Shown: positions 1 through 64,000 of the stretch, piece by piece
Layout of the letters: each line of letters starts with the position of its first letter
How positions within the stretch are numbered: position 1 is the stretch's first letter
Position numbers and translations under genes: made by a program
The notes under the pieces: model-generated
What the model saw: the letters and a program-made list of their open reading frames with translations, nothing else
Databases searched by the model: none
What the model was told of the DNA's origin: nothing
Origin: Billgrantia sulfidoxydans
GTDB lineage: Bacteria; Pseudomonadota; Gammaproteobacteria; Pseudomonadales; Halomonadaceae
Direction of reading: 5' to 3'
Length of the DNA: 64,000 bases
Assembly (NCBI RefSeq): GCF_017868775.1
Contig: NZ_CP053381.1
Coordinates: 2,728,001-2,792,000 of the forward strand

Positions 1-737
1 TCGCCAACGGCTCCCTGCCAGCCGAAGCGGCCGACGGCACCGGGCGTCCAGCGAAACTCCTGCCCCAGCGCCAGGACCGGGGCGCCGCAAGCCTCGGCGC
101 ACTGGCGAACGCTGTCGGGGAGCTCGCTGCTGCCTAGGACGACGGGATGTCCGCCACGCATGATGCCGGCTTTCTCACGGCCGATTGCGTCGAGGTCGGT
201 GCCGAGAAAGGCGGCATGGTCGAGGGCGATGGTGGTGATGACGGCGACGTCGGCATCGATCACGTTGACCGCATCGAGCCTGCCTCCCAGCCCGACCTCG
301 AGAATGGCGAGGTCGGGGCGGCGGCGGGCAATGGCCCACAGCGCCGCCAGGGTCCCGGCCTCGAAGTAGGTCAGGCTGACAGGATCGTCGGCCAGGCGCG
401 CCGTTTCCACGGCTTCGAAGCCGGAAATGAGCGTGACATCGTCCGCCTCGGCGCCATCGAGCCGCAGCCTTTCGTTGTAGCGCAGCAGGTGCGGCGAGGT
501 GTAGGCGGCGGTGGTGAGGCCATGCGCCCTGGCCAGTGCCTCGATCATGGCGACGGTCGACCCCTTGCCGTTGGTGCCGGCGACGGTGATCACCCGCGTC
601 GCCAGGCGCTGCTCCAGCAGTCCCATGCGGCGGGCCACCTCGGCCACTCGCTCGAGGCCGAGGTCGATGCCCACCGGGTGGATCCGCTCGAGGTAATCAA
701 GCCAGGCGTCCAGCGTACGGGGTGACGGAGAGGTCAT
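1..737 (-). CDS. folC: Bifunctional folylpolyglutamate synthase/dihydrofolate synthase (C-terminus cut by window edge)
   Basis: FolC adds glutamate to dihydropteroate and folates in the cytoplasm, using ATP. About 245 N-terminal residues are present; the rest lies beyond position 1. Translation from the ATG at 737 shows the Mur-ligase P-loop GTNGKGS at residues 54-60, a TSPHL segment, and the ILEVGLGGRLDAVN motif of the central ATP-binding domain. A GTG at 740 is in frame and could also be used. The gene follows accD by 9 bp on the same strand, the arrangement I recall for accD-folC in Pseudomonas. It is the last gene visible in the fimV-to-folC run. Confidence 0.95.
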   Translation of the reverse strand, partial: MTSPSPRTLDAWLDYLERIHPVGIDLGLERVAEVARRMGLLEQRLATRVITVAGTNGKGSTVAMIEALARAHGLTTAAYTSPHLLRYNERLRLDGAEADDVTLISGFEAVETARLADDPVSLTYFEAGTLAALWAIARRRPDLAILEVGLGGRLDAVNVIDADVAVITTIALDHAAFLGTDLDAIGREKAGIMRGGHPVVLGSSELPDSVRQCAEACGAPVLALGQEFRWTPGAVGRFGWQGAVG

Positions 738-746
738 CACGGGCGA

Positions 747-1772
747 TCAGCGCGGCGCATCGGAGCGATCGGCATCCGCGGAGGACGCCGATGGCGAAGC
801 CTCTTCCGGTGCCTCGGGTTCGAAGGCGTCAATGACCTCGCCCTCCTCCGCCGCCGCACGCTCGGCCTCGTCGACCAGGTCCGGTTCCAGGGGCCCGGGA
901 AGCTCCAGGCCCTGCGGAGGCTGGTGGGTGAGCTTGCGCAGCACGGCACCGAGACGGGCACGCATCTCGCTGCGGGTGACGATCATGTCCACCGTGCCAT
1001 GCTCGAGCAGGAACTCGCTGCGCTGGAAGCCCTCCGGCAATTTCTCGCGCACGGTCTGCTCGATCACCCGCGGCCCGGCGAAGCCGATCAGCGCGTTGGG
1101 CTCGGCCACGTTGAGATCGCCGAGCATGGCCAATGATGCCGAGACGCCGCCGAACACCGGGTCGGTCAGCACCGAGATGTAGGGCACGCCGGCCACGCGC
1201 AGGCGTTCCAGCGCCGCCGAGGTCTTGGCCATCTGCATCAGCGAGAACAGCGCTTCCTGCATGCGCGCCCCGCCCGAAGCGGAGAAGCAGACGAAGGGAA
1301 TGCGCTGCTCGAGCGCCAGGGTCGCGGCACGCACGAACTTCTCGCCCACCACGGCCCCCATGGAACCGCCCATGAAGGTGAACTCGAAGGCCACCACGAC
1401 CACCGGCAGGCCGTCCAGGGTGCCACGCATGGCGACCAGCGCGTCCTTCTCGCCGGTCTCCTTCTGCGCCGCACCGAGGCGGTCCTTGTATTTCTTGGAG
1501 TCGCGGAACTTGAGGCGGTCCACCGGCTCCAGGTCGGCCGAAATCTCCTCCCGCCCCTCCTTGTCGAGGAACCAGTCGAGCCGCTTGCGCGCCGTCAGCC
1601 GCAGGTGGTGGTCGCACTTGGGGCAGACGTTGTGATGCTTTTCCAGTTCGGGAAGATAGAGTACCGCCTCGCATTTCGGGCACTTGCGCCACAGGCCGTC
1701 GGGCACGCTGGCCCGCCGGTCCTTGCGCTGAATCCGCCCCATCGAGGGAACAATCTTGTCGAGCCAGCTCAT
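747..1772 (-). CDS. accD: Acetyl-CoA carboxylase carboxyltransferase subunit beta
   Basis: AccD pairs with AccA to transfer the carboxyl group from carboxybiotin to acetyl-CoA, the first committed step of fatty acid synthesis. The N-terminal zinc ribbon is complete (C31, C34, C50, C53). The crotonase-like core carries the [10 protein letters not shown] oxyanion-hole segment. At 341 residues it is longer than the roughly 300-residue E. coli protein. The extra length is an acidic, Ala/Ser-rich tail from about residue 296, with no recognisable domain. It lies 75 bp after trpA and 9 bp before folC on the same strand. Confidence 0.97.
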
Positions 1773-1847
1773 GTCAGAAAGGCTTCCGTATGCTGTTGCG
1801 CCCGGCTGTACCGGGCGTCATGAATCGAATCTCGGGCAAGGGCAAGC

Positions 1848-2666
1848 TCAGCGAGCGGGCAGCGCATCCAGGGCGCGGCGCATCTCCCCGAGTACCGCCT
1901 GGAGCTCGCCGGCAATCGCTTCGGGCCGCTCGGCGTTGTCGGCAATGCGACTGACCAGGGCGCTGCCGACGATGACGCCATCGGCGACCTTGCCGACCTC
2001 GGCGGCCGAGGCGCCGTCGCGGATGCCGAAGCCGACGCACAGCGGCAGCTCGGTCAGTTCACGCAGTGGCGCCAGGTGCTCGGCCACGTCCTCGGCATTG
2101 AGCGTGGCCGCCCCGGTCACGCCCTTGAGCGCGACATAGTAGAGGTAGCCCTCGCCATGGGCGCATATTGTAGCGGCCCGCTCCCGCGAAGTGGTAGGGG
2201 CAACGAGAAAGATAGAGGCCAGGCCGTGCTGCTTGAGCAGCGGGCCGAACTCGTCGGCCTCTTCGGGGGGCATGTCCACGGTCAGCACGCCGTCGATGCC
2301 GGCGGCCGCGGCCTGCTCGGCGAAGGCTTCGAGACCGATGCGCTCGACGGGGTTGAGATAGCCCATCAGCACGATCGGGGTCTGCTCGTCACGCTGGCGG
2401 AATTCGCGCACCATCTCGAACAGATGGGTGAGCCGTACGCCGTGCTCGAGGGCACGCTCACAGGCCTTCTGAATCACTGGCCCATCGGCCATGGGGTCGG
2501 AGAACGGCACTCCCAGCTCGAGCACGTCGGCGCCCGCCTCCACCATGGCATGCATGAACCCAACGGTATGCTGCGGCGCGGGGTCGCCGGCGGTGATGTA
2601 GGGGATCAGCGCGCGGCGCCCCTGGGCCTTGAGCTCGGCAAAGCGTCTGTCGATTCGATTCATCAT
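1848..2666 (-). CDS. trpA: Tryptophan synthase alpha subunit
   Basis: TrpA cleaves indole-3-glycerol phosphate and channels indole to TrpB. The product is 272 residues, normal for the family. Catalytic Glu50 and Asp61 are visible in the [15 protein letters not shown] segment. The trpB stop and the first ATG share one base (TGATGATG), so either of two adjacent ATGs (2666, 2663) can serve as the start. The junction suggests coupled translation, which fits the one-to-one complex of the two subunits. The open frame continues upstream to 2906, but that part is trpB read in another frame. Confidence 0.97.
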
Positions 2667-3880
2667 CAGAACTCCAGCCCGTCGATCTTGGCGACCGTCA
2701 TGATGTCCTTGTCGCCGCGGCCGGAAAGGTTGACCACGATGTTTTGATCGGGTCGCAGGGTCGGCGCCAGCACCTTGGCATACGCCAGGGCATGGGCCGA
2801 CTCCAGCGCCGGCATGATGCCTTCCACCCGGGTCAGCTCGCGGAACGCCTCGAGCACGGCGTCGTCGTTGGCCGCCACGTACTGCACACGGCCCACATCC
2901 TTCCACAGCGCATGCTCGGGGCCCACGCCCGGATAGTCGAGACCCGCCGAGATCGAATGCGTGTCCGAGACCTGGCCGCCCTCGTCGGACATCAAGTAGG
3001 TACGGTTGCCGTGCAACACGCCGCGCGGCGCGTTGGACGCCAGCGGGGCGGCATGGCGCCCGGTGTCAACGCCGTCGCCTCCTGCCTCGACGCCGTACAT
3101 GGCGACCTCATCATCTTCGACGAAGGGGTAGAACAGGCCCATGGCGTTGGAGCCGCCCCCTACGCAGGCGATCAGCGCATCGGGCAATTTGCCGAACTCT
3201 TCCAGCGACTGGCGGCGCGCCTCGCGGCCGACCACGGCGTTGAAGTCGCGCACCAGCATGGGATAGGGGTGCGGCCCGGCCACGGTGCCGATGATGTAGA
3301 AGGTGTCGTCGACGTTGGTCACCCAGTCGCGCAGCGCCTCGTTCATGGCATCCTTGAGTGTGCGGGTGCCGGACTCCACCGGGATCACGTTGGCCCCGAG
3401 CAGGCGCATGCGGTAGACGTTGAGCTTCTGGCGCTGAACGTCCTCGGCACCCATGTAGACCTCGCACTTCAGCCCCAGGCGCGCCGCGACGGTGGCCGTG
3501 GCCACGCCGTGCTGGCCGGCGCCGGTCTCGGCGATCACCCGCGGCTTGCCGCTCATCTTGGCCAGCAGCGCCTGGCCGATGGTGTTGTTCACCTTGTGCG
3601 CGCCGGTATGGTTGAGGTCTTCGCGCTTGAGCCAGATCCGTGCCCCGCCGAGCTGCTGCGACCATCGCTCCGCATGGTAGAGCGGAGAAGGACGGCCCAC
3701 GTAATGGGCCAGGTCATAGTCGAATTCGGCCTGGAAGTCCGGATCGTCGCGAAGACGCAGGTAGGTCTTCTCCAGATCGTCCAGGGCGAAGCTCAGGGTC
3801 TCCGAGACGAACCGGCCGCCATAGGGGCCGAAGTGGCCGCGGGCGTCCGGCAGTCGGGTCAGGTCACTGAACTTGCTCAC
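2666..3880 (-). CDS. trpB: Tryptophan synthase beta subunit
   Basis: TrpB is the pyridoxal-phosphate enzyme that condenses indole with serine to give tryptophan. The PLP lysine is K96 in HTGAHKVNN, and the phosphate-binding glycine loop GGGSNAMG follows in the middle of the chain. I chose the GTG at 3880 (404 residues, the usual length) because a GAGG ribosome-binding site lies just upstream and the product begins [12 protein letters not shown] as homologues do. An upstream ATG at 3907 is in frame but would add nine atypical residues. It forms a biosynthetic unit with trpF and trpA. Confidence 0.97.
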
Positions 3881-3943
3881 TAAAGACACCTCATAGGGTC
3901 GCCACAAGGGACAGGGATTGAGTCGGGCTTGGGCAGGGAGTCA

Positions 3944-4582
3944 TCATGCCGGGCGCTTGCGATCCGCCTCGGCCACCGCCGCGGCGAACGCCGACAGCTG
4001 GCCGGGATCCTTGACACCGGGTTCGGCTTCCACTCCGCCGGAAACGTCCACCGCGAAGGGGCGCACGCGCTCAATGGCGCCGGCCACGTTGTCCGGGGTC
4101 AGCCCACCCGCGAGAATAACAGGTTTTGCCAGGCTTGCGGGGATTCGCGACCAGTCGAAGGTCTCGCCGGTACCGCCCGGCACCCCCGGGCGATAGGCAT
4201 CCAGCAGCAGCGCCTGGGCGCCATCATAGGCCGCGGCGGCGGCGTGCAGATCGAGATCGTCACGCATGCGCAGCGCCTTGATCCATGGACGGCCGAACTG
4301 CGCGCAAAAGGACGGCGTCTCATCACCATGGAACTGCAGCAGGTCGAGGTGACGGCTGGCCCTCTGGACGAACTCCGGCGAGGCATCGACGAACAATCCC
4401 ACCCGCGTGACGAAGGCCGGCACCTGGGCTGCCAATGCGGCAAGACGCGCCTCGTCGACGCAGCGCTTGCTGCCCGGCCACAGCACGAACCCCAACGCAT
4501 CGGCACCGGCGGCCACGGCATCGGCCACGTCCCGTTCGCGGGTCAGGCCACAGAATTTGATGCGAGTGCGGGATGGCGTCAT
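3944..4582 (-). CDS. trpF: Phosphoribosylanthranilate isomerase
   Basis: TrpF converts N-(5'-phosphoribosyl)anthranilate to the carboxyphenylamino-deoxyribulose phosphate, the step before indole-glycerol phosphate formation. It is a 212-residue TIM barrel with the N-terminal RIKFCGLT strand (general-base C11), the LLLDAY acid segment and the C-terminal DVSGGVE phosphate-binding motif. The ATG at 4582 overlaps the truA stop in an ATGA junction, so I reject the longer frame that begins inside truA. This stand-alone TrpF matches the Pseudomonas type rather than the E. coli TrpC-F fusion. Confidence 0.96.
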
Positions 4583-5523
4583 GACTTCCCCTCCTCCACC
4601 TCGGGTACACCGCTCGTCGACTCGGCGACGGGTCGGCCTCGGCGAAATTCGACCATGGGGCACGCCGGCAGTTCGCGCTCGCCGGTCCACTCGCCCAGGA
4701 AGGCCAGCAGGTTCGGACCCAGCGGCTCGCGCGGCAGGCCCCAGGTCTCATCGTAGAGGGAGTCGACGAAGTGTAGACCGCAGGCCGGCGCGGTGACGTC
4801 GGAGAGCGTACGGTCCTTCAGCGCCAGCAGCCCGGCCAGGTAGTCGTCGCCCCGCTCGCCGCGCCCCACGGTGACCAGGGCGCCGACGATGTTGCGGATC
4901 ATGTGATGCAGGAAGGCATTGCCCTGCACGTCGATCACCACCAGCGGCCCGTGCCGATGCACCTCGATGAAGTGCAGGTGGCGCCAGGGCGTCTTCGATT
5001 GGCAGCCCGCCGCGCGGAAGCTGGAGAAGTCGTGCTCGCCGACCAGCGCCTGGGCCGCACGATGCATGGCATCGGCATCGAGCGGATCGCGACACCAGGT
5101 GACGTTGGCGCGCTCCAGGACCGGTCGGCTCGGCTGGTTGAGGATGACGTAACGGTAGCGACGCGCCAGCGCCTTGAAGCGGGCGTGGAAATCCTCGGGC
5201 ACCTCGCACACCCAGCGCACCGCGACATCGCGCGCCAGGTTGGCGTTGACGCCGAAGACCCAGGCCTTCTGCGAACGGGGCGCGGGCGCGTCGAAGTGGA
5301 CGATCTGGCGCGTGGCGTGCACGCCGGAATCGGTGCGCCCACTGGCATGGACGGTCACCGGCCGGCTTGCCACCTTGGCGAGCGCCCGCTCCAGCTCGGC
5401 CTGGACCGAGGGGGCATGCTTGAGGCGTTGCCAGCCACAGTAGGCGCTGCCGTCGTATTCCACCCCCAGGGCCAGGCGGCCGCTCAGGGGGTGGCGATCG
5501 TCAAGAGGTCGAAACAGGGTCAT
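4579..5523 (-). CDS. truA: tRNA pseudouridine(38-40) synthase
   Basis: TruA makes pseudouridine at positions 38-40 of the tRNA anticodon arm. The catalytic aspartate is D65 in GRTDSGVHA, and the [13 protein letters not shown] strand is typical of the family. At 314 residues it is longer than the 270-residue E. coli enzyme, with most of the difference in a C-terminal tail. It starts 7 bp after the fimV stop and overlaps trpF by 4 bp, so it sits inside the fimV-truA-trpF transcription unit that I recall from Pseudomonas. Pseudouridylation at these positions affects reading of the his and leu attenuators in enterics; no such link is visible here. Confidence 0.96.
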
Positions 5524-5530
5524 GCCGCCA

Positions 5531-8134
5531 TCAGAGTCGGTAGTGAGTGAACAGATCCTGGGCCTCGCTGCGCACCTGCGGATCGCTGGCGTCCTTCAAC
5601 AGCCGCTGAAGCAGCGGACGGGCCCGCTCCGCGTCACCGCTCTCGAGCAGGTGACGGGCCCGCTGCAGATCGTCACGTCCGCCGGCCTCGCCCAGGACGA
5701 CACCATTATCGCGGTCCAGCGGCGGGAAGGCCACCTCCTCCACCTCCCATTCGGCTTCGCCGGCCTCCCCGGCCGCCGGGGCACTCGGGCGCGACGATGG
5801 TTCCGCCTCCGGCCCGGCGCCGCGAGCCGCGTCCATCCGCGGGAATTCGACGCTGGGCTGCATCGGCGTCTCTTCGCGCGACGGCGGGTCCGGGTCCAGC
5901 GCGGGAGGCTGGTAGTCGATCGTGCGCCACTCCAACGATTCACCGCGCTCATCCGCCGGGGTGGGCCCCTTGCCACCGCCTGGCGGTGCCTCGTCATCGG
6001 GCGAGCTTGGCGTTACGCCCGGCTCCTCGGCCCGCAGTGGCTCTCCCTGTGCCGACGATGCATCCTCGCGCCCGGCCAGCTCGCTGCGGGGGGCGTCGAG
6101 CGGCTCCCGCTCGGCCGGCAACGGCGCTTCCTGCCGCCCCACTGCGGGCGCCAGCGACTCACCCCCCGCGGCGGCGGCGGTGCGCGGCGGCTCGGCCCTG
6201 TTCGCAAGGGAATCGGGATCGGGCGCAGCGGGCTGAAGCTTGGCCAGCAACCGCCCCGCTTCGGCCACCAGGGCGGAGTCGCCGGTCTCGGCCAACCGCT
6301 GAGCCTCGCGCTCGGCCGCCTGCCGGTCACCCTGCTCCACGTGAACGTTGAGCAGTTTCAGGCGCAGGTCATGGCGCTCGGGTTCACGGGCCAGGCCCGC
6401 CTCAAGCATCTCCCTGGCCTGATCGTAGCGCCCATAGGCCATGAAGATATCCGCTTCGCTGATCGCTTCGGCCTGGGGCATGGTGGCGCGAGGCAGCTCT
6501 TCCCGATGAGTCTCCGGCTCATCCAGGCTCATGCCCGCCGTGGCGAGCGGGGCCGGACCGGCGGCGGTCCCTGGCGGCACCGCGACGTGGTCGGAGGGAG
6601 GCATGCCGTGGACCATGTTGGGCATTGCGCTACCTCCCGACGCGGGGGCGGCGTCGCGGCGCTGGCGGCGGCGCACCCACAGCCAGAGCCCCAGCAGAGC
6701 CGCCAGCCCGGCGCCGCCCAACAGCAGGTTGCGGTCGACATCGACCGGATATGCCGCCCCCCACCAGGGCGACTCGCCCGGCTCGTCCTCCTCGGCCTGT
6801 ACTACCGCCCCGCCGCTGCCAACCTGCACTGCAGCCTGGTTACTGGCCAGCAGCGCCGCCAACTGCTCGCGCATGGCCTCGACCTCGTCGCGCAAATTAC
6901 CAAGCTCGTGCTGCAGGGCGTCGCGCTCGGTCTGTACCGCTTCCAGCGCCGCGCGGCTCTCCTGCCAGCGCCGCTCGAGCAGCGCGAAGCGCGGGTCGTC
7001 CTGTGCCAAGGCCAGCTCGCCAGCCCCCAGCGTTGCCAACACGTCGGCATCGAGCCAGCCTTCGGCGCGCCCGCCCTCCTCACCGGCGTTCGCTGCCGCC
7101 CGGTCGCGCTCCACGGCAGCGCCCATGGCGGACTCGGCGGCCAGCTCCTCGTCGCTGAGCAGGGTCAGGCGCGGCGCGGGAAGGGCCGCCTCGGCAGCCA
7201 TGCCCTGCTCGCTCGCTGTCGATTCGCCCGGCGTGCCGGAAGGCTCGGCGATCGCCTGCGCAACGGACATCGCGGCAGCCTCGAGCTCGCCGCCCGCCGC
7301 TACCCGAGCCCCCAGGGGGACGCGAGCCGGCGCACCGTTGCCGCGACTTGCCCAGGTCTGGTTCATGGCCTGCACCATCTGGGAAGCCTCTTGTGCGGAG
7401 CGCGCCGCAATGGCCTCCCGGGACGGCACGGTCAGCGTGTAGCCGGCCCGCATGGCGTTGATGTTGCCTGACGGGAACGCATCGGGATTGGCCTCGACCA
7501 GCGCCACCATCATCTGGTCCATGCTGACCCCGGCATCGGGACGCAGCCTGCTGGCCACCGACCAGAGGGTATCGCCACTGCCGACCCAGGCGCGTTCTTC
7601 CGCGCTGTTCCGCTCTCCTGCCGGTGCAGCGGATAAGCCTGAGGCGTCGGGCTCGGCATCGGCCACCTGCGCTTCGGCGGCGGATCGTGCCGCGGGGACA
7701 GGCTGACGACTCGAGCCGCTCACCAGTACCGGCATGCGATCGTAATCGGGAGGGTCGAGCAGCAGCGTCACCTCGCGCAGTTGGCGCCCTGACGGCCAAT
7801 CGAAGCGCAGCAGCAAGTCCATCCAGGGCTCCCGCACCGCCCTTTCGCTCGAGAGACTCACGACCCACTGGCCCTGACGCACTTCCACGTCGGCCCGCAC
7901 GCTGGCCGCCAGCGGCGTGCGCGAGAGGCCCGCAGATTCGAACTCCCGGGCCCCGGCCACGCTGACACGCAGCCGCTCGGGATCGAGCCCGTCCGTATCG
8001 GTGAGCGGAATGACGGCACGCAGCGGTGCATTGAGCGGGGAACGCACCTGAGCCTCCCCCACGCCCAGCGCCAGCGCCTGTGGGCCAGCGGCCGACAGTG
8101 CCAGCAGCATGGCGTATGTCAACTTGCGTTTCAT
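5531..8134 (-). CDS. fimV: FimV-like LysM/TPR peptidoglycan-binding inner-membrane protein
   Basis: FimV/HubP family proteins mark cell poles and help assemble type IV pili and type II secretion systems. The 867-residue product has a signal peptide (cleavage after ALA at about 22), a LysM domain at about 183-238, a coiled coil at about 388-432, a single membrane helix at about 469-488 followed by basic residues, a long acidic low-complexity cytoplasmic region, and a C-terminal FimV helical motif at about 820-867. I chose the ATG at 8134 because a GGGAG ribosome-binding site precedes it and the signal peptide follows it directly. No other pilus gene is nearby except the lone GspE/PilB-type ATPase at 43-44.6 kb. 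Confidence 0.9.
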   Translation of the reverse strand: MKRKLTYAMLLALSAAGPQALALGVGEAQVRSPLNAPLRAVIPLTDTDGLDPERLRVSVAGAREFESAGLSRTPLAASVRADVEVRQGQWVVSLSSERAVREPWMDLLLRFDWPSGRQLREVTLLLDPPDYDRMPVLVSGSSRQPVPAARSAAEAQVADAEPDASGLSAAPAGERNSAEERAWVGSGDTLWSVASRLRPDAGVSMDQMMVALVEANPDAFPSGNINAMRAGYTLTVPSREAIAARSAQEASQMVQAMNQTWASRGNGAPARVPLGARVAAGGELEAAAMSVAQAIAEPSGTPGESTASEQGMAAEAALPAPRLTLLSDEELAAESAMGAAVERDRAAANAGEEGGRAEGWLDADVLATLGAGELALAQDDPRFALLERRWQESRAALEAVQTERDALQHELGNLRDEVEAMREQLAALLASNQAAVQVGSGGAVVQAEEDEPGESPWWGAAYPVDVDRNLLLGGAGLAALLGLWLWVRRRQRRDAAPASGGSAMPNMVHGMPPSDHVAVPPGTAAGPAPLATAGMSLDEPETHREELPRATMPQAEAISEADIFMAYGRYDQAREMLEAGLAREPERHDLRLKLLNVHVEQGDRQAAEREAQRLAETGDSALVAEAGRLLAKLQPAAPDPDSLANRAEPPRTAAAAGGESLAPAVGRQEAPLPAEREPLDAPRSELAGREDASSAQGEPLRAEEPGVTPSSPDDEAPPGGGKGPTPADERGESLEWRTIDYQPPALDPDPPSREETPMQPSVEFPRMDAARGAGPEAEPSSRPSAPAAGEAGEAEWEVEEVAFPPLDRDNGVVLGEAGGRDDLQRARHLLESGDAERARPLLQRLLKDASDPQVRSEAQDLFTHYRL

Positions 8135-8182
8135 GGAGCTCCCTTGCCTTGCTCGCTTGCCTGATAAGGCGTCCGGTTCTAT

Positions 8183-8197
8183 TGAAGCCACGCTTCA
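8183..8197. promoter_or_regulatory. Perfect 6-bp dyad upstream of fimV
   Basis: TGAAGC-CAC-GCTTCA is a perfect inverted repeat 49 bp upstream of the fimV start. It could be an operator or a small hairpin in the leader. No regulator is assigned and no convincing -35/-10 pair is visible around it. Confidence 0.3.
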
Positions 8198-8273
8198 GAC
8201 CGCTGATGAATATGTACCATATCCCTGTACGCCCTGCTTCCACGCCAGCCAAGGCCAATCTCAGCCCCACGCA

Positions 8274-8303
8274 AAACGGGGCATCTCCCGCAGGAGATGC
8301 CCC
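8274..8303 (-). terminator. Rho-independent terminator of asd
   Basis: An 11-bp perfect stem (GGGGCATCTCC paired with GGAGATGCCCC, 4-nt loop, 8278-8303) lies just beyond the asd stop. On the minus strand it is followed by GTTTTGC. It separates asd from fimV, so fimV probably has its own promoter in 8135-8273. Confidence 0.8.
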
Positions 8304-8325
8304 GTCAACGGCACTGCAACGAGAA

Positions 8326-9438
8326 TTACTGCTCGCGCAAGATCTTCAACATGCGCTTGAGCGGTTCGGCGGCACCCCACAGCAGCTGGTCGCCGACGGT
8401 GAAGGCCGAGAGATATTCGCCGCCCATGTTCATCTTGCGCAGGCGGCCCACCGGAACGTTCAGGGTACCGGTGACGGCAGCCGGCGTCAGCCCGGCAATG
8501 GTGGCTTCCTTGTCGTTCGGAATCACCTTGACCCACTCGTTGTGCTTGGCGATGCGCTCCTCGATTTCATCTATCGGCACATCTTTCTTCAACTTGATGG
8601 TGAAAGCCTGGCTGTGCGAGCGCATGGCGCCGATGCGTACGCACAGGCCATCGATCGGGACCGGGTTGGACTGCAGGCCGAGGATCTTGTTGCTCTCGAC
8701 GCTACCCTTCCACTCCTCGCGGCTCTGGCCGTTGTCGAGCTTGGTGTCGATCCACGGCAGCAGGCTACCGGCCAGCGGCGCGGTGAAGTTCTCGATCGGA
8801 AAGTCCTGCCCCTTCATGGCCGCCGCCACCTTGCGGTCGATGTCGAGGATCGCACTGGAGGGGTTGTCGAGCTCGCTCTGGACCACGTCGCGCAGCGCGC
8901 CCATCTGGTTGAGCAGCTCGCGCATGTGCTTGGCGCCGGAACCGGAGGCGGCCTGATAGGTCATGGAGGTCATCCATTCGATCAGGTCGGCCTCGAACAG
9001 CCCTCCCAGGCCCATCAGCATCAGGCTGACGGTGCAGTTGCCGCCGACGAAGGTCCTGGCGCCTCGGGCCAACTGGGCGTCGATGACGTGACGGTTGACC
9101 GGATCGAGCACGATGGTCGCCTCGTCCTCCATGCGCAGGGTGCTCGCGGCATCGATCCAGTAGCCCTTCCAGCCACTGCCGCGCAGATCGCCGTAGACCT
9201 GCTTGGTGTAGTCGCCGCCCTGGCAGGTGATGACCACGTCGAGCGCCTTGAGCGCCTCGATGTCGGTGGCATCCTTCAGCGGAGGCACGTCCACGCCGAT
9301 GTCGGGGCCGGGCTGACCGACCTGGGAGGTGGTGAAGAAGATCGGCTCGATGCCGTCGAAGTCCCCATCCTCCTGCATGCGCTGCATGAGCACGGAGCCC
9401 ACCATGCCACGCCATCCGACGAAACCGACTTTCAACAT
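8326..9438 (-). CDS. asd: Aspartate-semialdehyde dehydrogenase
   Basis: Asd reduces aspartyl phosphate to aspartate semialdehyde with NADPH, supplying the Lys/diaminopimelate, Met and Thr pathways. The N-terminal [16 protein letters not shown]-binding loop is present, and the catalytic cysteine is C135 in GGNCTVSL, the same position as in E. coli. The 370-residue length fits the gammaproteobacterial form. The ATG at 9438 has an AGGAGG site just upstream, which rules out the frame extension to 9468. It lies between leuB and fimV, the order I recall in Pseudomonas. Confidence 0.97.
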
Positions 9439-9469
9439 GTGAAGTCCTCCTGGAAAGAATGAGGCCAAT

Positions 9470-9475
9470 AGTATA
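9470..9475 (-). promoter_or_regulatory. Possible -10 box of asd
   Basis: TATACT, read on the minus strand, lies 32 bp upstream of the asd ATG, at a suitable distance for a short leader. The hexamer 17 bp further upstream (CTGCGA) is a poor -35 match and lies inside a GC-rich hairpin, so the promoter call is tentative. Confidence 0.35.
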
Positions 9476-9480
9476 CACGA

Positions 9481-9511
9481 CCCGGGCCCACCTCGCAGGC
9501 GAGCCCGGGCC
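9481..9511 (-). terminator. GC-rich stem-loop between leuB and asd
   Basis: A CCCGGG/CCCGGG-ended inverted repeat with an inner CTCGC/GCGAG pairing lies 29 bp past the leuB stop. It lacks a T-run on the minus strand, so it may be a weak terminator of leuCDB, or simply a fold just ahead of the asd -10 box. Confidence 0.35.
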
Positions 9512-9540
9512 AGGATAACGGCAATGGTATGCGGTGGCGT

Positions 9541-10623
<1,083 letters not shown>

Positions 10624-10655
10624 TGTTTCCTTGGTTGACTACCGCCGTCGCAAGC

Positions 10656-10741
10656 GGGGCGCCGGGGGCAGGCCGAAGAGGAGGTCTTTTGCCATGGATG
10701 GCAAAAGTAGCGCCCAGGGATGGGTTCACAGCGCCTCCTCG
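10656..10741. repeat. 86-bp interspersed repeat, copy 1
   Basis: This element matches 13042-13127 at 83 of 86 positions in the same orientation. The core is TTTTGCCAT-GG-ATGGCAAAA, a 9-bp perfect stem. Outer arms GAGGAGG/CCTCCTC can pair, and GGGCGC/GCGCCC segments give a further pairing option. It lies between leuD and leuB. One frame reads AMDGKSSAQGWVHSAS, and the opposite strand also has open frames, but both seem to be by-products of the structure. No transposase or target duplication was seen. Confidence 0.85.
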
Positions 10742-10751
10742 CAGGCCTGCC

Positions 10752-10799
10752 GCCGGATCAGCCCCGCGGGGCGCCGAGGGCAAGCCGGATCAGCCCCGC
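10752..10799. repeat. Tandem 16-bp direct repeat and partial copy of the 86-bp element
   Basis: GCCGGATCAGCCCCGC occurs at 10752-10767 and again at 10784-10799, a 32-bp period. The stretch between them (GGGGCGCCGAGGGCAAGCC) resembles the first 19 bases of the 86-bp repeat, so this looks like a truncated second unit next to copy 1. Confidence 0.6.
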
Positions 10800-10824
10800 A
10801 TTTCCGACGGTAGAGCTGGAAGTG

Positions 10825-11478
10825 TCAGGCCTGAGCGCTATCGCGGAACAGCCACGGCCGCTCGGCACGGTGGCGCTGTTCGAAGGCACGAATGGCATCC
10901 TCGTCCTGCAGGGTGATGCCGATATCGTCGAGCCCCTCGAGCAGGCAGTGCTTGCGGAAGGCGTCGACCTCGAACTCGAGAATCTCACCCGCAGGGGTGA
11001 TCACCCGCTGGTTCTCGAGGTCAACGTCGAGGCGATAGCCTTCGCTGGCCTCCACCTCGCGGAACAGTCGGTCGATAACGTCCTCCGGCAAAGTGATCAG
11101 CAGCAGGCCGTTCTTGAAGGCGTTGTTATAGAAGATATCGGCGAAGCTCGGCGCGATCACCACGCGAAAGCCGAAGTCCTCCAGCGCCCAGGGGGCATGC
11201 TCGCGGGAGCTGCCGCAGCCGAAGTTGCGTCGTGCGAGCAGCACGCTCGCGCCCTGATAGCGCGGCTGGTTGAGCACGAAATCCGGGTTGAGCGGACGCT
11301 GGGAAACGTCCTGACCGGGCTGCCCCTCGTCGAGGTAGCGCAGCTCGTCGAACAGGTTGACGCCGAAGCCGGTGCGCTTGATCGACTTCAGGAACTGCTT
11401 GGGAATGATCAGGTCGGTATCGACGTTGGCCCGGTCGAGCGGTGCGACGAGCCCTTCGGTGCGTTCGAATTTCCTCAT
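10825..11478 (-). CDS. leuD: 3-isopropylmalate dehydratase small subunit
   Basis: LeuD is the swivel-domain subunit that pairs with LeuC to isomerise 2-isopropylmalate to 3-isopropylmalate. The 217-residue product carries [14 protein letters not shown] near the N-terminus and [14 protein letters not shown] in the middle, both characteristic. It starts 3 bp after the leuC stop, consistent with coupled translation of the heterodimer. The downstream gap to leuB holds the repeat element. Confidence 0.97.
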
Positions 11479-11481
11479 GGC

Positions 11482-12927
11482 TCAGGCCTCCTCTGCAACG
11501 GGCTGGGCGTCGAGACGACGCACATCGACGAAGTGGCCGGCGATGGCGGCGGCGGCGGCCATGGCCGGGCTGACCAGGTGGGTGCGGCCGCCGTAGCCCT
11601 GGCGACCCTCGAAGTTGCGGTTCGAGGTGGAGGCGCAGTGCTCGCCGGCGCCGAGCTTGTCGGCATTCATTGCCAGGCACATGGAGCAGCCCGGCTCGCG
11701 CCACTCGAAGCCCGCCTCGATGAAGATCTTGTCGAGCCCCTCGGCTTCGGCCTGGCGCTTCACCAGGCCGGAGCCCGGCACCACCATGGCGAGCTTGATC
11801 GAGTCGGCCACCTTCTTGCCGCGCGCCACCTTGGCCGCCTCGCGCAGGTCCTCGATGCGCGAGTTGGTGCACGAGCCGATGAACACCTTGTCGAGCTTGA
11901 TCTCGGTGATCTTCTGCTTGGGCGCGAGCCCCATGTACTCCAGTGCACGGGTGTAGCCGCGCTTGACGGTCTCATCGTTCTGCTCGGCCGGGTCGGGCAC
12001 TTCGCCGGAGATACCGGTGACCATTTCGGGGCTGGTGCCCCAGCTCACCTGGGGCTCGATCTCGGCGGCATCCAACGTGACCACCTTGTCGAACCGGGCG
12101 TCCGCATCGGAGACCAGGTTGCGCCAGTCCGCCACGGCGGCCTGCCACTGCTCGCCCCTGGGGGCGAAGGGGCGCTCGGCGAGGTACTCGATCGTGGTGT
12201 CGTCCACCGCGATCAGGCCGACCCGGGCGCCGGCCTCGATGGCCATGTTGCACACCGTCATGCGCCCCTCCATGGAGAGCTCGCGAATGGCACTGCCGGC
12301 GAACTCGATGGCGTAGCCGGTGCCGCCGGCGGTGCCGATCCTGCCGATGATGGCCAGCACCACGTCCTTGGCGGTGACGCCGGTGCCGAGCTTGCCCTCG
12401 ACGCGCACCTGCATGTTCTTCATCTTCTGCGCCAGCAGGCACTGGGTGGCAAGCACGTGCTCCACCTCGGAGGTACCGATGCCGTGGGCCAGCGCGGCGA
12501 AGGCGCCGTGGGTGGCGGTGTGGGAGTCGCCGCAGACAACGGTCATGCCCGGCAGAGTGGCGCCCTGCTCCGGCCCCACCACATGCACGATGCCCTGGCG
12601 CGGGTCATTGATCTTGAACTCTTCGATGCCGAACTCGACGCAGTTGTCGTCAAGCGTCTGCACCTGGATCAGCGACACCGGATCCTTGATGCCGGCGTTG
12701 CCCTCGGCACGCTCCTTCAGCGTGGTCGGCACGTTATGGTCCGGCGTGGCCAGGTTGGCGTCGAGACGCCACGGCTTGCGCCCGGCCAGACGCAGCCCCT
12801 CGAAGGCCTGCGGCGAGGTCACTTCGTGCAGCAGCTGGCGGTCGATGTAGATCAGTGCGGTGCCGTCGTCGCGCTCCTTCACCAGGTGCTGCGACCACAG
12901 CTTGTCGTAAAGCGTCTGGCCTGCCAT
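11482..12927 (-). CDS. leuC: 3-isopropylmalate dehydratase large subunit
   Basis: LeuC is the aconitase-like subunit carrying a [4Fe-4S] cluster. Cluster cysteines are visible in [12 protein letters not shown] and [11 protein letters not shown], and the [17 protein letters not shown] substrate segment is present. At 481 residues it is slightly longer than the 466-residue E. coli protein. The ATG at 12927 follows a GGAG site. It is the first gene of leuCDB and is divergent from a LysR-type regulator, the layout I recall around PA3121-PA3122 in Pseudomonas. Confidence 0.97.
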
Positions 12928-13041
12928 ATCGTTCTCCGGGGCTCTGTGGCCCTTTGCCTGTCCGGTCTAGGGAAAGACTCCCCAAGGTTCGCCGATCTCG
13001 TACGTATTGCCTCAAAGGGCCATTGCAGCAGAACTTGCCGA

Positions 13042-13127
13042 GGGGCGCCGGGGACAGGTCGGAGAGGAGGTCTTTTGCCATGGATGGCAAAAGTAGCGCC
13101 CAGGGATGGGTTCACAGCGCCTCCTCG
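13042..13127. repeat. 86-bp interspersed repeat, copy 2
   Basis: This is the same element as 10656-10741, differing at three positions, all in the first quarter. It lies upstream of leuC, so the two copies bracket leuDC. If leuC is transcribed from near the LysR gene, this copy would be in the leader RNA, where its nested stems could fold. Confidence 0.85.
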
Positions 13128-13251
13128 AAGACCTTGTCGCCGGCAAAGCCCCGACATGCCAAGGCTACCCCTTTCCTGCATTGCCATGGCCGAGTGATTG
13201 CAGTCTTGCGCGGCTCGCCCATAAAAGCAATTCATGTTATTTATTCATTGG

Positions 13252-13266
13252 ATTCCCAACAGGAAT
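13252..13266. promoter_or_regulatory. Candidate LysR-type operator (ATTCC-N5-GGAAT)
   Basis: A perfect 5+5 dyad contains the T-N11-A pattern typical of LysR-family binding sites. It ends 12 bp before the ATG of the adjacent LysR gene, so it could mediate autoregulation and control of the divergent leuCDB operon. Confidence 0.5.
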
Positions 13267-13278
13267 ACAAGCGATAGG

Positions 13279-14169
13279 ATGGACACCCAAAGCCTGCAAG
13301 CCTTCCTCGCCGTGGCCGACAGCGGCAGCTTCTCCCGCGCCGGCGAGCACCTGCACCTGACCCAGCCGGCGGTCTCCAAGCGCATCGCCACCTTGGAAGA
13401 CCAGATCGGCGCGCGGCTGTTCGACCGCATCGGCCGCCGCGTCACCCTCACCGAGGCGGGCCGGGTGCTGCTGCCCCGCGCCCGGCAAATTCTCGTCATG
13501 GTGGACGACAGCCGCCGCGCGCTGACCAATCTCGAAGGCCAGGTGGCCGGCAGCCTGACGCTCGCCACCAGCCATCATATCGGCCTGCATCGCCTGCCGC
13601 CCCTGTTGAAAGCTTACACCCAGGCACACCCCGGGGTGCGTCTGGACCTGCGCTTTCTCGACTCGGAGCTGGCCTATCAGGGGGTACTGGACGGCGAGCT
13701 GGAAACGGCCGTGGTCACCCTGGCTCCGCACCCCGACCCGCAGCTCGAGGTGGTCCCGGTATGGGAGGACCGGATGTGCTTCGTCTGTGGCCTCGATCAT
13801 CCACTGGCGACACGCGGCCGGCTCACGCTGCACGAGCTGTGCGCCTTCGATGCCGTGCTGCCCGGTCCCATGACCTTCACCCGCACGTTGATCGAATCGC
13901 GCTTTGCCGCTGCCGGCCTCGAGCTGCCGGTAGCCCTCTCCACCAACTATCTCGAAACCCTCAAGATGATGACCGCCATCGGCCTGGGCTGGAGCCTACT
14001 GCCGGAGCGAATGGTGGTAGGCGAGCTCCACGAACTCGACGTGGAGCATCCGACCATCACCCGCTCTCTGGGTTATCTGGTGCACCGCAGCCGTACGCTT
14101 TCGAATGCCGCGCGGGCGATGCTCTCCTTGCTGGAGGAGGCGCGTGACGCAACGAGTCGCAGGAGTTAG
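13279..14169 (+). CDS. LysR-family regulator, probable controller of leuCDB
   Basis: The 296-residue protein has the N-terminal winged helix-turn-helix of the family (residues 1-60, with SFSRAGEHLHLTQPAVSKRIATLE as the recognition region) and a LysR substrate-binding domain. The ATG at 13279 gives the normal MDTQSLQAFLAV start; the frame extends upstream to 13234 without support. It is divergent from leuC with a dyad between them, so control of leucine biosynthesis is likely but not shown. The effector cannot be read from the sequence. Confidence 0.85.
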   Translation: MDTQSLQAFLAVADSGSFSRAGEHLHLTQPAVSKRIATLEDQIGARLFDRIGRRVTLTEAGRVLLPRARQILVMVDDSRRALTNLEGQVAGSLTLATSHHIGLHRLPPLLKAYTQAHPGVRLDLRFLDSELAYQGVLDGELETAVVTLAPHPDPQLEVVPVWEDRMCFVCGLDHPLATRGRLTLHELCAFDAVLPGPMTFTRTLIESRFAAAGLELPVALSTNYLETLKMMTAIGLGWSLLPERMVVGELHELDVEHPTITRSLGYLVHRSRTLSNAARAMLSLLEEARDATSRRS

Positions 14170-14227
14170 GAAGAAATTGTTAGACTGCTCACAATAAACC
14201 TGACTCCGCCTGGAGCCCTGAGCCATC

Positions 14228-15556
14228 GTGTCCCCACCCGACTCGTCACCGACATCCTTGCGCCATGCCCTGGCCGGCGGGCTGATCCTGCTTGGGCTGG
14301 TACAGCAGATCCTCGCCTTCGCCGGGATCGTACTTCTGCCACACGGGGTGGGTTACGTGCTATGGATGGCAACCCTGCTGCTGTGGCGCGACATTCCCCG
14401 CCGCACCCGCTGGCAGGCCGGCGCATTGGCCGCCATCGGCCTGGGACTGCTGATCCTGGCGGGTTGGCGCTACGCCAGCGACATCGCCTGGCCGGCAGTC
14501 ACCAGCGGCAACACCTATGTGGTGGCGATGTTGGTCGGTGTCAGCTTCATCGGCCTGATCGGCAACCGCAGCGGCTCGTCGCGTCCGTTGGGCCGCCCGA
14601 TTACGGGGCGACGGGGCACCCTGGGTACCTGGCTCGGCGTCCATCTGCTCGGCACCATTCTCAATCTTTCGACGGTGTTCATGATCGGCGACCGCCTGGC
14701 CCGCCGCGCCCCGCTGACTACACCCCAGTTGCTGGCGCTCAATCGCGGCCTCTCCAGCGCCGCGCTGTGGTCGCCGTTCTTCGCCTCGATGGGCGTGGTG
14801 ATGACCCTGGCCCCGGGCATGGAGTATTTGCGTGTCCTGGCCATCGGGCTGCCCTTGGCGCTGGTCAGCGGGGCACTCACCACGTTCGAGCTGTCGCGCC
14901 GCTTCGACCTCGCCGAAGTAGCGGGCTTCTCGCTCTCGCCGCGTAGCCTGCTGATGCCGGTCTCGATGGCCATACTGGTGATGCTGTTTCACTTTCAGCT
15001 CACGCCTCGGCTCGGCATCGTCAGCATCATCACGTTTCTGCTGCCGGCGGTGGCACTGGTCAGCAACCTCCCGGCCGGGCCGCGCTGGACCCTGCGCCGC
15101 GTGCGCCAGCACACGCTGACGCGCCTGCCGGCGATGCGCGGCGAGATTGCCCTGTTCCTCTCGGCAGGTTTGCTGACCCTGGGACTCTCCACCTTCGTCG
15201 CCGCTGCGACGGGCAGCGAATGGCGGCTATTCTCTCATTTCGGCTCGGCCCAGGCCGTGATCAGCTTTCTCGCCATCGTGATCAGCGCCGTGGCCGGGCT
15301 GCATCCGATCATCGGCGTCTCGGTACTGGCCTCGATGCTGGACCTGAGTGGCAACGAGCAGACGCTGTTTGCCTTTACCGCTCTGGCCTCCTGGGCGGTG
15401 GGCACCTCGGTGGGGCCGCTGTCAGGCATCAATCTGTCGCTGCAGGGGCGCTATGGCGTCAGCGGCTACCGCATGATGCGTCACAACCTGGGGTACGCCC
15501 TGCTGCTCAGCGGCCTGGTGATGGTGGCCATCATCGCGCTCGATGCCTGGGTGTAG
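14228..15556 (+). CDS. Polytopic inner-membrane protein, possibly ion-transporter-like
   Basis: I do not recognise this 442-residue protein firmly. It has about ten to eleven hydrophobic segments. Two loops look like re-entrant or active-site regions of an inverted-repeat transporter: NRGLSSAALWSPFFASMG near residue 175, and the WAVGTSVGPLSGINLSLQG segment near 400. This is reminiscent of the ion-transporter superfamily (DcuC, TRAP and citrate-carrier relatives), but that is inference from pattern only. The start is a GTG with a rather distant GGAG site. It lies 58 bp after the LysR gene on the same strand and could be co-transcribed with it. Confidence 0.6.
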   Translation: MSPPDSSPTSLRHALAGGLILLGLVQQILAFAGIVLLPHGVGYVLWMATLLLWRDIPRRTRWQAGALAAIGLGLLILAGWRYASDIAWPAVTSGNTYVVAMLVGVSFIGLIGNRSGSSRPLGRPITGRRGTLGTWLGVHLLGTILNLSTVFMIGDRLARRAPLTTPQLLALNRGLSSAALWSPFFASMGVVMTLAPGMEYLRVLAIGLPLALVSGALTTFELSRRFDLAEVAGFSLSPRSLLMPVSMAILVMLFHFQLTPRLGIVSIITFLLPAVALVSNLPAGPRWTLRRVRQHTLTRLPAMRGEIALFLSAGLLTLGLSTFVAAATGSEWRLFSHFGSAQAVISFLAIVISAVAGLHPIIGVSVLASMLDLSGNEQTLFAFTALASWAVGTSVGPLSGINLSLQGRYGVSGYRMMRHNLGYALLLSGLVMVAIIALDAWV

Positions 15557-15560
15557 CGTC

Positions 15561-16076
15561 TCACTGGGAGATACGGTAGAAGTAGCGATGGCCGCACCGA
15601 TGGCAGGGTTCGATGCGAGTCACGCCCTCCAGCTCGACGACCGCATCGCAGTGCACGCAGGCCATGCGTCCTGGTGCCGCCACCTCACCCTCGCAGTAGT
15701 CGGCCCGTGCCGCCTCCAGGTCTTCGTTGAGCTGGGCGTTCTCGACGATGCTGCGGTCGGCGATGGAGAACAGCGAATCCACCACCTTGCGCGACAGCAG
15801 GTCGAGATCGATGCCCAGCCAGGCGGCGACGCCACGGCCTCCCGCCCGCAGGTAGCGCCGCATGTCGATCAGGTCGCGCTCGACCCAGGCACGCAGCAGG
15901 GCGAGCTCATCCTTGGTGAATTCCTCGAGTTCCGCCTCGAATTCGACCGCCTCGTCCAGTTCCCGCTGCAGGTTCTCCCAGGTCAGATCATCCGCGCCCT
16001 CACGCAGCCGGGCCAGCATGCGCTCGTAGCCCTCACGCAGCCGATGTTCGCGATGGGAGTCGGGACGTTCGCTCAT
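15561..16076 (-). CDS. YbeL-type zinc-ribbon protein (DUF1451)
   Basis: This is a 171-residue protein with a charged helical N-terminus and a C-terminal zinc ribbon formed by two CxxC pairs, CVHC and CHRC. The length and the ribbon match the YbeL family, whose E. coli member sits next to leuS, as here (divergent). The function is unknown. The ATG at 16076 is chosen over those at 16082 and 16154 because GAGGAG lies at the right distance. Its 3' end is 4 bp from the stop of the convergent membrane-protein gene. Confidence 0.85.
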   Translation of the reverse strand: MSERPDSHREHRLREGYERMLARLREGADDLTWENLQRELDEAVEFEAELEEFTKDELALLRAWVERDLIDMRRYLRAGGRGVAAWLGIDLDLLSRKVVDSLFSIADRSIVENAQLNEDLEAARADYCEGEVAAPGRMACVHCDAVVELEGVTRIEPCHRCGHRYFYRISQ

Positions 16077-16158
16077 GGTCATCTCCTCGAAGCGGTTTTC
16101 GGCATGGACCGGGCATGGCCGGGCCTGCCCTACTGGGGTATCCTTGGTTACCATTTAG

Positions 16159-18867
<2,709 letters not shown>

Positions 18868-18889
18868 CGCAGACCGAACGGGAGCGCCC

Positions 18890-19387
18890 ATGCAGCGACG
18901 CGAATTTCTCAACCTTGCCGTGGCCGCCGGGGCGGCCCTGGCACTGGCCGGCTGTGGCTTTCGCCTGCGCGGCTTCGATACGCCGGGGCTGGCCCTCGAC
19001 GAACTCGCCCTGGCGGGTACGGACAGCGACCTCGCCCGCCTGGTGGAAGAGCGCCTGGTGGCGGTCGGTACCCAGGTGCACGACAACGCCCCGCAAGTGC
19101 TCAACCTCGGCCCGGAGACGTTCCGTGAGCGCCAGTTGAGTGTCCTCGACAGCGGCCCGCAGGAGCGGGAAATGGCGCTCACGGTGCCCTTCTCGGTGCA
19201 ACGGCGTAGCGACGGTGTCTATCGGCTCTCCGAACAGCGTCTCGAGGTATCGACCCGTTTCACCGTCAGCGACGACAACCTGCTGGCCCAGGACGACCTG
19301 CGCGAGGAAGCGCGCCAGGAGCTGCGCCAGGAAGCCGTGCGCCGCCTGTTCGATCGCCTGCGCACGCTGGATGGGACTCAGCCGTGA
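18890..19387 (+). CDS. lptE: LPS-assembly lipoprotein LptE
   Basis: LptE plugs the LptD barrel that delivers lipopolysaccharide to the outer leaflet. The 165-residue product has a lipobox (LAGC, cysteine at 22) followed by GFRLRGFD, the conserved LptE start. Its signal sequence begins MQRREFL, close to the twin-arginine consensus, whereas the E. coli protein uses Sec. It starts 22 bp after leuS and precedes holA, as in E. coli and Pseudomonas. The extreme C-terminus is charged and helical. Confidence 0.95.
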   Translation: MQRREFLNLAVAAGAALALAGCGFRLRGFDTPGLALDELALAGTDSDLARLVEERLVAVGTQVHDNAPQVLNLGPETFRERQLSVLDSGPQEREMALTVPFSVQRRSDGVYRLSEQRLEVSTRFTVSDDNLLAQDDLREEARQELRQEAVRRLFDRLRTLDGTQP

Positions 19388-19415
19388 AGATGGAAGCTCT
19401 CGTGAAGGCGCGCCC

Positions 19416-20474
19416 GTGAAGATCTTTGCCGACAAGCTGCCGGAAGCGCTGGCCAAGAAGCTGCCCCCGGTGGTGATCGTGGCCGGCGAGGAACCGCTGC
19501 AACACATGGAAGCCTGCGATGCCGTGCGCAGCGCGGCCCGCGAACGCGGCATCGAGGAGCGCGACATCCTGCATGTGGAAGCCAACTTCGCCTGGGGCCG
19601 GCTGCGTGAGGCAGCCGCCAGCCTGTCGCTGTTCGCCTCGAGCAAGTTGATCGAGCTGCGCCTGGGCAACCAGAACCTTGGCCAGGAGGGCGCCAAGGCG
19701 CTGAAGGAGTATGCCGACGCGCCGGGCAACCGCGACAACGTCCTGCTCGTCAGCATGGGCAAGCTCGACTTCCGCCAGCAGAAGAGCGCCTGGTTCCAGG
19801 CGCTCGACAAGACAGGCCTGTTCGTGCCGGTGTGGCCGGTCGATGTGGCGCGGCTGGGCTTCTGGCTACGCGACCGAGCCGAGCGCCACGGTCTCTCGCT
19901 CGACCTGGATGCCGCCCGCCTGCTCGGCGAACGCACCGAAGGCAACCTGCTCGCGGCGGACCAGGAGCTGCAGAAACTGGCCCTGCTGCTGCCCCCAGGA
20001 ACGCGCGTGGGCCCCGCTCAGATCGCCGGCGGCGTGGAGGACAGCGCGCGCTACGACGTCTTCACCTTGACCGATGCCTGCCTCAAGGGCGAGCGCGAGC
20101 GCGTCTCGCGTATCATTCGCGGCTTGCGCGGCGAAGGGGTCGAGGCCCCCATCGTGCTGTGGGCCCTCAACCGCGAGTTGCGCACGCTTCTCTCGCTGCA
20201 CCAGCATCTCGACCAGGGCCAGAGCTTCGAGCACGCCTGCAAGGCTCAGAAGCCAGCCATCTTCGACAAGCGCCGTCCCGCCTACCAGCAGGCCATTGCG
20301 CGTTTGCCAAGGAAACGCCTGCACAAGCTGCTGCTGTTCGCTCAACGCCTCGATCTCTCGATCAAGGGCGCGGCCCAACTGCCACCCTGGGAGGCACTTC
20401 ACGATCTGGCGCTGACACTGGCGGGTGGCCGCGGCCTGCTGGCCGAACTGCCGTCCTCCTACCGCGTCGGCTGA
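19416..20474 (+). CDS. holA: DNA polymerase III delta subunit
   Basis: HolA is the clamp-loader subunit that opens the beta clamp. The 352-residue product has the family N-terminus (KIFADKLPEAL, then PPVVIVAGEEPL), the LFASSKLIELRL clamp-interaction segment and the three-domain delta layout. The GTG at 19416 is the best start, with AAGG upstream. The open frame extends to 19140, but that part overlaps lptE. The short sequence GTGAAGAT occurs twice here (19384 and 19416), perhaps a small duplication in the junction. Confidence 0.96.
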   Translation: MKIFADKLPEALAKKLPPVVIVAGEEPLQHMEACDAVRSAARERGIEERDILHVEANFAWGRLREAAASLSLFASSKLIELRLGNQNLGQEGAKALKEYADAPGNRDNVLLVSMGKLDFRQQKSAWFQALDKTGLFVPVWPVDVARLGFWLRDRAERHGLSLDLDAARLLGERTEGNLLAADQELQKLALLLPPGTRVGPAQIAGGVEDSARYDVFTLTDACLKGERERVSRIIRGLRGEGVEAPIVLWALNRELRTLLSLHQHLDQGQSFEHACKAQKPAIFDKRRPAYQQAIARLPRKRLHKLLLFAQRLDLSIKGAAQLPPWEALHDLALTLAGGRGLLAELPSSYRVG

Positions 20475-20657
20475 GCCTTTAGGCCGCCCCGTGACCTCTC
20501 GCCAAATCGCTTTATGCAAGGGCATGAAATTTCACGCGCTTTCTGCTTATACTTATACAGCATCGTTGGAGCAAGTGGACGACTGCGCTCACCGAACCGG
20601 GAGCGCTGGATCATTCAAGAGCCGGAAGCCTTTCCCCAAGAAGAAGGAACACTGATC

Positions 20658-21050
20658 ATGAAAACACTCCGCCGCTTTCTCAGCCCCCTACTGATCCTGG
20701 CCCTGGTGCTCGGCAGCGTCTCGGTTTCCGCCGCCCCGCTTCCCGCCAGCGAGCTGGTTTCCACCCAGGCGGCTCTCTCGGCCGAGCGGGCCGACGCCGA
20801 CCGGGAACGCATCAACGAGATCCTGTCTCGTGCCGACGTTCAAGAGCAGCTCATCGCCCAGGGCGTCGACCTGGCCGAAGTCGAAGCCCGGGTAGCGGCG
20901 CTCTCCGACGAGGAAGCGCGCCAGATGGCCGAGCAGCTCGACCAGCTGCCCGCCGGTGCCAGCGTCGTCGGTGCCCTGGTGCTCATCTTCCTCGTCCTGC
21001 TGGTCACCGACATCCTGGGCCTGACCAACGTCTTCCCCTTCACGCGCTGA
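20658..21050 (+). CDS. PA2779-type small secreted/membrane protein
   Basis: A 130-residue protein has a signal peptide (cleavage after about residue 23), a charged helical middle and a hydrophobic segment at about 105-122 near the C-terminus. It resembles the PA2779 family of Pseudomonas, whose gene sits next to the PA2778 peptidase as here. The role is unknown. Its stop overlaps the next start by one base (TGATG). The C-terminal helix is followed by a short polar end with no sorting motif. Confidence 0.75.
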   Translation: MKTLRRFLSPLLILALVLGSVSVSAAPLPASELVSTQAALSAERADADRERINEILSRADVQEQLIAQGVDLAEVEARVAALSDEEARQMAEQLDQLPAGASVVGALVLIFLVLLVTDILGLTNVFPFTR

Positions 21051-22012
21051 TGAGAAACGACATGCAGAGCCGTTTCAAGCCAGCATGCATGAACGCCCGC
21101 TTAGCGGGCGTTCTTCTGTTGGGCTTTTGGCTGCTGGTGCTGACGGGTTGCGCCTCGACGCCTCGCCTGGCCGAAAGCACCGAGCAGGCGCTACCCCGCC
21201 AGGCCGCAATCGACGGCGTGCCTTTCCATTCCCAGCGCGAGTACCAGTGCGGCCCCGCATCGCTGGCCATGGTGCTCAACCATGGCGACGTCGACGTGGC
21301 CATGGAGAGCCTGATTCCCCAGGTATTCATCCCCGGTCGCGAGGGCAGCGTACAGCCTGAAATGCTCGCCACGGTGAGGCGTCATGGCCGCATCCCCTTC
21401 GTGCTGGACAACAGCTTCGATGCGCTGCTGACGGAAATCGCCGCTGGCCACCCTGTCGTCGTCATGCAGAACCTTGCCCTTCCAGCGTGGCCGATGTGGC
21501 ATTACGCCGTCGCTATCGGCTACGATCTGGAGGCCGAGGAAATGACGCTGCACAGCGGTGAGGAAGCGGCGCGCATCGAATCCTTCCGCCGCTTCGATGC
21601 CACCTGGGCACGCAGCGACCGTTGGGCTTTCGTCGCCCTGGCTCCCGGTGAGATGCCTAGCGGTGTCGGTGAGCAGCGCGCGCTACAGGCGATCGCTGCC
21701 TTCGAGCAGGTGCAGGGGGCCGAAGCAGCCCTCCCGGCCTGGGAGGCTTTGGTCACACGCTTCCCCGGCTCCGGCATGGGCCACTTTGCCCTGGGCAATG
21801 CCCGCCATGCTGCCGGTAATGCGCCGGGCGCCATCGAGGCACTACAGAGCGCCGTGACGCAGCGCAGCGACCTGGGTGCGGCTTGGTTGAACCTGGGCCT
21901 GCTGCAACGCGCCCAGGGAGAGGAGGAGCTCGCCCGGCAGGCGCTGTCACGTGCCGCCGAGCTGCCGGGTCCATGGCGGGAGCGGGCCATGGAGGCCTTG
22001 ACGCAGCGCTGA
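21050..22012 (+). CDS. PA2778-type C39-like cysteine peptidase lipoprotein with TPR-like tail
   Basis: The product (up to 320 residues) has a lipoprotein signal ending LTGC, a papain-like C39 domain with the catalytic cysteine in YQCGPASLAM and the histidine in WHYAVAIGYD, and two TPR-like helical repeats toward the C-terminus. The ATG at 21050 overlaps the upstream stop. A start at 21088 would give a compact lipoprotein signal (MNARLAGVLLLGFWLLVLTGC, 21 residues read as N-region, hydrophobic core and lipobox), so both remain possible. The substrate is unknown; the coupled small membrane protein is a plausible partner. Confidence 0.8.
   Translation: MRNDMQSRFKPACMNARLAGVLLLGFWLLVLTGCASTPRLAESTEQALPRQAAIDGVPFHSQREYQCGPASLAMVLNHGDVDVAMESLIPQVFIPGREGSVQPEMLATVRRHGRIPFVLDNSFDALLTEIAAGHPVVVMQNLALPAWPMWHYAVAIGYDLEAEEMTLHSGEEAARIESFRRFDATWARSDRWAFVALAPGEMPSGVGEQRALQAIAAFEQVQGAEAALPAWEALVTRFPGSGMGHFALGNARHAAGNAPGAIEALQSAVTQRSDLGAAWLNLGLLQRAQGEEELARQALSRAAELPGPWRERAMEALTQR
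21091..21113 (+). terminator. Terminator-like hairpin inside the signal-peptide coding region
   Basis: GAACGCCCGC-TTA-GCGGGCGTTC is a perfect 10-bp stem with a 3-nt loop followed by TTCTGTT. It lies about 40 bp after the start of the C39-like gene, inside its signal sequence. It may terminate part of the transcripts of the upstream gene, or pause translation of the nascent lipoprotein. Confidence 0.5.
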
Positions 22013-22046
22013 TGTGCCAAGGAGAACGGAAGAGGCAGGAGGTGTC

Positions 22047-22472
22047 GTGAGCTACGCGATCTCGCTCAAGCGTATCTATAGTCCGCACGCACCGGAAGAC
22101 GGTGCGCGAGTTCTGGTCGATCGGCTCTGGCCCCGCGGCAAGAGGCGCGAGAGCCTGGCGCTGACCGAGTGGTATCGGGACGCCTCCCCGTCGCCCTTGT
22201 TGAATCGTCAGCTACGTCAGGATGAAATCAGCCCCAAGGTCTTTGCGGTACGCTACCGTGGCGAGCTACGCGACCATCCCGAGTGCCTGATTCCTCTGAT
22301 GCGATATGCCCGCCAGGGGAAGTTGACGCTGCTTTCCGCGGCACGCAACCTGGAGGAGTCCTATTTACCTCTGCTGCGGCAGGCCCTGCTGGAGGCGCTA
22401 AGGCAAGAAGATGCCGAAGATCTCGAGCCTGCATCGCCTCCGTGCTATCGGCACCAACTGCGGGATGAGTAA
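22047..22472 (+). CDS. DUF488 (YeaO-like) protein
   Basis: A 141-residue cytoplasmic protein carries the family signatures RVLVDRLWPRG, LTEWYRDASPS and the LTLLSAARN motif near the C-terminus. The function is unknown. The GTG at 22047 is preceded by AGGAGG at 5-nt spacing, which decides the start over the ATG at 22014. It is convergent with the low-GC operon 40 bp away and is the last high-GC gene before it. Confidence 0.85.
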   Translation: MSYAISLKRIYSPHAPEDGARVLVDRLWPRGKRRESLALTEWYRDASPSPLLNRQLRQDEISPKVFAVRYRGELRDHPECLIPLMRYARQGKLTLLSAARNLEESYLPLLRQALLEALRQEDAEDLEPASPPCYRHQLRDE

Positions 22473-22512
22473 CTGTCCGGTGCCGGATACCTAGGCGCCA
22501 CCGTGAGGTTCG

Positions 22513-23478
22513 TCATCCTCTCGATCCTGCGCGCATGTATCTCCTGATCCGCCCCCTCGCCGGGCCATCGAACAGGTAGTAGAGCAGATATGCCAGCACC
22601 ATGGGGTCACGCAATGCCAGGCAAGTCCTCACCAGCAGGTTCAAGTCGATCTCCGTTCCTGCGCTCCTGCACAGGGATACATAGCGCTTGAGAAAAAGCC
22701 TCATCCGTCGATGGATGAACGTGGTGAGCTGCCTGTCCCTCACTTTCCGGTTGAGCCTCAGGAGGGTCCTGACGGTAGCATGCATGCCCTGAACGTGCTT
22801 GGGGACCTTGTGCTGGGTCATGGTCGAGTTCAGTCTTATGCGTCTTTCAAAGTAAACCTGCTGCGTCACCAGAAAGCGTCTAGCGGCCATCACCAACGGG
22901 TAGAGGATGCATTCATCCTCATGAAAGTGTTGGATGAACCTAAGCGAGGCATCGGACCATAGGCGGCGCCTGCTCATGTACAGACAGGTCGAGGCGGAAA
23001 ATCTTCCGCTAGCACGGAACGCTTCGAGAAGTTCTATCGAGGACTCGAAGACTCCATCAAATCCCCTGCCATATTCCAGCTGGATGATGCTTTCATCGAC
23101 GCCGTCGTAAAAGCTCCTTCCCGAGAAGAAAACAATATCAGGAAAAGCATTGTTCTCTGCCAAACTTTTCATATCGGCTATGAAGTCCGGCGTCACCAAG
23201 TCATCCGAGTCGAAAAAATAGACGTATTCACAACTAGCCAACGAAAGTCCCAGGTTTCTGGCACTTCCCTGCCCTTGGTTGCTGGTAGAAAGAATTTTGA
23301 CAGGATAGGGATGTTGGAATTTTTCAACCAATGCCAGGGTATCATCCGTGCTGCCATCATCGATAATGATGACTTCATCGGGAAGAACCACCTGGCTTGC
23401 CATGGAGGCTAGCGCCTCCATGACGTAATGCGAGACGTTGAATGCCGGCATGATCACACTGATGCTAGCCTTATTCAT
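22513..23478 (-). CDS. Family 2 glycosyltransferase
   Basis: The 321-residue GT-A enzyme has the N-terminal SVIMPAFNV strand, the nucleotide-sugar motif DDGSTDD (residues 40-46), the QGQGSARNLGL segment and the metal-binding DSDD (90-93). The C-terminal part is basic and helical and probably peripheral to the membrane. The ATG at 23478 has GGAG at 5-nt spacing, so the longer frame to 23529 is not used. It is the last gene of the low-GC operon and likely builds a surface glycan; donor and acceptor are unknown. Confidence 0.88.
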   Translation of the reverse strand: MNKASISVIMPAFNVSHYVMEALASMASQVVLPDEVIIIDDGSTDDTLALVEKFQHPYPVKILSTSNQGQGSARNLGLSLASCEYVYFFDSDDLVTPDFIADMKSLAENNAFPDIVFFSGRSFYDGVDESIIQLEYGRGFDGVFESSIELLEAFRASGRFSASTCLYMSRRRLWSDASLRFIQHFHEDECILYPLVMAARRFLVTQQVYFERRIRLNSTMTQHKVPKHVQGMHATVRTLLRLNRKVRDRQLTTFIHRRMRLFLKRYVSLCRSAGTEIDLNLLVRTCLALRDPMVLAYLLYYLFDGPARGRIRRYMRAGSRG

Positions 23479-23501
23479 TGTCGCTCCGTATCGACTCGTC
23501 A

Positions 23502-23993
23502 TCATTTTCTTTGCCCATCCCGCATGCACCTTCTGGCAAAGAAAATCATCCTGTTACTGGTGTAGGTTCTTCGGTAGTAAAGATGACTCCTACCAAACCC
23601 CCAAATCACAAGTGTGGATATTTTTTCGCGCAAGCACATTTTCTCGACAAAATCTTCATTCAAGTCGATTTTTACCTTTGACCCGTCCTTCAGGTCAAAA
23701 ACCTCTCTGAGTTTTTTGTCAGAAAGAATTTCCATAATATGGAATGGCGTGCCTTGCCAACGATAGATCCAGACAGGCTGGCCGGCTATGAAAGCCGGCC
23801 AGATAAAGCGCCTCCCATTATCGAATTTCTTGGCGCAAGCGACGCGCAGCTTAACGCCATCGTCAAGGACGATATTCAAGGAACCTGGGAAGATGCGCAG
23901 CCCCGTGAGATGTTCTATCTCCTCGACGGAATGAGCTATATGTTCGTTAGCCCTCCCCCTCCCTGAAGACACGATCCCCTCAACCCTTCTCAT
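23502..23993 (-). CDS. CTP-dependent riboflavin-kinase-like protein (DUF120/RibK fold)
   Basis: The 163-residue protein shows the pattern of archaeal RibK, which phosphorylates riboflavin with CTP. It has an N-terminal EGIVSSGRG strand and glycine loop, FPGSLNIVLD at residues 35-44 (the GxLN core), and KKLREVFDLKDGSKVKI at 93-109, close to the archaeal KLRE...LKDGD block. A basic tail of about 50 residues follows. Bacteria normally make FMN with the unrelated RibF, so in this glycan-type operon it more likely phosphorylates or cytidylates another small molecule. The assignment rests on motif recall, not a search. Confidence 0.65.
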   Translation of the reverse strand: MRRVEGIVSSGRGRANEHIAHSVEEIEHLTGLRIFPGSLNIVLDDGVKLRVACAKKFDNGRRFIWPAFIAGQPVWIYRWQGTPFHIMEILSDKKLREVFDLKDGSKVKIDLNEDFVEKMCLREKISTLVIWGFGRSHLYYRRTYTSNRMIFFARRCMRDGQRK

Positions 23994-24015
23994 TCTTCAT
24001 CCCTCGAGCCGGATC

Positions 24016-25332
24016 TTAATGAATGAATTTTCCAACCTGATTGAAAGTCGGCTTAACTTGATCTTTCACCTTTCTCAAAACCTTGTTGGCGAGACGAACA
24101 GGCCTCATGGCCATTTTTCCAAAAACCCCCAATTCTCGCTCACCGAACATCGACTCGCTTAGCAATTTCACCACTTCCTTGTTGATATGAACGCCAACGT
24201 CTATGGGTTTTTCGTAGTAATAGTTATTTGATTTCAGATATCCCTTGAGCAGGCCACCCACTTGCACGTTATCATGTACATTGACATCCTGATACCAACC
24301 CCACTGCTTTTCCCTTGCAATCTCTTCGAGCAGCGCGACATAATTTTCACCAACACGACTCTTATGCACCTTACAGTGATAGAGGAGCGAAAAGAAGAGA
24401 TCCTCCAGCTCGGGAACAAAGAAATTTTCATGCTTCTTCCTGCGTTCCAGCATGTCCTTCTCCCACGAACAGGGGTAATAACCATCTCCCACGAATCGAA
24501 TATCGACAGGTATCGTATTGCCTGCAATATCGATAGTTCCTTTGTAAGGCCTTCCACGCTTCTGGTAGACGTTGGCCGCCGAGGCCAGTTTCTGAAAATC
24601 GGAACAAAGGAAATCCACGTCACCACAGCCGGATCTGACAGGAAGATTTTCAAAATTTCTCAGCACAAGGTATTTAACACAGTTATTCAGGACTTCAAAT
24701 GGCTCATTCCAGTCCCGCCAGCCATTGGCTCCCTCTAGATCCTTGTGTATGTCTTTCTTTATCGGAACATCGGAAGACAGACACTCGCGAAGAAGTTCGC
24801 TACCGAGAACGAGCGACGTCTGGAAGATAAATTCCTCGTAATTGTTGCTGGAATGCACCTGGTACGCTTTATCAAACCAAGCGCGAAACTCATATTTTTT
24901 CTTCACGATATTTCGGTTAGAAAGCTCTATGTTACCGGATACATTTCGAATCAAGGTGTACTGTGGCTCCAGATCCTCAACAATAATGAAGCGAAACGGG
25001 GGCTTTCCGATTTTCCTGTCGTACCCTTTGAACTCAAGTGATCCCGAGGGTCTTTGGTAGAGGCGCTGAATATTCCTATTATAATTCCGCTCTGACCAAT
25101 ATATATTGTAATCGCCCAGTATATTAAAGTTTCGCCTTATTCCTTCAACGATCTCACCTTCTTTGCTTCGCCCCCCCTCCCATATGGCAAAACATGAGAA
25201 GTCTCGTCTTACCACACCCCTCCTTTCCTGCAACAAGGCTGGCTCACTCGCAGGCTCCCGCGCTTTTTTCGCAAGCTTGAACATGGTGCCAGACTCAGCC
25301 GAACTCCCATTCACGCGCCCGATAGTATTCAT
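24016..25332 (-). CDS. Unrecognised protein with nucleotidyltransferase-like motif
   Basis: I cannot name this 438-residue protein. Around residues 230-280 it has SGCGDVDFL followed by PVDIRFVGDG, which resembles the G...DhD and distal acidic strand of the polymerase-beta nucleotidyltransferase fold. The N-terminal 200 residues are basic and include KAYQVHSSNNYEEF, which I recall only vaguely from surface-polysaccharide clusters. There is no signal peptide or membrane helix. The composition is A/T-rich. The ATG at 25332 is used; one at 25284 is possible. A role with the neighbouring glycosyltransferase is inferred from the operon. Confidence 0.55.
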   Translation of the reverse strand: MNTIGRVNGSSAESGTMFKLAKKAREPASEPALLQERRGVVRRDFSCFAIWEGGRSKEGEIVEGIRRNFNILGDYNIYWSERNYNRNIQRLYQRPSGSLEFKGYDRKIGKPPFRFIIVEDLEPQYTLIRNVSGNIELSNRNIVKKKYEFRAWFDKAYQVHSSNNYEEFIFQTSLVLGSELLRECLSSDVPIKKDIHKDLEGANGWRDWNEPFEVLNNCVKYLVLRNFENLPVRSGCGDVDFLCSDFQKLASAANVYQKRGRPYKGTIDIAGNTIPVDIRFVGDGYYPCSWEKDMLERRKKHENFFVPELEDLFFSLLYHCKVHKSRVGENYVALLEEIAREKQWGWYQDVNVHDNVQVGGLLKGYLKSNNYYYEKPIDVGVHINKEVVKLLSESMFGERELGVFGKMAMRPVRLANKVLRKVKDQVKPTFNQVGKFIH

Positions 25333-25361
25333 TTTTCATCTCGCTCTGGCTTTTCCGATAG

Positions 25362-26249
25362 CTAGACGGCTTGTATAATTTCTTCACGTTTCGGCCATAA
25401 TCGTTCTTGTAAATGCCGCTCGAATCGGCGGCGGAAAATTTCGACAGCCTCATCCTCTGTATACAACCCGCGCCTAACATTAGGCCATAAATGGGCTTCC
25501 TCGAGCCTGATGACGGGGTTATCCTTATCGAACAACATGGGAATACTATCTATTTCCAGAGCCAGACATATCGCAACACGATGCCAGCCATGCCTTGGCT
25601 GGATGATTTCCTCTCCCTCAGTGGAAAATATTCTACCCCTGATCAGCCCGAACTCCTCCTTCAGCCCTATGCGCTTGATGGACTCATAAGCCTCGATAAG
25701 CCTTTTCAGCTCCATTTCCACCAACTTGGGGGAGACTGGGCCAAAACCTTTCCAACCATCCTCCTCGCGCCAGGCTTCAAAACCATTCTTTCGCGCCTCG
25801 TCGCGCATCAACTCGATGCGGAACTCCTTCTTCTCCTCCGGCGTCGACGCATCCCAAGGGTAAACATAAGCAAGTGGATCCAGGCGAAGCCACTGCTTGT
25901 TGGGCACGACATTCAGAAACTCGGCCACATTCTTTGGCTGGAATTCATCAAAATAATGGGAAAAGAACCGCAGTGCCGCATCCCTTCCACCGCGTTCATA
26001 GGCGCGAATCACCTGGATCCAGATGTGCATCAGGTTGGTGCATGCCAGCAGGGCAAGCGGCACGTCTACCACGTATCTGCGCTGCTTGCTCGAATACATG
26101 CCTTCCAAAGGAGTGGGACACCTTCCCGGTGCCCTCATATCGTGTATGAGAGCCTGCTGTCTTTCGATTCTGTAACCGGCCAGGCGCAATGGCCCAGCAA
26201 GACACGCTCTGACAATCCCTCTTCCCCACGCGCCCAGCGTTCGTTTCAT
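25362..26249 (-). CDS. Hypothetical protein with ParB/sulfiredoxin-like C-terminal region
   Basis: The 295-residue protein is first in the low-GC operon. Near the N-terminus it has a basic, partly hydrophobic stretch. Residues 200-240 read as a strand (GLIRGRIF), then IIQPRHGWHRVAICLAL, then IDSIPML, the order seen in ParB/Srx-fold domains (a GHHR-like box followed by a helix and an h-P-h strand). That fold includes nucleases, CTPases and kinases, so no activity is assigned. A run of G residues serves as the ribosome-binding site just before the ATG. Confidence 0.55.
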   Translation of the reverse strand: MKRTLGAWGRGIVRACLAGPLRLAGYRIERQQALIHDMRAPGRCPTPLEGMYSSKQRRYVVDVPLALLACTNLMHIWIQVIRAYERGGRDAALRFFSHYFDEFQPKNVAEFLNVVPNKQWLRLDPLAYVYPWDASTPEEKKEFRIELMRDEARKNGFEAWREEDGWKGFGPVSPKLVEMELKRLIEAYESIKRIGLKEEFGLIRGRIFSTEGEEIIQPRHGWHRVAICLALEIDSIPMLFDKDNPVIRLEEAHLWPNVRRGLYTEDEAVEIFRRRFERHLQERLWPKREEIIQAV

Positions 26250-26316
26250 AGCCCCCCCTCGGCCAATCGACTCGGCAACATGCCCGTTCTGCAGGATTTG
26301 TCGACGGTTCCCCTCC

Positions 26317-26424
26317 TTACGTAATCAAGACGTCAAACTCCCGGCCTCGGAAAGAACAAACTGCAACCTTTCGATACTCAAGATCACACAGCTCGCGCAG
26401 CGCTGCGTATATCATTTTTCTCAT
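26317..26424 (-). CDS. Possible 35-residue ORF or gene remnant upstream of the low-GC operon
   Basis: Reading from the ATG at 26424 gives a 35-residue basic peptide beginning MRKMIYAALRELCD and ending DVLIT. There is no clear ribosome-binding site. It may be a leader peptide, the remnant of a lost first gene of the operon, or chance. The frame can be extended upstream to 26559, but that part is high-GC and unlike the rest. Confidence 0.2.
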   Translation of the reverse strand: MRKMIYAALRELCDLEYRKVAVCSFRGREFDVLIT

Positions 26425-26533
26425 GCTTTTTTGCGAGCCCAGCGCTATGCCCCTAGAGCGGTGGCGTACTGGCCGGGTGTCAGCGTGGGAAACGCTTCCT
26501 TGGGCGTTGCAGGGTGGCCCATGACGGTAGGTA

Positions 26534-26562
26534 CACGTGCCGGTTACGGCGACCGGCACGTG
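26534..26562 (-). terminator. Strong hairpin 32 bp after sthA, without T-run
   Basis: CACGTGCCGGT and ACCGGCACGTG form a perfect 11-bp stem around a 7-nt loop. It is placed as expected for the sthA terminator, but the minus strand continues TACCTACC instead of a U-tract. It may block exonucleases or end transcription inefficiently. Confidence 0.45.
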
Positions 26563-26594
26563 GAAGCAGAGGGGCCTGGAGCGGGACGGAAGAG

Positions 26595-27983
26595 TCAGAA
26601 CACCCGGTTCAGCCCATTCTGTGCCGCCACCCGGTAGGCCTCGGCCATGGTAGGATAGTTGAAGGTGGTGTTGACGAAGTACTTGAGGGTATTGGCTTCG
26701 CCGTTCTGCTGCATGATCGCCTGGCCGATGTGGACAATCTCCGAGGCCTGGTCGCCAAAGCAGTGGATCCCGAAGATCTCCAGGGTGTCCTGATGAAACA
26801 GGATCTTGAGCATGCCCACCGTATCGCCGGTGATCTGGGCACGAGCGGTATCCTTGAAGAAGGCCTGCGCCACCTCGTAGGGCACCTTGGCTTCGGTGAG
26901 CTCACGCTCGGTCCGCCCGAATGAGCTGATCTCGGGAATGGTGTAGATGCCCGTCGGCACCTCATTGACGAAGCGATAGTCGCGCTCGAGCAATTCGTCG
27001 CAGGCGTTGAGCCCCTGGTCGTAAGCGGCGCTCGCCAGACTCGGCCAGCCGATCACGTCACCGGCGGCATAGATATGCGGGATGGCGGTACGGTAATGGT
27101 CGTCGACCTGGAGCTGGCCGCGCCCGTTGGCTTCGAGGCCGATGTTCTCCAGGCCAAGTTCATCGGTATTGCCGGTGCGGCCGTTGGCCCACAGGAAGGC
27201 GTCGGCACGCAGTTTCTTGCCCGACTTGAGGTAGACCACCACCCCCGACTCGTCGCCCTCGACCCGCTCGTACTCTTCATTGTGGCGGATCAGCACGCCA
27301 TGCTTGCGGAGGTGGTAGGAAAGCGCATCGCTGATCTCGTCGTCGAGAAACGAGAGCAAGCGGTCGCGGCTGTTGATCAGGTCCACCTTGACGCCAAGCC
27401 CCGAAAAGATCGAGGCGTATTCGCAGCCGATCACGCCAGCACCGAAAATGACCAGCGTGCGCGGCGTGTGGGAGAGACTGAGAATGCCATCGGAGTCGTA
27501 GATGCGCGGATGGCGGAAATTGATGTCCGCGGGCCGGTACGGACGCGAGCCGGTGGCGATGATGATCTTCTGCGCCACCAGTTCCTCCAGCGCCTCCTGG
27601 TCGCGCACCAGCAGGGTGTGCTCATCCTTGAAGCGAGCCACCCCGCTGAACAGATCGATGCGATTGCGGGCATAGAACTTGGTACGCATCTCGACCTGCT
27701 GATCAATGGTGATACGCGAGCGTTCCATGACCCTGGGAAAGGAGAACCAGCGTGGCTCGCCGATGTCGCGGAACATGCGGTTGGTATTGAACTGCATGAT
27801 CTGCTTCACCTGGTGGCGCAGCGCCTTGGAGGGGATGGTCCCCCAGTGGGTGCAGTTGCCCCCCAGGACCGGCTGCTTCTCCACGACCGCCACCCGCTTG
27901 CCGTGCTTGGCGGCGTTGATGGCGGCGCTCTCGCCGGCGGGTCCGGTACCGATCACCACCACGTCGTAGTTATGGACTGCCAT
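26595..27983 (-). CDS. sthA: Soluble pyridine nucleotide transhydrogenase
   Basis: SthA moves reducing equivalents between NADPH and NAD+ in the cytoplasm. The 462-residue flavoprotein has the N-terminal FAD loop [13 protein letters not shown] and the [15 protein letters not shown] segment. Here C44 is retained but the second redox cysteine of the disulfide reductase family is threonine (T49), which is normal for SthA and separates it from lipoamide dehydrogenase. The NAD(P) loop [15 protein letters not shown] and the C-terminal dimerisation domain follow. It stands alone between the low-GC operon and nqrM. Confidence 0.96.
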
Positions 27984-28097
27984 GGGCTGTTGCGTCTCCT
28001 TTGCCTTGTCGATGTTGGTTCTCGGCTTCCGGGGCTACGGCTGCAACACGGTATCTCGAGCGATGCCTGATCCGGCGATCGACAGAATCCGAGGCCG

Positions 28098-28364
28098 TTA
28101 ACGGCGAGTGGCATCGTAGCCGAGGTCGGCGCCACGACTCTCGTCGCTCGAACGGCGCGCACTGACCGACTCACCCTTGCGCTTGCGGTTTTCCTCTTCG
28201 CACACCTCGTCCTTGCCACCGCAGATGTCGCAACCCTCCTTGAGGCCCAGCTTGTTGAGCCCGCCACAGGAACCGGCGATGGGCTTGCGCCCCATGATCA
28301 CGCCGATGGCCATGGCCGCCATGATCAGCAGCATGAATCCCAATACGACGAGAAAAGTGCTCAT
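28098..28364 (-). CDS. nqrM: Na+-NQR maturation protein NqrM
   Basis: NqrM is needed to assemble the iron centre of Na+-translocating NADH:quinone reductase, held by cysteines of NqrD and NqrE. The 88-residue protein has one membrane helix (about residues 4-24) and four conserved cysteines (C33, C45, C48, C55) in the GSCGGLNKLGLKEGCDICGG region and just after. The tail is basic and variable. It is the last gene of the nqr operon, 18 bp after the apbE-like gene. Confidence 0.93.
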   Translation of the reverse strand: MSTFLVVLGFMLLIMAAMAIGVIMGRKPIAGSCGGLNKLGLKEGCDICGGKDEVCEEENRKRKGESVSARRSSDESRGADLGYDATRR

Positions 28365-28382
28365 TGCTCATCCTCCAGGCGG

Positions 28383-29159
28383 CTAGGGCTCGAGCCAAGG
28401 CTCGAGGGCCGCGGTATGTTGAATTTCGATACCCTGTGGTGTCTTGACAACGACCCTGGCGGCACTATCCATGCTCTCGGCCAGCGCCAGCGCATGCTCG
28501 GGATCGGCCTGCATCAGCCGGCTGGCCTGGTGCATGGCCTCACTGGCGCTCGGCGCGATGACGCTCACCGCCAGCGGGGTCGTCAACGTGAGCAGCGGCA
28601 CCCGCTCCTGCCGCGCAAAGCGATGCACCAGTGCGGCATTCCGGAGACGCAGGTGTCGTGCGCCATCGGGGCCGGGCAGCCCCGCCAGCTCGAGCGACAG
28701 GCGCCAGCCCCCGTCGGGCGACTCCCCCTGGGCGCGCAGCACACCCCCCAGCTCGACCAGCACGGCGGCCGGGGCCGGACGATGCTCCTCAAGCCATTGC
28801 ACCAACCGGTCGACGGCAAGCACATGCGTCTGGCGATCCACTTCGTGCTGCAGGCCCGGTGTAGCTATCCAGAAGCGGCGAAAGGCCGTAGCCAGCGCGT
28901 GGGTAAAGACGCTTCGCTGGCGTTCGAGTGTTGCCAGTTCACCTTGTATGCCGGCCTCGAGCGCGGCGACCTGCGTCTGGTCGAGGTCGGCATACAGGGT
29001 GATGTGGTAACCCGTTCCCAGGGTCGTGCCCTGGATGAGATGCTCGTCGGACTGGTCACGGCAAGCGCTGAGCACCAGGACCATCAGAACCGGAAGAAGG
29101 AGCCGGGCCGGCCCACTGAGGGCCAGCCCGGTGTGTCGCCCGAGGGCGAAGGGGATCAT
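28383..29159 (-). CDS. Shortened, probably inactive ApbE-like lipoprotein
   Basis: ApbE attaches FMN to threonines of NqrB and NqrC. This position, between nqrF and nqrM, is where apbE normally sits. The 258-residue product keeps a lipoprotein-type signal (lipobox LSAC, cysteine at 33), a GTTLGTGY segment matching the ApbE start, and [13 protein letters not shown] in the middle. It is about 80 residues shorter than usual. The block with the S-GAFDPT-type motif and the D-GG-IAKG motif is missing, and the TAM-ADA metal/FAD site is replaced by [11 protein letters not shown]. It starts in an ATGA overlap with nqrF. It may be a decayed enzyme or an adapted accessory lipoprotein. Confidence 0.75.
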
Positions 29160-30388
29160 CCGCCAAAGTCGTCCAGCAGGATGTTCTCGGGTTCGACGCC
29201 CAGATCGAGCAGCATCTTGATCACGGAGGCGTTCATCATGGGCGGCCCACACATGTAGTACTCGCAATCCTCGGGGGCCGGATGGTCCTTGAGGTAGTTC
29301 TCGTACAGCACGTTGTGGATGAACCCGGTGGGACCGGTCCAGTTGTCCTCGGGCAGCGGGTCGGACAGGGCCAGGTGCCATTCGAAGTTGGGGAACTCCT
29401 CGGCCAGCTGGTCGTACTCGTCGTTGTAGAAGGTCTCGCGCCAGGAGCGCGCACCGTACCAGAACGAGATCTTGCGCTGGCTCTTGAGGCGCTTGAGCTG
29501 GTCGAAGATATGGCTGCGCATGGGAGCCATACCCGCACCACCGCCGACGAAGATCATCTCGGCGTCGGTATCCTTGGCAAAGAATTCGCCGAAGGGGCCC
29601 ATCACGGTCACCTTGTCGCCCGGCTTCAGGCTGAAGACATAGGTCGACATCAAGCCTGGCGGATGATTGGTACCGGGAGGCGGCGTGGCGATACGAATGT
29701 TGAACTTGAGGATGCCCTTCTCTTCCGGATAGTTCGCCATGGAGTAGGCGCGGATGACTTCCTCGGTGTTCTTGTGGGAGATCTTGAACAGGTCGAATTT
29801 CTCCCAGTCGCCACGGTACTCCTCCTCGATATCGAAGTCGGAGAACTTGATGTCGTAGGGCGGTGCGACCAGCTGGACGTAGCCGCCGGCGCGGAAATCG
29901 ACGTTCTCGCCTTCGGGCAGCTTGAGGTTGAGCTCCTTGATGAAGGTGGCGACGTTGGGATTGCCGATGACCTCGCACTCCCACTTCTTGACGCCGAAGA
30001 CCTCCTCGGGCACCTCGATCTTCATGTCCTGCTTCACCGGTACCTGGCAGGAGAGCCGCCAGCCCTCCTTCTTTTCGCGCAGGGTGAAGTGGGACTCTTC
30101 GGTCGGCAGGATCGAGCCGCCGCCCTCTTCCACCCGGCACTTGCACTGGGCGCATGAGCCGCCGCCACCGCAAGCGGAGGAGAGGAAGATGCCGTTGGCC
30201 GCCAGCGTGTTGAGCAGCTTGCCACCGGCCTGGGTGGTAATGGTGTGTTCCGGGTCGCCGTTGATCTCGATGGAAACGTCGCCGGTGCTGACGAGCTTGC
30301 TGCGGGCCGCCAGGATCACCACGACGAGGCCGATGACGACCACGGTGAACATGAACACACCGAGCAAGATGATAGATGTTCCAACCAT
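29156..30388 (-). CDS. nqrF: Na+-NQR subunit F (NADH-oxidising subunit)
   Basis: NqrF takes electrons from NADH through FAD to a [2Fe-2S] centre. The 410-residue product has an N-terminal membrane helix (about 4-28), a plant-type ferredoxin domain with cysteines 73, 79, 82 and 114, an FAD domain with the RAYSMANYP motif, and a C-terminal NADH domain with [14 protein letters not shown]. It follows nqrE by 68 bp, the largest gap inside the operon. Confidence 0.97.
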
Positions 30389-30456
30389 GTCGGTTTCCTA
30401 TTTGCTGTGTAACCTGTTTCCCGGCGGCGCGAACGCCGCCGGAAATGCGCCCGGAC

Positions 30457-31074
<618 letters not shown>

Positions 31075-31075
31075 G

Positions 31076-31744
31076 TTACACGGCCTCCTTCGGCTGGGTG
31101 TTTTCCTTCATCTTGAACTCATTCGCCTCGACCTGCTCCGGATGGGTAGAGCGCAGCGCCCAGATGATCAAGCCGATGATGAAGAACGCCGATGGCGGCA
31201 GCAGCAGCAGGCCGTTGGGCACGTACCAACCGCCGTCCTGCACGGTCGGCAGGATGGTGAAGCCGAACACGCTGCCGGAACCGAGCAGCTCGCGAACGAA
31301 GCCGACGGTCATCAGGATGAAGCCGTAGCCCAAACCGTTGCCGATACCATCCAGGAACGACAGGCCCGGGCTGTTCTGCATGGCAAAGCCTTCGGCACGC
31401 CCCATCACGATGCAGTTGGTGATGATCAGGCCGACGAACACCGAGAGCTGCTTGGACATCTCGTAGGCGAACGCCTTGAGCACCTGATCCACCACGATCA
31501 CCAGCGAGGCGATGATGGTCATCTGCACGATGATACGGATCGATGACGGAATGTGATGGCGAATCAGCGATACGAACAGGTTGGAGAACGCCGTTACCGA
31601 GATCACGGCCAGCGCCATGACCAGCGAGACGCTCATGCTGGTCGTCACCGCCAGCGCCGAGCAGATACCGAGTACCTGCAGGGCGATGGGGTTGTTATTG
31701 AAGATCGGGGTCGTCAGGACGCCCTTGGGAGTCACAGCGGACAT
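31076..31744 (-). CDS. nqrD: Na+-NQR subunit D
   Basis: NqrD is the hydrophobic partner of NqrE. C28 (LGICSALA) and C111 ([11 protein letters not shown]) match the iron-ligating pair known for the family. The 222-residue protein has six membrane helices and a charged C-terminus. It lies 11 bp after nqrC. Confidence 0.97.
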
Positions 31745-31755
31745 TTTCAGGCTCC

Positions 31756-32568
31756 TTAAGCTTCAGCTTCGAGTTCGACGTCGGCTTCCTGAGCTTCCTC
31801 CGGGTCGATTCCCTGGCGGAACCGCGCCAGGTACTCACCGAAGCCCTCCGGGCTCAGCCAGAACTGCAGCATGTTGGTGACGCCGTTACTGGTCAACGTG
31901 GCGCCGGACAACGCATCGATCTCGGTCTCGTCGTCGGCGCCACCCTTGGTCAGGTGAATGGCGGGCGTGACGTCATCCTCGCTGGCGAAGATCTTCTTGC
32001 CTTCCCACTGAGCCTGCCAGCGCGGATTGTTGACCTCGGCGCCCAGCCCCGGGGTCTCGGCGTGCTCGTAGTAGGTGATGCCGACGATGGTGTTGCCGTC
32101 ACCTTCCACCGACATGAAGCCGCGCATCAGCCCCCACAAGCCCTGGCCACGGATCGGCAGGATGATCTGGTCCGGATCCTCGGGGTCACCGACCAGATAG
32201 ACGGTGGCGTAGTTCTCGACGCGGCTCAGGCCGGCGATGTCACGATCCCCCGATAGGGTACGCCCCGTGGCCGGGTCACGTGCGGCCTGGAAGTGGTCGA
32301 AGGTCTCGGGGTCGAACTCGTCGGTGTACTCCCCGGTACGCATGTCCACCACGCGCGGGGTCACCTCGCCGAAGGCCGCCTCCACGTCCATGCCCGGCTC
32401 GTACAGGTTGGCCACGCTGAGGATGTTGGTCTTGCGGTCGAGCTCCTGGTTGAGCTGTTGCTTGGGTCGCAGCGCCACCGCTGCGGTGGACACGATGACC
32501 GAACACACGATACAGAGTGCGAACGCCACCGTGAGGATCTTCTTGATGGAGTTATTGCTCTGTGCCAT
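31756..32568 (-). CDS. nqrC: Na+-NQR subunit C (covalent FMN)
   Basis: NqrC carries FMN attached through a phosphoester to threonine. The flavinylation motif DALSGAT is at residues 218-224, with T224 the expected acceptor. An N-terminal membrane helix (about 9-32) anchors the periplasmic FMN domain. The 270-residue frame starts at the ATG at 32568, which shares one base with the nqrB stop. The longer open frame to 32967 is nqrB in another frame. It needs an active ApbE; the apbE-like gene in this operon appears defective. Confidence 0.97.
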
Positions 32569-33794
32569 CAGGCAGTCTCCTCGGCCGGTGCACCGACACG
32601 CCGCATGCGGCGCTTGATGTTGGCCTGAACAAAGAAGTGATCGATCAGCGGTGCGAACAGGTTGGCGAACAGGATCGCCAGCATGATGCCCTCGGGGAAC
32701 GCCGGGTTGACCACGCGGATCAGCACGGTCATCACGCCGATGAGGATGCCGAAGATCAGGCGGCCCGGATTGGTCATCGAGGCGGACACCGGGTCGGTGG
32801 CCATGAACACCATGCCGAAGGCGAAGCCACCGATGACCAGGTGCCAGTACCACGGCATGGCGAACATCGGGTTGCTCTCGGAGCCGACCAGGTTGAACAG
32901 CAGGCTGGTCCCGACCATGCCGAGCAGACAGCCAAGCATGATTCGCCAGGAGGCGATCTTGGTCCACAGCAGCACCGCCGCACCCAGGAAGATGGCCAGC
33001 GTCGACACCTCACCGACGGAGCCCGGCAGGTAACCGATGAAGGCATCCCACCAGCTGTACTGTGAGCTCAGCTCCGCCATGCCCTCCTGGAAGGCGATGG
33101 AGAGCGGGGTCGCACCGGTGTAACCGTCGGCCGCCACCCACACCGCGTCGCCCGAGATCTGCGCCGGGTAGGCGAAGTAGAGGAAAGCACGGCCGGTCAG
33201 CGCCGGGTTGAGGAAGTTCTTGCCGGTGCCGCCGAAGATCTCCTTGCCGATCACCACGCCGAAGGTGATGCCCAGCGCCACCTGCCACAGCGGGATGGTG
33301 GCCGGCAGGATCAGGGCATAGAGCACGGAGGTGACGAAGAAGCCCTCGTTGACCTCATGGCCCCGCTTGACGGCGAACAGAACCTCCCAGAAGCCACCGA
33401 CCACGAAGGTCACCAGGTAGATCGGCAGGAAATAAGTGGCGCCGAGCACGAAGTTGGCCCACAGGCTGTCGGGATCATGGCCCGAGGCGAACACCATCAG
33501 GATGGCTTCGCGCCAGCCGTCCATGGAGGCATAACCGTCGGCAATGGCACTGTTGGCCAACCAGCCGGCGTTCCACATGCCGAAGAACATGGCCGGGAAG
33601 GTACACAGCCACACGGTGATCATGATGCGCTTGAGGTCGATACCGTCGCGCACGTGGGCCGTGGTCTTGGTGACGCTGGGCGGAGAGTAGAAGATGGTAT
33701 CGACCGCTTCGAAGAGCGGGTACCACTTCTCGTACTTGCCACCCTTGTGGAAGTGCGGTTCGAGATTGTCGAGCGTCTGTCGGATACCCATCAT
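32568..33794 (-). CDS. nqrB: Na+-NQR subunit B (covalent FMN, riboflavin, Na+ channel)
   Basis: NqrB is the large membrane subunit that carries covalent FMN and forms part of the Na+ path. The flavinylation motif DGYTGAT is at residues 223-229, with T229 as the likely acceptor. The 408-residue protein has about ten hydrophobic segments and the conserved [15 protein letters not shown] stretch just before the flavin site. Two adjacent ATGs (33794, 33791) overlap the nqrA stop. Confidence 0.97.
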
Positions 33795-35143
33795 CAGGCC
33801 TCTTTCTCGATCATGGTGAGGTTGTCACGCAGGATGGGACCGTACTCGTACTTGCCCGGGCACACATAGGTGCACAGCGCCAGGTCCTCTTCATCCAGCT
33901 CCAGACACCCAAGCTGCATGGCCGCCTCGATGTCTCCGACGATCAGCGTGCGCAGCAGCTGGGTCGGCAGAATATCCAACGGCATCACTTCCTCGTAGAC
34001 ACCTACCGGCACCATGGCCCGCTCGGAGCCGTTGGTGGAGGTGTTGGGCGCGTAGTTGGAGAGCCCCTTGAACTTCGACAGGTAGATCCCCAGCACAGAA
34101 TGACGGTTGTTGCCCGGCGACAGCCAGCCCAGGAAGGCTCGCTTGTTGCCCTCCTCGAGCAGAGTGAACTGATTGTGGAAGCGGCCCAGGTAGCGCAGGC
34201 TGCCCTCCGCGGTGAACCCCGAGAACACTGACCCGGAGATCACGCGCGTGTCTTCGGGTTGGAGGATTTCCCCCGCCAACAGTTCCCCGGTGCTGGCACC
34301 GATGCGCGTGCGCAGCAGGCGCGGCTTCTCAGCGCGCGGCCCGCCCACGGCGACGACCCGTGACATGTCGAGCCTGCCCTCGGCGAAGAGCTTGCCGAAG
34401 GCGATCACGTCCTGGTAGCCGATGTGCCAGACACGCTTGTGCAGGGCGACCGGCGACAGGTAGTGAATATGCGTACCGACCAGGCCGGCCGGATGCGGGC
34501 CGCCGAAGGTCTCGACCTGAACGCCTGCCACGTCGCCGCCGGGAATCCGTGCGTCGGGCGCAGTACACAGGAAGACCTTGCCCTGGGTTAGACTCGACAG
34601 CACCTTGAGCCCGTCTTCGAAGGCCTCGGGTTGCTCGTTGATGATGATGGCGGGGTCGGCGCTCAGCGGGTGAGTGTCGATCGCGGTGACGAAGATATCG
34701 GCCGGCTCGCTGTCGATGGCCGGGCTGCGCGAGAAGGGGCGGGTGCGAAGTGCCGTCCACAGCCCCGACTCGACCAGCTGGTCGACGATGCGCTGGCGTT
34801 CGAGGGATTCGAGCCCATCACGCCCGAGGGCCGTAAACTCGACCGCTTCTTCGTTCTCGTCGACCTGGATCACGACCGAGAGCAGCTTGCGCTTCTCGCC
34901 ACGGTTGATGGCGACGACTTCGCCGGCAGCCGGTGCCGTGAAGCGCACGCCGGGGTTCTTCTTGTCGGTGAAGAGGAGTTGGCCCAGTTTCACCTTGTCC
35001 CCTTCCCGGACCTCCATGGTCGGCTTCATGCCGACGTAGTCGGTGCCCAGGACAGCCACGTGACGCACGGGTCGCGCATCCTCGATGCGCGGCTCGGGCG
35101 TCCCCATGATGGGGAGATCCAGGCCTTTCTTGACTTCGATCAT
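33794..35143 (-). CDS. nqrA: Na+-NQR subunit A
   Basis: NqrA is the soluble subunit linked to ubiquinone binding. The 449-residue product begins [14 protein letters not shown] and has the GTDYVGMKP and [14 protein letters not shown] segments of the RnfC/NqrA family, without the cysteine motifs of RnfC. It is the first gene of nqrABCDEF-apbE-nqrM and is preceded by a 364-bp gap that probably holds the operon promoter. Confidence 0.97.
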
Positions 35144-35507
35144 AGTCTCGCCCAGTTGATGGATCGGAAATGCGAAGGAAAGGGGTTCGAATGGATTCGA
35201 ATTCTTGTTGAGTCAGTACGTTACCAGTCAGGCCCGAGGAAATTCGGGCCACCCCGAAAAAATCCACAGCATTATAAAGACAAGCGCGACCAAAGACCAC
35301 ACGGCCTAAGGTCGCAAAAGGGGGTACAAAACCGCTCTACGCTTGGCTTCGAAAGGGTTCAATAGGCGTTGAAAGACGCTCGTTTCAGGGCTTTTCGTCT
35401 GTCCTGAAGAGCCGGGGCGGCGCCCCGAAAGCGCCGCCCGGAGTGACGGATCAGTGACGCGGGTCAGGTAATCCCGACCCGCGCGATCGGGTATGCGCCG
35501 ACAGGGC
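35144..35507. other. 364-bp gap: nqr promoter region and gap-gene 3' hairpins
   Basis: Towards nqrA there is a consensus TATAAT on the minus strand (35271-35276) about 130 bp upstream of the ATG, followed in the predicted leader by a 7-bp hairpin (GGCCCGA/TCGGGCC, 35231-35250) and two TTCGAA palindromes spaced 10 bp (35186-35191, 35196-35201). No good -35 is seen, so an activator or a weak promoter is possible. Toward the gap gene there are two GC-rich stem-loops. No tRNA or small ORF was recognised. Confidence 0.5.
35413..35483 (-). terminator. Two GC-rich stem-loops after the gap gene
   Basis: The first, nearest the gene, pairs CGCGGGTC with GACCCGCG (35458-35465 and 35476-35483). The second pairs CCGGGGCGGCGC with GCGCCGCCCGG, one base bulged (about 35413-35442). 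Neither is followed by a clear T-run on the minus strand, so termination may be weak or factor-assisted. Confidence 0.4.
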
Positions 35508-36971
35508 TCAGGGCTGGACGCGCGGCAGCTTGAGGAAACGCACGTTGGAGATGTGCTGCAGGATGCGCACCACCTGACAGCTGTAGCCGAACTCGTTGTC
35601 GTACCAGACGTAGAGCACCGCCTGCCGGCCGCTGGCAATGGTCGCCTTGGCGTCGACGATCCCGGCATGGCGGTTGCCGACGAAGTCGGACGACACCACC
35701 TCGGGTGAATCGACATAGTCGATCTGCTTCTGGTAGGAGGAATCGGTCGACATGCGGCGCAGATAGTCGTTGAGCGCCCCGGCATCGGTCTCGCGGCCCA
35801 GGGTCAGGTTGAGGATGGCCATGGAGACGTTGGGGATCGGCACGCGGATGGCGTTGCCGGTCAGCTTGCCGGAGAGCTCCGGCAGCGCCTTGGCCACCGC
35901 CTTGGCCGCCCCGGTCTCGGTCAACACCATGTTGAGCGGTGCGCTGCGGCCGCGGCGATCGCCCTTGTGGTAGTTGTCGATCAGGTTCTGGTCGTTGGTA
36001 TAGGCGTGTACCGTCTCGACGTGACCGCACTCGATGCCGTACTCGTCGTTGAGCACCTTGAGCACCGGCACGATGGCGTTGGTGGTACAGGAGGCCGCCG
36101 ACAGGATGGTGTCGTCCTCGGCGATATCGCCATGGTTGATGCCGAAGACGATGTTCTTGATGTCGCCCTTGCCCGGCGCGGTGAGCAGTGCCTTGGACAC
36201 GCCCTTGCACTCGAGGTGCTGGCCGAGGCCCGCCTCGTCGCGCCAGATGCCGGTGTTGTCGACCACCACGGCGTTGTCGATGCCGTAGGCGGTGTAATCG
36301 ACGTCGCTCGGCTTGTCGGCGTAGATCATCTGGATCACGTTGCCATTGGCGGTGATCGTGCGGGCCTCGTAGTCGACGCTGATGGTGCCGTCGAACGGGC
36401 CGTGGACCGAGTCGCGGCGCAGCAGGCTCGCCCGCTTCTCCAGGTCCTTGGCGATGTCGCCCCGGCCGCGCACGACGATGGCACGCAGGCGCAGCAGGTT
36501 GCCGCCGCCGGCCTTCTCCACCAGCACTCGCGCCAGCAGGCGGCCGATGCGGCCGAAACCGTAGAGCACCACGTCCTTGGACTGGCCGTTGTTGCCGTTG
36601 GGGTCGTGGGCATCGACGATCTCGGCGAGCTCTTCGCGCAGGAAGGCCTTGGCATCACCGCCGCCGCGCTTCTTGAAGGCCACGCCCAGCTTGCCCACGT
36701 CGACGTGAGCCGGCCCCAGGTTTAGCTCGGTCATGGCCTGGACCAGGGGCAGGGTGTCCTGCACCGAGAGTTCGGTACCCTCGACCTTCCTGACGAAACG
36801 GTGGTCCTTCAGGATACGGATCACCGAGCGGTTGAACAGCGAGCGCCCATAGAGGGTGGTGACCACGTTGTTGTGGCGATAGAGGCTGCCGATCAGCGGG
36901 ATCATCTGTTCGGCAAGGGCCTGATTGTCGTGCCATTCCTGGAAGACGGTCTCGAGGGGTTGCTGACTCAC
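35508..36971 (-). CDS. Glyceraldehyde-3-phosphate dehydrogenase, long form
   Basis: The enzyme oxidises glyceraldehyde-3-phosphate to 1,3-bisphosphoglycerate with NAD(P)+. The 487-residue protein has an N-terminal extension of about 130 residues, then the nucleotide loop YGFGRIGR (137-144) and the catalytic cysteine C295 in ASCTTN. This long form occurs next to mfd in Pseudomonas (PA3001-PA3002), as here. The GTG at 36971 with AGAGG upstream gives a VSQQPLETVFQEW start; the frame to 37034 is not supported. The divergent gap to mfd is 233 bp. Confidence 0.92.
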   Translation of the reverse strand: MSQQPLETVFQEWHDNQALAEQMIPLIGSLYRHNNVVTTLYGRSLFNRSVIRILKDHRFVRKVEGTELSVQDTLPLVQAMTELNLGPAHVDVGKLGVAFKKRGGGDAKAFLREELAEIVDAHDPNGNNGQSKDVVLYGFGRIGRLLARVLVEKAGGGNLLRLRAIVVRGRGDIAKDLEKRASLLRRDSVHGPFDGTISVDYEARTITANGNVIQMIYADKPSDVDYTAYGIDNAVVVDNTGIWRDEAGLGQHLECKGVSKALLTAPGKGDIKNIVFGINHGDIAEDDTILSAASCTTNAIVPVLKVLNDEYGIECGHVETVHAYTNDQNLIDNYHKGDRRGRSAPLNMVLTETGAAKAVAKALPELSGKLTGNAIRVPIPNVSMAILNLTLGRETDAGALNDYLRRMSTDSSYQKQIDYVDSPEVVSSDFVGNRHAGIVDAKATIASGRQAVLYVWYDNEFGYSCQVVRILQHISNVRFLKLPRVQP

Positions 36972-37204
36972 GTGAAGCCTCTCTGATAATCGAAAATTCC
37001 GGCTCATTATCCCGTCCGCGTTTCGCTGGGGCAATCGCAGGATGGTCGCAGGCGGTGTAGGGGGATTACAGGAATCGCGGCTTGACTACAAGCGCCGCAT
37101 CGGGCTGGTATGATCCCCCTTTGCTCCTGTTGCTGCTCTCAGCCAGGCATTTGCGAACGGCCTGACGGCCTGCCCACACGAATGACGGAACGCCCGACGA
37201 CATC

Positions 37205-40200
37205 ATGCCCAAACTCTCGCCGCTCGATCCGCCCCGACCAGCGGGGACTCGCGATACCCTCTACTGGCAGACCCCGCCGGGCAGCGCGGCTGCCCTGGCG
37301 CTGGCCCACCTCGCCGGCGACGCGCCGCTGCTGGTCGTCACGCCGGACACCGCCAGCGCGCAGCGGCTGGAGAACGACCTGCGCTTCTATGCCAGTGTGC
37401 CGGTACTCCCCTTTCCCGACTGGGAAACCCTGCCCTACGACAGCTTCTCGCCGCACCAGGACATCGTCTCGGAACGGCTGCGAACCCTGCGCCGGCTCCA
37501 GGACGGCGAGCACGGCATCGTGCTGGTACCGATCAATACCCTGATGCAGCGGCTGCCACCGGTCGACTACATCGCCGGGCGCGTGCTCACCCTCGAGGTG
37601 GGCATGCGGCTGGATCGCGAGGGCTTTCGCGAGAGTCTCTCGCGCGCCGGCTACCGCGCCGTGGAAACGGTCTACGAGCCGGGTGAGTACGCGCTGCGTG
37701 GCGCCCTGATCGACCTCTATCCCATGGGCAGCGAGAGCCCGCTGCGCATCGACCTGTTCGACGACGAGATCGACACCCTGCGGCGCTTCGACCCCGATAC
37801 CCAGCGCAGCCAGGACAAGGTCGAGCGCATGGAGCTGCTGCCGGCCCACGAGTACTCGCTGTCACGCAGCGCCATCGCCTGTTTCCGCGAGGGCTTCGAG
37901 ACCCTGTTCGACGTCGACCCGCGCCAATGCCCGCTGTACGTCGATGCCCTGAAGGGCATTCCCTCTCCCGGCCTGGAACAGTACCTGCCGCTGTTCTTCG
38001 AGGAGACGGCCACGCTGTTCGATCACCTTGCCGACGGTACCCGCGTGGCGCTGCTGCCCGACGTCTTCGCCGCCGCCGAACACCATTGGGCGGCCATCGA
38101 GAGCCGCTACGAGAATCTCGGCGTCGACCCCACCCGGCCGCTGCTGCCGCCCCACCGCGCCTTCCTTCCCGTCGCCGAGGTATTCGCCGCCATCAAGCGT
38201 CACCCGCGAGTGGAACTGACCGAGGACCCCGAGCATCGCCACGCCCATGCCGTGGCCGCACGCGCGCTGCCGGAGGCGACCATCAATGCCCGCGCCAAGC
38301 AGCCTCTGGCGGCGCTGAGACGATTCGTCGACGAGCACGCTGGCACGCGGGTGCTGTTCGTCGCCGAATCGCGCGGCCGACGCGAGGCACTGGAGGAGCT
38401 GCTGGCCCCGCTGCACCTCGAGCTGCCCCATGTCGAGGGATTCGACGCCTTCCGCCAGGGCGACTCGCGCCTGGCCATCACCGAGGGCGAGGTCGGCGCC
38501 GGGCTATGGCTGGAGCAGCCCGACATCGCCGTGATCACCGAGACCGAGCTGTTCGGTGACGTGGTGCGCCAGAGCCGTCGCCGCGAGAAGGCCACCGACA
38601 TGGGCGAACTGGCCATTCGCCACCTGGCCGAGCTGCGCCCGGGCGCCCCGGTGGTGCACCAGACCCACGGCGTCGGCCGCTACCGCGGCCTCGAACGCCT
38701 GGAGGCCGGCGGCCAGGCTGCGGAGTTCGTCGCACTCGAGTACGCCGACGGTGCCAGACTCTACGTTCCGGTGGACAACCTGCACCTGATCTCGCGCTAC
38801 GCCGGTGCCGACGACGAGCTGGCCCCCCTGCATCGCCTGGGCTCCGAGCAGTGGGACAAGGCGCGCCGCAAGGCGGCCGAGAAGATTCGCGACACCGCCG
38901 CCGAATTGCTCGACGTCTATGCCCGCCGCGAGGCGCGGGAAGGCTTCGCCTGCGCCCCGCCCGACGAGGAGTATGCCCGCTTCGCCGCCAGCTTCCCGTT
39001 CGAGGAGACGCCCGACCAGCGCGCCGCCATCAGCGCGGTGATCGGCGACATGACCGCTCCCCGGCCCATGGACCGCGTGGTGTGCGGCGACGTCGGCTTC
39101 GGCAAGACCGAGGTCGCCATGCGCGCCGCCTTCCTCGCCGTGCATTCGGGGCGTCAAGTGGTGGTACTCGTGCCCACCACCCTGCTCGCCAGACAGCACT
39201 TCGAGAACTTCCGCGACCGCTTCGCCGACACCGCGGTGCAGATCGAGCTGGTGTCGCGCTTTACCGCGGGCAAGGGGCAGGCCGATTCGCTCAAGCGCAT
39301 CGAGAGCGGCCAGGCCGACATCGTCATCGGCACCCACAAGCTGCTGTCGAAGTCGATGAAGCTGCCCAACATGGGGCTGCTGATCATCGACGAGGAGCAT
39401 CGCTTCGGCGTGACGCAGAAGGAGCGCCTCAAGGAACTACGCGCCGAGGTCGACATCCTCACCATGACCGCCACGCCGATCCCGCGCACGCTCAACATGG
39501 CGATGAGCGGCATTCGCGACCTGTCGATCATCGCCACGCCCCCGGCGCGCCGGCTATCGGTGAAGACCTTCGTGCAGCAGCGCGACGAGTCGATCATCAA
39601 GGAGGCGATCCTGCGCGAAATCCTGCGCGGCGGCCAGGTCTACTACCTGCACAACGAGGTCAGGACCATCGAGACCGCCGCCGAGAGTCTCCGCGCCCTG
39701 GTACCCGAGGCACGCGTCGCCGTGGCCCACGGCCAGCTCCCCGAACGCTCCCTGGAGCGGGTGATGTCGGACTTCTACCACAAGCGCTACAACGTGCTGG
39801 TCTGCTCCACCATCATCGAGACCGGCATCGACGTGCCAAGCGCCAACACTATTGTCATCGAGCGCGCCGACAAGTTCGGCCTGGCCCAGTTGCACCAGCT
39901 GCGCGGTCGCGTGGGCAGGAGCCACCACCAGGCCTATGCCTACCTGCTCGCCCCGCCGCCGCGGGCGATGACCAAGGATGCCGTCAAGCGCCTGGAGGCG
40001 ATCGGCGCCGCCGAGGACCTCGGCGCGGGGTTCACCCTGGCCAGCCACGACATGGAGATCCGCGGTGCCGGCGAGCTGCTCGGCGAGGAGCAGAGCGGCC
40101 AGATGGAGGCCATCGGCTACACCCTCTACATGGAGATGCTCGATCGCGCCGTGGCCGCCATCCGTGCCGGCAAGACGCCCAACATCGAAGCGCCGCTGAG

Positions 40201-40654
40201 CGATGGCGTCGAGATCAGCCTCAACCTGCCGGCGCTGATCCCCGACGACTACCTGCCCGACGTCCAGCAGCGCCTGGTGATGTACAAGCGCATCGCCAGC
40301 GCCGCCGACGAGGCCGAGCTCAAGGAGCTGCAGGTGGAGATGATCGACCGCTTCGGCCTGCTGCCGGCCGCGGTCAAGACCCTGATGCGCCAGACCCGCC
40401 TGCGCCAGCGCGCCGAACGCCTGGGCATCGTGCGCCTGGAGGCCGGCGCCCAGCGGGGCCGGGTGATCTTCGGTGGCCAGACCCGGGTCGACCCGCTGAC
40501 GCTGGTCAAGATGATCCAGGCCGAGCCGCAGCGCTACCGGCTCGACGGCGCCGACACCCTGCGCTTCGAAGGCGAGATGGAAGACGCCGAGGCCCGCTTC
40601 CAGGCCATCGAGCAGCTGCTCGATGGCCTCAATCGCAAGGCCAAGGCCGCCTGA
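37205..40654 (+). CDS. mfd: Transcription-repair coupling factor
   Basis: Mfd pushes stalled RNA polymerase off damaged DNA and recruits UvrA. The 1149-residue protein has a UvrB-like N-terminal region, the RNA-polymerase-interaction CarD-like domain (about 480-550), a Walker A motif GDVGFGKTE at about 627-635, the DEEH box at about 728-731, a RecG-like helicase core with ETGIDVPSANTI, and the C-terminal TRCF domain. The first ATG in frame is at 37205. The leader holds a TATGAT that could be a -10 box, but no well-spaced -35. Confidence 0.97.
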   Translation: MPKLSPLDPPRPAGTRDTLYWQTPPGSAAALALAHLAGDAPLLVVTPDTASAQRLENDLRFYASVPVLPFPDWETLPYDSFSPHQDIVSERLRTLRRLQDGEHGIVLVPINTLMQRLPPVDYIAGRVLTLEVGMRLDREGFRESLSRAGYRAVETVYEPGEYALRGALIDLYPMGSESPLRIDLFDDEIDTLRRFDPDTQRSQDKVERMELLPAHEYSLSRSAIACFREGFETLFDVDPRQCPLYVDALKGIPSPGLEQYLPLFFEETATLFDHLADGTRVALLPDVFAAAEHHWAAIESRYENLGVDPTRPLLPPHRAFLPVAEVFAAIKRHPRVELTEDPEHRHAHAVAARALPEATINARAKQPLAALRRFVDEHAGTRVLFVAESRGRREALEELLAPLHLELPHVEGFDAFRQGDSRLAITEGEVGAGLWLEQPDIAVITETELFGDVVRQSRRREKATDMGELAIRHLAELRPGAPVVHQTHGVGRYRGLERLEAGGQAAEFVALEYADGARLYVPVDNLHLISRYAGADDELAPLHRLGSEQWDKARRKAAEKIRDTAAELLDVYARREAREGFACAPPDEEYARFAASFPFEETPDQRAAISAVIGDMTAPRPMDRVVCGDVGFGKTEVAMRAAFLAVHSGRQVVVLVPTTLLARQHFENFRDRFADTAVQIELVSRFTAGKGQADSLKRIESGQADIVIGTHKLLSKSMKLPNMGLLIIDEEHRFGVTQKERLKELRAEVDILTMTATPIPRTLNMAMSGIRDLSIIATPPARRLSVKTFVQQRDESIIKEAILREILRGGQVYYLHNEVRTIETAAESLRALVPEARVAVAHGQLPERSLERVMSDFYHKRYNVLVCSTIIETGIDVPSANTIVIERADKFGLAQLHQLRGRVGRSHHQAYAYLLAPPPRAMTKDAVKRLEAIGAAEDLGAGFTLASHDMEIRGAGELLGEEQSGQMEAIGYTLYMEMLDRAVAAIRAGKTPNIEAPLSDGVEISLNLPALIPDDYLPDVQQRLVMYKRIASAADEAELKELQVEMIDRFGLLPAAVKTLMRQTRLRQRAERLGIVRLEAGAQRGRVIFGGQTRVDPLTLVKMIQAEPQRYRLDGADTLRFEGEMEDAEARFQAIEQLLDGLNRKAKAA

Positions 40655-40847
40655 AGGCGGCCAGCCCCCCGATCCGGCACCGCTACTCCCGCCGGGACCG
40701 GGAACGCTATACTATGCGATGTGTCTTATCGCAGCCTTGACACCAACCCGACGCCACCCCAGCGGCAGGCGTATGATCGTCGCCCGGCGGGCACCGCCTC
40801 CCTTGGGCAACCCCGACCAGCGACCTTATGACGAGAACACGACGTAG

Positions 40848-41927
40848 ATGAAGAACCCGACATTGACCAGGCGACTCGGTCTTGGCGCTGCCCTGTTCGG
40901 TCTCGCCGCCCTGCTGGCGACCACGACCCTTGCCGAGGAGGACGGCTCCGTGCCCCCTCAGGAGCTGCCGCGTGGCCACTATCACCTGCCCGACGAAGGC
41001 AACGTGATCGGCGAGGTCTATACCGTGACCGTCGAGGAAGGCGAGACCCTGCTCGATATCGGTCGCCGCCACAACGTGGGCTACGAGGGGATGCGCATGG
41101 CAAACCCCGACGTCAGCATCTGGGCGCCCCGCCCCGGTACCGAGGTGGTGATCCCCGCCCAGTTCATTCTCCCGGACGCGCCGCGAGAAGGCATCGTGGT
41201 CAATCTCTCGGAGCTTCGCCTGTACTACTATTCGCGCCCCGGCATCGTCGAGACCTACCCCATCAGTATCGGACGCGACGGCTTCGCCACGCCGGTAGGC
41301 GTGACCCGCACCACCGTCAAGGTGAAGGACCCCCACTGGTCGCCACCGCGCTCCATGCGCGAGGAAGCCGCTGCCCGCGGCGAGCCGGCCCCCGCCGTGG
41401 TGCCGCCGGGTCCCGACAATCCCCTGGGCCGTCATGCCATCCTGCTCGGCCTGCCGAGCTACCTGATCCATGGCACCAACCGTCCCGATGGCGTCGGCAT
41501 GCGCGCCAGCCGTGGCTGTATCCGCATGTTCCCCGAGGACATCGAGTCGCTCTACGAGCGCGTGCCCAGCGGCACCCAGGTCAACATCATCGACCAGCCG
41601 TTCAAGGTTGCCTGGTCGGCCGACGGCGTGCTCTATGCGCAGTCTTTTCCCCTGCTCGAGGAGAACCAGGGCACCTTCGAGCCGATCCTCAACGCCATGG
41701 AGATCGTGGCCGGCGCCTTCGGCGAAGAACCCGCGCCGGTCGATTACGCCCAGCTGCGCCAGATCGTGGAACAGCCCGACGGTCGCCTGGTGTCGCTGCT
41801 GCGCCTCGCCGAGGAGGAGCCGGCTCCCGAGGAACGGGAGGAGACCCTCGACGAGGGATTGTTCTCCGAGCTGGAAGTCAGCCAGCAGACGGAGCTGTTT
41901 TCGGAGCTCGAAGTCAGCCACCTCTAG
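40848..41927 (+). CDS. LysM-like and YkuD L,D-transpeptidase (periplasmic)
   Basis: This family (LdtA/B/C-like, ErfK/YbiS) cross-links peptidoglycan or ties Lpp to it. The 359-residue product has a signal peptide (cleavage near ALAEE, residue 29), a LysM-like motif (YTVTVEEGETLLDIGRRHNV), and a YkuD domain with H208 in IHGTN and the catalytic cysteine C224 in SRGCIRM. The C-terminal 50 residues are acidic and contain a tandem repeat of ELFSELEVS. It converges on an Lpp-like gene across a perfect two-way terminator, which suggests that Lpp is its substrate. Confidence 0.92.
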   Translation: MKNPTLTRRLGLGAALFGLAALLATTTLAEEDGSVPPQELPRGHYHLPDEGNVIGEVYTVTVEEGETLLDIGRRHNVGYEGMRMANPDVSIWAPRPGTEVVIPAQFILPDAPREGIVVNLSELRLYYYSRPGIVETYPISIGRDGFATPVGVTRTTVKVKDPHWSPPRSMREEAAARGEPAPAVVPPGPDNPLGRHAILLGLPSYLIHGTNRPDGVGMRASRGCIRMFPEDIESLYERVPSGTQVNIIDQPFKVAWSADGVLYAQSFPLLEENQGTFEPILNAMEIVAGAFGEEPAPVDYAQLRQIVEQPDGRLVSLLRLAEEEPAPEEREETLDEGLFSELEVSQQTELFSELEVSHL

Positions 41928-41995
41928 CGCTGGAAGCGGCAGGCGTTGGCTCGACCCAACCGCCGAGGCCTGCCGCATCGACAAGCCATCCGGAA

Positions 41996-42027
41996 CGAGA
42001 AAACCCCGCCGAGGCGGGGTTTTCTCG
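41996..42027. terminator. Bidirectional rho-independent terminator
   Basis: CGAGAAAACCCCGCC and GGCGGGGTTTTCTCG form a perfect 15-bp palindromic stem around GA. A/T runs on both sides make it work in either direction. It ends both the L,D-transpeptidase gene (+) and the Lpp-like gene (-). Confidence 0.92.
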
Positions 42028-42073
42028 TTGCAGAACCGCCATCGCCCGAAGGCGATGCGGCGCTCCGGCAGAA

Positions 42074-42337
42074 TTACTTCTGCATGGAGCGCTGGAACAT
42101 GCGGTTCATTTCCTCGCGGTTCTGCTCGGACATCTGCAGAGCCGCCTGGGCGTCACGCTGCGCCTGGTTGGCAGTGTTCTGAGCCTGAGTGGCGATGCTG
42201 CGCGCTTCCGCAGCGTCGGCCTGAGCGGCTTCAGCGGTCTGGCGAACTTCATCCAGAGCGGCGTTGCTGGCACAGCCGGCCAGGATGGCCAGAGAAGCAG
42301 CAGCGGCGGTCAGCTTCAGGGTGGTCTTCAGAGTCAT
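42074..42337 (-). CDS. Lpp/OprI-like outer-membrane murein lipoprotein
   Basis: The 87-residue protein has a lipoprotein signal (lipobox LAGC, cysteine at 22) and a mature chain that is an alanine-rich helical coil built of short repeats (ADAAEAR, QAQNTANQAQ). It ends in MQK, so a C-terminal lysine is available for covalent attachment to diaminopimelate, as in E. coli Lpp. The ATG at 42337 is preceded by AAGGAG; a longer frame to 42370 would spoil the signal. It is flanked by two YkuD-family genes. Confidence 0.9.
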   Translation of the reverse strand: MTLKTTLKLTAAAASLAILAGCASNAALDEVRQTAEAAQADAAEARSIATQAQNTANQAQRDAQAALQMSEQNREEMNRMFQRSMQK

Positions 42338-42529
42338 GATGTTCTCCTTGAGTCTTCCTTGGTACTGCACACGTTAGTACAGCGGCGTTGATGTTGCCTG
42401 TGATCCAGGCTCCCCTGCTCAATGCAGGATTCTTGCAGCGACTGCTGCCAAGCACAGGAGTCAAACGCTGTTTTATAATACCAGACGGCGCTTGTCCATA
42501 GCTCGAAACGTCCCTTGCGTATCTTGAGC

Positions 42530-43144
42530 CTAGCGGATGACGACGCGAGTGCCAATGTCGATTAGCTCGGAAAGCCTTTCGATCTGTTCGTCGGTCACCG
42601 CCACACATCCCTGAGTCCAGTGATAGCTGGCATGAATCTCCGGGTCCCCCCTACCGACACCATGGATCCCGATGAAGCCCCCCAGTACGGTGCGCTGCGG
42701 CGGATACCCGTGGCGGCGGTAGTAGGCGAAATAATCTGCGTAATCCTGCTCCGTGTAAAGCCCTGATTCCAACGCCATGCGCGCATGGGAGGGCGTGGGA
42801 TAGTCCAGCCCGATGAAAATGTGCCAGTCGCTCTCCCAGTTGAACCGGTTGACGCGAAATTCCCCCTTCGGGGTTGTGTTGTCCCCCTGGGTTCGCATGA
42901 TGCTGGCCCCGGAGCGCCCCAGCGAGATGGGCGCGAAGCGCTCGAGGAGTCGCTCGCCACGGTAGAGGCTCAACGCGGCCTCGCGGTCGTCGACGAGAAC
43001 CCACACTTCATTGGCATGACGAGGCAGGTGAGCACGCGCCAATAGGGTTTCGATGAGGTTGGCTCGACCCTCACGAGGCAGGAGGAGCGTGAAAGGCGCC
43101 AATAGGGCGAGCTGGCCGAAGCGACGGCGGGAAACGGATCTCAT
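42530..43144 (-). CDS. YkuD-family (L,D-transpeptidase-like) protein with twin-arginine-like signal
   Basis: The 204-residue protein begins MRSVSRRRFGQLALLAP, a good match to a Tat-type signal. A YkuD domain follows with H161 in GIHGVGRG and the catalytic cysteine C180 in WTQGCVAVT. It lacks LysM and resembles the small secreted YafK/ErfK-like members, whose roles include trimming Lpp from peptidoglycan (DpaA/LdtF in E. coli). AGGAG lies just before the ATG. It is upstream of the Lpp-like gene on the same strand, 192 bp away. Confidence 0.85.
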   Translation of the reverse strand: MRSVSRRRFGQLALLAPFTLLLPREGRANLIETLLARAHLPRHANEVWVLVDDREAALSLYRGERLLERFAPISLGRSGASIMRTQGDNTTPKGEFRVNRFNWESDWHIFIGLDYPTPSHARMALESGLYTEQDYADYFAYYRRHGYPPQRTVLGGFIGIHGVGRGDPEIHASYHWTQGCVAVTDEQIERLSELIDIGTRVVIR

Positions 43145-43334
43145 CGGCTCCTCACACAGACGGAATGGTAGGCGACAGGCGCTTTATAACGTATCGCTTG
43201 TCGACTGTCAGTTCACTTAACGTAACCGGACCCGGGCCCCGCCGGGCTGATGCTTGCCCTCCATCCTCAGGCCAGCAAGCTTCTTGTGCACCAGTATATT
43301 GCCAGCTCCACACCTCTCGCCGCGCTGCCACGGC

Positions 43335-44579
43335 TCAAGCCGACAGTATGGCTCCCATGCGAAACACTTCCCGCAGGCTGGTGATGCCCGCCTCGGCCTT
43401 GGTCAGGCCATCCTCGAGCATCAGCTCGATACCGCGCTCGAGCAGGCTGCGGCGCAGCTCTGACTCGTCGGCATGACGCAGGATGCGGGCATGGTCCTCG
43501 GGAGCCAGCTGCCAGATCTCGAACACGCCGATACGGCCGCGAAACCCGAGTCCATCGCACTGCGGACAGCCCTTGGCAACCCAGGTCAGCGCCGGCGGCA
43601 CATGACCGATCGCCTCCAGCCATTCGCGGTCGCTGTGGTCGGGTGCCGCCTGCTCACGGCAATGCGGGCACAGCCGGCGCACCAGCCGCTGGGCGATGAC
43701 CAGCCCCAGGTTGGCACTGATCTCACTGTCGCTGAGGCCGAGCTGGCGCATCGAGGTCACCACCCCCACGGCGTCGCGACTGTGCAGCGTTCCCATCAGC
43801 GAACGACCGCTGCTGGTCACGCTCAAGGCGGCAAGGGCCGACTCGCGGTCACGAATTTCCCCGATGAGCACGTAGTCGGGATCCAGCCGCAGGAGCGAAC
43901 GGGTGCCGCTGGCGAAATCCAGACCATGGTCGAGGTCCACCTGGATCTGGTTGATGCCGGGAACGCTATATTCGACGGGATTCTCCAGGGTGACCACGTG
44001 ACTGTCGGTCAACTGCAGCTGACCCAGCAGGGTGTAGAGCGTAGTGGTCTTGCCGGCACCGGTGGGACCGGCGACCAGCAACATGCTGCCCGTGGCGTCC
44101 ATCCAGCGCCTGATGCCCAACGCCCCTTCCTCGCCGATTCCCAGCTCCTCGATGTCGTCGAAAGATCGCGGCGGCGCCAGGAAGCGAATCGCCAGCTTCT
44201 CCCCCGTCACGCAGTGCACCGCCGTGACGCGCAGGTAGCGCTCCCCTTCGCCGCTCGCCTCCCGTGTCCAGCGGAAGCTGCCCTCCGCGGTAACCAGGGA
44301 AGGCACCGGATTGAGCTTCGACAGCACCTTATACTGGTTCACCAGGCGCGCGCCTTGCGCTGCATCGACCCGCAGTGCATCGACGATACGCCCATCGATG
44401 CGCAGACGAATGCGATAGGCCTCCGGCTCGGGATCGAGGTGCACGTCGGTGGCCCTGGCGCGCAGGGCATCGTCGAGCAGAGCGTAAGCCTCCAGCGTTC
44501 CACCGCCCGACGCCTGCTCCGCTTCCAACTGCGCCGACAATGCCGGCAGCAAGTGGCGCTGATAGGTCTGCTCCAACAC
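43335..44579 (-). CDS. Solitary GspE/PilB-family secretion ATPase
   Basis: Family members power type II secretion or pilus assembly from the cytoplasmic side. The 414-residue protein has the N2 domain with ARATDVHLDP, Walker A GPTGAGKTT (171-179), Walker B LIGEIRD (238-244), the GTLHS His box, and a zinc site with C303/C306 and C337/C340. It lacks the large N1 domain that contacts GspL or PilM-type partners, and no gsp or pil genes are beside it. The GTG at 44579 has GGGAGGAG upstream and sets the start. It may serve pili encoded elsewhere or be an orphan. Confidence 0.85.
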   Translation of the reverse strand: MLEQTYQRHLLPALSAQLEAEQASGGGTLEAYALLDDALRARATDVHLDPEPEAYRIRLRIDGRIVDALRVDAAQGARLVNQYKVLSKLNPVPSLVTAEGSFRWTREASGEGERYLRVTAVHCVTGEKLAIRFLAPPRSFDDIEELGIGEEGALGIRRWMDATGSMLLVAGPTGAGKTTTLYTLLGQLQLTDSHVVTLENPVEYSVPGINQIQVDLDHGLDFASGTRSLLRLDPDYVLIGEIRDRESALAALSVTSSGRSLMGTLHSRDAVGVVTSMRQLGLSDSEISANLGLVIAQRLVRRLCPHCREQAAPDHSDREWLEAIGHVPPALTWVAKGCPQCDGLGFRGRIGVFEIWQLAPEDHARILRHADESELRRSLLERGIELMLEDGLTKAEAGITSLREVFRMGAILSA

Positions 44580-44758
44580 GGTCTGCTCCTCCCTGATTGA
44601 CCCTGGACATGCGGCGCTGGCGCTCGGCCGCTGACAGCAGTCTAGCTCAAGCGCGCCGCGCCGCAGTCCGGCATGCCGCCACGGCACGCCAAGCACAGCG
44701 CCCCCGGCAGGCCTGCCTGCGGGGGCGCTCTCGGCACGCATCGATCCGTTCGGTTACG

Positions 44759-45217
44759 CTAGGGGCGTGGCTCCACGGTGAAGATGCTCTGCAGCTTGTG
44801 CTTCTTCCCGTAGATGTGCACCGTGGTCTCGGGGAACGGGTAACGGTCCAGGTACTCACTGTCACCGTTGAACCGGGGCTTGTGCGCATGGATCATGGCG
44901 GCGGACAGGCGCTCCCGGTTGGCATGGCCGCTCAAGCCCATCGAGTACCACAGCTCCTCGCCGGGCTGCAGGAAGGCACGCCATTTCTCCCTGTCGGGAT
45001 GATGCTGCAAACCGTAACGCACGTTGCGATGCTCACCCACATAGAGCAGTTGCTGGACCTCCATCTCATGGGTCTCGGGGTCCGCGGCGGCACGAAAGAC
45101 GCAATAGATGCCGGAGTCGTCCGGCACCTCACGCAGCGACTCATCGCTCCAGTACCCGAGCATCTCGGGAGAGAGAAGATCGTTAGAGATGGAGCTCAAC
45201 ATGAAACGTTCCGGCAT
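44759..45217 (-). CDS. GIY-YIG-like small protein
   Basis: The 152-residue protein shows the GIY-YIG pattern: GIY at 36-38, YVG at 59-61, an arginine-containing helix (NVRYGLQHH), and a late E102 and N117 in RERLSAAMIHAHKPRFN. This fold covers DNA endonucleases and repair proteins such as UvrC and SLX1. Spacing between GIY and YVG is within the family range, so it may be active. AAGGAG upstream of the ATG at 45217 sets the start. It lies 47 bp after the next gene on the same strand. Partner and target are unknown. Confidence 0.65.
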   Translation of the reverse strand: MPERFMLSSISNDLLSPEMLGYWSDESLREVPDDSGIYCVFRAAADPETHEMEVQQLLYVGEHRNVRYGLQHHPDREKWRAFLQPGEELWYSMGLSGHANRERLSAAMIHAHKPRFNGDSEYLDRYPFPETTVHIYGKKHKLQSIFTVEPRP

Positions 45218-45264
45218 GGCGATCTCCTTGATCGAAGGGTCTATTTGCAGTCTGGCACATAAAC

Positions 45265-45729
45265 TCAATAGTCTTCGAGCCGCTGCATGTCACGCACCAG
45301 GCGGCGCACTTCCCCCTCGTGCCCCTTGGCCAGGGCCTCGAAGAACTCCTTTTCACGGCTGCCGCCAGCCAGATCGGCGCGATGGGCGTAAAGGTCCTGA
45401 AGGGTCCGGTGTGCGGTCAGTGCCGTTGCCAGCACGCCCTGTACGCTCTCGCCCGCGACGCCCTCCGGCAAGCGTTCGAGTACCGGGGGGTGGGGAAAGT
45501 CGTTGGGGTCGTCGAACCAGGTGTTGAGCACGCCCTCATGATCGCTGCCATCGTCGAGATAGCCCAGCAGGTCGGCTTGCAGCTTGCGCTCACGCTGCGC
45601 CAGGTATTCCAGCGCCATTCTCACCCGTTCGTCGTTACCCGTTGCGGCCAGCTGGGAATAGTGATCGGCCATACGAGCATGATAGTCGGCCGCCCACTCG
45701 ACCAGCTCCTTGACTTGATGAAAGCGCAT
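45265..45729 (-). CDS. Unrecognised helical protein, possibly ferritin-like
   Basis: The 154-residue, mostly helical, acidic protein contains H/E-rich helices (AADYHARMADHYSQLA, ALEYLAQRERKL, TALTAHRTLQDLYAHRADL) in an order that recalls four-helix ferritin/rubrerythrin-like bundles. The ExxH ligand pairs are not clear enough to claim metal binding. No signal peptide. It probably forms a two-gene unit with the GIY-YIG-like protein downstream. Confidence 0.5.
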   Translation of the reverse strand: MRFHQVKELVEWAADYHARMADHYSQLAATGNDERVRMALEYLAQRERKLQADLLGYLDDGSDHEGVLNTWFDDPNDFPHPPVLERLPEGVAGESVQGVLATALTAHRTLQDLYAHRADLAGGSREKEFFEALAKGHEGEVRRLVRDMQRLEDY

Positions 45730-45883
45730 GCGAGCCCCCTCGATGTCGCTCAGCCAGCCTCGACGACCAGCTGCTTGCTTTCATCCTAGCCAAAGCCCAC
45801 CGCCGTCGCTTGACTTGTATCAATCGAAGGCGATTGGCACCGATGCCGGATGGCACGGAGTAAACGGGTGACAGGCGCCTGCC

Positions 45884-46348
45884 CTACCACTCCTCGCTGG
45901 TCTCACGCAGCGCGGCGATCTCGCTCTTGGCCTCACGCAGGCAGGCGCGCAGCTCGTCGCCCAGCGCAGCGCCGCTGCCCACCGCTATCAGCCCCTGCTG
46001 CGAGGAGTTGCGCCGACGCGCCACGCCCTCGCTCGCATGCAGCGCCTCGATGCGCTGCAACAGCCAGCCAAGCCAACTTTCGGGACGCATCGCCAGCTCG
46101 CGCAGACGATGCAGCTCGGCAATGCCGGCCCCCTCGGCACCCAGCAGGTCGCGCCAGTCGTGGCGCTCCAGCCGGGCATGCTCGGTGACCTCACGCAGCA
46201 GCGACTCGAGCGCCAGTTCGGTCAGCGCCAGTGCGGCCTCCTCGGTGGCCATGCGCCGCGCCTCGGCGTGCTCGTCCTCACCCGGGGGGACCGCCAGGAG
46301 CAGCTCGGCCTGGTAGAGCAACTGGTTGGTACGGGCTCGCGGGCTCAC
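45884..46348 (-). CDS. DUF6586-type protein next to topA
   Basis: The 154-residue helical protein of unknown function matches the gene adjacent to topA in Pseudomonas (PA3010 beside PA3011), as I recall it. It starts at a GTG in a four-base GTGA overlap with the topA stop, giving [18 protein letters not shown]; the ATG at 46372 would lie inside topA. The conserved parts are the N-terminal [11 protein letters not shown] helix and a WRDLLGAEG segment in the middle. Confidence 0.75.
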
Positions 46349-48972
46349 TTGCGCTTGTCCTCCACCTGCCATCTACCGTCAGCGTAGATCGCCCGCCAGC
46401 CGGTCGCCTTGCTCTCTTCCTCGGTCATGACGAACTGCTCCTTGCTCTTGCGCGAGTAGCGGATCTGGGCCGGGCGGCCATCGGGATCCTCGCTGGGGGC
46501 ATCGAGCAGATAGCGATACTTCTCCGGCAGCTCACCGGCGTGGGCCTTCAGTTCCCGCACCAGAGGCGGCCGCGTCTCGCGATTGCGCGGAAACTTGCTC
46601 GCCGCCAGGAACAGGCCACTGGCACCGTCGCGCAGCACGTAGTGATCGTCGACCTTCTGACAGGCCAGCTCGGGCATCGGGATGGGGTCCATCTTCGGCG
46701 GGGCGACCTCACCGTTGCGCAGCAGCTTGCGGGTGTTCTTGCATGCCTCGTTGGTGCAGCCGAAATACTTGCCGAACCGGCCCGACTTGAGCTGCATCTC
46801 GCTGCCGCACTTGTCGCACTCGATGGTCGGCCCCTCGTAGCCCTTGATGCGGAACCTGCCGTGCTCGATCTCGTAGCCCTCGCAGTCTGGGCTGTTGCCG
46901 CAGATATGCAGCTTGCGGCTCTCGTCGATCAGATAGCTGTCCATCGCCGTGCCGCACTTGGGGCAGCGATGCTTGGCGCGCAGGGCCTGGGTCTCGGCCT
47001 CTTCGCCAGCATCGGCGGGGACCGCCTCGTCGCCGGGCAGCAGGTCGATGGTGGTCTTGCAGCGCTCCTTGGGCGGCAGGTTGTAGCCGGAGCAACCCAG
47101 GAACACTCCGGTTGACGCCGTGCGGATCTGCATCTTGCGGCCACAGGTGGGGCAGTCGATATCGGTGGGCACCGGCTGGTTGGGGCGCATGCCCTCCTCG
47201 CTCTCGGCGGCCTCCAGTTCCTCGCGGAACTCGGCATAGAAGGCGTCGAGCAGCTCGCGCCAGTTGCGCTCGCCCTCGGCGACCTCGTCGAGACTGTCCT
47301 CCATGCGCGCGGTAAAGGAGTAGTCCATCAGGTCGGGAAACGACTCCTTGAGCCGCTCGGTGACGATGTCGCCGAGCTTTTCGGCATAGAAGCGCCGGCT
47401 CTCCAGCTTGACGTAGCCGCGATCCTGGATGGTGGAGATGATCGAGGCATAGGTCGAGGGACGCCCGATGCCGCGCTTCTCCAGCTCCTTGACCAGGCTC
47501 GCCTCGGTATAGCGGGCCGGCGGCTTGGTGAAGTGCTGCTGGGGGTCGAGCGCCTCGAGCCGCATCGGCGTGCCCTCGGCGAGGTCAGGCAGCGCCTGGT
47601 CCTCGTTCTTGCCCGCGGGCTTGAGCACCCGGGTATAGCCGTCGAACTTGAGCACCCGCCCCTTGGCCTTGAGCTCGTAGCCGTCGGCTTCCACGGAGAG
47701 GGTGCTGGAGAGGTATTCGGCCGGCGTCATCTGGCACGCCACGAACTGCCGCCAGATCAGATCGTAGAGTCGCTCGGCGTCGCGCTCCATGCCGGCCAGG
47801 TCGCCGGCCTGACGATTGACGTCGGAGGGGCGGATCGCCTCGTGGGCCTCCTGCGCGCCCTCCTTGCTCGAGTAGCGATTGGGCGACTCGGGCAGGTAGC
47901 GCTTGCCGTAGGCCTGCTCGATATGCTCGCGCGCCATGGCCACCGCATCCTGGGACAGGTTGGTGGAATCGGTACGCATGTAGGTGATGTAGCCCGCCTC
48001 GTAGAGGCGCTGGGCCAGGGTCATGGTCTTCTTCACCGAGAAGCCGAGGCGCCCGCTGGCGGCCTGCTGCAGGGTCGACGTAATGAAGGGGGCATTCGGC
48101 TTCGACCGGGTGGGCTTGTCCTCCCGCGCCGTGATGGCAAGGCTTGCCTTGCGCAGACGCTCGATACGCTCGAGCGTCTCGGCCTCCGAGGTGGGCCGGA
48201 AGGTCTTGCCGTCCTGGCGCACCAGTTCGAATCGCACCGGCTCGCCCTGGTCGGAGACGAGATCGGCATGCACGTCCCAGAACTCCTCGGGCACGAAGGC
48301 GCGAATCTCGCGCTCGCGCTCGACGATGAGGCGCACCGCTACGGACTGCACTCGGCCGGCCGAGAGGCCGCGGGCGATCTTGGCCCACAGAAGCGGCGAG
48401 AGCATGAAGCCCACCACGCGGTCGAGGAAGCGCCGTGCCTGCTGCGCCTCGACACGGGGAATGTTGAGCGTGCCGGGCTCCTGGAACGCCTCCTTGATGG
48501 CGTTCTTGGTGATCTCGTTGAACACCACGCGGCGATAGCGCGCGTCGTCGCCGCCGATGGTCTCCTTGAGGTGCCAGGCGATGGCCTCCCCCTCCCGGTC
48601 GAGATCGGTGGCGAGATAGACGGTGTCGGCCTTCTCGGCGAGCTTCTGCAGCTCGGCCACCACCTTCTCCTTGCCGGGCAGGATCTCGTAGTGGGCCTTC
48701 CAGCCCTGTTCGGGATCGATGCCCATGCGCCGGATGAGCTGATCCCTGGCCTTGTGTTTCTTGTACTCGGCCTTCTCCTCGGGCGACATCTTGCGCGTTG
48801 CCGCCGCCTGCCGGGCGCGCTCCTTGGGATCGGAGGCCGCCTTGCCCGAGCCGCTGGTCGGCAGGTCACGGATGTGTCCCACGCTCGACTTCACGACGAA
48901 CTCGCTGCCGAGATACTTGTTGATCGTCTTGGCCTTGGCCGGCGACTCGACGATGACCAATGACTTGCCCAT
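46345..48972 (-). CDS. topA: DNA topoisomerase I
   Basis: TopA relaxes negative supercoils by single-strand passage. The 875-residue protein begins [17 protein letters not shown] (toprim domain with the [13 protein letters not shown] acidic motif) and has catalytic Y331 in [11 protein letters not shown]. The C-terminal part carries four zinc-ribbon-like CxxC repeats, for example [20 protein letters not shown] and [10 protein letters not shown]. An ATG at 48984 is in frame, but the usual start is 48972. It overlaps the DUF6586-type gene by 4 bp. Confidence 0.97.
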
Positions 48973-49184
48973 AGCGCTCCACATTCTGCACGGCAGGGTT
49001 CTCGAGCCCCACCTGAACGGTTCCGGTCCACCGGTTCCTCGGCGGAGACGGTGAAAAATCCGCTTACCCTACCCCAGCCACCCGTTTCACGCCAGTCGCT
49101 TCACATGGCGGCAGTAAAGCAGCAATGGGAAAGAGGCATCAAGTCGGTCATGCCCCGTCGCGACTTCGCGCCGCCAAACGACCA

Positions 49185-49212
49185 GCGCCCCTGCCACGAT
49201 TGACAGGGGCGC
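49185..49212 (-). terminator. Stem-loop terminator after the DUF3141 gene
   Basis: GCGCCCCTG and CAGGGGCGC form a 9-bp stem with a 10-nt loop, 27 bp beyond the stop. The minus strand continues TGGTCGTTT, a weak T-run. The rest of the 266-bp gap before topA (48973-49238) shows nothing else clear. Confidence 0.6.
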
Positions 49213-49238
49213 CGGGGCGTCCTCGCGAAACCTCTTGC

Positions 49239-51710
49239 TCAGCGCTTGCGAGGCTTGCGCGAAGCGTCCGGCCTGCTGTTCGCCTCGCTCCGGGTAGCGT
49301 CGGAAGGGCTGTCGGCCTGCGGCCGGGAAGCCGCCTTCCTCACCTTTCCGGTTCGCGCCTTCGAACCGGTGGAGCGCCTCGCCTGATCGGGCTTGGCTGC
49401 CTCGGGCTCGGCCCTGAGCAGGCTCGCCATCTCGCTGCGCGCCGTGGCCTCGGCCCTGGCCCCCGTCGCCACCTGGTCGTGAAGCTCGGCCAGCGCCTGG
49501 CGACGCTCCGCCGGGTCGACCCGCTCCAGCGCCTCGCCAAACAGCGCCTGGATGTGCTCGTAGCGCTTGCGGGCGTGCTCGGAGAGCTCGCCGCTTGCCG
49601 CCAGCACGTGGTCGATATGCTCCAGCGACGCGCGTATCGACTCGCCCGACTCCCCCGCCAACAGCTGAGGAATCGCCGCCAGCGCCGCCTCACGATCCAG
49701 CTTGAGGATGAAGAACTGCTCACGCACCAGATGCTTGAAGTCCGACAGACTGGCGCCCGGCTCCAGCTCGGCGCGCGAGGCCCGCAGGCGCTTGAAGTTA
49801 CGCTCATCGGTCGTGGGTGCCCCACCCAGCACATGGATCACCGAGCGCATCACCGCCTCGTGGATGCCGCCTTCGGCCACGCGCTGGCGCAGTTCGTCCT
49901 GGCGCCGCTCCAGAAAGCGACGATGTTCCGGCTCGCTGCCGGGCTGGCGGCGATGGATATGGGCGTCGCCGCCCAGGCCGACCATGGCCTGTAGCAGCGG
50001 TTGGCCATACACCGTCAGGAAGGTGTGCTCGATGCTCTGGTCGCGTATCTCGCGCCAGGTGTCCAGGCTACGGGAGATCTGCTCCGACACGGCCCGCTCC
50101 ATGGTTCGCAGGAGATTGTCCTCGGCGACGGGATGGCGGTCCTCACGCACCCACTCGGCCAGCACCGGCAGCGGCACCGACAGGGGGTTGCGATCGGATA
50201 GTAGCTTGTAGCCCAGCCGGATCGGATGCAGGCGGCGCATCAGGCGAGCCGCCTCCGGGGTAATCACGGCCCGGATCCAGGGCTGCACGAACAGCCGGTA
50301 GAGCCCGAGGTTGGTCTCCGAGAGGCGCGCCACGGTGGCGAAGCGCCGGTCGTCGTCCTCGCGGTGATGCAGCACGTCGCGGTTGAGCCCCTCGATGGAG
50401 CGCGCCTTGAACTCGAGCAGGTAGTCGCGCTCGAGCAGCTCGGCATCGTCGCGCTCATCGGCACTGGTCACCGTGGTCTCGTACAACCCCGGCGGCAGCA
50501 CGTCGATGTAGTCGATGTTGGCGGTGAACTCGGCATGCTCCTTGCGCGACACGCTGCCCGACACGAAGATCCCCAGATGACCGGTGCTGTCGTGCACGCA
50601 ATAGACGATGGTCTGTTCGCTGGCGACGATGTCGTCGGTGTCGCCGTAGAGATCGCGCACCCAGCCCAGTGCCTGGGGCGGCGGCGTGATGTCGTCGCCC
50701 TGTGAGCAGAACACTACCACCGGCGAGCGCACGTTGCGCAGGTCGATGCGACGCCCGTCCGACGTAACCAGTTGTGCGGTGGAGAGCCGGTTGCCGACGA
50801 ACAGGTTGTCGACGATGTACTGGATCTCCTCGCCGCCCAGCACCACGTGACCACCCCACCAGCGCTCGAAATTGAGATAGCGCTCGGCCTCGGTGTCGAC
50901 GTTGGCATACAGCCGATACTGCTTGTCCCACCAGGTATTGGCCGGATTGAGCCGCTCGAAGTTCTGTACCAGCAGGGCACCATCGAACAGTCCATCGCCC
51001 AAGTCGCTGGCCAGGGTCGTCATCCAGCTGCCGCCGGTCATGCCGCCGGTATAGCGCATGGGCGCCTTGCCCCGCTCGCCGGACCAATAGGAGAGCGGCG
51101 CCCCGGCGATCAGGATCGGTCCGAAGACTTCGGGCTCGAGCGAGGCCGCCATCATGATCTGCCAGCCCGCCTGGCAGTTGCCGACGACCATCGGTTTCTC
51201 GCACGATTCAGGATGGAGTTCGACCACACGACGCAGGAAGGCAATCTCCGCCTCCACCACGTCCTCCACCGTCTGACCGGGTTCGGGATAAGGCAGAAAA
51301 CCGATGAAATAGCAGGGATGGCCCGCCCGCAGGGCAACGCCGATTTCACTGTCGGGCTTGAATCCACCGATGCCGGGGCCATGCCCGGCCCGCGGGTCGA
51401 CGACCACGAAGGGGCGCGCCTGGAGATCGACCTCGACACCGGCCGGAGGCAAAATCTGCATCAGTTCGTAGTTGACCGGCCGCGGCAGTTCGCGACCGTC
51501 CATTACCACCTCGGCGTTGAAGCCCAACACATTGGGCTTGGTCTTCTCGATGTGCTCGAGATACTGGTTGCCGCGCTCGCGCATCACATCCATGTACAGC
51601 ACGCTGCGCTCGACGGCGTCCCGCCAGTAATCGAAGGCGGCACGACCGAAACCGAATGGATCCAGGAAGCTGAATACTTCTGTCGGGGGTATCGGCAAGG
51701 GTGCGTTCAT
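49239..51710 (-). CDS. DUF3141 PHA-synthase-like alpha/beta-hydrolase
   Basis: The 823-residue protein has an alpha/beta-hydrolase core in its first half. The nucleophile elbow is VGNCQAGWQ, with C179 where serine lipases have Ser, the same substitution as in PhaC polyhydroxyalkanoate synthases. D339/D340 (GDDITPP) and H378 (TGHLG) complete a possible Cys-Asp-His triad. The second half is charged and helical, ending in a Lys/Arg/Ala-rich tail like a PHA-granule or nucleic-acid contact region. Granule association or acyl transfer is plausible but unproven. There is no phaC or phaR nearby. ATG at 51710. Confidence 0.8.
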   Translation of the reverse strand: MNAPLPIPPTEVFSFLDPFGFGRAAFDYWRDAVERSVLYMDVMRERGNQYLEHIEKTKPNVLGFNAEVVMDGRELPRPVNYELMQILPPAGVEVDLQARPFVVVDPRAGHGPGIGGFKPDSEIGVALRAGHPCYFIGFLPYPEPGQTVEDVVEAEIAFLRRVVELHPESCEKPMVVGNCQAGWQIMMAASLEPEVFGPILIAGAPLSYWSGERGKAPMRYTGGMTGGSWMTTLASDLGDGLFDGALLVQNFERLNPANTWWDKQYRLYANVDTEAERYLNFERWWGGHVVLGGEEIQYIVDNLFVGNRLSTAQLVTSDGRRIDLRNVRSPVVVFCSQGDDITPPPQALGWVRDLYGDTDDIVASEQTIVYCVHDSTGHLGIFVSGSVSRKEHAEFTANIDYIDVLPPGLYETTVTSADERDDAELLERDYLLEFKARSIEGLNRDVLHHREDDDRRFATVARLSETNLGLYRLFVQPWIRAVITPEAARLMRRLHPIRLGYKLLSDRNPLSVPLPVLAEWVREDRHPVAEDNLLRTMERAVSEQISRSLDTWREIRDQSIEHTFLTVYGQPLLQAMVGLGGDAHIHRRQPGSEPEHRRFLERRQDELRQRVAEGGIHEAVMRSVIHVLGGAPTTDERNFKRLRASRAELEPGASLSDFKHLVREQFFILKLDREAALAAIPQLLAGESGESIRASLEHIDHVLAASGELSEHARKRYEHIQALFGEALERVDPAERRQALAELHDQVATGARAEATARSEMASLLRAEPEAAKPDQARRSTGSKARTGKVRKAASRPQADSPSDATRSEANSRPDASRKPRKR

Positions 51711-51837
51711 GCTCGGCTCCTGTTGTCTCCGCTATTGGGTTTCGACAGCGGAAGGAGAAAAAATGCTGCGATGCAGCAAGCATAGTACGCCCTGCGTCAT
51801 TGCAATGCAGCCGTTTTGTCGATTTTTTGTGAAGCGC

Positions 51838-52869
51838 TTACCCGCCCGTTCCGTCGCTGTCTTCGCCGACGCCAGCCGGGCGCCCATACCACTCCGTCAA
51901 GGCTCGATGCTCGCGGCGGCGGGCCTCCGCGCCGTCTCGCCCCCACACCAGCAGGCGCATCCCGGTCTCGCCCGCTTCCGGGGTGGGGCGGTCAAGCCTG
52001 ACGCCGGGCCCACCTCCCAATTGCCCGCCTCCTGGCAGGAGCAGGCGCCAGCGCGCCTGCCCAGGCCGGCCCGGGCCATGCCCCATGTGGCCGACCCGGG
52101 GACGCCGCAACCGTTCTCCCGCCACCAGGCGGATCTGTTCCACCGCCAGGTCGAGCCCGGTCAGCACTTCGGCCAGCCCCTCGTAGCCCGTCAGAGCGGG
52201 GCGCATGCCAACGAACCCCAGCCGGTTGTCGGCCAGCGAAAAACTCAGCGTCGCCAGGCCGACCAGGCCGAACGAGCGGGCGCCGTGCACGGCAAGCTGC
52301 CCCAGATAGGCGCGTTGCTCGGGCGTCAGCCGCTCGCTGGGGGCCATGGCGAACCCCGCGCCGAGCAGCTCGTGCTCGACCAGGGCCAGTGCCTGGCCGC
52401 GGCAATCGGCCAGCACCGGCAGGTGTACCCGTGGCGCCTGCGGTTCGCCCAAGGGCAACCCCGCCTCACGCATCAACTGCCGCGCGGCCTCGTCATCGCA
52501 CATGGCGGCGATGTGGGCCTCCTGCGGGCCGATGAAGACCAGACCCGCACGCGAACAGGCCCGGGCGAGGCGCCACTGCTCCTCGGCTAGCGCCTCCCCG
52601 GGATGCACGGCGTCGCAGCCCAGCCGCTGGGCGTGCTCCACCAGGGCATCGCCGGTCCTGCCACCGCTGCCATGCCAGACCAACTCGAGTTCCGTGCAGG
52701 CCTGGCCGGCCCGCAGCGCGCCCAGGCCGCTGCCCGCCAGCATGACGCCATGCCAGCCGCCCTGGCGCAGCACGCCGGGAGCGGGGCTGGACGACGCTTG
52801 CCGGTGTCCGGCGAGGCCGGCGGCATGACCCCGACCGTCGGCGGTGATAGCATGAAAGGGCTTCTTCAA
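51838..52869 (-). CDS. Degenerate biotin-carboxylase-like protein
   Basis: The 343-residue product follows the biotin carboxylase layout in compressed form. DAVHPGEALAEEQW (86-99) and GLVFIGP (109-115) match the N-terminal domain, TGLDLAVEQIRLVAGE (237-252) matches the end of the ATP-grasp domain, and GVRLDRPTPEAGETG the C-terminal domain. The glycine-rich ATP loop with its lysine is deleted (about 60 residues missing between 142 and 149). The TVEF glutamate is serine (TLSF), and the FLEMN-R-QVEH segment reads FVGMRPALTGYE. It starts at TTG with GGGGAGG 5 nt upstream. It is divergent from a LysR gene, 33 bp away. No biotinoyl partner is nearby. Confidence 0.7.
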   Translation of the reverse strand: MKKPFHAITADGRGHAAGLAGHRQASSSPAPGVLRQGGWHGVMLAGSGLGALRAGQACTELELVWHGSGGRTGDALVEHAQRLGCDAVHPGEALAEEQWRLARACSRAGLVFIGPQEAHIAAMCDDEAARQLMREAGLPLGEPQAPRVHLPVLADCRGQALALVEHELLGAGFAMAPSERLTPEQRAYLGQLAVHGARSFGLVGLATLSFSLADNRLGFVGMRPALTGYEGLAEVLTGLDLAVEQIRLVAGERLRRPRVGHMGHGPGRPGQARWRLLLPGGGQLGGGPGVRLDRPTPEAGETGMRLLVWGRDGAEARRREHRALTEWYGRPAGVGEDSDGTGG

Positions 52870-52902
52870 CGGGCCTCCCCGACCCCTCTAGCGGATTGAT
52901 AG

Positions 52903-53892
52903 ATGACAACGCCTAGCCTGCTGAACCGCCTGACCTTTCGCCAGCTCCAGGTGTTCCAGGCCGTGCATCGCCAGCAGTCCTATTCCCGCGCCGCCGAACA
53001 GCTGGGCCTGACCCAGCCGGCGGTCAGCGCGCAGATCCGCCAGCTCGAACAGGCCCTGGGTCAGCCGCTGTTCAAGTACGCCGGCAAGACCCTGCACGTG
53101 CTACCGGCGGCCGATGCGCTGGCGGCCTCGACCCAGGCCATCTTCGGCCAGGTCTCGCGCCTGCAGATGACGCTATCGGACATGGACGGCACGATCTCCG
53201 GCGAACTGAACCTGGCCGCCGTATCGACGGCGCAGTACGTGGTGCCCCATCTGATCGCCCGCTTTCGTGCCCACTATCCCAACGTCCAGGTGCGGCTGCA
53301 GGTATGCAACCGCAGCCAGGCGCTGGAAAGACTGGCGGCACGCCGCGACGACCTGGTGATCATGGCCATGGTGCCCGAGGACGACGACAACCTGGTCTTC
53401 ATGCCGTTTCTCGAGAACGAACTGATTCCCATCGTCTGGCCCGGTCATCCGCTGCTCGAGGCCCCCTCTCCCACGCTGGAGGACCTAGCCCGCCACTACC
53501 TGCTGATGCGCGAGTCGGGGTCGGGCGTACGCACCGCCTTCGAGCAGCTCGCGGCCGAACAGGACGTCGCGCTCCAGCATACCATGGAGCTGGGTACCAA
53601 CGAGGCGATCAAGCAGGGCGTGATGGCGCACCTGGGCGTCACGGTGCTGCCGCGCCTGGCCGTTCGCCTGGAGCTGGGCGCGGGGCTGCTGGCCGAGCTG
53701 CCCCTGCCCGGGTTTCCCCTGCGTCGCTCCTGGTGCACGGTCTATCCCCGGGATCGCTTCCCCACCCCCGTCACCGAACTGTTCCTGCGTTTCGTGCGCG
53801 AGCGGCTCGGCGAGATCGAAGCACACTTCAAGGCCCCACCGCAGCCGATGCCCGATCACGGCGTGGTCTGCCTGCCGATCCCGCCCGGCTGA
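52903..53892 (+). CDS. CbbR-like LysR-family regulator
   Basis: The 329-residue protein has the LysR winged helix (LTFRQLQVFQAV, then SYSRAAEQLGLTQPAVSAQIRQLEQ) and a two-lobe effector domain. The N-terminus is closest to the CbbR type, but there are no Calvin-cycle genes here. It is divergent from the biotin-carboxylase-like gene with only 33 bp between starts, so the promoters must reach into the coding regions and may be co-regulated. The effector is unknown. Confidence 0.85.
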   Translation: MTTPSLLNRLTFRQLQVFQAVHRQQSYSRAAEQLGLTQPAVSAQIRQLEQALGQPLFKYAGKTLHVLPAADALAASTQAIFGQVSRLQMTLSDMDGTISGELNLAAVSTAQYVVPHLIARFRAHYPNVQVRLQVCNRSQALERLAARRDDLVIMAMVPEDDDNLVFMPFLENELIPIVWPGHPLLEAPSPTLEDLARHYLLMRESGSGVRTAFEQLAAEQDVALQHTMELGTNEAIKQGVMAHLGVTVLPRLAVRLELGAGLLAELPLPGFPLRRSWCTVYPRDRFPTPVTELFLRFVRERLGEIEAHFKAPPQPMPDHGVVCLPIPPG

Positions 53893-54071
53893 AGGCTTCG
53901 GCCCCTGGTACCGGCGCGGAGCGCTGTGCCAGGCAGGCGGGGATATGGTAGATTACGGGCCTGCGACCATCGTATCAATTGCTGCCATGCGGGCTGGTGC
54001 CGCCCGGACCCGACGTCCCGCCGCACCGCGGCATGGTTGTGGCAGCCGCCGAGTGGAGGGGCTCACACCCT

Positions 54072-55124
54072 ATGAGCGACAGCACCTCGAAACGCGTGCC
54101 GAGCGGCGCGAAGTTCCGTACCGAGCATGGTTTCGCCGCCATCAAGGATGGCATCAAGCAACGCAGCCAAGCCGAGGGGCGTCCCGAACCGGGTCGCAAG
54201 CCGCAGTGGCTGCGCGCCCAGATCCCCGGCGGCGGCCGCTTCGAGGCGGTGAAACGCAACGTCAACGAGCATCGCCTGAGCACGGTATGCGCCGAATCGC
54301 ACTGCCCCAACATGGGCGAGTGCTGGAGCAACGGTACGGCCACCATCATGCTGATGGGCTCGGTGTGTACCCGCGCCTGCCGCTTCTGCGCCGTCGACAC
54401 CGGCAATCCGCGCGGCTGGCTGGACGCCGAGGAGCCGGCCAACACCGCCAAGTCGGTGGAGTTGATGGGGCTGCGCTACGTGGTACTGACCTCGGTCGAC
54501 CGCGACGACCTGGACGACGGCGGCGCCGCCCACTATGCCGCGTGTATCCGCGCGATCAAGGCGAATACCCCTGAAGTGGTGGTCGAGGCGCTGACGCCCG
54601 ACTTCGACGGCGACCCGTCCGCCATCGAGCGGGTGGTCGACTCCGGCCTCGAGGTGTTCGCCCAGAACGTCGAAACGGTGGAACGACTCACCCACTACGT
54701 GCGCGACCCCCGCGCCGGTTACCGCAAGACCCTCGACGTGCTGGCCCACGCCAAGCGTCACCGCCCCGGCGTGCTGACCAAGACCAGCCTGATGCTCGGC
54801 CTCGGCGAGACCGACGAGGAGATCCTCGCCACTTTCGACGACCTGCGTGCCATCGATGTCGACATCGTCACCCTCGGCCAGTACCTGCGCCCCACCCGCA
54901 ACCACCTGCCGGTGGAGCGCTGGGTGACGCCGGACGAATTCGAGCGTTATCGTCAGTTGGGTCTGGAAAAGGGCTTCATGGAGGTGGCTTCCGGACCTCT
55001 GGTACGTTCCAGCTATCGTGCCGACCGGGTGTTCGAGAAGAACAACCTGGGCCTGGCCGCGCCGGCCGAGGTGCCGGGCCAGGCAACCGACCCCAATCGC
55101 ATCCAGGCGGTCAACGTCGGCTGA
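54072..55124 (+). CDS. lipA: Lipoyl synthase
   Basis: LipA inserts two sulfurs into octanoyl side chains by radical-SAM chemistry. The auxiliary-cluster motif CX4CX5C is at C73, C78, C84, and the radical-SAM motif CX3CX2C at C99, C103, C106 (VCTRACRFC). The 350-residue product starts at the ATG at 54072. The frame is open from 53979, but nothing supports that start. It is convergent with lipB across a two-way terminator, as in Pseudomonas. Confidence 0.97.
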
Positions 55125-55160
55125 CAACCCGCCCCACCGGCGGAGCCACGGCCCAAGCGC

Positions 55161-55189
55161 AAAAAAGGCGACCTCGCGGTCGCCTTTTT
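55161..55189. terminator. Bidirectional rho-independent terminator between lipA and lipB
   Basis: The stem AAGGCGACC/GGTCGCCTT has a TCGC loop. It is flanked by an A-run on the left and a T-run on the right, so it can end both the lipA (+) and lipB (-) transcripts. Confidence 0.92.
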
Positions 55190-55224
55190 GTCTTCCCTGC
55201 CCCCGTCGACTGACGGCGCCGCAC

Positions 55225-55920
55225 TCAATCGACTTGCGCAGCCTTCGCCGTCAGCCGGGCGGGCAAGGCCGCCTCATCCGGGACGAGCTCGCGTCCCAGC
55301 TGCAGCGCCAGGCACTCGGCAAGGCGGGTGCCGACCTGATCGAGGGAGAGCGGCTCGGCGACCAGGTCGGCCAGGCGTGTCATGGCCATGCCGGCATAGC
55401 CACAAGGATTGATGCGCTGGAAGGGAGCCAGGTCGGCATCGACGTTGAGCGCCACGCCGTGATAGCTCGCACCGCGCCGTATGCGCAGGCCCAGCGAGGC
55501 GATCTTGGCCTCACCGACATAGACCCCGGGGGCATCCGGCCGGGCGTGGGCCTCGACGCCGCGCTCGGCCAGCACGGCGATGACGGCATTCTCGATCGCC
55601 GAGACGAGATCGCGAACGCCCAGCCGGGCCCGGCGTACGTCGAGCAAGGGATAGAGCACGACCTGACCGGGACCGTGATAGGTCACCTGTCCGCCTCGGT
55701 CGGTCTGCACCACGGGGATATCGCCTGGCATCAGCAGATGCTCGGGCTTGCCTGCCTGCCCCTGGGTGAACACCGGGTCATGCTCCACCAGCCAGAACTG
55801 ATCCGGCGTCGCCTCGCAGCGGCCGTCGGTCAATTCGCGCATGGCCTGCCATACCGGCTGGTAGGGGCGCCGGCCCAGGCGCAGCAGGGTAATCGGCGCC
55901 CCTCCCGCCTGGCCGCTCAA
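55225..55920 (-). CDS. lipB: Octanoyl-[acyl-carrier-protein]:protein transferase
   Basis: LipB moves octanoate from ACP to lipoyl domains. Catalytic K139 (GEAKIASLG) and C173 (INPCGYAG) are present, along with [12 protein letters not shown]. Start choice is unusual: the ybeD stop codon TAG is immediately followed, in the same frame, by TTG at 55920. That TTG is the only standard start codon before the conserved [11 protein letters not shown] region. A GGAGGGG a few codons later could instead feed an ATT or CTG start. TTG is used here; the product is 231 residues. Confidence 0.93.
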
Positions 55921-56235
55921 CTACACCACCATGTGCACGCGCCCGGTGGCCTTGAGCTCGGCGAACAACGCCTTGAGCTGGGCCTCGCCGGTGGCGCGCA
56001 TCGTCAATCGCACCGACTGGAAGCGGGCATTGCGGCTCGCCACCACTTCGATGCTGGACGCATCGAAGCTTTCGTCATGACGCTGCACCACCTGGCAGAC
56101 GGTAGCGGTGAAATCCTCGGCAGCGTCACCCACCACCTTGATCGGGTAATCGCAAGGGAAGGTGATCGTTGGCGCCGACACCGCGGCAGCCGGCGGCTGA
56201 CGCAGGTCGCGCAGTTTGTTGTCCGACATGGCCAT
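55921..56235 (-). CDS. ybeD: YbeD-type protein (DUF493)
   Basis: This is a small ACT-like-fold protein, linked to lipoate metabolism only by its constant position before lipB. The 104-residue product contains TFPCDYPIKVVG and VQRHDESFDASSIEVVASRNARF, typical of the family. The ATG at 56235 has GAGG at 5-nt spacing; 56229 is an alternative. Its stop abuts the lipB start in the same frame. Confidence 0.88.
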   Translation of the reverse strand: MAMSDNKLRDLRQPPAAAVSAPTITFPCDYPIKVVGDAAEDFTATVCQVVQRHDESFDASSIEVVASRNARFQSVRLTMRATGEAQLKALFAELKATGRVHMVV

Positions 56236-56296
56236 GAGCGCCTCGTGGGGATTTCCGACTATTTTACTCAACTATCCGACGCCGACCAAGGCACGA

Positions 56297-57511
56297 CTAG
56301 AACCACCCGCTGAGCAGGTTGCTGAAGAATCGCCGCACCTGGTCGAACATCCGCTTGAACAGCCCGCCCTCCTCGATCGACTCGAGGGCTACCAGGGGCT
56401 GCTCACCCACGACCTCCTCACCGAGACGCACCTCCAGCGTGCCCACCCGGTCACCGAGGCTGATCGGCGCGGTGAGGTCGGGGCGAATGTCGAGCCGCGC
56501 GCTGAGTTCCTGGTTGCGCGCGCGCGGCAGCGTCATCGCGACATCGCTGTCGACACCGACGCGCAGTTCGTCCTTCTCGCCCCCCCAGATGCGCGGCGAG
56601 TTCAGTACCGCCCCCTGCTCGTAGAGCTCGAGCGTCTCATAGTAGCGGAACCCGTAGCTGAGCAGCTTCTGGGTCTCCTGGGCACGCGCCTCTTCGGAGC
56701 TGGTGCCCATGACGACCGAGATGAGTCGCATGCCATCGCGCTCGGCCGAGGCCACCAGGCAATAACCCGCCTCGTCGGTATGCCCCGTCTTCAGGCCATC
56801 CACCGTCGGGTCGCGCCACAGCAAGCGGTTGCGGTTGGGCTGGCGGATGTCGTTGTAGGTGAAGTACTTCTCGGCGTAGATGGCGTAGTGCTCGGGATAG
56901 TCGTCGATGATGTACTGGGAAAGCCGCGCCAGATCGCGCGCCGTGGAGTAGTGCTCGGGATGGGGAAGCCCCGTGGCGTTGACGAACTGGGTGTTGTTAA
57001 GGCCCAGCCGGGACGCATGCTGATTCATCATGTCGGCGAAGGGCGCTTCGCCTCCGGCCAGATGCTCGGCCACGGCGACACTGGCATCGTTGCCGGACTG
57101 GATGATGATCCCGTAGAGCAGGTCGCGAATCGTGACGTCCGTGTTGACCTCGATGAACATCTTGGAGCCACCCGTTCGCCAGGCGTTCTCGCTGACGCGC
57201 ACGGTATCGTCCAGGCTGACGTTGCCGCGATTCAGCTCGCGCTCGACCAGATAGGCCGTCATCAACTTGGTCAGGCTCGCCGGTGGCAGGCGTTCGTCGG
57301 CGTTGTGCTCGGCCAGCACCCTGCCGCTGTCGGCATCCATCAGTATCCACGACTTCGCCGCGATCTGCGGTGAAGCGGGTATCAGCGTCTGGGGCTGCGG
57401 CACCGCTTGCGCCATGGCCTGGGAAACGACCAGCATCAGGCCGAGCAGCGTCAATGGGAGAAGACGCGAACGGAAACGGGAAAACAGCACTCGCATGGGC
57501 ATGGATCTCAT
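56297..57511 (-). CDS. dacA: D-alanyl-D-alanine carboxypeptidase (PBP5/6 type)
   Basis: The enzyme trims the terminal D-Ala from peptidoglycan pentapeptides. The serine motif is SLTK (79-82, nucleophile S79), with SGN at 139-141 and KTG at 241-243. A signal peptide precedes the mature domain, and a C-terminal amphipathic helix (FKRMFDQVRRFFSNLLSGWF) probably anchors it to the inner membrane. ATGs at 57511, 57502 and 57496 are possible; the first is given because it is the longest after the rlpA stop. The frame runs to 57592 but would overlap rlpA. Confidence 0.95.
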   Translation of the reverse strand: MRSMPMRVLFSRFRSRLLPLTLLGLMLVVSQAMAQAVPQPQTLIPASPQIAAKSWILMDADSGRVLAEHNADERLPPASLTKLMTAYLVERELNRGNVSLDDTVRVSENAWRTGGSKMFIEVNTDVTIRDLLYGIIIQSGNDASVAVAEHLAGGEAPFADMMNQHASRLGLNNTQFVNATGLPHPEHYSTARDLARLSQYIIDDYPEHYAIYAEKYFTYNDIRQPNRNRLLWRDPTVDGLKTGHTDEAGYCLVASAERDGMRLISVVMGTSSEEARAQETQKLLSYGFRYYETLELYEQGAVLNSPRIWGGEKDELRVGVDSDVAMTLPRARNQELSARLDIRPDLTAPISLGDRVGTLEVRLGEEVVGEQPLVALESIEEGGLFKRMFDQVRRFFSNLLSGWF

Positions 57512-57548
57512 CGCTACGTCGAGAAAGGTCAAGGGTAAGGTGCGCCGT

Positions 57549-58502
57549 TCAGTCGGCGCCATTGACGATAAAGGCTTGATCGAAACCGGCACGTCTCAGC
57601 TCATCGCGGGCGGGCTCGACCTGCCCGGCATGGGCGAGGGGGCCGACCTGAACCCGGTACATGCCGGCGGCGTCCGCCACGCGAACCGGATGCGACAGCT
57701 CGTCCTCCAGGCGCGCCTTGAGCGCTCGCGCGTTGTCGGCCGAGCCCAGCGCCGCGATCTGCAGGTAGATCGGCGTCTGGCTGCTCGCCTGGCTGGGTGC
57801 GCTGGGCGCCGAGGCGTCCCCGCTGCGTGCCGGTGCCGCCACGTCACGCCGCGGCGCGCTATCGGCCGCGGGTTGGACAGCGGCGACTGCAGGCCGGTTC
57901 GCTCCACTGCCGCCGTTTTCGGCCTGCCAGGCCACCGGGTCGATTGCTTCGACCTTCACCCGACCGGTACCGCGGTCGAGGATGTCGAGTCTTGCCGCGG
58001 CGGCGTAGGAGAGGTCGATCTCGCGGTCGTTGTGGAACGGGCCGCGGTCATTGACCCGCACGATCACCGAGCGACCGTTGTCCAGGTTCGTGACGCGGGC
58101 ATAGGTCGGCAGCGGCAACGAGCGATGCGCCGCGCTCATCTTGTACATGTCATAGATCTCACCGTTCGAGGTGGCGTAGCCGTGAAACTTCTGGCCGTAC
58201 CAGGACGCGGTGCCCTGCCGCGCGTAGCCGCGGGCATCCGGCAGGACGCGATAGGTCTTGCCCCATACCTCGTAGACCGGACGGTTGCCCCCCCGCGAGG
58301 GTGCCTCGGCGCGCGGCACGGCGTCGGGGATCTGGCTCACGTCGGGCGGGTCCTGGGGGTAGGCATCACCGCTCATGGCGTAGCGCTCCGTCGACGTCGC
58401 CGCTGCCGGGCCGCCGTCTCGCTGCGCCGGGGTACTCGAACCGCTGCCGGCACAGCCTGCCAGCAGCAGCGTCATGGCCAGTCCCAACCACAGCGTCTTC
58501 AC
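57549..58502 (-). CDS. rlpA: Septal-ring lytic transglycosylase RlpA
   Basis: RlpA cleaves naked glycan strands at the division site. The 317-residue lipoprotein has the lipobox LAGC (cysteine at 17), a double-psi beta-barrel domain with TASWYGQKFHG and the NDRGPFHNDREIDLS segment that carries the catalytic aspartate, and a C-terminal SPOR domain (about 240-317). It starts at a GTG in a GTGA overlap with the mltB stop. The longer open frame runs inside mltB. Confidence 0.95.
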   Translation of the reverse strand: MKTLWLGLAMTLLLAGCAGSGSSTPAQRDGGPAAATSTERYAMSGDAYPQDPPDVSQIPDAVPRAEAPSRGGNRPVYEVWGKTYRVLPDARGYARQGTASWYGQKFHGYATSNGEIYDMYKMSAAHRSLPLPTYARVTNLDNGRSVIVRVNDRGPFHNDREIDLSYAAAARLDILDRGTGRVKVEAIDPVAWQAENGGSGANRPAVAAVQPAADSAPRRDVAAPARSGDASAPSAPSQASSQTPIYLQIAALGSADNARALKARLEDELSHPVRVADAAGMYRVQVGPLAHAGQVEPARDELRRAGFDQAFIVNGAD

Positions 58503-59563
58503 AGCGCCCCCTCCTGCTCGTCGGACACGGAGGCGGACAGCGGGAAAGGCTCCAGCTCGCGCAGCTCCGCTATCGCCTCGGCCAGCTCGGTCACGGCCAT
58601 GGCGTAGAGATGGCTGTGGTTGTAACGGGTGATGACATAGAAGTTCTCGTAACCCAGTCGGTAGCGCCACTGCGTATCGTCGACCTCCAGCGCCAGCGGA
58701 ATGACCCGGGTCGATTCGTCGAGTTCAGCGACGGAATCGACGCCGGAGCGCTCCAGCTCGCTCAATGCCTGATAGGGCCGCCGGGTCTGGTTGAACTCGA
58801 TCGCCCCGGGCGGCGTGGCAGGCCCTTCGGCCTCGGTATAGATGGGCTCGCCCGGACGCCAGCCATGCTCGGCGAAATAATTGGCCACGCTGCCGATGGC
58901 ATCGACCGGGTTGGTCCACAGGTCGCGCTGGCCGTCGCCGTCGAAATCCACCGCATAGGCACGGTAGCTGCTGGGTATGAACTGCGGATAGCCCATGGCA
59001 CCGGCATAGGAACCCGTGAGGCTGCCGGGCTCGACCTCCTGCTCGTGGCTGATCTCGAGAAAGGCGGCCAGTTCGCCACGAAAGAAACTTCCGCGAACCG
59101 GATGGTGGAAGGCCAGCGTCGCCAGCGAGTCGATGACCCGGTGGCGTCCCGTGAAGCGGCCGTAGCTGGTCTCGACGCCGATGATGGCGGCAATGATCTC
59201 TGGCGGCACGCCGTATTCGGCCTGGGCGCGGGAAAAGGCCTCCTCATGGGCCTCGATGAAGGCGACCCCGCGACTGATCCGTTCCGGCTGCAGGAAGATC
59301 GCGCGATACTCATCCCAACGCAGCCGGCGCTCCGCCGCCCCCGCCATGGCGTCGAGCACGCCCTGCTGGAAGGCAGCGTCATCCAGCGCCGCCTCCAACC
59401 AGCCACGCTCGATGCCGCGCCCGGCGAGCTCCTCGAGCAGTTGCCTGGCCCCTTCATGCTCGGCAGGGGAAAAGTCTGCGGCGTGCACGGCAGGCGCCGC
59501 CCACCAGAGCGCCATGGTCACCACCGCGGCGCCAGCCCCTTTGCACTTTCTCGATGGCTTCAT
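58499..59563 (-). CDS. mltB: Lytic murein transglycosylase B family
   Basis: MltB-type enzymes cleave the glycan backbone to leave 1,6-anhydro ends. The 354-residue protein has a signal peptide ending VHAAD (about 28) without a lipobox, so it may be soluble periplasmic (SltB1-like). The catalytic glutamate is E131 in IGVETSYGR, followed by the family motif GAMGYPQFIPSSY. The ATG at 59563 is used; the frame to 59653 is high-GC read-through. Confidence 0.93.
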   Translation of the reverse strand: MKPSRKCKGAGAAVVTMALWWAAPAVHAADFSPAEHEGARQLLEELAGRGIERGWLEAALDDAAFQQGVLDAMAGAAERRLRWDEYRAIFLQPERISRGVAFIEAHEEAFSRAQAEYGVPPEIIAAIIGVETSYGRFTGRHRVIDSLATLAFHHPVRGSFFRGELAAFLEISHEQEVEPGSLTGSYAGAMGYPQFIPSSYRAYAVDFDGDGQRDLWTNPVDAIGSVANYFAEHGWRPGEPIYTEAEGPATPPGAIEFNQTRRPYQALSELERSGVDSVAELDESTRVIPLALEVDDTQWRYRLGYENFYVITRYNHSHLYAMAVTELAEAIAELRELEPFPLSASVSDEQEGAL

Positions 59564-59624
59564 GCTTGCGCCACTCCCTGACTGGGGCCACATCGTCCGA
59601 GCCCGCAACGCGCTGCGCCGGCCA

Positions 59625-60785
59625 TCAGCGCGGCAGCAGGCGGCGGTGCCCATGAATGGACATGAGAATACCGAATCCCGCCAGCAAGGTCACGCTGGAG
59701 GTCCCACCGTAGCTGACCAACGGTAGCGGTACCCCGACCACGGGCAGAATGCCGCTGACCATGCCTACGTTGACGAAGACGTAGATGAAGAACGTCAGGA
59801 TGATACTGCCGCCCAGCAGGCGCCCGAAGGTGTCGTGGGCCACGGCGGAGAGCCACAGCCCGCGGAGCACGATCAGCAGGTAGAGCAGCAGCACGAGCAG
59901 CATGCCCACCAGGCCGAATTCTTCGCCGAGCACCGCCACGATGAAGTCGGTGTGCCGCTCGGGCAGGAACTCCAGCTGCGACTGGGTTCCCTGCAGCCAG
60001 CCCTTGCCCCACAGGCCACCGCTGCCGATGGCCGTGGTCGACTGGATGATGTTCCAACCGGCCCCCAGAGGGTCGCTTTCGGGGTTGAGAAAGGTCAACA
60101 CCCGCTGCCGCTGGTAGTTGTGCAGGTTGATCCACAGCAGCGGCAGCGCCGCCGCCGCGCCCACGCAGAGCAGGCCGATGAAGCGCCACGAGAGCCCCGC
60201 CAGCAGCACCACGAAGACCCCGGCGCACCCCACCAGCAGGGAGGTGCCGAGGTCCGGCTGCTTGGCGATCAACACGATGGGTACGCCGAGTATCGCCGCA
60301 CACACCAGCAGGTCCTTCCAGCGCGGCGGGAGTTCGCGTCGCCCCAGCCAGGCCGCCAGCATCAGGGGCATGGCCAGCTTCATCAGCTCGGAGGGCTGGA
60401 AGCGGATCACCCCAGGGATCTCGAGCCAGCGCTGGGCCCCCATGCCGATGTCGCCCACGACCTCCACCGCGACCAGCATCAGCAGCCCGGCGCCATAGGT
60501 CAGCGGCGCCCAGCGCAGCAGCGTGGCAGGCGGAAGCTGTGCCAGGGTCAGCATCACCACGAGCGCGACCAGGAAGCGAGTGCCCTGGGCCATGACCACT
60601 TCGATGCGCTGGCCGCTGGCACTGTAGAGCACCCCCAGCCCCGCGACCAGCAGTACCAGCAGCAGCAGCAGCAGCCAGGGGTCGAGATGGGTGCGCTCCC
60701 AGATGCTCTTGCGCCGTGATATGCCGTCTTGCGGTGCCTTCACCGGCCGCGCGCGCAGCCCCTTTGCCACTCCCATCCACGTCAT
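59625..60785 (-). CDS. rodA: Rod-shape SEDS glycosyltransferase RodA
   Basis: RodA polymerises lipid II during side-wall growth with PBP2. The 386-residue protein has about ten membrane helices and the SEDS signature blocks FQPSELMKLAMPL and GVPLPLVSYGGTS. The catalytic aspartate region is in the loop KQPDLGTSL. It starts 3 bp after the mrdA stop, consistent with coupled synthesis of the two partners. Confidence 0.96.
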   Translation of the reverse strand: MTWMGVAKGLRARPVKAPQDGISRRKSIWERTHLDPWLLLLLLVLLVAGLGVLYSASGQRIEVVMAQGTRFLVALVVMLTLAQLPPATLLRWAPLTYGAGLLMLVAVEVVGDIGMGAQRWLEIPGVIRFQPSELMKLAMPLMLAAWLGRRELPPRWKDLLVCAAILGVPIVLIAKQPDLGTSLLVGCAGVFVVLLAGLSWRFIGLLCVGAAAALPLLWINLHNYQRQRVLTFLNPESDPLGAGWNIIQSTTAIGSGGLWGKGWLQGTQSQLEFLPERHTDFIVAVLGEEFGLVGMLLVLLLYLLIVLRGLWLSAVAHDTFGRLLGGSIILTFFIYVFVNVGMVSGILPVVGVPLPLVSYGGTSSVTLLAGFGILMSIHGHRRLLPR

Positions 60786-60788
60786 CGC

Positions 60789-62696
60789 TCAGTTCCCCGC
60801 CACGCTGCCGGTATCATTCTCCATCACCTCGCGCACCTCCTCGACATCGGGAGCCTCCTCCTCCAGCAGCCAGGCGTCGGTGATGGCGCGTGCCAGGTGC
60901 GCGGCATGGGTACTGCCCCCCCCGGCATTCTCCACGATCACGGCCACGGCGATCTGGGGCTCCTCCAGTGGAGCGAAGGCCATGAACAGCGCATGGTCGC
61001 GCAGCCGTTCGGCCAGCTCCTCGGCGTTGTAGCGCTGGTCTTGCCCGAGCGAGAAGACCTGGGCGGTGCCGGACTTGCCGCCCATGCGATACTCGAGATC
61101 CACCCCGGTACGCCTGGCCGTGCCCTCGTGCCCCGTGAGGACCTTCTCCATGCCGGAGAAGATGCGGTCCCACCAGGCGTCGTTCTGGATGACGATGTCG
61201 GCGGGGGTATCCGGCAGCTGGATCGGCACGTCCTCGTCGCCGATTCGCCGGGCCAGGCGCGGCTTGACCCACTGGCCGCGATTGGCGAGTACGGCGGTGG
61301 CCGTGGCCAGCTGCAGCGGCGTGACCTGCCAGTACCCCTGGCCGATGCCGACCGAGAGCGTCTCGCCGGGGTACCAGGGCTGGTTGAAGCGGGCCCGCTT
61401 CCAGTCCCGCGAAGGCATCAGGGCCGCACTCTCACCGAAGACGTCATGGCCGACGCGCTGGCCGAAGCCGAAGGCACTCATCTGCTCGTGCAGGCGGTCG
61501 ATGCCCATGTCATGCGCCAGAGAATAGTAGTAGGTGTTGTTGGAGACGGCGATGGCGCGCTCCATGTCGACCCGCCCATGCCCCCAGCGCAGCCAGTTGC
61601 GGTAGCGACGGCTGTCGTTGGGCAGCTGGTAGAAGCCCGGGTCGTTGATCGTCTTCTCGGGCGTGATCACGCCTTCGGCCAGCCCGGCCAACGCCAGGAA
61701 CGGCTTGATGGTGGAGCCCGGTGGATACTGGCCGCGGATGGCGCGGTTGAACAGCGGCAGGTCGATGTCCTCCTGCAGCGCGCGGTAGGAGTCGAAGTCG
61801 ATCCCGGTGACGAACTGGTTGCTGTCGAATCCCGGCGTCGAGACCATGGCCAGTATCTCGCCGGTTTGGGGCGCCACGGCGACGATCGAGCCGCGGCGGC
61901 CATCGAGCAGCTCGTAGGCCAGAAGCTGCAGCTCTTTGTCGAGCGTCAGGGTCAGGTTCTGACCGGGCACGGGGTCGGTGCGCCCCAGCTCGCGCAGCAC
62001 CCGCCCGCGGGCGTTGGTTTCCACTTGGCGCAGGCCGGCCTGGCCATGCAGCACGTCTTCGTAGAAGCGCTCCACCCCGGTCTTGCCGATGAAGTGGGTA
62101 CCGGCATAGCGCCCGGAATCGAGCTCCTTGAGCTCATCGGCGTTGATGCGCCCGACATAGCCGAGAGCATGGGCCATGACATGGGCATCGGGGTAGTAGC
62201 GCAGCAGCTGCGCCTCGACCTCGACCCCGGGAAGCCGATGCCGGTTGACGGCCAGCCGGGCGATCTGCGCCTCGTCGAGATCGCTCATCAGCAGCGCCGG
62301 CTGGAACGGCCGCTGAGGCTGACGCGCGCGCAGCCGAAAGCCCTCGGCCTCCGGCGGCGTCAGCTCCAGCAGCTCCTCGAGCCGGTCCAGGGTGGCATCG
62401 AGATCGTCGACCCGCTCGCGCGTGAGTGTCAGGTTGTAGGTGGGGCGGTTCTCGGCCAGCAGCATTCCGTTACGATCGTAGATCAACCCGCGAGTGGGCG
62501 GCAGCGGCTCCACTCGCACGCGGTTCTTCTCGGAGCGGGTACTGTAGACTTCGTGCTGGACGACCTGGAGATACACCAGCCGCCCCGCCAGCAATCCGAT
62601 CAACAGCAGGATGGTCAATACGGCAAGAAATGCCCGCACGCGAAAGATGCGCAGCTCCTGCTCGGGATTCTTCAACGTCTCGCGGCGGTCGCGCAT
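60789..62696 (-). CDS. mrdA: Penicillin-binding protein 2
   Basis: PBP2 is the transpeptidase of the elongasome. The 635-residue protein has one N-terminal membrane helix (about 22-42), the pedestal with RGLIYDRNG, and a transpeptidase domain with STIK (S328), SNN and KSGT. It lies directly upstream of rodA. Length and order are normal. Confidence 0.96.
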   Translation of the reverse strand: MRDRRETLKNPEQELRIFRVRAFLAVLTILLLIGLLAGRLVYLQVVQHEVYSTRSEKNRVRVEPLPPTRGLIYDRNGMLLAENRPTYNLTLTRERVDDLDATLDRLEELLELTPPEAEGFRLRARQPQRPFQPALLMSDLDEAQIARLAVNRHRLPGVEVEAQLLRYYPDAHVMAHALGYVGRINADELKELDSGRYAGTHFIGKTGVERFYEDVLHGQAGLRQVETNARGRVLRELGRTDPVPGQNLTLTLDKELQLLAYELLDGRRGSIVAVAPQTGEILAMVSTPGFDSNQFVTGIDFDSYRALQEDIDLPLFNRAIRGQYPPGSTIKPFLALAGLAEGVITPEKTINDPGFYQLPNDSRRYRNWLRWGHGRVDMERAIAVSNNTYYYSLAHDMGIDRLHEQMSAFGFGQRVGHDVFGESAALMPSRDWKRARFNQPWYPGETLSVGIGQGYWQVTPLQLATATAVLANRGQWVKPRLARRIGDEDVPIQLPDTPADIVIQNDAWWDRIFSGMEKVLTGHEGTARRTGVDLEYRMGGKSGTAQVFSLGQDQRYNAEELAERLRDHALFMAFAPLEEPQIAVAVIVENAGGGSTHAAHLARAITDAWLLEEEAPDVEEVREVMENDTGSVAGN

Positions 62697-62736
62697 GCCG
62701 AAAATGGTCTCGACTCAAAGTTCGTGAAGCCGCCGT

Positions 62737-63204
62737 TCAGCGGTGATAGGGGTGCCCGACCAGCAGGGTCCAGGCGCGGTAGAGCTGCTCTGCCAGGATC
62801 ACCCTGACCAGCGGATGCGGCAGGGTCAGTGGAGAGAGCGACCAGCGCCGGTCGGCAGAGGCGGAGAGCTCCGGGGCCAGCCCGTCGGGCCCGCCCACCA
62901 GCAGCACCACGTCGCGTCCCTCGAGGCGCCAGGTCTCGGCCTCCCGGGCCAGGCGCTCGGTGCTCCAGGGCTTCCCCGCGACCTCGAGCGCGACCGTGAA
63001 TTCATCGCCGCGCAGCCGCTCGCGAATCCGCTTCGCCTCGGCCGCCACGGCCCTGGCCGTGTCGGCGTTCTTGCCGCGCTGACCGGGAACGATCTCCTCG
63101 ATTTCCAGGGCAAAATCGCGCGGCAGACGCTTGCGGTACTCTTCGACGCCGTCGTTGACCCAGCCCGGCATGCGCGTGCCGACCGCCAGCAGGCGGATTC
63201 TCAT
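62737..63204 (-). CDS. rlmH: 23S rRNA pseudouridine-1915 N3-methyltransferase
   Basis: RlmH methylates m3-pseudouridine-1915 in helix 69. The 155-residue SPOUT protein has LLVGGPDGL and the C-terminal [18 protein letters not shown] knot. The ATG at 63204 overlaps the rsfS stop (ATGA). The longer open frame to 63576 is rsfS in another frame. Confidence 0.96.
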
Positions 63205-63563
63205 ACGCCACCGTGTTCCTGCTGCGGCTCCGAGTCGCTCGGCAGATCGGCCCACAGCCGTTCCAGGTCGTACAGCTGGCGGGTCTCGGGGAGCATGACG
63301 TGGACGACCAGATCGCCCAGGTCCACCAGGACCCAGTCGGACCCGGCCTGCCCCTCCACACCCAGTGGCTGGATACCGCCGGCCTTGGCCTGCTGAACCA
63401 CGTGATCGGCAAGCGCGGCGACGTGACGCGTGGAAGTGCCGCTGGCCACGATCATCAGGTCGGTCACGCTGGTCAGCCGGGACACGTCCAGTTGCACCAC
63501 GTCCTTGGCCTTGAGGTCGTCCAACGCCTCTACCACCAGAGTCTTGAGCGAATCGTTCTGCAT
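63201..63563 (-). CDS. rsfS: Ribosomal silencing factor
   Basis: RsfS binds uL14 and blocks subunit joining during starvation. The 120-residue protein has [32 protein letters not shown] and [16 protein letters not shown], the usual signature. GAGGGG precedes the ATG. It sits between nadD and rlmH as in E. coli. Confidence 0.96.
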
Positions 63564-63629
63564 AGCCCCTCGTCAACGGGAAGTCTTGGTCACCGTCATT
63601 GTATCGTCTTGGGCTGCCGCTGGCAGCGC

Positions 63630-64000
63630 TCAGCGACGCCGATAAAGCAAGTTGGCGAGGATTCTCGCCTCGACGGCTTCGGGCAGCAGGTAGCGCACAC
63701 TCCGTTCCGATGCGAGCCGCCGGCGAATCTCGGTCGCCGAAATCGCCATGCGCGTCGGTAGCGCAAGCCGCAGCAGGTGGCCCGCGGGGCGCCGCATCAA
63801 CGCCTCGGCACTCGCGACTTCACGCCCTCTGATCAGTTCAGCCAGGGCCGACGGCAGCGGGGCGTCGTGGCCGGGGCGATCGATCACTACCAGGTGGGCC
63901 AGTTCGAAAAGACGCCGAGGCGACTGCCAGTCGGCCAGGCGCAGGAAGGCGTCATGCCCCAGGGCCATGACGAGCCTTGCCTGGTTGCCGTACTCGCCGC
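63630..64000 (-). CDS. nadD: Nicotinate-nucleotide adenylyltransferase (N-terminus cut by window edge)
   Basis: NadD adenylates nicotinate mononucleotide for NAD synthesis. The C-terminal 123 residues are present. [14 protein letters not shown] and [12 protein letters not shown] match the substrate region, and [21 protein letters not shown] matches the ISST-IR motif. The start lies beyond 64000. It is 66 bp upstream of rsfS on the same strand. Confidence 0.95.

Follow-up and report, generated by a model that had tools for sequence, protein, structure and literature searches.

The systems closest to the locus described here are the Lic phosphocholine pathway and the CpsA/CpsC/TagD/TagF enzymes that make polyol-phosphate polymers. 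In the Lic pathway, LicA is a kinase, LicC is a cytidylyltransferase and LicD is a transferase of the nucleotidyltransferase (NTase) fold. According to PMC11666461, CpsC is a LicD-family enzyme of the NTase fold and serves Gram-negative capsule synthesis as a transition transferase for glycerol-phosphate linkers. In these systems, one surface-glycan locus brings together a kinase-like protein, a CTP-using enzyme and a phosphotransferase of the NTase-fold or TagF type. We find a four-gene cassette of comparable make-up in Billgrantia sulfidoxydans, and homologues of TagD and TagF are present in Halomonadaceae. Unlike in the known systems, however, the cassette kinase would be of the CTP-dependent DUF120 type, the NTase-fold protein matches no LicD model and has an extra nucleoside-diphosphate-kinase (NDK) fold domain, and a protein with a predicted ParB/sulfiredoxin (Srx) fold belongs to the cassette. 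Our best reading is that the cassette may work like the Lic/Tag systems, but from other enzymes. On balance, we lean towards regarding the four genes as a mobile, co-inherited cassette that assembles or decorates a phosphate-containing surface polysaccharide.

The operon and its four proteins

The window analysed is a stretch of 64,000 nucleotides, in which the operon occupies positions 22513–26249 of the minus strand. It comprises four intact co-directional genes with intergenic gaps of 22–29 bp and a GC content of 46–53% against about 65%, just as an earlier sequence-only reading, which described closely spaced genes of distinct composition, had put it. The slot is bordered on the left by a DUF488-family gene (22014–22472, plus strand; PF22752, E 2.5e-51) and on the right by the gene of a pyridine nucleotide-disulphide oxidoreductase (26595–27983, minus strand; PF07992, E 6.4e-71), which we take to be sthA. 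In the loci L135 and L139, sthA is the gene next to the DUF488 gene. Scanning the operon for repeats, promoter- or terminator-like sites and a JUMPstart-like word yielded nothing convincing.

Gene D (22513–23478, minus strand) encodes a family-2 glycosyltransferase (GT2), matching PF00535 at E 3.1e-28 with 99.2 bits (cut-off 23.3). Gene C (23502–23993, minus strand; 163 aa) encodes RK, a DUF120 protein resembling the CTP-dependent riboflavin kinase RibK. RK scores 34.6 bits against PF01982 (curated cut-off 25), its partners in L110 and L003 lying just below the cut-off (24.5 and 24.2 bits), and its profile matches three RibK structures (2oyn, 2p3m, 3cta) with E values between 1e-8 and 5e-8. 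The G-T/S-x-N motif is the metal site of RibK; the stretches SGRGRA and PGSLN of RK align with the RibK glycine-rich loop and with this motif, respectively. In an alignment of 11 sequences G11 and R12 are invariant and G37 and N40 nearly so, the second motif being absent from the L010 copy. RK is thus like archaeal RibK (PF01982; MJ0056) in its whole-domain profile match, glycine-rich start, G-S/T-x-N motif and C-terminal LR...DG, and unlike it in being bacterial, in lying in polysaccharide operons and in having a C-terminal extension. PF01982 is rare in the class (8 of 369 sampled genomes, that of the window included). Among the other seven matches, five stand in contexts judged unrelated by eye (L050–L054), one is below the cut-off (L056), and one is a DUF120 domain fused to a GT4 glycosyltransferase (L055). 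No RK was found in phage records, plasmids (with the L110 RK as query) or viral contigs.

Gene B (24016–25332, minus strand; 438 aa) encodes NT, a two-domain protein whose AF2 model has a pLDDT of 84.7. The sequence-only reading had called it NTase-like, and the acidic residues of the predicted NTase domain (about residues 200–326; 24355–24735, minus strand) fit this: D238 is kept in 39 of 41 members of the NT-family alignment, with Glu in the other two, and D240 and D277 in all 41. What that reading had missed is a second domain, at residues 41–189 (24766–25212, minus strand), which fold searches of the model assign to the NDK fold. Neither the window NT (searched to E 1) nor the 41 members (to E 0.1) matched a Pfam NTase family, LicD (PF04991) included; for NT and the gene A product, Pfam, NCBIfam, PHROGs and PADLOC scans yielded nothing that passed a cut-off or the limits applied, and PDB sequence searches with NT gave no match. 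NT relatives were not found in plasmids or phage records but were present at five loci in viral contigs. Two viral-library proteins named glycosyltransferase are among those aligning with the NT model along some 400 columns (E 2e-5), at a query-normalised TM of only 0.25–0.27 and an rmsd near 19 Å; the VIA rows for the model cover the NDK-fold half only.

The catalytic His of NDK sits in an N-x-x-H-G-S-D motif, with Asn preceding it, and the nucleotide-binding Lys belongs to an I-K-P-D motif. In the NDK-fold domain of NT, H160 (the candidate catalytic His, at 24853–24855), R150, K146 and R90 are invariant (41/41). Local and global profile alignments pair H160 with the NDK catalytic His at E 0.03 and a probability of only 1.6%, against E 0.16–0.67 and 0.1–0.4% for unrelated control profiles. 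At the position of the nucleotide-contacting Lys, all 41 relatives have Trp; at that of the Asn, 2 of 41 have Asn and 36 Tyr or Phe. Such replacements are the reason why we do not file NT as an NDK and, together with the weak sequence-profile support for the His, they make real NDK activity doubtful. PF00334 has no match in the window NT, and one of the 41 relatives matches it at E 0.003. NT differs further from nucleoside diphosphate kinase (PF00334) in that its invariant Lys146 aligns with the NDK Arg in the profile alignment and its NDK-fold domain is fused to an NTase. An ordinary ndk is encoded elsewhere in the window genome.

Gene A (25362–26249, minus strand; 295 aa) encodes PB. The G-x-H-R motif of the ParB/Srx fold binds phosphate; in PB, H223 and R224 of this motif are invariant and G221 nearly invariant over 20 sequences. 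The AF2 model and a fold search predict the ParB/Srx fold for PB with a low Z, and the folds predicted for the three previously unrecognised proteins all fit the assignments first made for them. The predicted fold and the motif liken PB to the small-molecule enzymes SerK, SbnI and sulfiredoxin, whereas a large helical insertion, the glycan-locus context and the lack of a sequence-level match to them set it apart. In PDB sequence searches PB retrieved only a beta clamp, RNA polymerase subunit 13 and a globin, which we judged to be chance matches. The main text of a 2025 survey of the ParB/Srx fold (PMC12704722) contains neither "glycosyltransferase" nor "polysaccharide".

Recurrence within and beyond Halomonadaceae

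Two other, diverged Halomonadaceae genomes repeat the gene order PB-NT-RK-GT2, at loci L110 (G598) and L111 (G552), a co-occurrence that the sequence-only reading had proposed to look for. All four proteins have diverged from those of the window to a similar degree (43–54% identity; 50–51% for the GT2). Full-length NT occurs in 4 of the 275 family genomes searched and RK adjoins it in all four. In L110 and L111, the cassette lies within a surface-polysaccharide locus, between its ABC transporter and a gene pair encoding a cytidylyltransferase like TagD and a glycerophosphotransferase like TagF. The Pfam matches of the L110 neighbours are ABC transporter PF00005, PF02719, CTP_transf_like PF01467 and Glyphos_transf PF04464 (E 5e-53); L111 shares these neighbours at 82–86% identity, with TagD and TagF located by tblastn at 86%. 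In the window genome, such a teichoic-acid-like locus is separate from the cassette: its only PF04464 gene, a gene resembling tagD and the best-matching ABC transporter (66%) lie at 165–176 kb, in a partner locus spanning about 162–182 kb. The sequence-only reading had overlooked this lack of linkage, due to which co-function with the main locus in this genome is something we infer.

Outside the family, one MAG of Flavobacteriaceae and one of Phyllobacteriaceae have NT-RK pairs, in neither case with TagD or TagF nearby. Among 10 loci found by NT alone in a scan of named genomes, RK lies directly downstream in three: Billgrantia antri, L003 and L010, the latter two from other lineages. Overall, the comparison took in 17 copies of full-length NT from 16 loci, the two weakest NT matches (G765, G828) and a C-terminal-only match in G599 being left out. 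RK accompanies six copies and a protein-kinase-like domain follows NT in four, while none has both; one copy (L006) has PB only, in a genome without an RK match, and six have no RK, PB or kinase domain in the stretch examined (L004, L005, L007, L009 and L011 twice), L004 and L009 being contigs of only 6–7 kb. The kinase profile was built from P0063, P0064, P0068, P0069, L116 and L090, so that a match is built in for L116, L090 and L092, but not for L008 and L117. At E 1e-10, no TagD- or TagF-like match was found in 12 extra-family NT loci (L003–L011, L116, L117 and L090), which confines the CDP-glycerol link to Halomonadaceae. Sulfotransferase-type genes occur in place of TagD/TagF in L003 and, by eye, in L010 and L011.

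Proposed chemistry and competing explanations

The co-travelling of the unit, the ABC transporter and TagD/TagF neighbours, the kinase swap, the GT4-DUF120 fusion, the viral matches named glycosyltransferase, the kept active-site residues and the low dN/dS of the four genes all speak for our reading of the cassette. A role in surface polysaccharide is highly probable, being well supported by the conserved family context of transporter, GT2, TagD-like and TagF-like genes, and this part of the sequence-only reading stands. Its further proposal, that a phosphorylated or cytidylylated group may be attached, is consistent with the types of enzyme and with TagD/TagF as neighbours, although neither was found beside NT outside the family.

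The chemistry itself, CTP-driven phosphorylation with phosphotransfer, is a possibility to which we give somewhat less than even weight. RK would transfer phosphate from CTP to a hydroxyl group on a polyol or sugar, and the NTase domain of NT would activate that phosphate with CTP or, alternatively, transfer a phospho-group from a CDP-linked donor to the glycan, as LicD and CpsC do. The NDK-fold domain could act as a phosphotransferase through its His and might supply the other steps with CTP by recharging CDP, PB an NTP-binding accessory or a second kinase similar to SerK or SbnI, and GT2 would add the sugar carrying or accepting the group. It is tempting to go further and suppose a CTP-powered relay of glycan phosphorylation, in which an archaeal-type CTP-dependent kinase put to new use acts on a polyol or sugar, the NDK-fold domain regenerates CTP locally and the fused NTase installs the group via CTP or a CDP donor. 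The NDK-NTase unit would then be an ancient module, one that bacteria, phages and giant viruses have repeatedly combined with a variety of kinases and glycosyltransferases; we offer this extended scheme as unlikely but worth stating.

The most serious competitor, to which we would give perhaps one chance in a few, is that NT is a plain LicD/CpsC-like transferase of polyol-phosphate or another phospho-substituent, using CDP-glycerol that the TagD-like enzyme encoded at the main locus makes, with RK and the NDK-fold domain inactive or only binding nucleotides. The family neighbours, the CpsC precedent in PMC11666461 and the loss of the NDK Lys and Asn are all in its favour. The four invariant residues of the NDK-fold domain, however, speak against it, as do the largely kept RK motifs and the alternation of RK with a kinase domain across loci.

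We consider it improbable that the window operon is a decaying, functionless leftover of a replaced polysaccharide locus. Its separation from TagD, TagF and the transporter would fit such a history, as would the occupation of the same slot in G133 by a different, 9 kb polysaccharide cluster, which the sequence-only reading had also missed. But the frames are intact, all four genes also fill this slot in B. antri, and their dN/dS against that species is 0.12, 0.05, 0.05 and 0.16.

A nucleotide-based conflict or toxin system on a low-GC island, with a ParB-type NTP switch and a MenT-like nucleotidyltransferase, is very improbable. MenT3/TglT and JHP933 do appear in the Foldseek list for the whole NT model (E 0.006–0.012, but rmsd 16–17 Å), and the low GC and ParB fold would suit it, yet none of the four proteins has a PADLOC match at E 0.01, the neighbours are GT2, transporter, TagD and TagF genes, and some NT-family proteins are fused to kinase or acyltransferase domains. 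Least credible of all is a true riboflavin kinase in an incidental neighbourhood: RK does match PF01982 and align with RibK structures, but its pairing with NT in Halomonadaceae and both MAGs and the DUF120-GT4 fusion speak against this.

Returning to the cassette as a builder or decorator of phosphate-containing polysaccharide, our searches found no bacterial role for polysaccharide-type DUF120, the NDK-NTase protein or the glycan-locus ParB/Srx-fold protein. Judged by titles and the starts of abstracts, in a literature with few subscription journals, no paper linked the synthesis of polysaccharides with DUF120 or with an NDK-fold domain. If our interpretation is true, it would suggest functions for all three proteins and would extend CTP-dependent kinases to surface-glycan synthesis. 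The cassette would also offer concrete enzymes and residues for studying how Gram-negative bacteria build phosphate-rich coats.

The four-gene cassette and its recurrence

The operon at 22513..26249 consists of four intact genes on the minus strand. They encode a predicted ParB/sulfiredoxin-fold protein (PB), a two-domain protein with an NDK fold and a predicted NTase domain (NT), a DUF120/CTP-dependent riboflavin-kinase-like protein (RK, PF01982) and a family-2 glycosyltransferase (GT2). The operon is flanked by a gene of the DUF488 family and by one for a pyridine nucleotide-disulphide oxidoreductase, which we take to be sthA. The sequence-only reading had described a low-GC operon between high-GC genes, and our measurements bear this out: GC was 46-53% in the operon versus 62-68% in the four flanking genes measured, and GC3 52-65% versus 68-84%. 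The genome containing the window is complete (4.49 Mb), and protein searches pointed to Billgrantia antri as its closest named relative. Compared with B. antri, dN/dS was 0.12 for PB, 0.05 for NT, 0.05 for RK and 0.16 for GT2 (0.01 for sthA); judging from these ratios, the four operon genes look maintained.

The expectation that the four genes would recur together in other genomes also held. B. antri carries them in the same slot, the DUF488-sthA interval. The PB-NT-RK-GT2 order is complete in loci L110 (genome G598) and L111 (G552), whose four cassette proteins share 43-54% identity with their window counterparts. Two of the homologues belong to Halomonas sp. THAF5a. Among 275 Halomonadaceae genomes, 11 had any NT-profile match and four a full-length NT; RK adjoined NT in all four (the window genome, B. 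antri, G552 and G598; for B. antri, L002 and G111 share coordinates). When named genomes were scanned for the NT profile with a single pattern, 10 loci were returned. RK is directly downstream of NT in three of them: one in B. antri and two in MAGs, of Flavobacteriaceae (L003) and of Phyllobacteriaceae (L010), the last with NT split into several frames. Since PF01982 is present in just 8 of the 369 sampled gammaproteobacterial genomes, the NT-RK pairing is not due to chance. The same scan found PB adjoining NT in convergent orientation in Brumimicrobium (L006), with an ABC transporter alongside; no RK match was found in that genome.

Surface-polymer genes around the cassette

In L110, a PF02719 dehydratase and an ABC transporter stand on one side of the cassette, and on the other a second GT2, a TagD-type CTP_transf_like protein, a protein that weakly matches Asn synthase, and a glycerophosphotransferase of PF04464 (TagF-like). 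The transporter, dehydratase, GT2 and TagF of L111 are those of L110 (82-86% identity), and the TagD-like cytidylyltransferase gene of L111 shares 86% identity with that of the window genome. Profile search detected exactly one PF04464 gene in the window genome (174959-176059). Its locus also contains Wza- and Wzc-like genes, the transporter gene most similar to that of L110 (66% identity), a TagD-like gene, a ParB-fold paralogue, a DegT aminotransferase and glycosyltransferases. The window operon is therefore unlinked to this surface-polymer locus, and two other species keep locus and cassette in one piece. At L112, L115 and L118, NT-related, NTase-only proteins share their locus with a PF04464 gene and TagD-like genes.

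Outside Halomonadaceae, no TagD- or TagF-like match was found at E 1e-10 in 12 NT loci (L003-L011, L116, L117, L090), and sulfotransferase-type genes stand at L003 (Pfam), L010 and L011 (both by eye). Both observations count against glycerol phosphate as a universal substrate.

ParB/Srx-fold genes also adjoin, or lie one gene off, a polysaccharide-locus ABC transporter (assigned by sequence likeness) in L034, L035, L038, L040 and L041; the stretches examined there gave no NT or RK match. Another Halomonadaceae arrangement (L113:6296-8113, 8243-9016 and 8989-10047; relatives in L032 and L115) has a ParB-fold gene followed by two NTase-like proteins and one protein of ~310-350 aa; those scanned, four in all, had no Pfam match at E 0.01.

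A putative kinase step

We counted 17 full-length NT copies in 16 loci, including the broken L010 and L117. RK accompanies six, a protein-kinase-like domain follows NT in four (L008, L116, L117, L090), and no copy has both; PB occurs without either at one copy, and all three are absent from the examined stretch at six. Such alternation suggests that RK works as a kinase at the same step as the protein-kinase-like domain. An independent tie of DUF120 to glycan synthesis comes from gammaproteobacterial genome G330, where this domain is fused to a GT4 glycosyltransferase (L055:7045-8634), with nucleotidyltransferase and sugar dehydratase genes nearby.

On a 248 kb viral contig, a phage protein (L090:5857-7680) joins NDK-fold, NTase and kinase-like parts, flanked by glycosyltransferase-like genes (by eye). 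In viral contigs L091-L094, a protein-kinase-like domain comes after the NTase domain (e.g., L091:5950-6954), near glycosyltransferase-like genes. Pfam confirms a WbqC-like gene in L091, and L092-L094 have similar ones by eye; these ORFs possibly serve glycan chemistry. NT also aligns over ~400 columns, at low TM-score, with the giant-virus models A0A481Z0W0, A0A1V0SAX2 and A0A5K0UAL1, two of which bear the name glycosyltransferase, a hint that the NDK-NTase unit is old and glycan-linked.

We propose that RK would phosphorylate its substrate using CTP and that the NTase domain of NT would activate or transfer the phospho-group. The NDK-fold domain might recharge CTP or relay phosphate via His160, its candidate catalytic residue; full NDK function is doubtful because Lys and Asn are lost. 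Among known systems, the best fit is with the logic of Lic, a set of kinase, cytidylyltransferase and NTase-fold transferase, and of the CpsA/CpsC/TagF polyol-phosphate systems. CpsC is described as a LicD-family NTase-fold transferase of a Gram-negative capsule pathway, and the CpsA/CpsC product is termed a wall teichoic acid homologue (PMC11666461).

The literature searched yielded no report of the PB-NT-RK-GT2 set, and the words glycosyltransferase and polysaccharide are absent from the main text of a 2025 ParB-fold survey (PMC12704722). The folds of the parts are known, as are systems with a similar job; neither this combination of genes nor the NDK-NTase protein appears to have been described in that literature.

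The DUF488-sthA slot

We surveyed the DUF488 loci of 16 relatives, excluding the window's own copy and second paralogues. In two (L135, L139), sthA directly follows the DUF488 gene with a gap of < 100 bp; in the other 14, it is absent from the ~1.5 kb examined. By eye, the next genes in L137, L138 and L141-L144 are those found past sthA in the window. The stretch was extended in four relatives. In G133, precisely this slot is occupied by a polysaccharide cluster of 9 kb that includes a GT2, a PF04464 gene and a PF02397 sugar transferase, and sthA is 98% identical. The extensions of the remaining three ran for ~19 kb without meeting sthA, and by eye many genes there look polysaccharide-related. 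On this evidence, surface-polymer genes seem to be exchanged at this slot (22472-26595 in the window; L135, L139, L149-L152) in Halomonadaceae.
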